Below are positions 1 to 48,407 of a DNA stretch of 48,407 nt, one piece after another. The translations under genes and the position numbers were made by a program. The DNA comes from an archaeon (GTDB lineage: Archaea; Nanobdellota; Nanobdellia; Woesearchaeales; GW2011-AR9), in NCBI GenBank assembly GCA_002688265.1, contig NZCK01000018.1:1-48407 (forward strand), in the 5' to 3' direction. A model generated the notes under the pieces. That model did no database searches. It was not told the DNA's origin and saw nothing but the letters and a program-made list of their open reading frames with translations. Within the stretch, counting starts at the first letter, position 1. Every line of letters starts with the position of its first letter.

Positions 1-1
1 A

Positions 2-3000
2 ATTGATATTGCTCAAGTAAATGTAAGTGGATCTTCTAGGGGGATACATATTGGAAGTACATCTGATGTTACATTAGGTTCTTTAACTTTATTTGAGAAT
101 ACTGCTGATGGGATTAGGTTATCTGGTACTACTAACATTCAAATTGACAGTGGAACAGGTGTTATGAATATTTTTGACAATGGTAAAGGGATTAATTTTC
201 AAGACACAAATGATAGTTTACTTCAATATTCAAATTATTTTACCGAGCATTCTTTGATTTGGAATAATTCAGACAATTTATTCTTTGCAAATTCAAATAA
301 TAATACAATCACTGGATTCACAATCACAAACGCTTCAAGTGCAGGAATTAACATAACTGCAGGTTCAAGTAATAACCTCTTTTACAACAACAACATTTCA
401 GATAATACTATGAATGCTGAAGACAATGAATCTAATTCGTGGAATACTTCTAAATCTAGTGGCTCTAATATCATAGGTGGACCAAATCTTGGTGGAAACT
501 TTTGGAGTGATTATTTTGGAGCTGATACGACTGGAGATGGAATTGGAGATGATGGAATACCTCATAATTCTAGTAATGGAATTAATATTTCAGGTACAGG
601 CGACTTCCTTCCTTTAATTGGTGTAGGTAATGCTAGTTGTAATGCTCTAACTCATGATATTACCTTGAATGGGAATATTTCCGCTGGGGGCGATTGCTTC
701 AATATTGGTGCTCACAATGTTGAATTAGATTGTGCTGGATTCTCAATCAATGGCCCAGGGAGTGGTACAGCCATATTTATCAATGATTTTGATAATACTA
801 CAATTCAGAATTGTGAGATAACTAATTTTAATAGATTCATTTCCTCAACTAAAGCTAACAATAGTATCATTTACAATAACACTTTTTTGAATTTAAGTAA
901 TGTTTCAGGTGACTCATCAAGAGGGATTATTGTCAGTTCATCAACTAATTTAAATATTTCTGGAAACGTTTTCAATGCCACTGTTCATTACCAATTATTT
1001 CCAGCAGTATTACCTTATGTTATAGAATTCAGTGCAATCAACAGTTCTATAATTGAAAATAACACTTTTATTAATAATAATAACACCTTGTTAATAAATA
1101 CTGGTTCTCTAAACAACACAATCCATTCAAACACTTTAAGGAACAATAGTTATGGGCCTATCTTTACTTCAAGTTATAACAACACCATTTACAACAATTA
1201 TTTTAACAATACTTTTGGACCTTCAGATAATCAGAATAATTCTTGGAACACCTCATACACTTGCAATACAACCAACATTTTAGGAGGGGATTGTATTGGT
1301 GGAAATTTCTGGAGTGCTTATGATTATTTTGGAGCTGATACGACTGGAGACGGAATTGGTGATACTCAAATTCCATTCAATTTTTTAAATCAGATAAATG
1401 CAACAGAAGATCTTAGTGTTGCTACAGGAGATTTTTTACCTTTAGTCTCAGTGCAGGTAGCTTGTGGGACAATCACCAAGACTACAACTTTAACTCAAAA
1501 TATTACTGCAGCAGGGGATTGTTTCATAATTACAGCAGACAATATTGTTTTAGACTTTGATGGCTTTGTGATCACAGGTAATGGTTCAGGAATTGGTGTA
1601 AACATCTCTGACCACACTGGGGTGACTGTGCTTGGTGCTACAATAAACAATTTCACTTATGGAGTTTATGTAGATCCATCTAGTGAAATCAATGTATCTA
1701 ATCTTGTTATTGCAAATGCAACATATGGTGTTTTCTTTGATTACACAAATAATTCTAGTGTTGAGTATGTTAATATTTCAGAAACAACTTATGCTATTTT
1801 ATTGAACAATTCATTAAACAATACTATTCTAACAAACAATATCACTTCAAACAATTATGGTCTCTGGCTTGAATCTTCAACTAACAACAATATTTACGAC
1901 AATGTATTTGACAACACTCAAAATGCTCAAGATGATGGATCATTTAACAATTGGAATACTAGTTACCAAGGAAGTACAGCCAATATTATAGGAGGATCAG
2001 CAACAGGGGGTAACTTTTGGAGCGATTACAATGGTATTGATAATGGTTTAGGAGTATATCCTTACAACCAAAGTGCTGATGGGATTGGTGACACGCAAGT
2101 TCCTTATACTCAAAATATTACAGCAGGAGACGCACTTCCATTAATTGCTAATAATGGGTCTGTTGATGTATGTCAAGAGATTACAACTGACACTGTTCTC
2201 ACTTCCAATATCACTTGTGTATCTGGGGATGGAGTAACAGTTTCAGGAGACGACATCACCTTAAATTGTCAAGGATACAGTATTATTGGGGCAGGAACTG
2301 ATGCAGGGATTTTAGTTGAGAATAGGGATGGTATAACAATTAGAAATTGTGATGTCAGCAATTTCTACTATGGGATTAAAGTAACATCTTCAACAAACAC
2401 CAACATTTCTGATGGTAACAGTATTACTGCAAATGATTTCTATGGAATTTATTTATATGGGTCTAATGACACCATTATTGATAGTAATGATGTTACAAAT
2501 GATAATAATGGAGTATACTCAATAAGTTCAAATAATACTCAGTTAACTAATAACACAATAAATCTAAACAAGAAATTTTATGGTTATTATAGTTATAACT
2601 CAGGGAATGCTACAATTTACAACAACACTATGTATAATAATTATCATGGGATATATTTTGTTGGAAGTGACGAAGGCAATATCTCTTCAAATGACATTTT
2701 CATAACAGATGTGTATTCTTTATTTTTGCACAGTGGCAGCGATTCTTCAATAATAAGAGATAACACAATCAGAACAGGAAAACATGGAATATACTCTAAG
2801 AGTAATAGTTCTTCTAATACAATTATTAATAATTCAGTAAGGGATCATTCCTCGACAGGTTTATACTTTAATAATATTGATAACCCCTCAATTGAGTCAA
2901 ATACTGTTGCCAATAATTCACAAAATGTATTGGTTTATTCTACTTCTGGTTCAATTTTAAGTCACAATGTAATAGCTAATGCTTCAACAGGTTTAAACAT

Positions 3001-6000
3001 TAATAATTCAGTTTTAGCAGTTTTAACAAATAATACAATTAATGCAAGTTTAACTCCTGTATTCAATGCTGAAAATGCAACTAGCATCACATTATACAAC
3101 AACACTTTTTATGATAGTGCTTACATTAATGGTAGTGATTCAGCGTATCTTAGTGGCAATAATATGACTGAATTAGCTGAAGTTATGGATTTCAATTTTA
3201 CAAATTCAGACAGTATAACTTTGCTTAGCAACAACCTGGAGTTTGTTTTCATTTCAGATTCTACAACCCTTACAATTCAAAGTAATACTTTGTTAAGAAT
3301 GCAAGTTGAAAAAACAAGCTCTGCTCAAATTATTAGTAACACCTTGAATAACAATGCTAATGTTAGTATTCAGTTATCTGACGTAAACTCTTCTACTTTG
3401 CGTGACAACACTGTAAAAAACAACACAGGTGGAATAAGTTTACTTAATTCCTATTCCAATACAATTTATGATAATTGGTTACAAAGTAATGGTTTTGGGA
3501 TGAATGTTTCTTCATCACAGTCTAACACTGTTTATAACAATTATTTTCAGAACACTGTAAATGTTTATGAGGATATTGCTAACACTTGGTTTATGAGTTA
3601 TTCTTGTTCAACTCCAAATATTGTGGGTGGCCCATGTAAGGGAGGAAATTTTTATTCAGATTATTATGGTCTTGATGATGGTTCTGGTAGCAGAGATGAA
3701 GGAGATGGTATTGGAGATAATCCTGCCTACCATGCAGTGTCAGATTTCAGTAACGATAGTTTTCCTTTGGTTCTTTATGTTGCAAGACAATACTATTCTC
3801 CTAATGATGCAGAAACTCTTGGATTGACCGCTACTGCAAATTTCAGTGGCATATTAGTTGATGAGCAAGTGCTACCAAACACTCTGCAAGTAATCAATTA
3901 CAGTGCCAGCAATACCACTTATGCAGAGTTGACTGGACTTTTAAACCAATCAAATGTAGATGCTTCAAATTTATTTGTACATTACAACCAATATAACCAA
4001 ACTTTTGTGAATACAAGTGGGACAACTGGTTTTGCAAGTGATTATACAATGTATATTTATCATAATAATCAGTTTGATGCAGGGATTTATTTATGCCCAG
4101 AAGCGAGTGACATTAATTCAACCAATAGCACTTGTGATAATAGAATTAATGTTTCGTCATTTCCTACAACAACGAACAAAGGCCAGATTGTTTCGGCAGA
4201 AAGTACTTATTATAAGGTGGAGAATGTAACTAATGCTTCAATGGGGATATCTATTGAATCTACAGATATCTGTGGGGCCAATATAACTCATGATGTAACT
4301 TTAAGTCAAGACACTAATTGTTCTGGAACTGCATTCAGTTTAAACGCTTCAGAAGTGACTATTGATTGTGCAGGATATAGAATTTCAGGAGATGGATCTG
4401 GTTCTGCTTTCAATGTAACAGTGGTAAATGATGTTACAATTCAACATTGTGTGATTAGTGATTTTGCAGAATCAATTGTAATAGATGCTGGTATTAACAT
4501 TAAGCTATACAATATATCTGTTCTTAATGCTAGTTCAACAGGAATACAATCAACTGGATCTAGTGGATCAAATATTACTAATTTCACATCAACAGAGACT
4601 AGTATCTCTGGAATCTCTTTGTCTGGGTCTTCTGGTTCTAACTTTTTTGAATTGGATATCAATAGTTCAAATAATGGAATGATCTTTTTAGAGTCTAGTG
4701 ATAACAATATTTCCAATTCTTATTTTAGGAATAATACGCTAGGTTTGAATTTTTTAGATGTACAATCAGCAGGAAATTTAGTTTATAATAATTATTTCAA
4801 TAACAGTATAAATGTAAATGAAAGTGGTGGTTTAAATTTTTACAATACTACTGTTCAGAATGCCACAAATATTATTGGTGGATCTCAAATCGCTGGGAAC
4901 TTTTGGCATGATTATTCTGGATGGGACATTGATTTAGATGGAATTGGAGAAACCGAAACACCATATGATTCAAATTCAAATATCACTCTTGGCAATGGAG
5001 ATTTCTTCCCATTAACTCCTGTGGGGCAATTAACATGTGGTGAGGTTACAACTAATATTACTATGGGAAAGAATTTAGCAAAAAACAGCACTTGTTTCAA
5101 TGTAACTGCTAGTGATCTCACAATTGATTGTGCGGGATATAGTATTTCAAGAAATGGTGGAGGAGTTATGTTTGGGATAAATGCTGTTAATCAGAATAAT
5201 GTTACTGTTCAACATTGTACTATTTTGAATGCAAGTGGGGGAATTATGTTAGTGAACAACACAAACTCAACGTTATTCAACAACACAATTGAAGACTCCA
5301 TTAATTTTGGAATTTTATTAGTTGATAGTAATCGGATCAATGCTTCTAACAACACAGTTAGTACTTCTGGGACTAGTATTGCTTTAGTAAACCTTAATGA
5401 TTCAACAATTGAGAGAAACATCTTTAATGGATCTAATTATGGGTTAGCAATTACAAGAAGTTATTACAATAATTTTTCCGCCAATTTAATTGAGAACAAC
5501 AGTGAAGCAGGAATTAATAGTACGGACTCTGGGAATAATACTTTTTACAACAATTACATTAACAACAGTTTGAATATTGAAGAGCCTAACGGAACTAATT
5601 TTTACAACACAACTTATTCTTGTTCTGACAATTTTACGAACATTGTTGGTGGTAATTGTAGTGCAGGAAACTTTTGGAGTGATTATTTAGGTAGTGATGC
5701 TGGAAATGGGTCTGGTGTTTTCAACATGACTCCTTGGAATATTTCTGGAGATTATGTTGGTGACGATTTAATTCCTTATAATGCTAGTGGCAACATTACT
5801 GGCAGTGGTGTAGGTGATTATCATCCTCTTTTGAAGACAAGTAGTAGTTCTAGTAGCAGCAGTAGTTCTTCAACAAGTTCCACTAGTAGCACCAGCTCTA
5901 GTTCTTCTTCCTCTGGTGGGGGAGGTGGTGGCGGCGGCAGCTCTAGCACTAGTTCTAGTGGAGGAGATTCCGAAGATGAAACTTGTAGTGAATCTTGGAC

Positions 6001-6649
6001 TTGTACCAGTTGGTCTGATTGTAGTGATAGTATTCAGACTAGAACTTGTTCAGACAATAATGGTTGTGGAACAACAGAAGATAAGCCTGATGAATCTCGC
6101 AGTTGTACAGAAGAAGTTGAAACAACAGCAGACACCACAGACACAAGTGATGCTGATGAAGACACAAGTACAACTCCAATAATTGAATATATTACTGAGC
6201 CAAGTCCGGCTAGGACCTTAGCTCTTTCAGGGTTAGCTCTGCTTGCAGCTTTTGGAACTGTTTATGCTTATTGGGGTTTCATGCATCCGGCTGCTAGATT
6301 ACGTAGACGCTTGAGAGGCACCCACAGAATTTTAGGAGATGCTTCAACTAGCAATTTGAAAGGCCAATATGCGGGTATCTATAAGTTGTACATGAAATTG
6401 TCTGAGAAAAATAAGCAGAATTTTTATGCTAATGTTTCCAAGATTCGTGAACATATTGAAGAGCAGTTAAAGGCTGAGAAAGAGATTGAAATGTTGTTTG
6501 ATAAGTCTCAGTTTGGTGATTTACAATCTCGTAAACAGATTTATATGCAAATTTATGAAGAGTATCAGAAGTTACCAGCTTCCACTCAGGGAGAAGTTTA
6601 TCCTAAGATGGTAGATTTACGAGAGAGATTAGAGAGGGGAGTAGAGTGA
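2..6649 (+). CDS. Giant surface protein, right-handed beta-helix (NosD/PbH1-like) repeats, Ser/Gly-rich linker, TSP1-like module, C-terminal TM and cytoplasmic tail; 5' end truncated by window edge
   Basis: Frame of the 164..6649 ORF stays open to base 2 (IDIAQVNVSGSSRGIHIGS...), so the true start is upstream. Repeated N-rich beta-helix rungs, recurrent GGNFWSDYxGxDxxGDGIGD..P motifs, Ser/Gly run, W..W..C module, hydrophobic TM near C-terminus. Confidence 0.9.
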   Translation: MDIAQVNVSGSSRGIHIGSTSDVTLGSLTLFENTADGIRLSGTTNIQIDSGTGVMNIFDNGKGINFQDTNDSLLQYSNYFTEHSLIWNNSDNLFFANSNNNTITGFTITNASSAGINITAGSSNNLFYNNNISDNTMNAEDNESNSWNTSKSSGSNIIGGPNLGGNFWSDYFGADTTGDGIGDDGIPHNSSNGINISGTGDFLPLIGVGNASCNALTHDITLNGNISAGGDCFNIGAHNVELDCAGFSINGPGSGTAIFINDFDNTTIQNCEITNFNRFISSTKANNSIIYNNTFLNLSNVSGDSSRGIIVSSSTNLNISGNVFNATVHYQLFPAVLPYVIEFSAINSSIIENNTFINNNNTLLINTGSLNNTIHSNTLRNNSYGPIFTSSYNNTIYNNYFNNTFGPSDNQNNSWNTSYTCNTTNILGGDCIGGNFWSAYDYFGADTTGDGIGDTQIPFNFLNQINATEDLSVATGDFLPLVSVQVACGTITKTTTLTQNITAAGDCFIITADNIVLDFDGFVITGNGSGIGVNISDHTGVTVLGATINNFTYGVYVDPSSEINVSNLVIANATYGVFFDYTNNSSVEYVNISETTYAILLNNSLNNTILTNNITSNNYGLWLESSTNNNIYDNVFDNTQNAQDDGSFNNWNTSYQGSTANIIGGSATGGNFWSDYNGIDNGLGVYPYNQSADGIGDTQVPYTQNITAGDALPLIANNGSVDVCQEITTDTVLTSNITCVSGDGVTVSGDDITLNCQGYSIIGAGTDAGILVENRDGITIRNCDVSNFYYGIKVTSSTNTNISDGNSITANDFYGIYLYGSNDTIIDSNDVTNDNNGVYSISSNNTQLTNNTINLNKKFYGYYSYNSGNATIYNNTMYNNYHGIYFVGSDEGNISSNDIFITDVYSLFLHSGSDSSIIRDNTIRTGKHGIYSKSNSSSNTIINNSVRDHSSTGLYFNNIDNPSIESNTVANNSQNVLVYSTSGSILSHNVIANASTGLNINNSVLAVLTNNTINASLTPVFNAENATSITLYNNTFYDSAYINGSDSAYLSGNNMTELAEVMDFNFTNSDSITLLSNNLEFVFISDSTTLTIQSNTLLRMQVEKTSSAQIISNTLNNNANVSIQLSDVNSSTLRDNTVKNNTGGISLLNSYSNTIYDNWLQSNGFGMNVSSSQSNTVYNNYFQNTVNVYEDIANTWFMSYSCSTPNIVGGPCKGGNFYSDYYGLDDGSGSRDEGDGIGDNPAYHAVSDFSNDSFPLVLYVARQYYSPNDAETLGLTATANFSGILVDEQVLPNTLQVINYSASNTTYAELTGLLNQSNVDASNLFVHYNQYNQTFVNTSGTTGFASDYTMYIYHNNQFDAGIYLCPEASDINSTNSTCDNRINVSSFPTTTNKGQIVSAESTYYKVENVTNASMGISIESTDICGANITHDVTLSQDTNCSGTAFSLNASEVTIDCAGYRISGDGSGSAFNVTVVNDVTIQHCVISDFAESIVIDAGINIKLYNISVLNASSTGIQSTGSSGSNITNFTSTETSISGISLSGSSGSNFFELDINSSNNGMIFLESSDNNISNSYFRNNTLGLNFLDVQSAGNLVYNNYFNNSINVNESGGLNFYNTTVQNATNIIGGSQIAGNFWHDYSGWDIDLDGIGETETPYDSNSNITLGNGDFFPLTPVGQLTCGEVTTNITMGKNLAKNSTCFNVTASDLTIDCAGYSISRNGGGVMFGINAVNQNNVTVQHCTILNASGGIMLVNNTNSTLFNNTIEDSINFGILLVDSNRINASNNTVSTSGTSIALVNLNDSTIERNIFNGSNYGLAITRSYYNNFSANLIENNSEAGINSTDSGNNTFYNNYINNSLNIEEPNGTNFYNTTYSCSDNFTNIVGGNCSAGNFWSDYLGSDAGNGSGVFNMTPWNISGDYVGDDLIPYNASGNITGSGVGDYHPLLKTSSSSSSSSSSSTSSTSSTSSSSSSSGGGGGGGGSSSTSSSGGDSEDETCSESWTCTSWSDCSDSIQTRTCSDNNGCGTTEDKPDESRSCTEEVETTADTTDTSDADEDTSTTPIIEYITEPSPARTLALSGLALLAAFGTVYAYWGFMHPAARLRRRLRGTHRILGDASTSNLKGQYAGIYKLYMKLSEKNKQNFYANVSKIREHIEEQLKAEKEIEMLFDKSQFGDLQSRKQIYMQIYEEYQKLPASTQGEVYPKMVDLRERLERGVE

Positions 6650-7098
6650 AGAGTGAAGTAAAAAAAAAAGTTGGCGCAGGCTTTGGAGTCATGATTCTAA
6701 AAGAAGGAAAGATTTTACTTGGTAAGCGCCACGAAGACCCAGAGAAAGCATCTAGTTTATTAGATGGTGCGGGCACATGGACCATGCCTGGAGGAAAATT
6801 AGATTTTGGAGAATCTTTTGAGGAGGGTGCCAGAAGAGAAACTCTTGAGGAGACTGGAATAAAGGTGAATAATGTTAAGGTTATTTGTGTTAATAATAAC
6901 ATTGTGGAGACCGCTCATTTTGTAACAATTGGCTTGTTCTCGGAAGATTTCGAAGGAGAACCACAAGTTTTAGAACCAGATGAGATTACTAAATGGCAAT
7001 GGTTTGATTTGGATAATCTACCAAGTCCAATGTATTTTCCTAGTGCTAAAGTTCTTAAGAATTACAAAGCTCAAAATTTTTACATTAAAGGAAATTAA
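6646..7098 (+). CDS. NUDIX hydrolase
   Basis: Nudix box GGKLDFGESFEEGARRETLEETGI; GTG start overlapping the previous stop. Confidence 0.93.
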   Translation: MKSEVKKKVGAGFGVMILKEGKILLGKRHEDPEKASSLLDGAGTWTMPGGKLDFGESFEEGARRETLEETGIKVNNVKVICVNNNIVETAHFVTIGLFSEDFEGEPQVLEPDEITKWQWFDLDNLPSPMYFPSAKVLKNYKAQNFYIKGN

Positions 7099-7167
7099 TT
7101 TTAACTCTTCTTCTTCAATCAAACAAATCAAATAATTAATAAAGCAGTTTTATTTACTTCTAATTGG

Positions 7168-8706
7168 ATGACAAATCTAACTAAAAAAGAAAAGCAGCTT
7201 CTTACAAGGTTCAAAGAGATTGATTCTGAGATTCATACTTTAGGTGGTATTGCAGCTCTTTTAGGGTGGGATAAGCAAACTATTATGCCAAGTAAAGCAA
7301 TTTCTGACCGGGCAGAACAATCAAGTTATCTTTCAAGTAAAATTCATGAAATTTTTGTGAGTAAGGAACTAAAAAATCTTATCACAAGTCTAACAAAGAA
7401 AAACACTCTAACAAAATTGTCAAAAAGGGAACAAACTCTTTTATTACATTTCAAAAAAGAAATCAAGAAATCCAGTAATATTCCTGCTAGTTTTGTTGCA
7501 GAATTTTCTAAATTGTGTAGTAGTTCCTATGATCATTGGATAAAGGCACGAGAGAAGAGGGACTACAAACTTTTCGCACCTTCATTAAACAAACTAATAA
7601 AAATGAAAAAGCAAGAAGTCAATTTCATTAACAAGAAGGGGGATGCTTACAACCTAATAGTTGATGATTTTGAAGAAGGGATGACTAAAGAGATGATTGA
7701 TCCTGTATTTGAAGAGTTACGTAATGGAATAATTGTTTTATTGCAAAAAATAAAGAAGACTAAGAGATATAAAACCCAAAAAAATATTCTAAAAAAGATA
7801 AAATTTCCAGAGAAAGAACAATTGAAGATTAGCAAAGAAATCATTCAAACAATTCTGCAAGAAGATAAGAGGTATTATGTTGCTGAATCAGTTCATCCAT
7901 TTACGACCAGAATTAGTTTTGATGACGTGCGGTTAACAACTGCTGTGAGGAAAGGATTACCTCTATTTTCTTTTACAGGGGCAGCGCACGAAGCCGGGCA
8001 TGCCTTGTATGAATTAGGTATTCATGAAAAACTTAAACACACAGGATTAAGAGACGCACCTAGTTTTGGTTTGCATGAGTCTCAGAGTAGGCTTTGGGAG
8101 AATCAAATTATGCGAGGGGAGGAGTATTGGAAACATTTCTATCCAAAATATCAAAAAACTTTTCCAAAGTTAAAGAAAATCAAATTCCAAGACTTTTTCT
8201 TTGCTATGAATCAAGTCAAACCTTCTTTGATTAGAATAGAATGCGATGAATTAACTTACTGTTTACATGTAATTATCAGGTATGAAATTGAAAAACAAAT
8301 CTTCAATAAGCAAGTTAAAGTTAAAGCTAAAGATCTTAAAACACTTTGGAATAATAAATACCATGAATATTTAGGTGTCACTCCAAAACACGACACTGAA
8401 GGAATTTTGCAGGATGTGCATTGGGTGGAAGGAATGTTTGGTTATTTCCCAACCTATGCTATTGGAACTTTGTATTCAGCTATGTTATTTGATCAGATGC
8501 ATAAAGACATCTCTAATTTAGATCAGCAGTTAAGGCGAGGTAAAGTTGAATCTGTGCGCAAATGGTTAAAGAAACATGTGCATAAATACGGGCGAGAGAT
8601 GACTTCTGAGCAAATTGTGTTTAAAGCGACAGGGAAACATCTATCAGCTAAACCTTTCCTTAAATATTTAGAAAAGAAATATTCTAATTTGTATGGATTA
8701 AAATAA
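7168..8706 (+). CDS. Carboxypeptidase Taq (M32) family metallopeptidase
   Basis: HEAGHALYE zinc motif with downstream DAPSFGLHESQSRLWEN, typical of M32. Confidence 0.93.
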   Translation: MTNLTKKEKQLLTRFKEIDSEIHTLGGIAALLGWDKQTIMPSKAISDRAEQSSYLSSKIHEIFVSKELKNLITSLTKKNTLTKLSKREQTLLLHFKKEIKKSSNIPASFVAEFSKLCSSSYDHWIKAREKRDYKLFAPSLNKLIKMKKQEVNFINKKGDAYNLIVDDFEEGMTKEMIDPVFEELRNGIIVLLQKIKKTKRYKTQKNILKKIKFPEKEQLKISKEIIQTILQEDKRYYVAESVHPFTTRISFDDVRLTTAVRKGLPLFSFTGAAHEAGHALYELGIHEKLKHTGLRDAPSFGLHESQSRLWENQIMRGEEYWKHFYPKYQKTFPKLKKIKFQDFFFAMNQVKPSLIRIECDELTYCLHVIIRYEIEKQIFNKQVKVKAKDLKTLWNNKYHEYLGVTPKHDTEGILQDVHWVEGMFGYFPTYAIGTLYSAMLFDQMHKDISNLDQQLRRGKVESVRKWLKKHVHKYGREMTSEQIVFKATGKHLSAKPFLKYLEKKYSNLYGLK

Positions 8707-8838
8707 TTTTTTTTAAAGAGCCAGATATTCTTATAATATTAGGTTTATTAATGGCCAAATGGCAGTTACTTTTATTAGCTAACATGTAATTATCTCTATA
8801 CTAATTTAAAGAAAGAGAATACATGGTGGGTTTGAGTA

Positions 8839-9768
8839 ATGGAAGAGGAGAATATATTTGAAAGATTTCGACATCTTATTTTTTATCACAAATCTCTCTT
8901 TAAGCCATTAATATTTGCAATTTTAGTATATTTAATTATTCCTTTAATCTTTTATTTATTAGAATTCATATATAGTCCTAAATTTAGTTATAATTTTTAT
9001 TCATTTACTTCGTATTCGTTTATTTTATTAGCAATCATATCTATTTTACGTAAAGAAGTATTTTATGAGATTTATGTGCCGGACCAATTGATAAAGAAAT
9101 TTCTATTTGGATTTTTCACTTATATGTCTTTCTTGGCTCATTTTATGTTTAAGTATCGGGTTTCTTTTACTGAAATCAATTATGCTTTTAACATAACTTC
9201 TTCTATGTTTAGTTATCTTTTTGGGATAATATTTTTAGGATTTTTTATTTTCGGTTCTGATTTTTTAAAGAGGAATTTCAAAGAAATATTTTCTGTTCTT
9301 AGTATCTTAAGTTTATACTATGTTCTAACCAGTTTATTATGGTCCAAGTGGATATATTTTTCTAATATTGTTGGAAAAAGTTTATTTTGGGTTTTGTCAT
9401 TATTTGTTTCTGAAGTTAGTATGCTTCCTGAGATAGAAGGCCCGTTGATTATTTTAGAAAATTTCAATGTCTCAATAGGTGCCCCTTGTTCTGGAATTGA
9501 TAGCCTTAGTATTTTTCTTGGAATATTTTTAATTTTAATTTTATATGAGCATCAAAGTTTGAACAAGTGGAGGTTAGCCACAGTTTTTTTAATTGGGTTA
9601 ATTTCTGTACTGGCTTTAAACCTGCTTAGAGTAGCGTCAATAGTTTTGCTTGGAACTATTGCTCCTGAGTTTGCATTAGGAATATTCCATTCTCAGATAG
9701 GTTGGTTGTTCTTCATAATCTTTATTGTGATATTTGTAGAGGCTTTGTATTGGTGGATGGAAGAATAG
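8839..9768 (+). CDS. Archaeosortase/exosortase family membrane protein
   Basis: Multi-pass protein with the Cys...Arg...His pattern: GAPCSGIDSLSIFLG, ALNLLRVASIVLLG, FHSQIGWLFF. Confidence 0.85.
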   Translation: MEEENIFERFRHLIFYHKSLFKPLIFAILVYLIIPLIFYLLEFIYSPKFSYNFYSFTSYSFILLAIISILRKEVFYEIYVPDQLIKKFLFGFFTYMSFLAHFMFKYRVSFTEINYAFNITSSMFSYLFGIIFLGFFIFGSDFLKRNFKEIFSVLSILSLYYVLTSLLWSKWIYFSNIVGKSLFWVLSLFVSEVSMLPEIEGPLIILENFNVSIGAPCSGIDSLSIFLGIFLILILYEHQSLNKWRLATVFLIGLISVLALNLLRVASIVLLGTIAPEFALGIFHSQIGWLFFIIFIVIFVEALYWWMEE

Positions 9769-9824
9769 ATTACTCTTTTTTTTTCAACAAAATATATTAA
9801 TAAGCATCAAATTCTATATACATT

Positions 9825-10166
9825 ATGTCTAAGAATCTTAAGAAAACAACGTCAGTGCTTGATAATGCTCCTGCATTATCAAAAACAATCAAAGAACTGT
9901 TCATTCTTAGTAAATGTAAAACTAAGGCAGCGTACAGCACCAGGCTTAAGTTTCAGCAGTATAAGTTAGATCTTAAGAAATTAGTAAAGGAATTTGAAGT
10001 GATTATGGAAACACCTATTGTGCTTGTGATTAAAGTTGATGATATTGAATTGACTGCACATAATTTTGGAGAGCTTCTGTTTAGAGGTTGTGACAACCTT
10101 GAATTAATGCAGAAAATTGCAGAGAAAGTTTATCAAATAGGATTAGTAGAGAAAGGAAAAAGATGA
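9825..10166 (+). CDS. Hypothetical protein
   Basis: 113 aa ORF, 4-nt overlap with the downstream CDS. Confidence 0.7.
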   Translation: MSKNLKKTTSVLDNAPALSKTIKELFILSKCKTKAAYSTRLKFQQYKLDLKKLVKEFEVIMETPIVLVIKVDDIELTAHNFGELLFRGCDNLELMQKIAEKVYQIGLVEKGKR

Positions 10167-10918
10167 CAACACAAGAATTAATGATTCAAAGCACAAGAGG
10201 AATTAAGTTAGCAGCCACGTTTTATCCAAGTAAAGATCCAAGAAACAAAGATAAGGCAATAATTTTTTGTCATGGCTTCACTTCAAATAAAGATCGAGAG
10301 AGACACATTCAAAACGCAGAAACTTTACATCAAGCAAGCTACACAGTAATCAGATTTGATTTTGGAGGTTGTGGGAAAAGTGAGGGTGCAGATATTTTAG
10401 TTGCAGGTCAGGTTGAAGATTTACATAGTATAATTGCTTTTCTTAAAACAAAAGGTTTCTCAAGATTTGCTCTGGTAGCTGAGAGTCTTGGTGCATTGAT
10501 TGCACTTAAAAGTTTCAATAAAGATATTATTACAATAGTTTTGTGGGTTCCAGTAACTGATGAAGTAGATTCTACCTTAGAGAAGTTTATCATAAAACGG
10601 AATGAATCTGTAACTGAACATAATGAAGATTTTGTTGTGCATAAAAAAGATGGACGCATGCATAAAATCCCAAAAAATTATTTTGAAGAGAGGCAAACAA
10701 TCAACCAACAAGAGTTATGTGAAAATATGACTTGTCCTGTATTAATTATTCATGGTGATGAAGACACTACGGTTCCTTTAGAAATGTCAAAACGAGCTAT
10801 CCAATACTTTTCAAGAGAGTCCAAATTAGAAATTATTGAAGGCATGGATCATAAATTAAAAGGATTTGAAGATAAGGTAATAGAGTTAACAAAGGAATGG
10901 ATGATAAAACATTTCTAA
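10163..10918 (+). CDS. Alpha/beta hydrolase
   Basis: FCHGFTSNK, FDFGGCGKSEG, AESLGA nucleophile elbow, HGDEDTTVP, GMDHKL. Confidence 0.9.
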   Translation: MTTQELMIQSTRGIKLAATFYPSKDPRNKDKAIIFCHGFTSNKDRERHIQNAETLHQASYTVIRFDFGGCGKSEGADILVAGQVEDLHSIIAFLKTKGFSRFALVAESLGALIALKSFNKDIITIVLWVPVTDEVDSTLEKFIIKRNESVTEHNEDFVVHKKDGRMHKIPKNYFEERQTINQQELCENMTCPVLIIHGDEDTTVPLEMSKRAIQYFSRESKLEIIEGMDHKLKGFEDKVIELTKEWMIKHF

Positions 10919-10997
10919 AAGCATTTACCTTATATCTCCACTACCCACTGGTCACCTTCAGCTACAGTTTATATCTTTCTTTGTAGACGTAAAATAT

Positions 10998-11687
10998 ATG
11001 AATACTGAACTAGCTGAATTTTTAGGAATTATGTTTGGTGATGGTTGTTTGTCTAGAAATGCTAAAGCAAGAATGATCTATATTTGTGGTCATAAGGAAG
11101 ATGATCTTGTTTATCATCAAACAATAACTTTGCCTTTGTTGAAAAAATTATTTAATAAGGATGCAATAATTGGATTTAGAAAAAAGGAAAATGCTCTGTT
11201 CATAAAATTTTCAGATAAAGAAATATTCAATTTTCTAAAGCAATATCTTCCTGTTGGGAGAAAATACGAATCGATGAGAATACCTAAAGAAATATTACTA
11301 AAAAAAGAATACTTATTCGCCTTCTTCAGGGGCCTTATTGATACAGACGGTTGTATAGTGTTTAGCAAGCAGCATAAGAAGGAAGCATATTATCTTCGAA
11401 TTGAGTTATCTAGTAAATCAAAAGAATTTCTGTTAATATTGCTTCAGGAATTAAAGAAATATAATTTTTATGGTTCTGTAAGTCATAAAGGCAAACAAAA
11501 TTATCGATTAGAATTACCAGGAAGAAAGAATTTACAGAGATATATTCAAAACATAGATTTCCATAATCCAAAAATTCATAAAAAAATAAGAAAAAAAGCG
11601 TCCCGGATGGGATTTGAACCCATGATCCCGCGGTTAACAGCTTCACGGAAAGAGACCTTGTGGGGTCAACTTGATCGCGTGCTCTAG
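10998..11687 (+). CDS. LAGLIDADG homing endonuclease-like protein
   Basis: Two LAGLIDADG-type motifs (LAEFLGIMFGDGCL; FAFFRGLIDTDGC). The C-terminal ~30 codons are antisense to a tRNA gene. Confidence 0.82.
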   Translation: MNTELAEFLGIMFGDGCLSRNAKARMIYICGHKEDDLVYHQTITLPLLKKLFNKDAIIGFRKKENALFIKFSDKEIFNFLKQYLPVGRKYESMRIPKEILLKKEYLFAFFRGLIDTDGCIVFSKQHKKEAYYLRIELSSKSKEFLLILLQELKKYNFYGSVSHKGKQNYRLELPGRKNLQRYIQNIDFHNPKIHKKIRKKASRMGFEPMIPRLTASRKETLWGQLDRVL

Positions 11688-11705
11688 CCGCTGAGCCACC
11701 GGGAC
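11599..11705 (-). tRNA. tRNA-Asn(GTT) with ~34-nt intron (approx. 11642-11675), apparently at non-canonical position 30/31
   Basis: GTCCCGG/CCGGGAC acceptor, T-arm ATGGG-TTCAAAT-CCCAT, G73; mature anticodon arm CGCGG-CTGTTAA-CCGCG forms only if the internal 34 nt are removed. Confidence 0.85.
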
Positions 11706-11813
11706 ACAAGAACTAAATCACCACAAACTGTTTATAAAGTTTTCTGAGATCCAATGGGGTCGAAGAAAGTTCGAAAATGTATACATTTTCGTAAATTTTG
11801 CTCTAGGAAGAAA

Positions 11814-12239
11814 CTATTTTTCTCCAGTTGAACCAAAACTACCAGCTGATCTACTGGTTTTATCCAATTCTTCAACTTCTACAATCTCTGGCTGCACAAC
11901 TGCTTGAATCAACATCTGTCCAATTTTATTGCCTTTCACAACTTCAAATGGCTTAGATCCAAGATTCTGAACTACAATTTTAATTTCTCCCCTATATCCT
12001 GAGTCAATGACTCCAGCTAGCATTGTGATTCCATGTTTAACAGCAAGGCCTGATTTATCCCAGATCAATCCTACATAACCAAAGGGAATTTTCATAACAA
12101 TACCAGTTGGCACCAAAACGCGGCTCCCAGCATCAATTATACAATCCTCTACTGCAAATAAATCCATTCCTGCATCCCCTGTGTGAGCAAAATTTGGTAA
12201 TTTTGCCTCAGAATTAATTTTTTGAATTTCTAATTTCAA
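11814..12239 (-). CDS. dut: dUTP diphosphatase (dUTPase)
   Basis: dUTPase motifs HTGDAGMDLFA, PTGIVMKIP, AGVIDSGYRGEIKI, GNKIGQMLIQ, RSAGSFGSTG. Confidence 0.95.
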   Translation of the reverse strand: MKLEIQKINSEAKLPNFAHTGDAGMDLFAVEDCIIDAGSRVLVPTGIVMKIPFGYVGLIWDKSGLAVKHGITMLAGVIDSGYRGEIKIVVQNLGSKPFEVVKGNKIGQMLIQAVVQPEIVEVEELDKTSRSAGSFGSTGEK

Positions 12240-12260
12240 TTTAACACCACCTTAATCCAT

Positions 12261-12998
12261 TCACAACTTCCTAACAAACGCTAAAAAACCAGTATGCACT
12301 ATTTGGCTATGTACTGGACGCAAGATCTCTTTACCAACTTTCCAATCACGCTTCGAAATTTCAGTTAATTCAACTAATTTTAATGATTTGTATTCTCTTA
12401 AAGCATCAATGCAAGTTTTCATCTGCAAAATGTTTGGTAAATACACAACTAACCATCCTCCAAGGTTCAAAGCTTCTTCAACTTTTGCAAGCGCAAGATT
12501 AGGGTTAGGCAAATCAAGAGTGATTAAATCTAAATCAGCCTCAACTAATTCAGTAGCTACATCTCCTAGTTTTACAATTACATTATTTGCTCCAACTAAT
12601 TTTACATTTTTCTTAACAACTTCAATATGTTTTTGATTCGTATCATAACAAGTTACGGTTTTACATACGTTAGCAAGTGATAATGATAAAACTCCAGTTC
12701 CAGCTCCAGCATCTACACAAGAGGACTTACCATTCACTCCAGTTTTAGCAATAACATATCCAATATCTTTTTCTGTAACAATTTGTGGTCCTCGTGCAAA
12801 TTCTGCTTTCAGATCTGGCAAACTAGGATTGATTTTAGAAAACCTAACTTTTTTGCTACTGGTTACAACAGATACTAAAGAATCAAGCAAATCAGTAGAA
12901 CTAACAATTCCTTCTGTACAATGAAAGTCAGAGTCACAATCTTTTACAAAGTATTGCGATCCTGATTTGTGTGATACTAAGAGTATGTTATTTGTCAT
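12261..12998 (-). CDS. trmI: tRNA (adenine-N1) methyltransferase, TrmI family
   Basis: SAM-binding VDAGAGTGVLSLSLA; DLITLDLPNPNLAL typical of TrmI. Confidence 0.85.
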   Translation of the reverse strand: MTNNILLVSHKSGSQYFVKDCDSDFHCTEGIVSSTDLLDSLVSVVTSSKKVRFSKINPSLPDLKAEFARGPQIVTEKDIGYVIAKTGVNGKSSCVDAGAGTGVLSLSLANVCKTVTCYDTNQKHIEVVKKNVKLVGANNVIVKLGDVATELVEADLDLITLDLPNPNLALAKVEEALNLGGWLVVYLPNILQMKTCIDALREYKSLKLVELTEISKRDWKVGKEILRPVHSQIVHTGFLAFVRKL

Positions 12999-13076
12999 AG
13001 GGTGAGTAAGAATGCTAATACTTTATAAAAATTCACTTCAGAAAAATATAGAAAAAAAATAAAATAAAAACAAAAT

Positions 13077-14537
13077 TTATTTCTTCTTAAGACCTACCAT
13101 TAATAGAGCCATTATAGCAAGTACCACTAAGATGATTAGAGCAACAGTTAAGCCTAACTCTACATCACTACTGGTATAACTCTTTTCAACAGTTGAAACT
13201 TTTTCTGAGCTAGATTCTACACTTTCTTCAGAATCTGATGAGTCATCGCTTGCTGCAGTTTCATCTACTTCATCGTCACTGAAAGTGATAGTTTCAACTT
13301 CAGTGTCAGAGTCATCTGTACTATCTTCAGTAGTTGTTTCTTCTTCTACAGAACAAGTTACTTCTACTGAAACTTCGTCGGTGTATGCTAAGTCATCTCC
13401 GTCATAGTAACCTCGAACAGTAATGTCATATTCGCCTTCTGCTTGGTCATCTGCAACAAAGAATTGGAAAGATACTGTTTCTTCGTTCTCATCAGCATCA
13501 TGCCCATAACTTAAGTCAAAAGTGGTATCATCATCAACACCAAGTTCTTCTCCGTCAACTGCTAGGAAGAAATCATTTTGTTTGTCGGATCCGTAGTTGG
13601 TAACATCCACTGTTAATCCAAAACTATCTCCACAAGAAACCACTTCAGGGTATACTGTCATATCATCGATTCGAACATCTTCGTCTTCTCTCTCAACATT
13701 CAAATTCGCAACCCATTCAACAGAATATTCTGCTCCACTTTCATCTTGAGCTTCAACTGTGATGATTAGTTCATAATCATCTCCTTCTTCAGCATCTATT
13801 GGAACATCAAATTCTATTCCAGCATCTTCGTCGTTTTCATTAAGTTCATCTCCTGCATCAAGATCAAAGTTAACATCTTCATCAATATCATCTCCAAAGT
13901 CACTGTCATCAAGTTCAATTGTGATATCAAATTCCATGTCTCCATCATCAAAGTCACTATCAAACAAGTTATCTATATTGAAGTACAAAGTTACTTCATC
14001 ACCTGGTGTAATGTCAACGTCAGAGTCATCATCTGCGCTATCATCTAAATCCATACTATCTTCTTCACTGTCATCAATATAGAAGAAAACTTCGATCATA
14101 TCGAACATGGAACCCACATTAGCGCCAAAGCTTTCTGTACTGGTTGGCCCAGAGAGTAAAGTAATATCTAAATCAAAAATATCAGAATAGTTTCCTTCAT
14201 CGAACAAATTAGATACATCAACTGTGATGTCTACAGTTACAGTTGTGCTCGCATTTACTTCTAAATCAAAGCTAGCATCATTGCTGTCTGCAAATTCTAC
14301 AGTGTAATCTGCATCGTTACTAGTTAGTTCTAGAGTAACGGATTCATTATCTTCGCCTGTATTTTTCAATTCAATATCAAAACTAACAGACACAGTGTCA
14401 TCATTATCATCATCTAGCTCTTGGTAATCATAGCTAAAACTTGTTGCTTGATCTGCTGCGAGTTCTACATCAGCTAAACCAAAAGGTACAAGTAATCCAA
14501 TTGCTAGAACCAAAAGCACTAAAATTTTCAAATTCAT
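13077..14537 (-). CDS. Highly acidic secreted/surface protein with signal peptide and C-terminal TM plus KKK tail
   Basis: N-terminal hydrophobic signal, Asp/Glu-rich beta-type domains, C-terminal GLTVALIILVVLAIMALLMVGLKKK. Confidence 0.85.
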   Translation of the reverse strand: MNLKILVLLVLAIGLLVPFGLADVELAADQATSFSYDYQELDDDNDDTVSVSFDIELKNTGEDNESVTLELTSNDADYTVEFADSNDASFDLEVNASTTVTVDITVDVSNLFDEGNYSDIFDLDITLLSGPTSTESFGANVGSMFDMIEVFFYIDDSEEDSMDLDDSADDDSDVDITPGDEVTLYFNIDNLFDSDFDDGDMEFDITIELDDSDFGDDIDEDVNFDLDAGDELNENDEDAGIEFDVPIDAEEGDDYELIITVEAQDESGAEYSVEWVANLNVEREDEDVRIDDMTVYPEVVSCGDSFGLTVDVTNYGSDKQNDFFLAVDGEELGVDDDTTFDLSYGHDADENEETVSFQFFVADDQAEGEYDITVRGYYDGDDLAYTDEVSVEVTCSVEEETTTEDSTDDSDTEVETITFSDDEVDETAASDDSSDSEESVESSSEKVSTVEKSYTSSDVELGLTVALIILVVLAIMALLMVGLKKK

Positions 14538-14714
14538 AATTTATTCCCCCAACTTTGTTGTTTATAGAGTTAAATATGTATTAATTCTTGAGTAGTTATC
14601 TGTGGTGCTTGCAGTTATATAAAGTTTGTGTAGAAATAATGCCTCTTTTTGTAGTGCTAGCGGACCATAATCAGAAAGCTTCAAACAAAGAAAACTAAAA
14701 AACAATAAAAAAAT

Positions 14715-15272
14715 TCACCTAGTTCCCATATAAAAGAATTTTTCAATAGAAACGTCAGTATCATTATATCCTCCACTGCGAGGGTGATCTCCTCCTTGGG
14801 GGTTAGTTGAAGTGGATTCTACAGGAGCAGCTGGTGCTTCTGTGGGCGCATGGTTTGGATTTGTTGTTTGAGTAGGGGCTGCTTGTGCTACAGGCCTTGC
14901 AGCCAATTCTTGTATTTTCCGTTTCATGCCAATAATTTCCTGTTCCATTCTATTGATTTTTTCTTGAAAGCTTTTTATTGTTGAAACCATGAATGTGCTG
15001 TTTTTCTGTAAGATTTCTGATATCTTTTCTTCACTAAGGTTAGTTCTAAGAGTTGATTGAGTATCTTCTGCTTCTGTTATTTCATTGGCAGTTTCTTCTG
15101 GTTTTGCTTGCAAACTCCCTTGTTGCATTTGAGAGGGATCAATTGCGCTATGGTCTTCCACGTTAAAGATTCTGCGTGCTTGTGCTACGGCATCTTCACG
15201 TCCATCGGCGAGGCCCTGTCTTTCTAGTTCGAGTGCTAAATTGTTAATTCTTTGAATTTTTTCTACGTCCAT
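14715..15272 (-). CDS. Hypothetical coiled-coil protein
   Basis: 185 aa; helical N-terminus, coiled-coil centre (IKSFQEKINRMEQEIIGMKRKIQEL), low-complexity Ala/Pro/Thr region. Confidence 0.7.
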   Translation of the reverse strand: MDVEKIQRINNLALELERQGLADGREDAVAQARRIFNVEDHSAIDPSQMQQGSLQAKPEETANEITEAEDTQSTLRTNLSEEKISEILQKNSTFMVSTIKSFQEKINRMEQEIIGMKRKIQELAARPVAQAAPTQTTNPNHAPTEAPAAPVESTSTNPQGGDHPRSGGYNDTDVSIEKFFYMGTR

Positions 15273-15486
15273 TTTTCCACCTTTTCATTAATATTGATCA
15301 AATAAATGTAATTTTATGATAAGAGAAGCAGTACCATCCACTTCTGATGTTAATTTCTGCATTCTTTAGTTAATAATGTTTTCTGTACTAGAATAGTTGA
15401 GTATTATTATAAAGTCTTTTTACAAGACAAAGAGAAAAATAATAAGAAAAAGAAACTAAAAAATAATTAAATAAAATTATTTGTTT

Positions 15487-15633
15487 TTATCCACAAACCG
15501 GCATTTGAAATGGAATAATTCCTGCGTTTCCCATGTATGTTAGTGCCAAACCTACAACTATTCCTAAAATTAAACCATAAACGAAAAATTTGAACTCAAT
15601 CATCCCTAATTGTGCTTTTTTGTTAAAAACCAT
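15487..15633 (-). CDS. 48-aa single-pass membrane protein (absent from ORF track)
   Basis: Translation MVFNKKAQLGMIEFKFFVYGLILGIVVGLALTYMGNAGIIPFQMPVCG; GGTGA Shine-Dalgarno-like sequence just upstream. Confidence 0.7.
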   Translation of the reverse strand: MVFNKKAQLGMIEFKFFVYGLILGIVVGLALTYMGNAGIIPFQMPVCG

Positions 15634-15831
15634 TTTATCACCTACTAATTTACAAATTTATTAGTAAAATGAAGCCAATCTTCGTATATAAGGGTTGCGG
15701 TGAGCATTTTTTATTATTTCCCACACAAACACCAAAAGATTTATAAACAAACTGCGTCCAAGCTATATAAAACTAACGATTAAGGTTCTAACCAATTCAT
15801 AATAAAATACGAATACAGTGAGGAATGTACC

Positions 15832-16755
15832 ATGCGAAAGAATGCCATCAAAGAATGTCCGGATTGCGGAAGTAAAGATATTCATCGAAATAGTGACAAG
15901 GGTGAAGTAACTTGTCGTGAATGTGGTTTAGTTTTAGAAGATCGAATGATCGATTTTGGACAAGAGTGGCGTAGTTTTGATGATGACCGTGGTGGTGATC
16001 GAAGACGTACTGGTGCACCAAGTAGTCAAACTAGTTTTGATCAGGGAATGGGTACTGAAATTGGGACTACTTCTGATTATTATAAGTTGGGTGGATCTAA
16101 TAAGGACAAATTTTTCCGTTTAAGGAAATGGCAATACAGAATCTCAACTGCAATTGAGCGAAATCTAAAAGTTGCACTTGCAGAATTAAAGAGAGTATCT
16201 TCTTACTTAAAACTTCCAAAACAAGTTGAAGAAGAGGCAGCAAGAATTTATCGTTTAGCTGTTCAGAAAGGCCTTGTGCGAGGAAGATCAATGGAGAGTG
16301 TAGTTGCTGGAGCTCTTTACGCCGCGTGCAGACGTCACGAAGTTCCAAGAACACTTGATGAAATGGGTGAAGCTAGTGGTATTGAGAAGAAAGAGATCGG
16401 AAGAACTTATAGGTTTATTACAAGAGAATTAGAGATCAGTATTAGGCCAAGTAATCCTAGTGATTATATTCCAAGATTCGCATCTGCTCTAAAACTGTCA
16501 CCTGAAACACAGAGTAAATCAGTAGAAATACTTGAGCACGCAAGAGACATAGAACTAACTTCTGGCCGTGGTCCAACTGGAATTGCTGCAGCTGCTCTTT
16601 ATGTAGCATCTTTAATTCACGGAGAAAAAAGAACTCAGCGTGAAGTTGCCGATGTAGCGGGTGTTACTGAAGTTACGATAAGAAACCGGTATAAGGAGCT
16701 CATCAAGAGATTAAACCTTGCAAAAGAAGTAGAGAAGATGAAGAATAAGAAATGA
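15832..16755 (+). CDS. tfb: Transcription initiation factor IIB (TFB)
   Basis: Zn ribbon CPDCGSKDIHRNSDKGEVTCRECGLVLEDRMIDFGQEWR and two cyclin-fold repeats. Confidence 0.97.
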   Translation: MRKNAIKECPDCGSKDIHRNSDKGEVTCRECGLVLEDRMIDFGQEWRSFDDDRGGDRRRTGAPSSQTSFDQGMGTEIGTTSDYYKLGGSNKDKFFRLRKWQYRISTAIERNLKVALAELKRVSSYLKLPKQVEEEAARIYRLAVQKGLVRGRSMESVVAGALYAACRRHEVPRTLDEMGEASGIEKKEIGRTYRFITRELEISIRPSNPSDYIPRFASALKLSPETQSKSVEILEHARDIELTSGRGPTGIAAAALYVASLIHGEKRTQREVADVAGVTEVTIRNRYKELIKRLNLAKEVEKMKNKK

Positions 16756-16796
16756 TTGTTTTTTTAATCTCTATTAATTATTCTAAAAAATAAGAA

Positions 16797-17171
16797 ATGT
16801 TGAAAATGGATCTCCTAAAAGGATTATTTTCTTACCATACAAAAGTTACTCCTCCACCAACTCCAGATTGTTGGGTAACTCATGAAAGAACAATGCAAGT
16901 TAGATCTTATGTTCCAGATAACACTGCAACATCTGATAACAATGGTCAACAAAACTTACCTCAATTTCTTCATTTAGTTGCACCTGGTGTAGAAGAATTG
17001 TTAAACTACACTCATTTTCTAAGGGGCAATCAAGCAGAACAATTATTTGCAGATTTAGGTATTTCATCTCCGCAAGAATTATTAGGAGAGGAGTTTATAG
17101 TATTGTATTCTGGCTTATCAGTAGTTGGAATTGAAACATCAAACGGAACAGTATTCAAAGGTGCAAATTAA
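16797..17171 (+). CDS. Hypothetical protein
   Basis: 124 aa ORF whose stop overlaps the next start. Confidence 0.6.
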   Translation: MLKMDLLKGLFSYHTKVTPPPTPDCWVTHERTMQVRSYVPDNTATSDNNGQQNLPQFLHLVAPGVEELLNYTHFLRGNQAEQLFADLGISSPQELLGEEFIVLYSGLSVVGIETSNGTVFKGAN

Positions 17172-18247
17172 TGAACATCACACCAGAAATGAAGGCCCAG
17201 CTTAAAGAACAAGCTAAACAATGTATTCACTGTAAATTAATCAGTGGAGAACAACCTGGTGCTAAAACAATTTTCAAAGACAACAATACTGTTGCAATGC
17301 TTGATATTTATCCTTTTGTCAAAGGACATGCTTCTTTTATGACTAAAGACCATTATCCAATGCCAGCTTACATTCCTGGTGATGAGTTCACTCATTTATT
17401 CGCACTTATTCCAGGGTTAGCTAAAGCTATGCAGAAGGCTACAGTGAGTAGAGGTTTCAACGTCTTCATTGCAGTGGGCGGTGCAGCGGGGCAGATGTCT
17501 CCGCATTTTTTAGTACATTTGCTACCAAGGGATCCTGATGACAATAAGAGCCAGTTCATTTTCAAAGGAAAAGATAGTATGGATGATGGGACTATCAAGA
17601 TGCTAGCCCAGAATATGCCGATTATGATGAATAACCATTTTGGCAGACATCCTAACAATTGGCATACAGGTAAGGGCAATGTTCCGGCCTACCTCTCCAA
17701 AATTTACGAACAAGATAATGTAATTTACGAAGATGAGCAAGTTCTTTGTGTAGCGCCAAGCAAAAGCCATGGTAAAGCTCACCTTATAGTTTACAGTAAA
17801 GATGAAGAGAAAGACATTAGAAAACTTAGTCAAGAACAGAGCAGTCATCTTTTCTTTGCAGCTAGTTTCGCGAGCACTGCAGTGTTTGAAGGACTTAAGT
17901 GTCACGCAACTAATATTGTTTTAAAATCAAATCAGAGTCCTGACAATCCTAGTGAAAGATTGGCTGTGCATGTTTTTGGGAGATGGGATAAGGATGGATT
18001 AGAAAAGATGAATTGGCAAGCAAAACAAACTCAGGACAATTTGGATTCTTTACAAAAAGATATTAAGAGTAATACTTTGGTAATTAAGTATAAGGGAAAG
18101 AAGAAAGAGGCAGCAAAACCAGTAGAACCAAAAGTCCCAGTCCATTCTATAGCTCCAAAAGTTACAACAATTTCTAAGAAGAAAAAACAGGTTGCTGGTT
18201 CTGTTCATGCTGAGATTATGAAAGCAATAGAAAGAGCAAAGAAGTAA
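17171..18247 (+). CDS. Tandem HIT-domain protein
   Basis: CIHCKLISGEQPGAKTIFKDNNTVAMLDIYPFVKGH and SPHFLVHLLPRD (first HIT); second copy DEQVLCVAPSKSHGKAHLIVYSKD. Confidence 0.82.
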   Translation: MNITPEMKAQLKEQAKQCIHCKLISGEQPGAKTIFKDNNTVAMLDIYPFVKGHASFMTKDHYPMPAYIPGDEFTHLFALIPGLAKAMQKATVSRGFNVFIAVGGAAGQMSPHFLVHLLPRDPDDNKSQFIFKGKDSMDDGTIKMLAQNMPIMMNNHFGRHPNNWHTGKGNVPAYLSKIYEQDNVIYEDEQVLCVAPSKSHGKAHLIVYSKDEEKDIRKLSQEQSSHLFFAASFASTAVFEGLKCHATNIVLKSNQSPDNPSERLAVHVFGRWDKDGLEKMNWQAKQTQDNLDSLQKDIKSNTLVIKYKGKKKEAAKPVEPKVPVHSIAPKVTTISKKKKQVAGSVHAEIMKAIERAKK

Positions 18248-18280
18248 AAACAATAAAAAGAAACAAATAAATCAAAAAAT

Positions 18281-18802
18281 TTATTCTCCTTCAAATTCTA
18301 CCAAACAGAATGGATTATAGTTAGAAATTTTTTCCATTCCCTTGAGATCTGGCAGATTAATCACAAATGCGCAAGCCAAAACTTTAGCTCCTACTTTCTC
18401 AACTAGTTGACACGAAGCAAGGACAGTCCCTCCTGTTGCAATCAAATCATCTATTACTAAAACATTATCAGAGGAAGTTAGTGAATTAGTGTGAATCTCT
18501 ACAGTGTCTGTTCCATATTCTAAAGTATAATCAACACCAACTGTTTCTCCTGGCAACTTTCCTTTTTTTCGAATTAGAACGAATGGTAAACCCATGTCTT
18601 TAGCAAGTGCTGCTCCAAAAATAAAACCTCGTGATTCAATTCCCACAATTTTGGTAACACCCTTACTTTCAAATTTTTCTCTCATCTGATCGATGCAATA
18701 CGCAAAAGCCAAAGGCGTTTCAATTAAACTTGTAATGTCTCGAAACATAATCCCTTCTTTTGGAAAGTTTGGTATTGTTCTGATACTTGATTTCAAATCC
18801 AT
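18281..18802 (-). CDS. apt: Adenine phosphoribosyltransferase
   Basis: SIRTIPNFPKEGIMFRDITSL, GIESRGFIFGAALA, VLVIDDLIATGGT. Start at MDLKSS (18802) with GAGGAG upstream preferred over the longer ORF to 18919. Confidence 0.94.
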   Translation of the reverse strand: MDLKSSIRTIPNFPKEGIMFRDITSLIETPLAFAYCIDQMREKFESKGVTKIVGIESRGFIFGAALAKDMGLPFVLIRKKGKLPGETVGVDYTLEYGTDTVEIHTNSLTSSDNVLVIDDLIATGGTVLASCQLVEKVGAKVLACAFVINLPDLKGMEKISNYNPFCLVEFEGE

Positions 18803-18836
18803 ATGTATCTCCTCTATTTGTTTAATTAATAATATT

Positions 18837-18973
18837 ATTGTTGTGGTGCGCGTCTCCTCGCTGGAATATTGAGTAAAGGAATAAAATAAGCACAAGCATT
18901 TTGTGCTATTACCTAGCACAAAATCTCCGCGCAGTGCTTTGGAGTGGCCCAGCTTGACCTACACCACAACAAT
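18837..18973. other. Structured intergenic element: 12-bp perfect terminal inverted repeat with nested internal stems (candidate ncRNA, leader element or MITE-like)
   Basis: attgttgtggtg (18837-18848) / caccacaacaat (18962-18973); internal perfect hairpin attttgtgcta-ttacc-tagcacaaaat (18898-18924); nested AGCAC/GTGCT and GCTGG/CCAGC pairs. Confidence 0.7.
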
Positions 18974-18996
18974 CATTCTTTTCCCACCCTATCCTC

Positions 18997-20814
18997 CTAA
19001 AACAACGCACCTTTAAGAGCATATCGAATAGGATTGTTGGCATCATATTTAATCATTGGCACAACTTCTTTCAAAAGCAACTTCAGTTTAGCAGCATTAG
19101 CTTTCATTGTCTCAATAACTTTTTCTGTACTTACCTCTTCACCTTCTCGCCAGACATCGTAATCTGTAACCATTGAAATGTTAGCGTATGGAATTTCCAT
19201 TTCTCTTGCCAAACAAACTTCTGGCACCATTGTCATTCCAATAATTTCAGCATTCCAAGACCTAAACAAATGTGATTCTGCTTTTGTTGAAAATCGTGGT
19301 CCTTCGATAACTACACAAGTCCCGCGCGTATGAAATGGCAGTGACAATCTTTGCGCAGTGGAGATTAATGTTTGTCGTAGACTCTCACACATTGGTTCAG
19401 CTACTGTAATATGGCATACTCCTTTCTCATAATTTCCATCATAAAAACTTTGTTCGCGTTTAGTGGTGCGATCAATAAACTGATCTGAAATTACAATATC
19501 TCCTGGTTTGTATTCTTCACGTAAAGACCCTACTGCGGTGGCCCCAATAATATGCGTGCATCCAACTTGTTTCAATGCTGCAATGTTAGCGCGATAAGGA
19601 ACATTGCTTGGGTTCATTGTGTGTCCAATTCCGTGCCTTGCAATAATGGCAACTTTCACTCCAGAAATGGTTCCGCAGCTAATGGCTGAAGATGGTTTTC
19701 CCCATTTTGTTTCAACATTAATTGTAGTTTTGTTCTCCAAGATATCGGGGCTATCAATTCCTGACCCTCCAATGATCCCTATTTTTACAAGTGAAGAACT
19801 GGCTAAACTAACAGGTTCTAACATTTGTGCTTCCACTTCTGCAACTAATTTTTCTGAAGACAAATCATGAATTCTAACACCTGTTTGTTCAATTACTCGT
19901 GCAGCAAGTAGTGCACCAAGTCGTGCTGACTTTTCCATAGGCCAACCTTTTGTATACCCGTGAAGTAATCCTGCAGCAAAGCTATCTCCTGCTCCTGTTG
20001 TATCAACAGGTGTTGCTGCCATTGCTGGCGCTTCAATTATTTTTCCTTGATATCTAATTAATGAACCAGCTGCACCTAATTTCACAACTGCAATGGTCAA
20101 ATTTTCTGGCAAAGCAGACAATGCTGCCTTTTCTTGCAAACCAGTAAATTCTTGTGCTTCTGTTTCGTTCATGAATACAATATCAATGTGTGAGTGCACA
20201 AGGGTAGAAAGAAATTCTTTGTTTCGTCGAATTACACCTGGGTCTGCCAAATCCAGTGATACCAATGTTCCGTGTTTTTTTGCTAAATCAATTGCATGTA
20301 ATATTGTTTCTTGTGTTTGTCCTTCTAGTTGGTATCCTTCTAAATGCAAAATTTTACTTTTTGCAATGTCAGTTTCCAAGATATCTTCTTTTTCAAGATG
20401 TACTGCTGCTCCTAAGTGTACAGAAAAAGTACGCTGCGAATCAGGTGTGATGAATGTTAGCGCATGACCTGTGATTGCTGAATGTCCGTTAACATTAGAT
20501 CTAACTCCAATCTTTTCCATTTCTTGGACATACATTTCTCCGTGTTGATCGTTTCCAACTTTCCCGCAGAGTACCACGTGTCCTCCGAACAGTGCGATTC
20601 CTTTAAGGGTGTTAGCAACTGATCCTCCGGGAACAATTTCTAGTTTCAGATTTTTCTCTAAGAGTGTTGCAAGCAGTTTTTCAGCAGTTGGATGATCCAC
20701 AAGATGCATTTCTCCTTTGTTAAGATCAAAATCTAAGAGTGTGTTATCATCAACTTCCACGAGTAGGTCCATTAGGGCATTTCCAATCCCCATTACATCG
20801 ATTGTTTTTTCCAT
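18997..20814 (-). CDS. Fusion: PfkB-family nucleoside (adenosine) kinase + S-methyl-5'-thioadenosine phosphorylase
   Basis: N-terminal PfkB: PGGSVANTLKGIALFGG, DTTGAGDSFAAGLLHG. C-terminal MTAP: KIGIIGGSGID, RHGIGHTMNPSNVPYRANIAALK, GPRFSTKAES, GMTMVPEVCLARE. Single uninterrupted 605-aa ORF. Confidence 0.92.
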   Translation of the reverse strand: MEKTIDVMGIGNALMDLLVEVDDNTLLDFDLNKGEMHLVDHPTAEKLLATLLEKNLKLEIVPGGSVANTLKGIALFGGHVVLCGKVGNDQHGEMYVQEMEKIGVRSNVNGHSAITGHALTFITPDSQRTFSVHLGAAVHLEKEDILETDIAKSKILHLEGYQLEGQTQETILHAIDLAKKHGTLVSLDLADPGVIRRNKEFLSTLVHSHIDIVFMNETEAQEFTGLQEKAALSALPENLTIAVVKLGAAGSLIRYQGKIIEAPAMAATPVDTTGAGDSFAAGLLHGYTKGWPMEKSARLGALLAARVIEQTGVRIHDLSSEKLVAEVEAQMLEPVSLASSSLVKIGIIGGSGIDSPDILENKTTINVETKWGKPSSAISCGTISGVKVAIIARHGIGHTMNPSNVPYRANIAALKQVGCTHIIGATAVGSLREEYKPGDIVISDQFIDRTTKREQSFYDGNYEKGVCHITVAEPMCESLRQTLISTAQRLSLPFHTRGTCVVIEGPRFSTKAESHLFRSWNAEIIGMTMVPEVCLAREMEIPYANISMVTDYDVWREGEEVSTEKVIETMKANAAKLKLLLKEVVPMIKYDANNPIRYALKGALF

Positions 20815-20824
20815 TATATTTCAC

Positions 20825-22252
20825 CTAATACCTATAATGTTCTGGTTTATATGGCCCAGTCTTAGGTACACCTAAATACGAAGATTGCGAATCAGTCATA
20901 ACTTCTAAACGAACTCCTAACTTACTTAAATGTAAACGAGCTACTTCTTCATCCAAAATTTTCGGCAATACAGTTACACCAATTTCATGTGATTTAGTCC
21001 ATAGTTCAATCTGCGCCAAAACTTGATTAGTAAAACTAGCACTCATCACAAACGATGGATGCCCAGTTGCACAACCTAAGTTCACTAGCCGGCCTTCAGC
21101 TAACACATATATTTCCCGTCCATTAGCAAAAGTGTATTTGTCATATTGGGGTTTTATCTCTAGGCGAACCGCCCCCGATGAATGATTCAACCAACCCATA
21201 TCAATTTCATTATCGAAGTGTCCAATGTTACAAACAATTGCTTGGTCTTTCATAGCAATAAAATGGCGATCAACAATAATATCTTTGTTTCCTGTTGTGG
21301 TAACAAAAATATCTCCTTCCAAAACTGCTTCATCCATTGGTTTCACTTCTAACCCTTCCATTACTGCTTGCAGTGCATTGATTGGATCAATTTCAGTAAC
21401 AATCACTCTGCAACCATAGCCTTTCAAGGATTGTACACAACCTTTCCCAACATCTCCGTAACCTGCAACGACCGCAACTTTTCCAGCAAGCATAACATCA
21501 GTTGCGCGTTTGATTCCATCAACAAGTGATTCACGACATCCATACAAATTATCAAACTTACTTTTGGTTACAGAATCGTTTACATTGATTGCTGGAATTT
21601 TTAATTCACCTTTTTCCATCATCTGATATAATCGGTGTACTCCTGTGGTTGTCTCTTCACTAACTCCTTTCATAGCAGCTAAACAAGTAGAAAAGAAATT
21701 TGCATTAGTAGATAGCATCTCTCGAATTTGAATGTTTACTTGTGCTAATTCTTCATTGCCTTCATCGTTATCAAGTAATACCGGATTTGTTTCAGCAAGT
21801 GCTCCTCTGTGCATAAGTAGAGTTGCGTCTCCACCATCATCTACAATCATATCTGGTCCACTTCCATCTGGCCAAACTAATGCTTGTTTAGTACACCACC
21901 AATATTCTGGAAGTGTTTCTCCTTTCCATGCGAAGACTGGAACTCCTGATGCTGCAATCGCTGCCGCAGCGTGATCTTGTGTAGAAAAGATATTACATGA
22001 TACCCAGCGTACATTTGCTCCTAGCTGAACAAGTGTATCAATTAATACTGCAGTTTGAATTGTCATGTGCAAAGAGCCCATGATTTTGGCTCCACTTAGA
22101 GGTTTAGTTTCACCGTATTTTTCTCGCAGTGCCATTAAACCAGGCATTTCTTTTTCGGCAATATCCATCTCTTTGCGACCCCAAGGTGCCAAAGACACAT
22201 CCTTCACTTTATAATCTGTTTTTGTTTCATTATTGTTATATTCAATGTTCAT
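20825..22252 (-). CDS. ahcY: Adenosylhomocysteinase
   Basis: [60 protein letters not shown]-terminus. Confidence 0.97.
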
Positions 22253-22350
22253 TTTTGTTCACCTGTTCTTATATTTGTGTCTTACTGTTATCACTATTAT
22301 GCAAGCAGAAATGAACTACATTAAAGCAGATCGAGTGAACACCAAAGATT

Positions 22351-22373
22351 GATATTTAACAGAGCTAAATATC
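22351..22373. promoter_or_regulatory. Perfect 8-bp inverted repeat between divergent ahcY and gatD
   Basis: GATATTTA-acagagc-TAAATATC. Confidence 0.45.
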
Positions 22374-22449
22374 ATAACGAGCAACTAATGGCTTGCAGAT
22401 CTTTTTTCATAACATAAGCTATATAAAGATTTAGGAATAAAACTAATAT

Positions 22450-23772
22450 ATGTCACAAAACTTTGGCAAACCAGGAGACCGTGTAACTTTAACTCTTAAG
22501 AACAATCATAAAGAGTCAGGAATCATTGTTCAAAGTAGCAAAGATAATGTTACTCTTCTCAAACTCTCAACTGGATATAATGTTGGTTTTGAGAATGAAG
22601 AGATCAAGGAAATAAAAATTATCAAAAAAGCTAAAGAAGAAAAAGATTCCAAAAAAATAACAGAAGTTTCAATTTCAAAAGACAAATTACTTCCAACAAT
22701 TTCTATTCTACACACCGGGGGAACGATAGCTAGTAAAGTAGATTATCGAACAGGGGGAGTTGTAGCTTCTTTCTCTCCAAAAGATCTCATTAATTTATTT
22801 CCCGAATTACCAAAGATCGCCAACATCGAATCAGATCTGATTGCTCAGATGTGGAGTGATGACTTAAGATTCATTCATATGCAGAAGATAGTTAGAGCCA
22901 TTGAAAAGAAAATCAAGAAAGGAGCAGACGGAATAATTGTGGGGATTGGAACAGACAATTTAGCGGTAACTGCTGCTGCTGTATCTTTTATGATAGAACA
23001 CACTCCAATTCCAATCTTATTTGTTGGCTCTCAAAGATCTAGTGATAGGGGATCTAGTGATGCTGCAATGAATTTAATTTGTGCAGCGAAGTTTATTACT
23101 AAAACAGATTTTGCAGGTGTTGCAATTTGTATGCATGGGAATGCAGAGGATAACTTTTGCAATATTTTGCCAGCAACTAAAACTTACAAATTACATTCAA
23201 GTAGGCGTGATGCTTTTCAAGCAGTCAACAGTGAGCCAATTGCTAAAGTGTTCTATAAAGAGAAAAAGATTGATTTCCTCAATCAAGATTATCAAAAAAG
23301 AAATGACAAACCAGCAGTTATCAAAGATAGTATGGAAGAGAAAGTTGCAATCCTCAAAATTCACACTAATATGTTTGCCAGCCAATTCAAAGCTTATCAT
23401 GGATTTAAGGGATTAATCTTAGAAGGAACAGGTTTGGGTCATATTCCCTTGCATAAGCCAACTAAGGGTTGTGAAGAACACGAAAGAATAAGAGAAGAAA
23501 TAAAAAAGTTAATTGCGGACGGCACAATTATGGTAATGACAACAGGGTGTATTTTTGGTCCAGTCAATATGCAAGTTTATGATAAAGGGCGCGACCTTTT
23601 AGAATTGGGTGTTGTTAGTGGCAAAGATATGTTGGCGAGCACTGCTCAAGTTAAATTAGCTTGGCTTTTAGCGAATGAAACGGAACAACAGAAGATCAAA
23701 GAGTTGATGCAGACTAATTTACGGGGAGAAATTAGTGAAAAGTTAATATACACAAAAGATTTTACTGAATGA
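22450..23772 (+). CDS. gatD: Glu-tRNA(Gln) amidotransferase subunit D
   Basis: N-terminal GatD domain (GDRVTLTLKNNHKESGIIVQSS) followed by asparaginase-like ILHTGGTIASKVDYRTGGV. Confidence 0.94.
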   Translation: MSQNFGKPGDRVTLTLKNNHKESGIIVQSSKDNVTLLKLSTGYNVGFENEEIKEIKIIKKAKEEKDSKKITEVSISKDKLLPTISILHTGGTIASKVDYRTGGVVASFSPKDLINLFPELPKIANIESDLIAQMWSDDLRFIHMQKIVRAIEKKIKKGADGIIVGIGTDNLAVTAAAVSFMIEHTPIPILFVGSQRSSDRGSSDAAMNLICAAKFITKTDFAGVAICMHGNAEDNFCNILPATKTYKLHSSRRDAFQAVNSEPIAKVFYKEKKIDFLNQDYQKRNDKPAVIKDSMEEKVAILKIHTNMFASQFKAYHGFKGLILEGTGLGHIPLHKPTKGCEEHERIREEIKKLIADGTIMVMTTGCIFGPVNMQVYDKGRDLLELGVVSGKDMLASTAQVKLAWLLANETEQQKIKELMQTNLRGEISEKLIYTKDFTE

Positions 23773-23801
23773 ATTAAGGTAAAGAATAAAAAAGGTGATT
23801 A

Positions 23802-24104
23802 ATGGTGAAAAAAATAATTTTTGCGATGTTAATAATTTCTAGCCTGGCTTTAATTTCATGTGCTTCAGACGGATATGGTTCCGATAGCAATGTTTTTAAT
23901 TCAGTTCCGGATGAATTGCAGTGCACACAAGATAGTGATTGTGTGGCAGCAACTTGTTGTCATGCCACAGATGCTGTTAATGTAGATAATGCTCCTGATT
24001 GCACAGGAATTTTATGTAGTGCTGATTGTCAAGAGGGAACCATGGATTGTGGTCAGGCCAGGGCCAATTGTGTGGAAGGTGCTTGTGCTGTAGTGCAGTC
24101 TTAA
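23802..24104 (+). CDS. Putative lipoprotein, Cys-rich
   Basis: Signal peptide with lipobox ALISCAS; multiple Cys. Confidence 0.75.
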   Translation: MVKKIIFAMLIISSLALISCASDGYGSDSNVFNSVPDELQCTQDSDCVAATCCHATDAVNVDNAPDCTGILCSADCQEGTMDCGQARANCVEGACAVVQS

Positions 24105-24124
24105 TAATTGAATACTAATACAAA

Positions 24125-24817
24125 ATGAAAACAAAAGCACTTGAGACATTCAAAGGATTCATGCGTGAATTAGTCTTTGGAATGGAAGACGGTTTAGTTT
24201 CTAATTTAGGGATTGTTCTTGCAGTTTGGGTAGCTACCAGAAATGCACAAGTAGTTTTGTTGTCTGGGCTTGCCAGTATGTTCGCTGGAGCCTTAAGTAT
24301 GAGTGCGGGTTCTTATCTATCTAGCAAATCTGTTGCTGAGGTGTATGAAGCTGAGCATACAAAAGCCAGAGAGTTAATTCAAAATTTTCCTAAAAAAGCA
24401 ACTAAAGAGATGAAGAAATTACTAATAAAAGAACAGTTTGATAATGACGAAATTGATTCTATGATGCGCCATTTTTTGCATCATAATAAAGAAACTTTTG
24501 CGATCAATTATTTGCAAAAGAAAATGCATGTGGCGCCGAAAGGGTCAAGTCATCCTTTGCATGATGCTTCTGCTATGTTTTTTGCGTTTGCTTTAGGTTC
24601 TTTGTTTCCGATAGTTCCTTTCTTTTTTGGAGGCAGTGCTACAGTTATGCTAATAAGTGGAGTTTTAACAATTGGGATGCTTTTTGCTGTAGGTGCTGGG
24701 AAATCAATTGTAACACATAGGGATTGGCTTACAAGTGGCTTAGAAATAGTGGGAGTAGGTATTACTGCGGGCGCTTTAGGATATTTGGTTGGAGCAATTT
24801 TTGGTGTTGTGGTGTAG
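24125..24817 (+). CDS. VIT1/CCC1-family membrane transporter (Fe/Mn)
   Basis: RELVFGMEDGLVSNLGIVLAV and AGALSMSAGSYLSSKS are VIT1/CCC1 signatures. Confidence 0.9.
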   Translation: MKTKALETFKGFMRELVFGMEDGLVSNLGIVLAVWVATRNAQVVLLSGLASMFAGALSMSAGSYLSSKSVAEVYEAEHTKARELIQNFPKKATKEMKKLLIKEQFDNDEIDSMMRHFLHHNKETFAINYLQKKMHVAPKGSSHPLHDASAMFFAFALGSLFPIVPFFFGGSATVMLISGVLTIGMLFAVGAGKSIVTHRDWLTSGLEIVGVGITAGALGYLVGAIFGVVV

Positions 24818-24867
24818 GTCATTTTAATGTAGTAAATTTTAAAAAAACACCTTATTTTTAGAGTCTC

Positions 24868-25443
24868 ATGGGTCTTGCAAAGATTATAACTTTAACTGGT
24901 GCAACTGCAAGTGGGAAGTCAACTGTAGCCAGAGAATTAATGCAAATATATGCTTGTCCAATAATTACTAGTAGTACTACTAGGTCTCCAAGAGCAGATG
25001 CCTTACCTGGTGAATATGAATTTTTAACACAAGATCAATTTGCATTAATAGTAGAACAAGAAGGTTTCGCTTGGCAGGTTGAATTTGCAGGTCATCGTTA
25101 TGGTACTCAAGCAGCGTATATTCAAGAAGCTTTACAGGCAGAGGGTGTACCTTCGTTAATGGTTTTAGTTCCTAGTGCAGTAAGGTCATTGTATAATTTT
25201 ATTGAGGCAGAAGGCCAGGACCCAACAAAGTTAGTATTACCTTTTTGTTTTGAGACACCTTCTAGGGAGATGATTGTTGATAGAATGTTGGGCCGTGGAG
25301 ATTCTGCTGATGATACCGCTAGTAGGCTTAAAAGTGTGAAGAGATTTGAAGGAGAGAGAATCTCTAGTGGTATTGATTATATTCTTGTTTCTGGGTTAGG
25401 TGATGTTGAAGTTCCTGTAGAAAGGATTGCGAGTTATTTTTGA
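24868..25443 (+). CDS. Guanylate kinase-like protein
   Basis: P-loop TGATASGKST, SSTTRSPRADALPGEYEFLTQDQF. Confidence 0.85.
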   Translation: MGLAKIITLTGATASGKSTVARELMQIYACPIITSSTTRSPRADALPGEYEFLTQDQFALIVEQEGFAWQVEFAGHRYGTQAAYIQEALQAEGVPSLMVLVPSAVRSLYNFIEAEGQDPTKLVLPFCFETPSREMIVDRMLGRGDSADDTASRLKSVKRFEGERISSGIDYILVSGLGDVEVPVERIASYF

Positions 25444-25509
25444 TAATTTGTTTTTAGTATTTTTCTTCAATAATTTTATAAAAGGTAATTAGAATAATCT
25501 CTGTGTTGT

Positions 25510-25593
25510 GCGAGGGTGCCGGAGTGGTCAAACGGGCAGCCCCGAGGAGGCTGTGACTTAGTGTCTACGCGTGTTCAAGTCACGTCCCTCGCA
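25510..25593 (+). tRNA. tRNA-Leu(GAG)
   Basis: GCGAGGG/CCCTCGC acceptor, A73, anticodon arm CAGCC-CCGAGGA-GGCTG, long variable arm, T-arm GCGTG-TTCAAGT-CACGT. Position 33 is C. Confidence 0.85.
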
Positions 25594-25708
25594 CTTTTTT
25601 CTAGTTGGGTAAACGAGCTTGTGAGTTTAACCCGACATTGCGTATCAAATGCGCGTAACCATTTGGTGCGGTACGCGTGTTCAAGTCACGTCCCTCGCAC
25701 TTTTTTCT
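25566..25708 (+). repeat. 37-bp exact direct repeat of tRNA-Leu 3' end + T-tract (25566-25602 and 25672-25708)
   Basis: tacgcgtgttcaagtcacgtccctcgcacttttttct occurs twice, separated by 69 bp. Confidence 0.95.
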
Positions 25709-25757
25709 TTTCGTTCTTCTCCACAAGATATTTAAACACTCAAACTAAATTAATTCT

Positions 25758-26660
25758 ATGATAACAAGCAACCAGGGGAATAATTTGCAAGACGGTCTTA
25801 TTGATCGTTTCAAACGAAGTTGGGATGTAACCAAACAGACTTTCAAAATCATGATGCATGATAAAGAGATTTTGGCTTTTCCAATTCTTGCAGCATTTTT
25901 CTCTATAATCGCATTCATAGCTTTGGTAGCTCCAATTTTTGTAACTGCTTTTGTAACAGGGACCCTAGGTTCAGACGCAACTCCTTTACTGGTTTATCTA
26001 GGAATTTTTGTCTTTTATTTTGTAACAGCTTTTTTCTCTGTGTTTTTCAATGCTGGAGTTGTGCATATCGCTAAAACAAGAATGGAAGGTGGCGATGCCA
26101 CTTTTATGGATGGAATCAAAGCAGCAACCAGCAAACTAGGAAAACTAATTCAGTGGTCGCTACTTACAGCAACAGTAGGTTTAATCCTAAGTGCTCTAGA
26201 ATCTCAAGCAAGAAAAAAAGGAGGGATTATTGGGATGCTAGGGAAAATAGCAACTAGTCTTTTAGGTTTAGCTTGGGCAATTGTCTCAACTTTTGTAGTT
26301 CCTGCAATCATTTTAAAAGATCAAGGACCAATTGATGCTCTAAAAAGTTCTACTGCTGCAATTAAGAAAACTTGGGGAGAGAGTTTGATCAAATGGTTTG
26401 GACTTAGTACAGTTAAGAATGCCATCATGTTTCTAGCCACAATTTTATTTTTACTTCCAGGGATTTTGAGTTTTGGAATATCTATCTCTTTGGCAGTATT
26501 CTTAGTTGGTTTATGGATTTTAGTATTAATGTTAGTTTCAGTTGTGTTCAGAGCAGCTGATATGATCTTTGATACTGCCTTGTTCCTTTATGCTGATACT
26601 GGTAAAGAACCAAAAATGTTCACGGGCGGCGTGATTAAGAACGCTTTTCATAAGAAGTAA
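25758..26660 (+). CDS. Multi-pass membrane protein (possibly DUF6159-like)
   Basis: 300 aa, N-terminal RFKRSWDVTKQTFKIMMHDKEILAFPILAAF followed by several TM helices. Confidence 0.8.
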   Translation: MITSNQGNNLQDGLIDRFKRSWDVTKQTFKIMMHDKEILAFPILAAFFSIIAFIALVAPIFVTAFVTGTLGSDATPLLVYLGIFVFYFVTAFFSVFFNAGVVHIAKTRMEGGDATFMDGIKAATSKLGKLIQWSLLTATVGLILSALESQARKKGGIIGMLGKIATSLLGLAWAIVSTFVVPAIILKDQGPIDALKSSTAAIKKTWGESLIKWFGLSTVKNAIMFLATILFLLPGILSFGISISLAVFLVGLWILVLMLVSVVFRAADMIFDTALFLYADTGKEPKMFTGGVIKNAFHKK

Positions 26661-26686
26661 TTTTTATTCTTCTTTTTTTTATAAAA

Positions 26687-27313
26687 TTAAAATAGCCCTT
26701 GCCGGAGCATCTCCCTAGCTTCAATATCTTTCCCATCTACAAACCAACTAAGAGGCATAGCAGAACTAAGCCTCATTAAACCAGTTTTTGGATCGCGCTC
26801 AGGCGTATAAAGTAATTCTTTTTTCCCGTCTAAAGAAAGTTTCCAAGTTTTATCTTGGTGTTCGATGCCAGTATATGCAACAAGCACGTGACCTAATTGT
26901 TGAACAAAACTATTATTATCCTCCCCTGGATAAGAATTTTGATGCATTGTATCTAGTTCATCGGAGCTAAAATGTGAAACAAGACCCATTGCCGAGCGGA
27001 TAAGCCCAATTGCACTTTTCCTTCCAGAGACATAAGCATCTGGTTCTGAGTACACCCAAGAGTTAGATCCTGGAACGATTTCTTCACCTTCAACATCATA
27101 GAGTTGTAGAGAGTATGAATTTTCTCGTGAGAGTATTTCTTTCCATTCATCGTTGAATTGTTCTTTTTGTACTGTGATTAGAGCAGTGATCTCTTGGCCT
27201 CGAAATGATAATCCTTCGTATCTGGCAGAGATGTAAACATCATCCACTTGCGGATTTTCATTAATTACAAGGTCTTTAATGCTAAAAGGCACTTCAATTC
27301 TATCCATATTCAT
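26687..27313 (-). CDS. Hypothetical protein
   Basis: 208 aa ORF in its own intergenic context. Confidence 0.65.
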   Translation of the reverse strand: MNMDRIEVPFSIKDLVINENPQVDDVYISARYEGLSFRGQEITALITVQKEQFNDEWKEILSRENSYSLQLYDVEGEEIVPGSNSWVYSEPDAYVSGRKSAIGLIRSAMGLVSHFSSDELDTMHQNSYPGEDNNSFVQQLGHVLVAYTGIEHQDKTWKLSLDGKKELLYTPERDPKTGLMRLSSAMPLSWFVDGKDIEAREMLRQGLF

Positions 27314-27449
27314 GATTTTTCATATAATAAAATAATAGTTCTCCTTGTGAAATATAAGGTATCTTAAGAAATTGCCATGAACGGGTTTTCTGATACTCCT
27401 TTTTTATGAATAACAAACTATTTAAACACTAAAATAGCTAAATAGATAC

Positions 27450-28256
27450 ATGACTTCTTGGGAGATAGAGTGGCATGTAAAAAAGCGCCCTAAATTAAAG
27501 AAACCGATTTTAATAGAGGGTTTGCCTGGAATTGCTAATGTGGGGAAGATTGCAATCGACTTTTTGGCTCAAGAATTGAAGGCTAAACATTTAGCTAGTT
27601 TTTATTCTCATTCATTTCCTCATTCAGTTTTCATTAATGAAGCAAATTTAGTTGAAGTTCCGAAGATAGAATTGTGGTATAAGAAGAATAAAGATCCTAA
27701 ACTGCGCGACATTTTAATATTGGCGGGTGACGTTCAACCAATAGATGAAAGAAGTTGTTATTCTTTTTGTGATGAAGTTGTAAAAATAGCTAAAGAATTT
27801 GGAGTAACTGAAATAATTACAACAGGAGGGATTGGTTTACAGACCTTACCTGAAAATCCTAAAGTCTACGCGACTGCTAACAATAAAGATTTTCTTAAAA
27901 GCTTTCAAAAAAAATCTTATAAGGTAGAGACCAAGATTTTTGGTGTTGTGGGACCGATCATTGGTGTCAGTGGGGTATTGGTGGGTACTGCTCAAAGAAA
28001 TAACATTAATGCTGCAGCTTTGCTTGCTGAAACTTTTGCGCATCAGATGTATTTGGGTGTTAAAGGTGCAACTGAGATTTTGAAAGTGTTGAATAAGAAG
28101 TATAAGTTAAAATTAGCATTGAATAAATTGAGTAAAGAAATTTCTGATTTAGAGAAAGAGGTGTTGGTTAAGACTAAGGAGTGGCTTAAGGAATTGTCAA
28201 CTACTCAGCAAGCGGGTGGAAAACTGCGCGGCAAAGATGCCAGTTATATCGGGTAA
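27450..28256 (+). CDS. PAC2 family protein (proteasome assembly chaperone-like)
   Basis: KPILIEGLPGIANVGKIAIDFLAQEL, TTGGIGLQ, VVGPIIGVSGVLVG. Confidence 0.88.
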   Translation: MTSWEIEWHVKKRPKLKKPILIEGLPGIANVGKIAIDFLAQELKAKHLASFYSHSFPHSVFINEANLVEVPKIELWYKKNKDPKLRDILILAGDVQPIDERSCYSFCDEVVKIAKEFGVTEIITTGGIGLQTLPENPKVYATANNKDFLKSFQKKSYKVETKIFGVVGPIIGVSGVLVGTAQRNNINAAALLAETFAHQMYLGVKGATEILKVLNKKYKLKLALNKLSKEISDLEKEVLVKTKEWLKELSTTQQAGGKLRGKDASYIG

Positions 28257-28355
28257 ATTCTTTTTGTTGGGTAAGCAGATAATTAATCAGAGCCCATAAA
28301 TCTTTTAAAGTACTCTAATTATTATTATTTAGGTGGATATGGTGTACTAAGAACC

Positions 28356-28733
28356 ATGGAAACCGACATTGAGAAATTACAAGCACGTTATAGTACGGCT
28401 CATTGTTATGATAGCTTATCAACAGAGCAAGTAGCATTTCTTTTAGATTCAAGAAACATGAATAAGAGTGATGCAGGTGGAGGTAAAACTGTTTGGATAA
28501 ATGGAGTTCATTCTGACCCAGAAGTTGGAACTTTAGTTGATATTGTTGACGTTTTTAGTTTCGCTTTTTTGAGAAACAGTCCGGGTAAAGCAGCTTATAG
28601 ATCAAAAAGGTTAGCTATTGCAAGACATCATTTTGGAGAAGAACATCTATTGGAAGACGGAACCTATCTTTTTGAATTAGCAGATGGAAACAAAGTGAGA
28701 ATAGAATATGATTGTGTTAAAGACCGAGTATAA
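28356..28733 (+). CDS. Hypothetical protein
   Basis: 125 aa ORF, convergent with nop10. Confidence 0.6.
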   Translation: METDIEKLQARYSTAHCYDSLSTEQVAFLLDSRNMNKSDAGGGKTVWINGVHSDPEVGTLVDIVDVFSFAFLRNSPGKAAYRSKRLAIARHHFGEEHLLEDGTYLFELADGNKVRIEYDCVKDRV

Positions 28734-28910
28734 TCAAATCAAACCTTTCTCTTCCCTCTCTTTCTCTTTAGCTTCACGACGATACGAAGCATACTTGTCA
28801 TCTAGAGAAAATCTAGGGGGTTTTGCTTCCACTGTTTTTGCGGAACATTTAGGACATTCTTGTTTCATTGTATAAATCTTACAATTTCCGCAACTTAGAA
28901 TTTTTTTCAT
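28734..28910 (-). CDS. nop10: Nop10, H/ACA RNP protein (absent from ORF track)
   Basis: Translation MKKILSCGNCKIYTMKQECPKCSAKTVEAKPPRFSLDDKYASYRREAKEKEREEKGLI matches archaeal Nop10 pattern (CxxC...CPxC, PPRFSxDDKYxxYRR). Confidence 0.9.
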   Translation of the reverse strand: MKKILSCGNCKIYTMKQECPKCSAKTVEAKPPRFSLDDKYASYRREAKEKEREEKGLI

Positions 28911-28964
28911 TTTCTCAATTATAAATCATTGTAGCTTGAGGTTTGGCAGCGCGTTCACCTTTAC

Positions 28965-29753
28965 TTATGCATCAAAGTCTGCCTTTTCTCTGCTAAAAGT
29001 GAAGTTTGACAATTTGTCTTGGTATTTACCTAGTATTTTTTCGATCGCAGAAATATCTTTTTCTGCGGCTTTTATTTCTTTATCTATAAATAAGAATTTA
29101 TATCTTCCTGCACCGAGGTATACGACTTGCATATCATCTCTCAAATTTTCTATTTTTCTTAAAGTAGACTTAACTTTTTCTACTCCATTACTAGTGTAGG
29201 TATGTAGTACAATCTCTCCTCGGAAAGTAGCAACTGGCTCTTTAAATTTTTCAGCAACCGCCACACTTAACTCTTTAGAAAGTTTTGCATCTAAACCTAG
29301 ATCTTCAAAGCTTGTTTGTCCAGCTACAACTTCTTTGAATGCGCTGTGAACGTAATGATATTCTTCAAGTAATTTTGAACTTATTGTTTTGTACAAATCT
29401 TCTGTTTTAAGTTTCAAGCGTTTAGCTAGATTTGCAATAATTTGTTCTGCTTTAAGCTCTTGTTTCATTTCGTCAAGTTTTTTAAGTTTAGCACCAGTAC
29501 CTACTCTTCGTAAAGACAAATCGATGTGTCCTCTATCTGTTTTCACTCTTAGAACTACACAGACAATTTGTTTTCCGACTTTTACATACTCTCGTAAATT
29601 TCGGATTCTTCCTGGTGCAATTTCACTGATGTGAATCATTCCAGAATCACCATATTCTACCATTTGAGCGAAAACAGAATTAGGAAATATCTTAGTAACG
29701 CGACAGAGAACAATTTCTCCTTCATCCGGTAATCCTTGGTGTTTGTAGAGCAT
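28965..29753 (-). CDS. Translation initiation factor aIF2 subunit alpha
   Basis: S1 domain LPDEGEIVLCRVTKIFPNSVFAQMVEYGDSGMIHISEIAPGRIRNLREYVKVGK. Start MLYKHQGLP (29753) or 29774. Confidence 0.94.
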   Translation of the reverse strand: MLYKHQGLPDEGEIVLCRVTKIFPNSVFAQMVEYGDSGMIHISEIAPGRIRNLREYVKVGKQIVCVVLRVKTDRGHIDLSLRRVGTGAKLKKLDEMKQELKAEQIIANLAKRLKLKTEDLYKTISSKLLEEYHYVHSAFKEVVAGQTSFEDLGLDAKLSKELSVAVAEKFKEPVATFRGEIVLHTYTSNGVEKVKSTLRKIENLRDDMQVVYLGAGRYKFLFIDKEIKAAEKDISAIEKILGKYQDKLSNFTFSREKADFDA

Positions 29754-29817
29754 TTTAGTTTGTTGAAATATCAAGTTGCCAAGTTAAGAGGCATAAAATA
29801 ATAATTGTGAAAGGGAC

Positions 29818-29994
29818 CTAAAAGATCTCAAGGACTCGTGCAGAAATTTTACTTTTTCCACCTGTTGGGTAGACAAGTTCTCTTGAACAAACCAGGCATG
29901 TAACTACAGTTGATGCATTTCCAAAGATTGTTTGCTCATTTTTACACTTTGGGCAGCGTATTTTAATAAATTTGGAGTTTGTTTGATCTTTCAT
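29818..29994 (-). CDS. rps27e: 30S ribosomal protein S27e (absent from ORF track)
   Basis: Translation MKDQTNSKFIKIRCPKCKNEQTIFGNASTVVTCLVCSRELVYPTGGKSKISARVLEIF. Confidence 0.93.
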   Translation of the reverse strand: MKDQTNSKFIKIRCPKCKNEQTIFGNASTVVTCLVCSRELVYPTGGKSKISARVLEIF

Positions 29995-30004
29995 TTTATT
30001 ATGC

Positions 30005-30313
30005 CTATATTAATTCTACACGTTTACTTCTGATTCCGCTTGATTGAACTGAGCTTTTTTTACAGACCTGACAAGTATATCTAAAATCAGTTTTTTTAGT
30101 TGATTTAGCTCCTGTTCGCTTAAATTTGGTAATGGCTGGTTTTGAATATCTTCCACGTGAACCATTTCCTCGAGCAAGTCCTCTGCATCTAGCTCTAACT
30201 TTGCTTCCTTTGCTTAAGGAACTAGCAGTTTTACGCTTAACTTGTGCGATTTTATGCTCTGTATGTGTTTTACACTTTCTACAGAGTTTTTTTTGCAACT
30301 TAGGAATCTTCAT
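30005..30313 (-). CDS. rpl44e: 50S ribosomal protein L44e
   Basis: MKIPKLQKKLCRKCKTHTEHKIAQVKR...CQVCKK; classic L44e-S27e-aIF2a-Nop10 gene order. Confidence 0.94.
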   Translation of the reverse strand: MKIPKLQKKLCRKCKTHTEHKIAQVKRKTASSLSKGSKVRARCRGLARGNGSRGRYSKPAITKFKRTGAKSTKKTDFRYTCQVCKKSSVQSSGIRSKRVELI

Positions 30314-30412
30314 TATGCTCGCTTGGATCGAGGATTCTTTATAAAGGTATCGCCTTTAGAAATGGGATAAATTAGTCATTTGAATAGGAAAATATAGAAA
30401 AATAGAAGGAAA

Positions 30413-30646
30413 TTATAGTTTGCTTAAAGCAGCATCAATTTTTTTTTGATTAAATCCTATGATAATCTCTGCTCCAATTTTAAGAACCGGGGTAGCGACT
30501 TGGCCACTCACATCAATAATTTCTTTGCGGGCTGGTTTATCTTCCGTTATATCTTTATCTTCAAAAGCAATTTTTTTCTTAGTCAGGTATGCTTTGGCTT
30601 TAGTTGACCATTTACAACTAGGAATTGTGTATATAATTACTGTCAT
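30413..30646 (-). CDS. Glutaredoxin-like protein (CxxS active site)
   Basis: VIIYTIPSCKWSTKAKAYLTKKKIAFEDKDI, VATPVLKIG, IIGFNQKKI. Confidence 0.85.
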   Translation of the reverse strand: MTVIIYTIPSCKWSTKAKAYLTKKKIAFEDKDITEDKPARKEIIDVSGQVATPVLKIGAEIIIGFNQKKIDAALSKL

Positions 30647-30757
30647 AGCAAATAATGAATCAAGCTCCTATTTATTTGTTGTGATTATTTAAGTTCTTTT
30701 TTCTACAAGCCAAGACAACAGGCAAAAAATATAAAGCACTAGCACCTTCATTATCTT

Positions 30758-31189
30758 ATGAGGCGCTTTGGAGAGACTTTATTACATACTTATTTGTTTA
30801 TAGCTTTATTTAATGGTGTAATTGGTTTAACAGAAATCCTTTCTCAGCTTTTGAATTGGGAGCAAGCTTGGTTCTCAGCTTTTGTAGGGATTTTTGCTTT
30901 AGTTTGGTTTTTAGCTACATTCTTCTTTGTAGCTTTGTTTCGGAACTACCGAATTCCTCATGTGTATTACATTTTACCTTTGTTTTACATAATCAGTTAT
31001 TCTAGTTTGAGTGGTCTTGCCTTGGTCTTTTCTTTCAAGGGTTTTTCTTGGGCTTGGATTCCTTTATTCTTTTTGTCAGCTACATTTCTTTCATCCAGTT
31101 TTGAGACAGTTTTTGCTGGAGCCCAATTAGGTAAAATATCTGCGCTGAAAAAGAATGTTAAGAAAGGGAAGAAAAATTTAAGTCTTTGA
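30758..31189 (+). CDS. Multi-pass membrane protein, hypothetical
   Basis: 143 aa with several hydrophobic segments. Confidence 0.65.
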   Translation: MRRFGETLLHTYLFIALFNGVIGLTEILSQLLNWEQAWFSAFVGIFALVWFLATFFFVALFRNYRIPHVYYILPLFYIISYSSLSGLALVFSFKGFSWAWIPLFFLSATFLSSSFETVFAGAQLGKISALKKNVKKGKKNLSL

Positions 31190-31720
31190 TTTTTCTAAGA
31201 ATTTTTTTAATTCTAAAAGTGCCAAATATCTGTGACTACATTTATTCTTCTCAGTTAAAGACATTTCAGCATATGTTTTGCCAGTTCCAGAAACTTCAAA
31301 GATTGGATCAAACCCAAAATCACTTGCAGCTCTTGGCATTACTATTCTTCCATTAACAACACCTTCAAAGAAATGCATTTCTTTTCCATCAGAGTAACCA
31401 ATAGTGCAGACAACTTTTGTGCTATGGTCTGGTTGAGTGTGTACTCGTTGAACTCTCTCTTGATTACTTCCTGATTTATTCCAAAATTTTACTAAGGGTC
31501 CAGGAAATCCTTGAAACGCAGAAATTGAAAGAGACACATCTTCACAAAAAAGTGGTCCTGGGCATTGTTTCAATGCTTCTTGTAACTTAGCTGCAATTAT
31601 TTCTTTAGGATCCATTGATTGAATTTCAATTAAATCAATATCTAATTGTTCTATTTCAGGAAAAATTTGTTTTGCTTCAGAAAATTTGTGTTTGTTTCCG
31701 GTGATAAAGTATAATGTCAT
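31178..31720 (-). CDS. rdgB: XTP/dITP pyrophosphatase (RdgB/HAM1 family)
   Basis: LYFITGNKHKFSEAKQ, LFCEDVSLSISAFQGFPGPLVKFW, DFGFDPIF, KNKCSHRYLAL. Confidence 0.93.
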   Translation of the reverse strand: MTLYFITGNKHKFSEAKQIFPEIEQLDIDLIEIQSMDPKEIIAAKLQEALKQCPGPLFCEDVSLSISAFQGFPGPLVKFWNKSGSNQERVQRVHTQPDHSTKVVCTIGYSDGKEMHFFEGVVNGRIVMPRAASDFGFDPIFEVSGTGKTYAEMSLTEKNKCSHRYLALLELKKFLEKSKT

Positions 31721-31744
31721 TTATGTTCCTCTGTTTCTTAATAA

Positions 31745-33448
31745 TCACATCTCTTCTGGTGCCGAAATACCTAACAAACTCAACCCATTCGCCAGAACTT
31801 GACGTACAGAATCAACTAACAATAATCTAGCATTCATCAATTCTTTATCATCTACCATTACTTTGTTGTTAACATAAAATTCACTGAATAACTGAGCCAA
31901 TTCTAGCACATACTGTGCAATTAAGTAGGGTTTATATTTTTCAGCAGACTCTTTAACGAATTCAGGATATTTAGACAACAGCAATAATACTTTTTTCTCT
32001 GAATCACTACCTAATAAATCAAAATTAACTTTAACAGATTTCTTCCATTTAGCTTTTCTTAAAATGCTACAGGCTCTCGCGTGTGCGTATTGAATGTATG
32101 GTCCAGTATCACCTTGTAAGTCTAACGCTCGCTCCCAATCAAAAGTCATTCGTCTGTTATTTTCTTTTATCTGCATTGAAAATTTAAGGGCTGCAAAGGC
32201 AATCATTTTGGTTCTTTTTTCTACTTCCTTTTTAGAAAGTTTAGGATGCCTTTCTTGTACCTCTGGTCTTACGCGACCCATCATTTTAGCAAACAAATCT
32301 GCATAGAGCACCATTGTTCCTAGTCGCGAGCTCATTTTTCCTTCGGGCAGATTCACAAGACCGTAACTAATGTGTGTTGATTTTTTTGCCATGGGTGATT
32401 TCATAAGTTCATATGTTTTGAAAACTTGTTTGAAGAATAATTCTTGTTCTGAGCCAACCACATGTAGGCTTTTATCAAATTTGAATTCTTTTTGTTTTAG
32501 TTTAGCCAGACCCATCTCTTTTGCTTGGTAGGTGGGATAGCCTTTCCCAGTCAAACCGACATAAACGTTCAGTTTATATTTTTCCAAATCAACAATTATG
32601 GCTCCATCACTTTCTTTTGCAATTTTTTTTGCAAGCAATTCATCAAACACTTTTTTGCCTGGCAGTTCAGCTTCACTTTCAAAGTATAATCTGTCAAATT
32701 TGACACCAAAATCTGTGTAGAAGACTTCAAAATCTTCTAAGCACCATTGTCTAGTTTTCTTCCAGAGTTTTTCTATTTCCTTATCACTATGTTCATACAA
32801 TTTTAGGGTTAGTTCTCGGATTTCTTCTTCGGCCGATTTGTCGCCTTTGTTTGCAATACTAACTTTTGAATATAATTTTCCTAGCCAAATTCCTTTGTCG
32901 TCAGTTGGTTCTTTCAATTCTTTGGCAAACTTTTTGTAACCCCAGATACATTTTGCAACATGTGGTCCAATGTCTCCTTGATAGTTAACTCTAATTGTTT
33001 TGTATCCTGCAGATTCTAATATATTAGCAAGAGCAGAACCAATAGAAATGTTACGTAGGTGTCCAATGTGAACTCCTTTGTGAGTGTTGGCATGGAAGAA
33101 TTCTATCATGATTGTTTCTTTCTTTCCCTTGCCAAAACCAAATTTTTCTTTTTCTTTTTGAACTGCAGTTAAAGTTTCTTTTGCAAGCACAGAATTATCA
33201 ATAAAGAAATTTAGATATGGTCCAACTATTTTTGTCTCATTGATCCATTTTGGCAAATTCAACTCAGAATTCAATTTTTCAGCAGCAGCTGCTGGGGCCA
33301 TCTTCCATTGTTTAGAAAGCACAAAACATGGAAATGCGAAATCTCCTAGTTTTGGGTCTGGTGGAATTGAAAGTAACTGTGTCATTTGAGGAACATCTAA
33401 TTTAACAGTTTTTGAAAGAAGGTTGATTAATTCCTCTTTGAAGTTCAT
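31745..33448 (-). CDS. argS: Arginyl-tRNA synthetase
   Basis: ANTHKGVHIGHLRNISIG (HIGH), KMSSRLGTMV, DTGPYIQYAHARACSILRK. Confidence 0.95.
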   Translation of the reverse strand: MNFKEELINLLSKTVKLDVPQMTQLLSIPPDPKLGDFAFPCFVLSKQWKMAPAAAAEKLNSELNLPKWINETKIVGPYLNFFIDNSVLAKETLTAVQKEKEKFGFGKGKKETIMIEFFHANTHKGVHIGHLRNISIGSALANILESAGYKTIRVNYQGDIGPHVAKCIWGYKKFAKELKEPTDDKGIWLGKLYSKVSIANKGDKSAEEEIRELTLKLYEHSDKEIEKLWKKTRQWCLEDFEVFYTDFGVKFDRLYFESEAELPGKKVFDELLAKKIAKESDGAIIVDLEKYKLNVYVGLTGKGYPTYQAKEMGLAKLKQKEFKFDKSLHVVGSEQELFFKQVFKTYELMKSPMAKKSTHISYGLVNLPEGKMSSRLGTMVLYADLFAKMMGRVRPEVQERHPKLSKKEVEKRTKMIAFAALKFSMQIKENNRRMTFDWERALDLQGDTGPYIQYAHARACSILRKAKWKKSVKVNFDLLGSDSEKKVLLLLSKYPEFVKESAEKYKPYLIAQYVLELAQLFSEFYVNNKVMVDDKELMNARLLLVDSVRQVLANGLSLLGISAPEEM

Positions 33449-33508
33449 AGAGAAGGTTTAGCCGAATTTGTATAAAAGAGTTGTGGTGGATAGGCGCTGT
33501 AGAAACCA

Positions 33509-33925
33509 TTATTTCTTCTTTCTTTTCTTCACATTTTTCTTTTTCTTCTTCGCAGAAGTTTTCCTTTTCTTTTTTCTAGTTATGATTGGGTGGGTGTTCA
33601 GAATGGTTCGCAATTTAGATAATTCATCTCCAGTTAAGCTATGATCTTTTAAGAATTCTACATCTTCGTGAACTTCTTTGAGTAGGGCAGTTCTTCTTCT
33701 ATCAAAATAAAGTCGGATTAAGAAATATAACAAGTATAAACCAAAGATTCCTCCAAGGAGCCAACTTAGCCATTCTAGGACTGGTTGTATAGTTTCCACC
33801 AGATCCCCAAGTAGTATTTGCATCATTTCTGGGAGTCTATCTGAGGGCACATCACTAATTGCCATATGCAAAAGAAACATATTTGTGTATTTAAGGGTTT
33901 GCTCAGAAGTATAGTAAAAAATCAA
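33509..33925 (-). CDS. Membrane protein with Lys-rich C-terminus
   Basis: One TM (WLSWLLGGIFGLYLLYFLIRLYF) and polylysine tail. Confidence 0.6.
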   Translation of the reverse strand: MIFYYTSEQTLKYTNMFLLHMAISDVPSDRLPEMMQILLGDLVETIQPVLEWLSWLLGGIFGLYLLYFLIRLYFDRRRTALLKEVHEDVEFLKDHSLTGDELSKLRTILNTHPIITRKKKRKTSAKKKKKNVKKRKKK

Positions 33926-34040
33926 ATTGTATTGGTCTTCTCACAGAAAATGAAGAAATTTTTCATCTTTTGGGTTATTAGAAACTGACAATACCTTTAG
34001 TGAGGCTGAAGTGAAGAGTAACGCCGCACCTCGCTTATCA

Positions 34041-34074
34041 AACCTTTCTGGTCCCAGCAACTTCGTTGCTATGG
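34041..34074 (+). repeat. Dispersed hairpin repeat, copy 1
   Basis: aacctttctggtcccagcaacttcgttgctatg; AGCAAC/GTTGCT stem; similar to 39779-39830. Confidence 0.7.
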
Positions 34075-34133
34075 ATTTGCGAAAGAATTTGGTAGTAAAC
34101 ATTATAAAAAGAAAGCACACACATCTACTAGAT

Positions 34134-36701
34134 ATGAAATCTGATAAAGAACTCAAAATAGAGCTTAATAAGAAAGCAAGTCATGATCCTGATTCTTACT
34201 ATGCAACCAGTATCCTAAAAAGCGAAGGCTTCAAAAGAAACAAATGCAGCAAATGTAAAATTAATTTCTGGTCTCAAGATAAAGACAGGAAAATCTGTGG
34301 TGACTCTAGTTGCATTGGGGAATTCAGTGTTGCAAATAATGCACTATGCAAAAGACAGCTTTCATACATCAACGTTTGGAATACTTTCAAAGATCATTTT
34401 CAAAAGCGCAATTACCAAGCAATTAATAGGTATCCTGTAGTTGCCAGGTGGAATCCAACAGTAGATTTCACAATCGCGAGTATTGCAGCATTCCAACCAT
34501 ATGTAATCACAGGACAAGTTGACCCACCAGCAAAAAGATTAGTCATTCCTCAATTCTGCCTCCGGTTTGGTGACATTGATAATGTGGGGATCACTGGAAG
34601 TCATTGTACTGGTTTTGTGATGATTGGTCAACATCAGTTCGTGAAGCCAAAGGAATGGGATCAAGATCAAGCTTTCCAAGATATTTATGATTACCTAATC
34701 AAGACTATTGGATTAGACAAGAAGGAATTAATTTTACATGAGGACGCCTGGGCAGGTGGTGGCAATTTTGGCCCTTGTATGGAATTTTTTGCTTTAGGAT
34801 TAGAACTGTTCAACCAAGTGTATATGATGTATGAACAGTTGCCAGATGGCACTACAAAAGAGCTCAGTCAGAAAGTTTTAGATATGGGTTTAGGAATGGA
34901 GAGAATTGCTTGGTTTAGTCAAGGGACAGCTAATGTTTATGAAGCAATTTTTCCAAAGACTCTAAAAAAACTAAGAAATAAAATCAAGATCGAATCTGAT
35001 TTAGAACTTTTCAGCAAATTTTCTAGGTTTGCCGGCAGATTGAATGTGGACGAAGTTGACGATATCAATAAAGAATGGAGTATGGTGGCAAAAGAGTTAG
35101 ATATCAAAAGTGGCGAAGAATTGAAACAGCAAATTATGCCAACAGTAGCAGCTTACGCAGTAACAGAACATACAAGAGCACTTTTAGTAGCTTTAGCAGA
35201 TGGGCAACTTCCGTCAAACAGCGGAGGAGGTTATAACCTACGAGTTATCTTACGAAGATCTTTAAGTTTTATTGACAAATTCAACTGGGAAATTACTTTA
35301 GAAGAAATTGCAAGGTGGCATGCAGAGGAGTTACAAGATTTATTTCCAGAATTAAAAACTAACATTGAAGATGTTGTGAAATTACTTAGGGTAGAACAAA
35401 TAAAATATAACGAGTCAAAAAGGAACGCAGAGTCAATTCTCAAAAATATTAAACTAAACTCAATCACAACAAAAAAACTATTAGAGCTTTATGATAGTAA
35501 TGGTGTAACGCCTGAATTAGTTAAAGAATTTGCAAAGGAACGAAACCACAAGATAGTGATTCCAGACAATTTTTACACTCAAGTTGCTGAATTGCAAGAG
35601 AAAAGAGCACAGAAGAAATCTACACACAAAGCACAACAAAAAATAATTGATGAAAAAACACTGAGCAAGATCCCAGAGACTAAGGTCCAATATTATTTGG
35701 ATTGGAACACACCTGAATTCCAAGCAAAGGTTCTTTACATTAAAGACAAAAAAGTAATCTTAGATCAAAGTTATTTTTATCCAACCAGTGGCGGGCAAGA
35801 GCACGATAATGGCGACGTTGAATCAATTCCAATTGCTTCATTACATAGAGTTGGCAAACATATAATTCATACTCTAGAAGGAAATCCTAACTTCAAAAAG
35901 GGAGACGAAGTAACTTGTCACATTGACATCAATCGTAGAAAACAGCTTGCTCAACATCACACTGGCGCTCATATTGTGGGTGCTGCAGCAAGAAATGTTC
36001 TGGGTAATCATATTAATCAAGCGGGAGCTCACAAAAAAGTGAATGAAGCGCACATTGACCTTACTCATTTTTCTTCGTTAACCAAAGAAGAAGAAAAAGC
36101 AATTGAAGACCGAGCAAATAAAATAATTAAAGAAAGGATTACTGTTAACAAATTTTTCATGGCCCGAACGCAAGCAGAACAAAAATACGGTGTCAGAATT
36201 TACCAAGGGGGGGTTGCTCCAGGTAAAGAATTACGTATGGTTGATATTCAAGGAGTAGATACTCAGGCTTGTGGTGGAACTCATTTAAATAATACAAATG
36301 AAGCAGAGCAAATCATTATCACTAATTCAACTAAGATCAGTGATGGGGTTGTGAGAGTTACTTACAAGGCAGGTAATGCTGCTAAGAAAGCCACAACCCT
36401 GGGGGCTGATGTATTAAGTAAGGCAGCTAAACTGTTAAATTGCAAAAAAGAAGAATTACCAAGTTACGCTGTTGCGTTATTTCAACTTTGGAAAAATGGG
36501 AGGAAAGCTGCTAAGAAGGGAAAGGAATTTTCTAAAGATTTGGTAATAGACAACATAAAAAAAGAAAGTGGTTCTGATTTAGAGATTGCTGAGCAAGTGG
36601 CAGCAGTTTTTCGAGTGCAACCAGAACACATAACAAAAACAATTGAAAGGTTTCAAAAAGAGATAGAAGAATTCGCAAAAAAAGCAAATGAGAAAAACTA
36701 A
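34134..36701 (+). CDS. alaS: Alanyl-tRNA synthetase (archaeal type)
   Basis: ATSILKSEGFKRNKCSKCKINFWS, DVESIPIASLHRV, QHHTGAHIVGAAARNVLG, DTQACGGTHL. Start 34134 preferred; 34011-34133 overlaps a repeat. Confidence 0.94.
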   Translation: MKSDKELKIELNKKASHDPDSYYATSILKSEGFKRNKCSKCKINFWSQDKDRKICGDSSCIGEFSVANNALCKRQLSYINVWNTFKDHFQKRNYQAINRYPVVARWNPTVDFTIASIAAFQPYVITGQVDPPAKRLVIPQFCLRFGDIDNVGITGSHCTGFVMIGQHQFVKPKEWDQDQAFQDIYDYLIKTIGLDKKELILHEDAWAGGGNFGPCMEFFALGLELFNQVYMMYEQLPDGTTKELSQKVLDMGLGMERIAWFSQGTANVYEAIFPKTLKKLRNKIKIESDLELFSKFSRFAGRLNVDEVDDINKEWSMVAKELDIKSGEELKQQIMPTVAAYAVTEHTRALLVALADGQLPSNSGGGYNLRVILRRSLSFIDKFNWEITLEEIARWHAEELQDLFPELKTNIEDVVKLLRVEQIKYNESKRNAESILKNIKLNSITTKKLLELYDSNGVTPELVKEFAKERNHKIVIPDNFYTQVAELQEKRAQKKSTHKAQQKIIDEKTLSKIPETKVQYYLDWNTPEFQAKVLYIKDKKVILDQSYFYPTSGGQEHDNGDVESIPIASLHRVGKHIIHTLEGNPNFKKGDEVTCHIDINRRKQLAQHHTGAHIVGAAARNVLGNHINQAGAHKKVNEAHIDLTHFSSLTKEEEKAIEDRANKIIKERITVNKFFMARTQAEQKYGVRIYQGGVAPGKELRMVDIQGVDTQACGGTHLNNTNEAEQIIITNSTKISDGVVRVTYKAGNAAKKATTLGADVLSKAAKLLNCKKEELPSYAVALFQLWKNGRKAAKKGKEFSKDLVIDNIKKESGSDLEIAEQVAAVFRVQPEHITKTIERFQKEIEEFAKKANEKN

Positions 36702-36702
36702 C

Positions 36703-37134
36703 ATGAAGAACCAATACACTTTCTTAGATCATACTGCTGATGTTTTGTTTCAGGCAACTGCAAAAACAATTGAAGAATTGTTTCGGCAAGCAGGACTTGC
36801 TACTTTTGCAACCATGACTGATTTAGAAACAGTGGGAACAACAGAAAAAAGAAAATTTACAATTACTGCAAACACTATTGAATATTTGTTGTTCGATTTC
36901 CTTGACGAGTTATTAATGTTCAAAGACTCCGAAATTTTATTTTTTAGTGATTTTAAAATTAATATCCAGAAAACAGAAGAAGAAAAATTTCAACTTAATG
37001 CAGTTTGTTTTGGTGAACCAGTAACTGAAGGTAAACATGATCGCAAACTTGATGTAAAAGCAATTACTCTGCATCTTTTCGAGGTCAAAGAAGTAAAAGA
37101 TGGTTGGTCTTGTCAAGTTCTTTTGGATATTTAA
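36703..37134 (+). CDS. Archease
   Basis: YTFLDHTADVLFQATAKTIEELFRQAGLATF...KAITLHLFEVKE...VLLDI. Confidence 0.92.
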   Translation: MKNQYTFLDHTADVLFQATAKTIEELFRQAGLATFATMTDLETVGTTEKRKFTITANTIEYLLFDFLDELLMFKDSEILFFSDFKINIQKTEEEKFQLNAVCFGEPVTEGKHDRKLDVKAITLHLFEVKEVKDGWSCQVLLDI

Positions 37135-37305
37135 TTAAGATAATTTCCACATAAATTTATAAAGAAAACCTATATTTTGAGTAATATCAAGGGGTAAGCA
37201 GGTTAAGGCTCGCTTATACTGGAGATAAGAAAACAAAGTTCATTAAACTGGACAAATCAAAATTCTTTTTCTCTTAAAACTTGAATAACATTTGGTGAAA
37301 AAATA

Positions 37306-37758
37306 ATGGCAAGAATGCATAGTAGAAAGAAAGGAAAAGCAGGATCACGTAGACCTCATGGCGACAAACCTGCTTGGACAAGTTATAGTGAAAAAGAAAT
37401 AGCAAAACTAGCACAGAAGTATCAAAAGCAAGGAAAAAGCACTAGTGAAATCGGAATGATTATGAGGGATACTTATGGTATTGCTTCAGTTAGAGCAATT
37501 ACTGGCAAAAAGATTGGCGCTCATTTAGATGCTGCTGGTTTGAAGAAAGAAATTCCTGAAGATATGATGGATTTAATAAAGCGTCTTGTTGCGATTCAAA
37601 CACATATTGAGAAGAACAAGCAAGATCAAACGGCTAAGCGTGGACGTTTGTTAACAGATTCCAAAATCCGAAGGTTGGAGAAGTATTACAAATCAACTGG
37701 AAGATTATCTAAGGAGTGGAAACTAGACAGAAAACGTCTTAAGATGTATTTGGAGTAA
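37306..37758 (+). CDS. rps15: 30S ribosomal protein S15 (archaeal S13e-type)
   Basis: MARMHSRKKGKAGSRRP, GMIMRDTYGIASVRAITGKKI, DLIKRLVAIQTHIEKNKQD. Confidence 0.95.
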   Translation: MARMHSRKKGKAGSRRPHGDKPAWTSYSEKEIAKLAQKYQKQGKSTSEIGMIMRDTYGIASVRAITGKKIGAHLDAAGLKKEIPEDMMDLIKRLVAIQTHIEKNKQDQTAKRGRLLTDSKIRRLEKYYKSTGRLSKEWKLDRKRLKMYLE

Positions 37759-37773
37759 ACTTTTTTATTTTTT

Positions 37774-38013
37774 TCAATTTTCTTTTTTGTGCACAATTTC
37801 TTTATTAACTTCTCTACAGATCAAAACAGCTTCTCTTGGCGCATATGGTCCTTTGTACCTAACAGCCACACCTCTGCCTTTAAGGATAACTTTCTCTTTG
37901 CGATTGCAACGAAAACAGTGGTAACTATACTTTCGAATATCTTTGCTTTGGCCAGTACCATAGAGTTTACATTGGTTGCAGAGGAAGAGGTAGTTGTACA
38001 TCAAATGAATCAA
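37774..38013 (-). CDS. Small zinc-ribbon protein
   Basis: LCNQCKLYG...YHCFRCNRK double CxxC. Confidence 0.7.
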   Translation of the reverse strand: MIHLMYNYLFLCNQCKLYGTGQSKDIRKYSYHCFRCNRKEKVILKGRGVAVRYKGPYAPREAVLICREVNKEIVHKKEN

Positions 38014-38108
38014 GTATCACTCCTTCTTAAGTCTCACACACACTTGACCAGTGACCAGTGGAAAAGAACAGTTAATTTTATAAAGAAAAATATGGCTGGC
38101 ATTAGTAC

Positions 38109-38181
38109 AGCCCCGTGGTGTAGTGGACTATCATAATGCCCTTTGGAGGCATTGACCACGGTTCGAATCCGTGCGGGGCTA
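38109..38181 (+). tRNA. tRNA-Gln(TTG)
   Basis: AGCCCCG/CGGGGCT acceptor, anticodon arm ATGCC-CTTTGGA-GGCAT, T-arm CACGG-TTCGAAT-CCGTG, A73. Confidence 0.93.
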
Positions 38182-38239
38182 CTTTTTCTACCCCTCAAAA
38201 TCAATTATCTTTTTATAATAAAGAGAAAAAACACCACAG

Positions 38240-38665
38240 ATGAATGCTTTAGATGAAGTTGTTAACATATTATGTAAGAAGGGCTGGGGTCTTTATGAGG
38301 TCACAAAAGAAACTGGGAACGATTATAGCTTAATAATAAAGCGAGGGACATTAAATGAGTTAAGAGAGGATCAAACAGCAGTTGTATTGCCTTACGCATC
38401 AACTACTGATGAAGCAAATAAAGAATACCAAAATACCTTATCTACAGGGCAAATTCCCACCTTAAATCTTGAAGGAAACCCGATAACAATCCGAGCGTTA
38501 AAAATAGGATCTGATCTAATACATATATTGCCGTATGATGAAGATGAAACAATAATTTTTAGTTATGCTGAATTTCTTGAAGACGTAAGAACAATTATTC
38601 CTTATGTACCTCGTGGAGTTGATGCATTTGTTATGTGGGGGGGATCTGTAGTTGATGATTGCTAA
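38240..38665 (+). CDS. Hypothetical protein
   Basis: 141 aa ORF. Confidence 0.6.
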   Translation: MNALDEVVNILCKKGWGLYEVTKETGNDYSLIIKRGTLNELREDQTAVVLPYASTTDEANKEYQNTLSTGQIPTLNLEGNPITIRALKIGSDLIHILPYDEDETIIFSYAEFLEDVRTIIPYVPRGVDAFVMWGGSVVDDC

Positions 38666-38737
38666 ATTCAATAGAACTCTCTTCTATAACTTCCATTCTT
38701 TTTGTTTAAATAATAATCTTTTTTTAATAATATCAAG

Positions 38738-39724
38738 ATGGACCCAGAGACTATAGATCAGTTAGTAAATGTTGGAATCAGATTAAGGACACACCAATCA
38801 GCAAATGTAGGAGAACCTCCAGAAGAACGTGTTGAACATCAACTTCGAAGATTAATGGCTTGTGTTGCTGATGTTACAATTGATATCAGTGAAGACTTAC
38901 GAGAAGTTATGAGGGGATATAATGGAACTCAGAATACTTTTGGTGAATCACAAATTAAATTGGACGTTCTAGCTGACCATAGATTAATGAAACATCTTGA
39001 ACAGGAAACTAGTTTTCAAGTAAGACAATTAGCTTCAGAGGAATCCGATGAAATAAAAACTCTTAGCACAGGAGATGGCAGATACTCTGTAACTTTTGAT
39101 CCTTTAGATGGCAGTTCTGTAGTTGACGCAAATTTTTCAGTAGGGACCATTGTTGGTTTTTACGAAGGAGATTTGCTTGATGGAAAACCAGGAAGAGAAT
39201 CTTTAGCTGGTGCCATGTACGTTTTGTATGGTCCAGCAACAACTTTAGTTTATGCAGTTCCTGGAGAAGGTGCTCACGAATTTGTTTTACGCAACGGTCG
39301 TTTTATTCTTGAAAAAGAGCATTTACAAATGCAAGAGCAAGGTAAAATTTATGGGCCTGGTGCTAATGTTAACAAATGGCTCCCTGAGCATAGGGAATTC
39401 ATCAAAGACATACAAAGACAAGGTCACCGATTAAGGTACAGTGGTGCTTTAGTAGCTGATGCCAATCATATTTTTTCTAAAGGGGGAGGAATTTTTGCTT
39501 ATCCTGTTTTAACAGATGCCCCTAGAAGTAAACTACGTTTACTGTTTGAACTGCAACCTTTAGCGTTAATTGCTGAAGAGATGGGTGGCGCAGCCACAGA
39601 TGGAATCACTCCAATTTTAGATTTAGTTCCTAAAAAGTTAGAAGAGAGATCTCCAATTTACATTGGCAGCAGAAGAGAAGTAGAGTTAGCTAAGGAGTAC
39701 CTTACAGGGCAGAGGGTTTCTTAA
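38738..39724 (+). CDS. fbp: Fructose-1,6-bisphosphatase, class I-like
   Basis: QIKLDVLADHRLMKHL, ASEESDE, VTFDPLDGSSVVDANFSVGTIVGFYEG, LVADANHIFSKGGGIFAYP. Confidence 0.9.
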   Translation: MDPETIDQLVNVGIRLRTHQSANVGEPPEERVEHQLRRLMACVADVTIDISEDLREVMRGYNGTQNTFGESQIKLDVLADHRLMKHLEQETSFQVRQLASEESDEIKTLSTGDGRYSVTFDPLDGSSVVDANFSVGTIVGFYEGDLLDGKPGRESLAGAMYVLYGPATTLVYAVPGEGAHEFVLRNGRFILEKEHLQMQEQGKIYGPGANVNKWLPEHREFIKDIQRQGHRLRYSGALVADANHIFSKGGGIFAYPVLTDAPRSKLRLLFELQPLALIAEEMGGAATDGITPILDLVPKKLEERSPIYIGSRREVELAKEYLTGQRVS

Positions 39725-39778
39725 GAATAGAGTTACATAAAATAAAATATAAAAAAATTAAAGAAAAAACAAAATTAA

Positions 39779-39830
39779 AACCTTTCTGGTTCCGGAAACC
39801 TTTTGGTTCCAGCAACTATGTTGCTGTGAA
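39779..39830 (+). repeat. Dispersed hairpin repeat, copy 2 (5' part tandemly duplicated)
   Basis: aacctttctggttccggaaaccttttggttccagcaactatgttgctgtg. Confidence 0.7.
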
Positions 39831-39841
39831 TGTTTCATCTC

Positions 39842-40246
39842 CTAGAACTTTTCTTTGCCGGTTAGTTTCTTTTCAAGTGACCAAACTCCTGCTCCGTCAC
39901 GCATTAACACTAGGAACGCAACGAAGTACAAAACTGCTGCTTCTCCACCTGAAGTTAAGGGGTTTAAACCTAAGTGCATGTAAAAATACGCAACTAACAT
40001 AGTGATTGCTCCACCTAGTGCACCAAGTCTAGTCCAGAATCCAAGTAAGATTGCAAGACCTGCTAAAGTTTCAACCACGCCAGCAACGCCCATGAGTGAC
40101 CCTAATTCCATTGCTGTTCCACCGAACCATCCAAATAGTTTTCCACTTCCGTACATAAAGAACATTAAACCTACTAATACTCGAAACACTCCATAGAATT
40201 GATTTCCATATTTACTCAGACAATCTAAGCCACATTTTCCTTTCAT
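39842..40246 (-). CDS. DoxX family membrane protein
   Basis: FRVLVGLMFFMYGSGKLFGWFGG, VETLAGLAILLGFWTRLGALGGAITMLVAYF. Confidence 0.88.
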   Translation of the reverse strand: MKGKCGLDCLSKYGNQFYGVFRVLVGLMFFMYGSGKLFGWFGGTAMELGSLMGVAGVVETLAGLAILLGFWTRLGALGGAITMLVAYFYMHLGLNPLTSGGEAAVLYFVAFLVLMRDGAGVWSLEKKLTGKEKF

Positions 40247-40323
40247 AATAACACCTCATAATCTAAACCTTAACAATGGTTAATAATTTATAATACTTTT
40301 GAAAGAACATTTTAAGAAAAAAG

Positions 40324-40429
40324 TGTGGACGGCAGGGTTCGAACCTGCGTAAGCACTAAGCTACTGGGTTTCATAGGTTTACAAACAACCCCCTAAGCCC
40401 AGCCCGTTTGACCACTCCGGCACGTCCAC
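40324..40429 (-). tRNA. tRNA-Leu(TAG) with 22-nt canonical intron (approx. 40370-40391)
   Basis: GTGGACG/CGTCCAC acceptor, anticodon stem CTGGG/CCCAG, loop CTTAGG-[intron]-A, long variable arm, T-arm GCAGG-TTCGAAC-CCTGC. Confidence 0.92.
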
Positions 40430-40539
40430 GTGAAACAGATGTTTCTTCCTTACTGCCAAAGTAATGTAGCCTAACTTTCATATCTTGTCATTAAAGTTAT
40501 TTAAAAAGATATCGTAAAATAAAGAAAAAATAAAAAAAC

Positions 40540-41094
40540 TCAACTAAAATCCATTATCACAACTCCAATAGTTGTACTTCCTTCTGAATTTGTTTCAACT
40601 GATAGCATAACTGAACATCCTGCTTGCAGAGCAATATCAAAGTCTCCGGTTACCCAAGTTTTACTACCTCTGTTCCATTCGCTTTCTTCGAACCAAACAT
40701 CAACCATCTGTGAATCAAACCAATCTTGAATTGTAGATTCATCATCAGAACTTAAGTAAGCGGATTGACTAATTCCTGCTGAACCTGCACTGTTATCAAT
40801 ATCTGCAGCATTACTTGTTTCAACAGCAGATCCCGGATATTCTGGCACTACACAATCTCCGCTATTTGTTGCAGGAGCGAGAGCTGCAGCATCAGTGTCT
40901 AAAATAGAATCATCTGCTGTTGCTTCTTCAATTCCCTCTTCAATAGTTTCTTGTAAGTCTTCAACTCCTTGCTCAACTTCATCTTCAAGGTCAGCTATGT
41001 AATCATCAACTGCAGCTTCTTGTTCTACTGAACAAGAGAATAAAAACAAACTTACAACAATGAGCATAATTCCAATTAATATTTTTTGTTTCAT
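40540..41094 (-). CDS. Putative lipoprotein
   Basis: Signal MKQKILIGIMLIVVSLFLFSCS lipobox; acidic N-terminal region. Confidence 0.75.
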   Translation of the reverse strand: MKQKILIGIMLIVVSLFLFSCSVEQEAAVDDYIADLEDEVEQGVEDLQETIEEGIEEATADDSILDTDAAALAPATNSGDCVVPEYPGSAVETSNAADIDNSAGSAGISQSAYLSSDDESTIQDWFDSQMVDVWFEESEWNRGSKTWVTGDFDIALQAGCSVMLSVETNSEGSTTIGVVIMDFS

Positions 41095-41154
41095 GGCTAC
41101 CTTATGTAATGGAAACTATATAATTTTTACTTATAATAAAATCAAAAAACATTC

Positions 41155-42750
41155 TCAACTATACACAGGATTGACTTGATTCAAAGTTGTACAACGTAAT
41201 TGCAAACCAGACACAACGTCTTTGTTATTCCTCTCAACCGTGTAAACTCTAAGGCCACTAATTCCAGTAACAGTACCTTCTCCATGAGTTGAACAAAATG
41301 CTTCCATGTTAGCAGTAGTTGATAATGTTGTAGCAAGTGGAACTTCTGACCAGATATTATAATACTCTTCTAAAACAATTTCGCTAGAATCTTGAGGCAC
41401 GTAATGTCTTTGTGCATCTAGTTTCTTAATGAATTCTATTGGCCCTGCGGTTGTATAAAATCCCCTCAGACCATTAACAACTCTACTAGCTTCGTTATCA
41501 AATCCTCCATTGTTAAGGTTAGTCCCCCAACCAACATTAGAGAATGAACTGATGTCTAAAACAGTGTCTGTGCCAGCTGGAGCGCAGTATAGGGTAATTC
41601 CATAGATCTGTTGTTTTGTCAAGTAAACTTCTGAAGCCACTTCCATTGTAGAAACTAACATTCCTTCTGGGCAACTAAGGTCAGTTTCAAATTCTCCGGA
41701 ATCAAAAGCCCGAATGATTTCTGATTCTAATACATCTATGAGTTCACTATCAACTTGCCAAACTAAAATTTCTGTAGTCTCTTGAAACTCAGAGTCTGGT
41801 AGGGAACTATCGTTATCACTATTACCAAAAATTCCTTTGAACCAACTAAATACTTGTTCTATAATACCTGAAAAGATATTGTTTGAGGAATCTTCTTCTT
41901 CTTCTTCTTCTTCTTCCTCTTCCGCAGGCACCTCATCAACAGCATTTTCAAGAGCTTCTTCTATTTCATCATTTGCATCCTCGACCTCTTCTAAACAAAC
42001 ACCTTCGTTGCAGCCATTATCGCAAGTTTTAGCATATTGGTGAATAAAAGTTTGTCCATCAGGGCCATACAATCCATCTGCGCAGAAATGTTCAACTAAA
42101 GTTGTTTCATCTAAACAATAATCTGTAATTGGACTTTCCAAATCTAATCCTGTACCTAAACTAATCTCAGAATACTCATGTGTCATTGTTCCTTGTACAT
42201 TATAATCTGATCCTCCATCGGAGTCAAGACATTGTATTGTTTCAGAACCATCACCATCTTCTTCATTAGTGCTATCTTCAGTTTCATTATCATCATCACC
42301 TGAAATAGAGTCTGCAGCATTATCAGTTTCGAAATTAGTATTTTCAAAAGAATAAGCAACTCTACAGATTCCACTATTTGTAAATCCAGAGACTCCAATG
42401 TATTGGTAATTTACTGTATCGTTTTCTACAAACTTGTATACTTCATTAACTCTAATTGTGGTCGTCCCACTTGAAGGATCTGATCCAAATGTTAAGTCGA
42501 TTTCACAGGTTTCTGCTATGGGATCAGACGTAGTTACATACAAAGAGTACCACTCTCTGTCTGTGTTAACAGGATAAGTGTGTAGGTAACTAGATCTGGC
42601 ACTTGAGCTTGCTACATACGTTGAGTCTGAGTAATCAGTGTCTACAATGAAGGAATCAAATGTTCCTGTGTATTCAGCTGCCAAGGTAGCAGTGGATAAT
42701 GAAAATATGAACATAGCACATAGTAAAGATAAAACCAATAGTTTTTTCAT
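41155..42750 (-). CDS. Secreted protein with poly-Glu tract
   Basis: Signal peptide MKKLLVLSLLCAMFIFSLSTATLAAEY; EEEEEEEEEED run encoded by a TTC microsatellite. Confidence 0.8.
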   Translation of the reverse strand: MKKLLVLSLLCAMFIFSLSTATLAAEYTGTFDSFIVDTDYSDSTYVASSSARSSYLHTYPVNTDREWYSLYVTTSDPIAETCEIDLTFGSDPSSGTTTIRVNEVYKFVENDTVNYQYIGVSGFTNSGICRVAYSFENTNFETDNAADSISGDDDNETEDSTNEEDGDGSETIQCLDSDGGSDYNVQGTMTHEYSEISLGTGLDLESPITDYCLDETTLVEHFCADGLYGPDGQTFIHQYAKTCDNGCNEGVCLEEVEDANDEIEEALENAVDEVPAEEEEEEEEEEDSSNNIFSGIIEQVFSWFKGIFGNSDNDSSLPDSEFQETTEILVWQVDSELIDVLESEIIRAFDSGEFETDLSCPEGMLVSTMEVASEVYLTKQQIYGITLYCAPAGTDTVLDISSFSNVGWGTNLNNGGFDNEASRVVNGLRGFYTTAGPIEFIKKLDAQRHYVPQDSSEIVLEEYYNIWSEVPLATTLSTTANMEAFCSTHGEGTVTGISGLRVYTVERNNKDVVSGLQLRCTTLNQVNPVYS

Positions 42751-42897
42751 TTTGTTCCCCTCGTTGTGATTAATTTATTCTAAAGTATAATAATAAAATA
42801 CAAAGTTTTATTGAAATATAAAAATTGCCTAAGTTTAGTACAAATATTTCTTTTCTACAGCACAAGATACAATATCAAGCATAGCTTTCCAAGAATT

Positions 42898-44115
42898 TCA
42901 CAAAATGAAATACAGAATAACTGGCACTATTAATGAACCCATCAAATGATTCTTTCCTACACCAAAAAAGCTAGCCATCAAACCAACGCAAGTAGCAGTT
43001 AGAAGAATCACCAAACCAACTAGGCCATCAAAAATAAAAGTCAAACAAGTTATCAATAGAATAATCCCAAAAATCACATCCACATAATTAACGCGTGACA
43101 TCACGCGAGAGAACACTTTCGACAAGTACACAGTCAAAAGAGAAGCTATACTCCCCACAACCAACGCAACGCCTAAAAACAAAATCATCATTTGCAGATC
43201 AACAACTGATACTAATTCACGCACAGCAACGATTGCTCCATTACGCGCTTTAGAAAGGGCATACACTGTTCCAATAGAAATCAACATATTGGCTGTGTTA
43301 ATTCCTCCGACCAATGTCAGAAATGTTTCAGCTCTTCTCTCACGAATAATTTCATTAGCTACAATTGCTGCTTGACTATTTCCAAAGCCGGGCAAAAATG
43401 CTGCAACAAATCCCACTAAGCTAGCAGCACTAACTGCGCGAGCAGCAGAACTAATTGGCAACTGCAAAGGCAAGCTCAAGTCTTGCGCAGGTACAGTAGC
43501 TTTTTGCATTAAACTAACTAACATTATTGAAAATCCAAACAATCCTGAAAGCAGAGGAAACAATGGTTGCGAGAGAGATTTCATGGAAAGGACCACAACA
43601 CCCAAGGCGCCAGCCAACAAAAAGCAACACAGTGTAATCAAACGTTTACCTTTCTCGCGCAGAATCATTATTGCCATAATTACAATTAAGATGTAACCTA
43701 TCAACGAATCAATTATTGGATACACAATTGCCATTCCAAACAGAAATAAAGGAAACACAAGTAAAGACAAAAGCAAACATCCGTAACTTCCAATAACTGT
43801 ACACAGAATTGCGTTATGTCCTTCGCCGCGATGCAAAAGCACATGCCCAGGCAAGACAGACAACGCTTGCGCTTCATCTGGTGCTCCAAGATAAATTGAA
43901 GGCAAAGAATCCAAAAACGAGTGTGTGATGGCAAGAGAAATAATGTAAACACAAAGCAAAGTAGCAGAAGTAAACGAAAGTAGCAAGGGCGACAAGGACA
44001 ATAAAAGAACAGAGATTAAGTTAACGTGGATTCCAGGGAACAGGCCTGTAAAAATCCCTGATAAGACCCCAAGAACAACTGCAATCACCAATTCTAGAAA
44101 CATATAAATCAGCAA
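42898..44115 (-). CDS. TctA-like (tripartite tricarboxylate transporter permease family) membrane protein
   Basis: GVLSGIFTGLFPGIHVNLIS, SLPSIYLGAPDEAQALSVLPGH, AAFLPGFGNSQAAIVANEI. Confidence 0.82.
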   Translation of the reverse strand: MLIYMFLELVIAVVLGVLSGIFTGLFPGIHVNLISVLLLSLSPLLLSFTSATLLCVYIISLAITHSFLDSLPSIYLGAPDEAQALSVLPGHVLLHRGEGHNAILCTVIGSYGCLLLSLLVFPLFLFGMAIVYPIIDSLIGYILIVIMAIMILREKGKRLITLCCFLLAGALGVVVLSMKSLSQPLFPLLSGLFGFSIMLVSLMQKATVPAQDLSLPLQLPISSAARAVSAASLVGFVAAFLPGFGNSQAAIVANEIIRERRAETFLTLVGGINTANMLISIGTVYALSKARNGAIVAVRELVSVVDLQMMILFLGVALVVGSIASLLTVYLSKVFSRVMSRVNYVDVIFGIILLITCLTFIFDGLVGLVILLTATCVGLMASFFGVGKNHLMGSLIVPVILYFIL

Positions 44116-44154
44116 ATTAGAGACTTAAAATACTTTTCACATTTACCTATATAT

Positions 44155-45888
44155 TCATTTATTAATCAAAACCAAATCTTCAGTAAAAGCTTCTAGATAA
44201 GCATTAAACACTGCATATTCTGATAAGATTTCAGTGGAGTTCATTCCAACTGACTTTTCTACAATTTCTCGATTTTCATCTATGATAAAATATTTGTCTT
44301 CAGATTCAAAGTATCCTACTAGGTTTGAAGCAGTTGTACCAATAATATAACTAAATTCTTCACTTATAATAGAATCATAAACTCCAATCTCTTTTAATAA
44401 AATATCTTTGAAATTAACTTGTGAGTACACAGATGCATCTTCAGAATTACTAAACTTTTGATTAAAGACAAAGAGTGGTATTTGGTAAGCTTCAATTGAA
44501 TACATTCTATACGAACTTTTGGACCCATGGTCTGCGGTAATTAGAATTGTAGTATCTTCCAATAAATCATTCTCTTCTAAAAAAGAATAAATTTCCATAA
44601 GGTACATGTTGTAATATTCAACTGGTGTTAGGCCAAATTCTTCTTCGTATGTTTGGGTATGTCCATACACAAATTCTTGCAGTAAGAACAATTTGTCATG
44701 AGATAAAATTGCTTCTTTTACATCATCAAAAATTTTCATATCTTCACAAGCTTGTTGATATTGTAATTCATGTAAACAAAGATAATTTGGATCTAGTTCT
44801 GAGTAATCTTCTTGAGCAATAGTTATGCGTGAACTCCAAGGGTAACGGTAGCCCCCTACCCAGGGTGTTTCAACGGAAGAAATAGCAAAAACTGTTTCAT
44901 AATTTTGTATATTGAACAGTTCTAACAATCCATCTTGCTTGCGTATTTTTGCATCAAATTTTTCAACCCAATCTAGATGCGAATATGATTCATAAGGGAT
45001 AAAAACAGAGTAGAGCATTGATTGAACTGCAGTTTTACTATCTTGTTGTGCGGAGAGATAATTGTTGTAGCTGTGTGTGTTCTGTGAGATAGTTTCAAAA
45101 AAGTTATCTTCCGAACTAATTTTTGCAATATCTTTTTCAAAATCATCTATGGTGACTTCTTCCATTACAAAGACTAAAACCCTGTGCTGTTCTGGCAGCC
45201 CTAAATTCAAATCTGTAAGGTGTTTATTGATTGAATAAATTTTTGATTCATCAAATTCTATTGTATCTAGGTCATCAAATTCAATATTAATATCTTCTTC
45301 AGTATCAACTGGGATTAATCGATTAGACAAAGGGTGGGTAAATTCATCTGCTAATGTAGTTGGGATGATAACAACTGCAGCAATTGAGATTAATATCAAA
45401 AGCAAGTGTATTTTTGGAATAGTGTGGTTATTCTCAACCTTAGCAAGGAATGTTTTTCTCAAATGATGTAACAGATATAGATCTAATTCAATGTTCATAA
45501 ACAGAAAGGTTGTTACAACAATAGCTGACACAACTAACAAGTAAGTTGGTATCACATTACTTAATCCAAAATGTAGTAAACCCAAATTTAAATCAAAAAT
45601 CGAATAATTTTTTATTAGTGATTCATCAAGAAAATACGCTTGTGCTAGTGAGATAAAACTAATAAGTAATGTAAAAGAATAGAAAAGAACATGCGATACA
45701 ATGTAAAGTCTACCTTGTTTCCAAAAATCTGAAAAGAAAAACGCATAAATCAAATACAAGACTGCAAATTCAAAGATGCTAGTTGTAATTATCAAGGAAA
45801 CATTTGTGCTTCTAGTAAATTTTATGAAAGTAGTTATGGCGAGAACAAAGAAAATAAATCTGAACCTCGCTTCTAGTAATTTCACCAT
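44155..45888 (-). CDS. Membrane-anchored sulfatase/alkaline-phosphatase-superfamily protein
   Basis: Several N-terminal TMs; RVLVFVMEEVTIDDF, DSKTAVQSMLYSVF, TTILITADHGSKSS. Confidence 0.75.
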   Translation of the reverse strand: MVKLLEARFRFIFFVLAITTFIKFTRSTNVSLIITTSIFEFAVLYLIYAFFFSDFWKQGRLYIVSHVLFYSFTLLISFISLAQAYFLDESLIKNYSIFDLNLGLLHFGLSNVIPTYLLVVSAIVVTTFLFMNIELDLYLLHHLRKTFLAKVENNHTIPKIHLLLILISIAAVVIIPTTLADEFTHPLSNRLIPVDTEEDINIEFDDLDTIEFDESKIYSINKHLTDLNLGLPEQHRVLVFVMEEVTIDDFEKDIAKISSEDNFFETISQNTHSYNNYLSAQQDSKTAVQSMLYSVFIPYESYSHLDWVEKFDAKIRKQDGLLELFNIQNYETVFAISSVETPWVGGYRYPWSSRITIAQEDYSELDPNYLCLHELQYQQACEDMKIFDDVKEAILSHDKLFLLQEFVYGHTQTYEEEFGLTPVEYYNMYLMEIYSFLEENDLLEDTTILITADHGSKSSYRMYSIEAYQIPLFVFNQKFSNSEDASVYSQVNFKDILLKEIGVYDSIISEEFSYIIGTTASNLVGYFESEDKYFIIDENREIVEKSVGMNSTEILSEYAVFNAYLEAFTEDLVLINK

Positions 45889-46041
45889 CCTGATCTAATT
45901 AAATATTCAGGGTTTAAATTACTTGTCTAAAAAACATTTAACGAAGTAATTTAGCATATTGGCTGTGTGTTCGCTTTTGCTAAATTAAAATCTGCTGTAT
46001 AAGAATAAACATTTAAATACCTCTTCTTCCTCCTAAAATCT

Positions 46042-46506
46042 ATGTTTCAAAACCGTCAAGGAATCGCGCCAATTGTAGCCACATTACTTTTAATCAGTTT
46101 TGCAGTAGCCATTGGAATTGTAATCATGAATTTCGGGCGTGCTCAAGTACAATTAGAAAGTAAGTGTGCAGTTGATATTGGTTTAATTTTTTCAGAAATT
46201 GGTGGAGAGACTCAGGTTTGTATTGATCGTGAAAAAGATATTATCAAGCTTTCAGTTGAGAATGGTGTAAATATTGAGACAACGGGTTTAATGGTAAATG
46301 TGATAGGAACGGAGAGGGCCGAAAGTTTCGAATTAACAGATGCTGCAATAAGTAAGGCTGGAGTTTACTTAACTGATTTGGGTTACAACTTAGCTGCAAA
46401 TGGTGAGATTAGGCAATTGAAGGTAATACCTTTAATAACTCCTTTTGACGAGGAAGTAGTTTGTACTGAGCAAGCTTTAGTGGCTGAGAGTATTTCTGAT
46501 TGTTAA
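46042..46506 (+). CDS. Archaeal type IV pilin-like protein
   Basis: N-terminal MFQNRQGIAPIVATLLLISFAVAIGIVIMNFG class III signal. Confidence 0.85.
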   Translation: MFQNRQGIAPIVATLLLISFAVAIGIVIMNFGRAQVQLESKCAVDIGLIFSEIGGETQVCIDREKDIIKLSVENGVNIETTGLMVNVIGTERAESFELTDAAISKAGVYLTDLGYNLAANGEIRQLKVIPLITPFDEEVVCTEQALVAESISDC

Positions 46507-46572
46507 TATTAACATCTTCAATATCTAAATTCTTACAATACTTTTTTATTCTAGCACCTATCACATGTTATT

Positions 46573-47403
46573 ATGCAAATTGAAATTAGTCTAAACAAAT
46601 CTGTGGATGAGAACGCAGGAATTTATTATAACAAAGCCAAAAAAGGCAAGAAGAAGTTGGAGGGAGCGAAAGCCACTGTAGAGAAATATCAAAAAGAGTT
46701 AGAAAATCTTCAAGGTAAAGAGGCAGAGTTTCAAGAGAAAGAAGCAACTAAAGAAGCTAAAAAAGCCAAAAAATTAGCTAATCAAAGATGGTATTCTAAA
46801 TTTCATAATTTTATTTCCAGTGAAGGTTTTGTTTGTGTTGGTGGTAGAGATGCTACTCAAAATGAGATTCTGATCAAGAAGCATACTGAAGTAAATGATT
46901 TAGTTTTGCATACTGATATGGCAGGCAGTCCTTTTTTTGTTATCAAAGATGGACAAAATAAGAAGTGTACAGAAATTACAATTGAAGAAGCAGCTCAGGC
47001 AGTTGCTTGTTATTCTAGAGCGTGGAAAGAAGGGCATGGGACTGCTGATGTTTTGTATGTTAAACCAGAACAAGTATCTAAGGAAGCAAACCCTGGCGAA
47101 CATTTAGCTAAAGGCAGTTTTATGATTCGTGGTAAGACTAAATATTTGCATCCCAAGTTAGAGTTTGCAGTTGGGAAAACAACCTCTAAAGAAGGGGAAG
47201 AGGAATTGGTTAGTGGTCCTGCTATGACGATCATTAAATTGTGTCAAGATTACGTTTTAATTTTACCTGGAAGGGAGAAGAAGTCTGCGCTTGCAAAATT
47301 AATCAAGAAGGAGCTTAAAATTGGTGACTTGGATGATTTAGTGGCTGCTTTACCTGCTGGTGGTGCTCAGATTAAGAAGCAAAGGAAACGTAAAAATAAG
47401 TAG
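46573..47403 (+). CDS. NFACT-R (DUF814) domain protein; RqcH-like C-terminal half only
   Basis: Coiled-coil then FISSEGFVCVGGRDATQNEILIKKHTEVNDLVLHTDMAGSPFFVIK, HGTADVLYVKPEQVSK, MIRGKTKYL. Confidence 0.88.
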   Translation: MQIEISLNKSVDENAGIYYNKAKKGKKKLEGAKATVEKYQKELENLQGKEAEFQEKEATKEAKKAKKLANQRWYSKFHNFISSEGFVCVGGRDATQNEILIKKHTEVNDLVLHTDMAGSPFFVIKDGQNKKCTEITIEEAAQAVACYSRAWKEGHGTADVLYVKPEQVSKEANPGEHLAKGSFMIRGKTKYLHPKLEFAVGKTTSKEGEEELVSGPAMTIIKLCQDYVLILPGREKKSALAKLIKKELKIGDLDDLVAALPAGGAQIKKQRKRKNK

Positions 47404-47442
47404 CAATATTCTTAAAGAAACTTAATGAATCACATATCTTGT

Positions 47443-47556
47443 GTCCCCGTAGTTTAGCATGGATATGACGCAAGCTTGCGGTACGCGTAAAGCACAGCTT
47501 AACGGATTTTGCGTTGCAAATAGCTTGAAACCCGAGTTCAAATCTCGGCGGGGACA
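47443..47556 (+). tRNA. tRNA-Arg(GCG) with ~40-nt canonical intron (approx. 47482-47521)
   Basis: GTCCCCG/CGGGGAC acceptor, anticodon stem CAAGC/GCTTG, loop TTGCGG-[intron]-A, T-arm CCGAG-TTCAAAT-CTCGG, A73. Confidence 0.88.
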
Positions 47557-47636
47557 CTTCTTTTCATTTCTGAGTCTCTTCCATGTGTTTAACAGAATTT
47601 TATATAATTCGTGCAATGTCCCAAAGGAGGGACAAA

Positions 47637-48407
47637 ATGGCAAAAGATGACATCTATGGAAACAAGCGAAGATATGAGAATTTGGTTTCAAATCTTGAAT
47701 CGTTTCTAGAGGTACCAGAAATCAAGAAGGGAAGGGGAAAACGCAAGTATTACATCAAATACAAGCAGAATCTCAAACACTTTTCAAAGCTCTGTACTCA
47801 TTTTGAGATGAAAGATTTGAGTTTTTCTCGCAGAGTTCGTGTAATTGGCGTATTGCTTTTCATCACTTCTATTGTAAACAAAGATCTCAAAGATTGTACA
47901 CGAGATGATATTAACGAAATCATTGCTGCAATGCATAAGGTAAACACTACTGTTTCTAGTAAAACATCTTTCATCAAGAACATCAAGTGCATCTGGCGTG
48001 TGCTGTTTCCAGAAAAGGATCATTTAGGCAGAGATGACGAAACCTTGTGTCCATATGTCGTGCGGCATCTCTCACGTAAAATGGATAAGAGCAAAGAAAC
48101 ATTGCGTAATGAGAAGTATACTATTGAGGAATTTCAGCAGATTATCAAATTCTTTGAGAAAGACCCTAAGGTTCAAGCCTTCATTACAATCATGCAGGAA
48201 ACGTATGCAAGGCCTCAAGAGTTGCTGTATTTGAAAATACGTGACTTGCAACTGTTTGATAACTATGGTGTGGCGCGAGTGTCAGAACATGGGAAAGAAG
48301 GATGTAAATTGATTCAGTTTGAGAATCTATCGTATCCCTATCTGTTGAAATGGTTGGGTGAACACCCTTTGGCAAACGACCCAAATGCTTTTTTGTTTAT
48401 CAATGAA
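47637..48407 (+). CDS. Tyrosine recombinase/integrase (partial, truncated at window end; absent from ORF track)
   Basis: Open 257-codon frame from ATG 47637: MAKDDIYGNKRRYENLVSNLESFLEVPEIKKG...ITIMQETYARPQELLYLKIRDLQLFDNYGVARVSEHGKEGCKLIQFE...; catalytic Arg context (YARPQELLYLKIRDL); GGAGG upstream. Confidence 0.85.
   Translation, partial: MAKDDIYGNKRRYENLVSNLESFLEVPEIKKGRGKRKYYIKYKQNLKHFSKLCTHFEMKDLSFSRRVRVIGVLLFITSIVNKDLKDCTRDDINEIIAAMHKVNTTVSSKTSFIKNIKCIWRVLFPEKDHLGRDDETLCPYVVRHLSRKMDKSKETLRNEKYTIEEFQQIIKFFEKDPKVQAFITIMQETYARPQELLYLKIRDLQLFDNYGVARVSEHGKEGCKLIQFENLSYPYLLKWLGEHPLANDPNAFLFINE

Follow-up and report, generated by a model that had tools for sequence, protein, structure and literature searches.

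A truncated tyrosine recombinase gene behind tRNA-Arg(GCG) very probably marks the left end of an integrated archaeal element

Among the tyrosine recombinases of archaea, classical and suicidal integrases have been described, with tRNA 3′ ends as favoured targets (PMC8371274) and with attachment (att) sites that can be as short as 13 bp in SNJ2, 11 bp in Msmi-Pro1 and 8 bp in Thaumarchaeota (PMC8371274). DPANN, Woesearchaeota and Nanoarchaeota are not mentioned in this review (PMC8371274), and little has been recorded of gene movement in small, mostly uncultured archaea. Here we analysed a stretch of 48,407 bp (the window), which is the entire contig C18 of a genome of 1.07 Mb in 32 contigs, 85% complete, whose host, judged by the size of the genome and by its relatives, is probably a small-genome DPANN archaeon. 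We conclude with high confidence that the end of C18 is the left end of a mobile element of the classical (non-suicidal) type, integrated at the 3′ end of a tRNA-Arg gene.

The locus resembles the classical integrases (type II, pNOB8/SNJ2-like) in its tRNA 3′-end target, its short att site, the restored tRNA and an intact integrase gene (int) beside att, a gene seen whole and in that place in relatives, while the window shows the left side only. It differs from the classical systems as reviewed in belonging to a sequence family of its own, in a box II that reads Y-x-x-K-R and not YxxR, in a CxxC...CxxC zinc-ribbon-like C-terminal tail with a coiled-coil-like end, and in its host, probably a small-genome DPANN archaeon. 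What it has in common with the SSV-type (type I, suicidal) integrases is a tyrosine recombinase whose target is a tRNA 3′ end, but attP lies outside the gene, int is whole after integration in relatives, and box II is not KxxR. The catalytic domain is related to that of XerA by sequence profile (5hxy), whereas the family is not universal, is linked to tRNAs and has an extra C-terminal part.

The tRNA-Arg gene and the recombinase fragment

A preliminary description of this DNA had reported a tRNA-Arg gene followed by a truncated tyrosine recombinase gene, and the present analysis confirmed the observation. The following features were located at the end of the window.

46573..47403, plus strand: NFACT-type (RNA-binding) gene, host flank (open reading frame; homologues in other genomes)
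47443..47556, plus strand: tRNA-Arg(GCG), putative attachment target, with exons 47443-47481 and 47522-47556 and a 40-nt intron at 47482-47521, position 37/38 (ARAGORN, intron removal, intronless G002 orthologue)
47599..47608, plus strand: TATA-like sequence, probable promoter element of the integrase, predicted from sequence
47637..48407, plus strand: tyrosine recombinase (integrase), represented by its first 257 aa out of 410-460 expected (open reading frame, PF00589, family alignment)

The tRNA gene had rightly been taken for an intron-containing tRNA-Arg: a clean class I tRNA-Arg(GCG) is obtained once the 40-nt intron after position 37 is taken out, and position 37/38 is the usual place of introns in archaeal tRNAs. 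It is colinear with the intronless tRNA-Arg(GCG) of a genome of the same genus (G002), which adjoins the same NFACT-type gene. ARAGORN run without introns missed the tRNA at 47443-47556; run with introns, it called a tRNA-Pro(TGG) there, which was rejected since it demands an implausibly long variable arm. The gene upstream, which from knowledge of the family and not from a profile search we take to be NFACT, is represented by homologues in 20 of 21 genomes. Several genomes of the family keep it linked to tRNA-Arg(GCG): the tRNA lies downstream of it in G002, G008 and G006 and also, bearing extra introns, in further genomes. Elsewhere in the window, two more intron-bearing tRNA candidates (Asn and Ser; ARAGORN with introns) were seen on the minus strand at 11598-11705 and 40323-40429. 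The T-arm of tRNA genes in these genomes also often seems to hold an extra intron, adjoining the att-core stretch, as in L139, L142, L145 and L147 (tRNA-Arg of G010, G011, G003 and G009) and in L082, L084, L085 and L038; several tRNAs with such an apparent T-arm intron still have an integrase behind them.

The recombinase begins with an ATG at 47637, about 80 nt past the tRNA and thus where the preliminary description had placed it, and its frame, which had been noted to run off the window, is open for 257 aa to the last base of C18 (48407). Because the window is all of this contig, the frame truly leaves at the end of the assembly. The contig end cuts the protein after the box I Arg and the β-hairpin Lys. 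Both residues had been pointed out beforehand; they lie in ARPQE and SEHGKEG and are conserved across the family. Together with an identity of 46-53% to three family-level relatives (G025, G009 and G014), they bear out the assignment to the tyrosine recombinases. PF00589 matched the fragment with 25.6 and 23.7 bits, just under the cut-off of 27.1 bits, the 23.7-bit match (E 4.6e-5) covering positions 6-99 of 172. The other half of the integrase, with box II and the Tyr, was not found on any other contig of the same assembly, and no overlap was found between the end of C18 and another contig of the assembly. Similar TTATAAATT / TTTATATA stretches to the TATA-like sequence precede int in relatives.

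The integrase family and its tRNA targets

Profile searches of the wider order and phylum recovered full-length members of the family, about 410-460 aa long. In the order, 36 of 359 genomes had a family match at the cut-offs applied, some of these 36 being more distant, as did 23 of 380 genomes in the phylum (roughly 6-10%); a scan of genome contigs for related loci found no relative. Three tested full-length relatives passed PF00589 (E 9.5e-12 to 2.8e-9), and comparison of the family profile with solved structures matched XerA (5hxy, E 1.2e-8). The box I R, the K, the W and the Y (in TYD or VYD) are present in all 12 aligned full-length sequences, the residue next to the box I R deviating in one of them. 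All 12 also read Y-[ST]-[LIF]-K-R at the place of box II and carry the CxxC...CxxC tail after the Tyr. Where the protein is complete in relatives, box II has the sequence YSLKR, and the Tyr stands in KTYD. YSLKR aligns opposite the HVLRH of XerA, an alignment that would put a Lys at the usual position of the second Arg, with an Arg adjacent to it. The R...YxxR...Y signature of the pNOB8 type was not found in the relatives, which read YxxK with the Arg one residue later.

We found no description of this integrase family in the open-access literature. The element would belong to the classical archaeal integrase elements, with an unusual Y-x-x-K-R box II and a zinc-ribbon-like tail in its integrase family. 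A broader proposal, to which we give an even chance of being right, is that an undescribed DPANN integrase family (Y-x-x-K-R for H-x-x-R, zinc-ribbon tail) is a common integration module of diverse elements and easily switches its tRNA target from one close relative to the next.

For 25 of the 29 family members, the 260 bp upstream contain a same-strand tRNA T-loop motif, compared with 13% of random stretches; among the four members without the motif, L090 and L119 show tRNA 3′ ends and L094 a tRNA-like start. The targets named by ARAGORN, some of them uncertain owing to introns, were Gly, Gln, Leu, Tyr, Trp, Pro, Glu and Cys, to which the present locus adds Arg. Sister integrases, in a comparison backed by rough bootstrap values, sit at different tRNAs (Leu/Glu, Leu/Gly and Tyr/Trp) and offer a natural series for asking how target choice changes. 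That the gene might be a resident chromosomal recombinase, XerA-like and beside a tRNA by chance, would agree with the distant XerA similarity (5hxy), but the patchy distribution of the family, its many different tRNA neighbours and flanking repeats, and four other PF00589 genes in the genome make this highly improbable. At one locus (L090, G103:C38), tandem tRNA-Gly 3′ ends were seen between the tRNA and the integrase, 250 bp before int, as if elements had repeatedly entered the site.

The two probable ends of the element in this genome

The repeat of the tRNA 3′ end that the preliminary description had proposed looking for was found on contig C7 of the same genome. The features that delimit the two ends are the following.

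47548..47559, plus strand: attL core GCGGGGACACTT, comprising the acceptor-stem 3′ end, the discriminator and 3 nt
47566..47590, plus strand: left inverted arm ATTTCTGAGTCTCTTCCATGTGTTT, just inside the left core
G000:C7:209545-209556, minus strand: right core GCGGGGACACTT, direct repeat of attL (exact 12-bp match)

The copy on C7 was first met as a near copy in a search with a tRNA-end pattern. Its distance from the C7 terminus is about 0.4 kb; it has the expected orientation and adjoins a sequence that repeats the left flank in inverted form, and 0.02 copies of a 12-bp core are expected by chance. The 27-bp core proposed earlier proved too long, the shared core being only 12 bp. The inverted copy of ATTTCTGAGTCTCTTCCATGTGTTT matches at 21 of 25 positions, the first 14 being identical; it occupies bases 359-383 as counted from the C7 terminus, separated by 15 nt from the right core on its inner side, and none of 300 shuffled flank pairs equalled the score of the C18/C7 arms. 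From 11.8 kb inward, the genes of C7 match genes of G002 in the same order with 59-88% identity, and by eye these shared host genes include DUF368, GrpE and DnaK. The matched genes lie 5-11 kb downstream of the tRNA-Arg of G002, which is without this integrase there. The 12-bp core, the inverted arm and the host synteny on C7 thus indicate that C18 and C7 flank one insertion site, although a core of this length is short and the synteny on the far side comes from one relative (G002). The two ends of the element lie on separate contigs across an unsequenced gap, and the middle of the element and the C-terminus of the integrase are missing from the assembly. In support of the earlier suggestion that an element extends beyond 48407, the core and arm on C7 and the synteny with G002 are joined by closed relatives in which one contig holds both ends.

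Under the preferred reading of a classical element, the integrase would act on a short core in attP and on the 3′ terminus of tRNA-Arg(GCG), recombining the two. The shared 12 bp would rebuild the acceptor end, and for this reason the tRNA would be kept intact. The gene int would lie just inside the left end, reading away from the tRNA, and would be whole upon integration, while the inverted arms inside both cores would probably act as extra integrase-binding sites that enlarge attP over attB. On the same reading the integrase would be active and would bind the arms, and the element would be able to excise.

About 5 kb of other genes separate the tRNA-Arg of G002 from the shared block, and the right core of C7 is separated from it by about 11 kb, whose genes have no counterpart in that stretch of G002, so that the site is a hotspot and may harbour nested or tandem insertions. 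The C7 genes in this interval encode a coiled-coil protein of 907 aa, a 1075-aa protein that unites an SNF2-type helicase with a methyltransferase domain, and other proteins; their matches in a defence library were all weak, and they may form another island at this hotspot. These large genes near the right end of C7 (G000:C7, L169, ~8.9-19.4 kb) are possibly an unrecognised defence island.

Attachment sites and cargo of related elements

In closed relatives, both cores lie on one contig and int is beside att and intact after integration. The tRNA 3′-end repeat downstream of int measures 16 bp in G513, 14 bp in G103, 13 bp in G374, G309, G290 and G389, 12 bp in G277 and 11 bp in G191; G128 has a 14-bp repeat at 26 kb, and in G398 the entire tRNA is copied downstream of int. 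Repeats of at least 11 bp were present downstream of int at 9 of 19 loci and at none of the 19 reversed controls; shifted controls gave 8 of 95, three of which came from one locus with the whole tRNA duplicated. A search of the relatives for exact repeats of at least 15 bp gave nothing useful, most cores having a length of 11-14 bp; the scan for shorter repeats succeeded. Overall, the elements of relatives are 6-28 kb long and bounded by tRNA 3′-end repeats of 11-16 bp and by inverted arms. The left arm (9-17 bp) begins 1-7 nt inward of the left core, and a distance of 8-16 nt separates its inverted copy from the inner side of the right core. With right cores picked without regard to arms, true left/right pairs scored at least 9 in 8 of 10 elements, while mispaired arms reached 8 in 3 of 90.

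These relatives bear on whether the integrase could be suicidal (SSV-type), its own gene being split by integration. Three of the four closest copies do end at contig ends within the gene. However, the full-length int of relatives is intact inside bounded elements with the core outside the gene, the attL core of the window lies 77 nt before int, so that attP is not within it, and the stops of the relatives fall at different codons and are accounted for by insertions or contig ends; we consider a suicidal integrase very unlikely. Of the broken relatives, G009 stops at 276 aa without box II, and G224 and G139 seem to be interrupted by insertion sequences, their tails reading by eye as the start of a transposase (MARPKGK) in G224 and as an IS605-like hairpin in G139. 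A programmed break in int, which contig ends inside int in several genomes might have indicated, was rejected, the breaks being at different codons and two of them having these insertion-sequence-like tails.

The same truncated relatives, together with the repeated tRNA-end scars in G103 and the absence of the C-terminal half from every other contig of the assembly, would fit a gene that is the decayed N-terminal remnant of an old integration, with the C7 core as another scar and no movable element. We judge this unlikely: the frame is open and conserved to the last base, which is the end of the contig, both cores and both arms are preserved, and in a genome that is 85% complete a missing element middle is to be expected. 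For the classical element that we favour, the broken state of several relatives means that the copy in the window might be dead. A recognisable integrase and att anatomy (tRNA 3′-end core and inverted arms) make mobile elements findable in broken assemblies, and here they allowed an element to be bounded across two contigs.

The cargo of relatives, which says nothing on that of the window's own element, includes restriction-modification genes in G309 (by eye) and G374, a reverse transcriptase (RVT_1) with two paralogous proteins in G513, of the diversity-generating type by eye, and, in G128, an ATPase of TraG/VirB4 type whose start is PrgI-like. No homologue of the G128 ATPase was found in the assembly of the present genome, from which the middle of the element is missing. 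If the proposal of a common module is true, one integrase module would serve cargo islands of ~6-14 kb (restriction-modification, reverse transcriptase with paired paralogous proteins) and also a 28-kb element with a VirB4-type ATPase. Two elements of G128, at tRNA-Leu (L086) and tRNA-Glu (L087), have a gene set in common that includes a VirB4/TraG-type ATPase and a small pilin-like membrane protein, and are candidate conjugative elements. In the 8-kb element of G513 (L128:5204-8566), the reverse transcriptase and the two paralogues, which have similar C-termini, form a candidate mobile diversity-generating retroelement.
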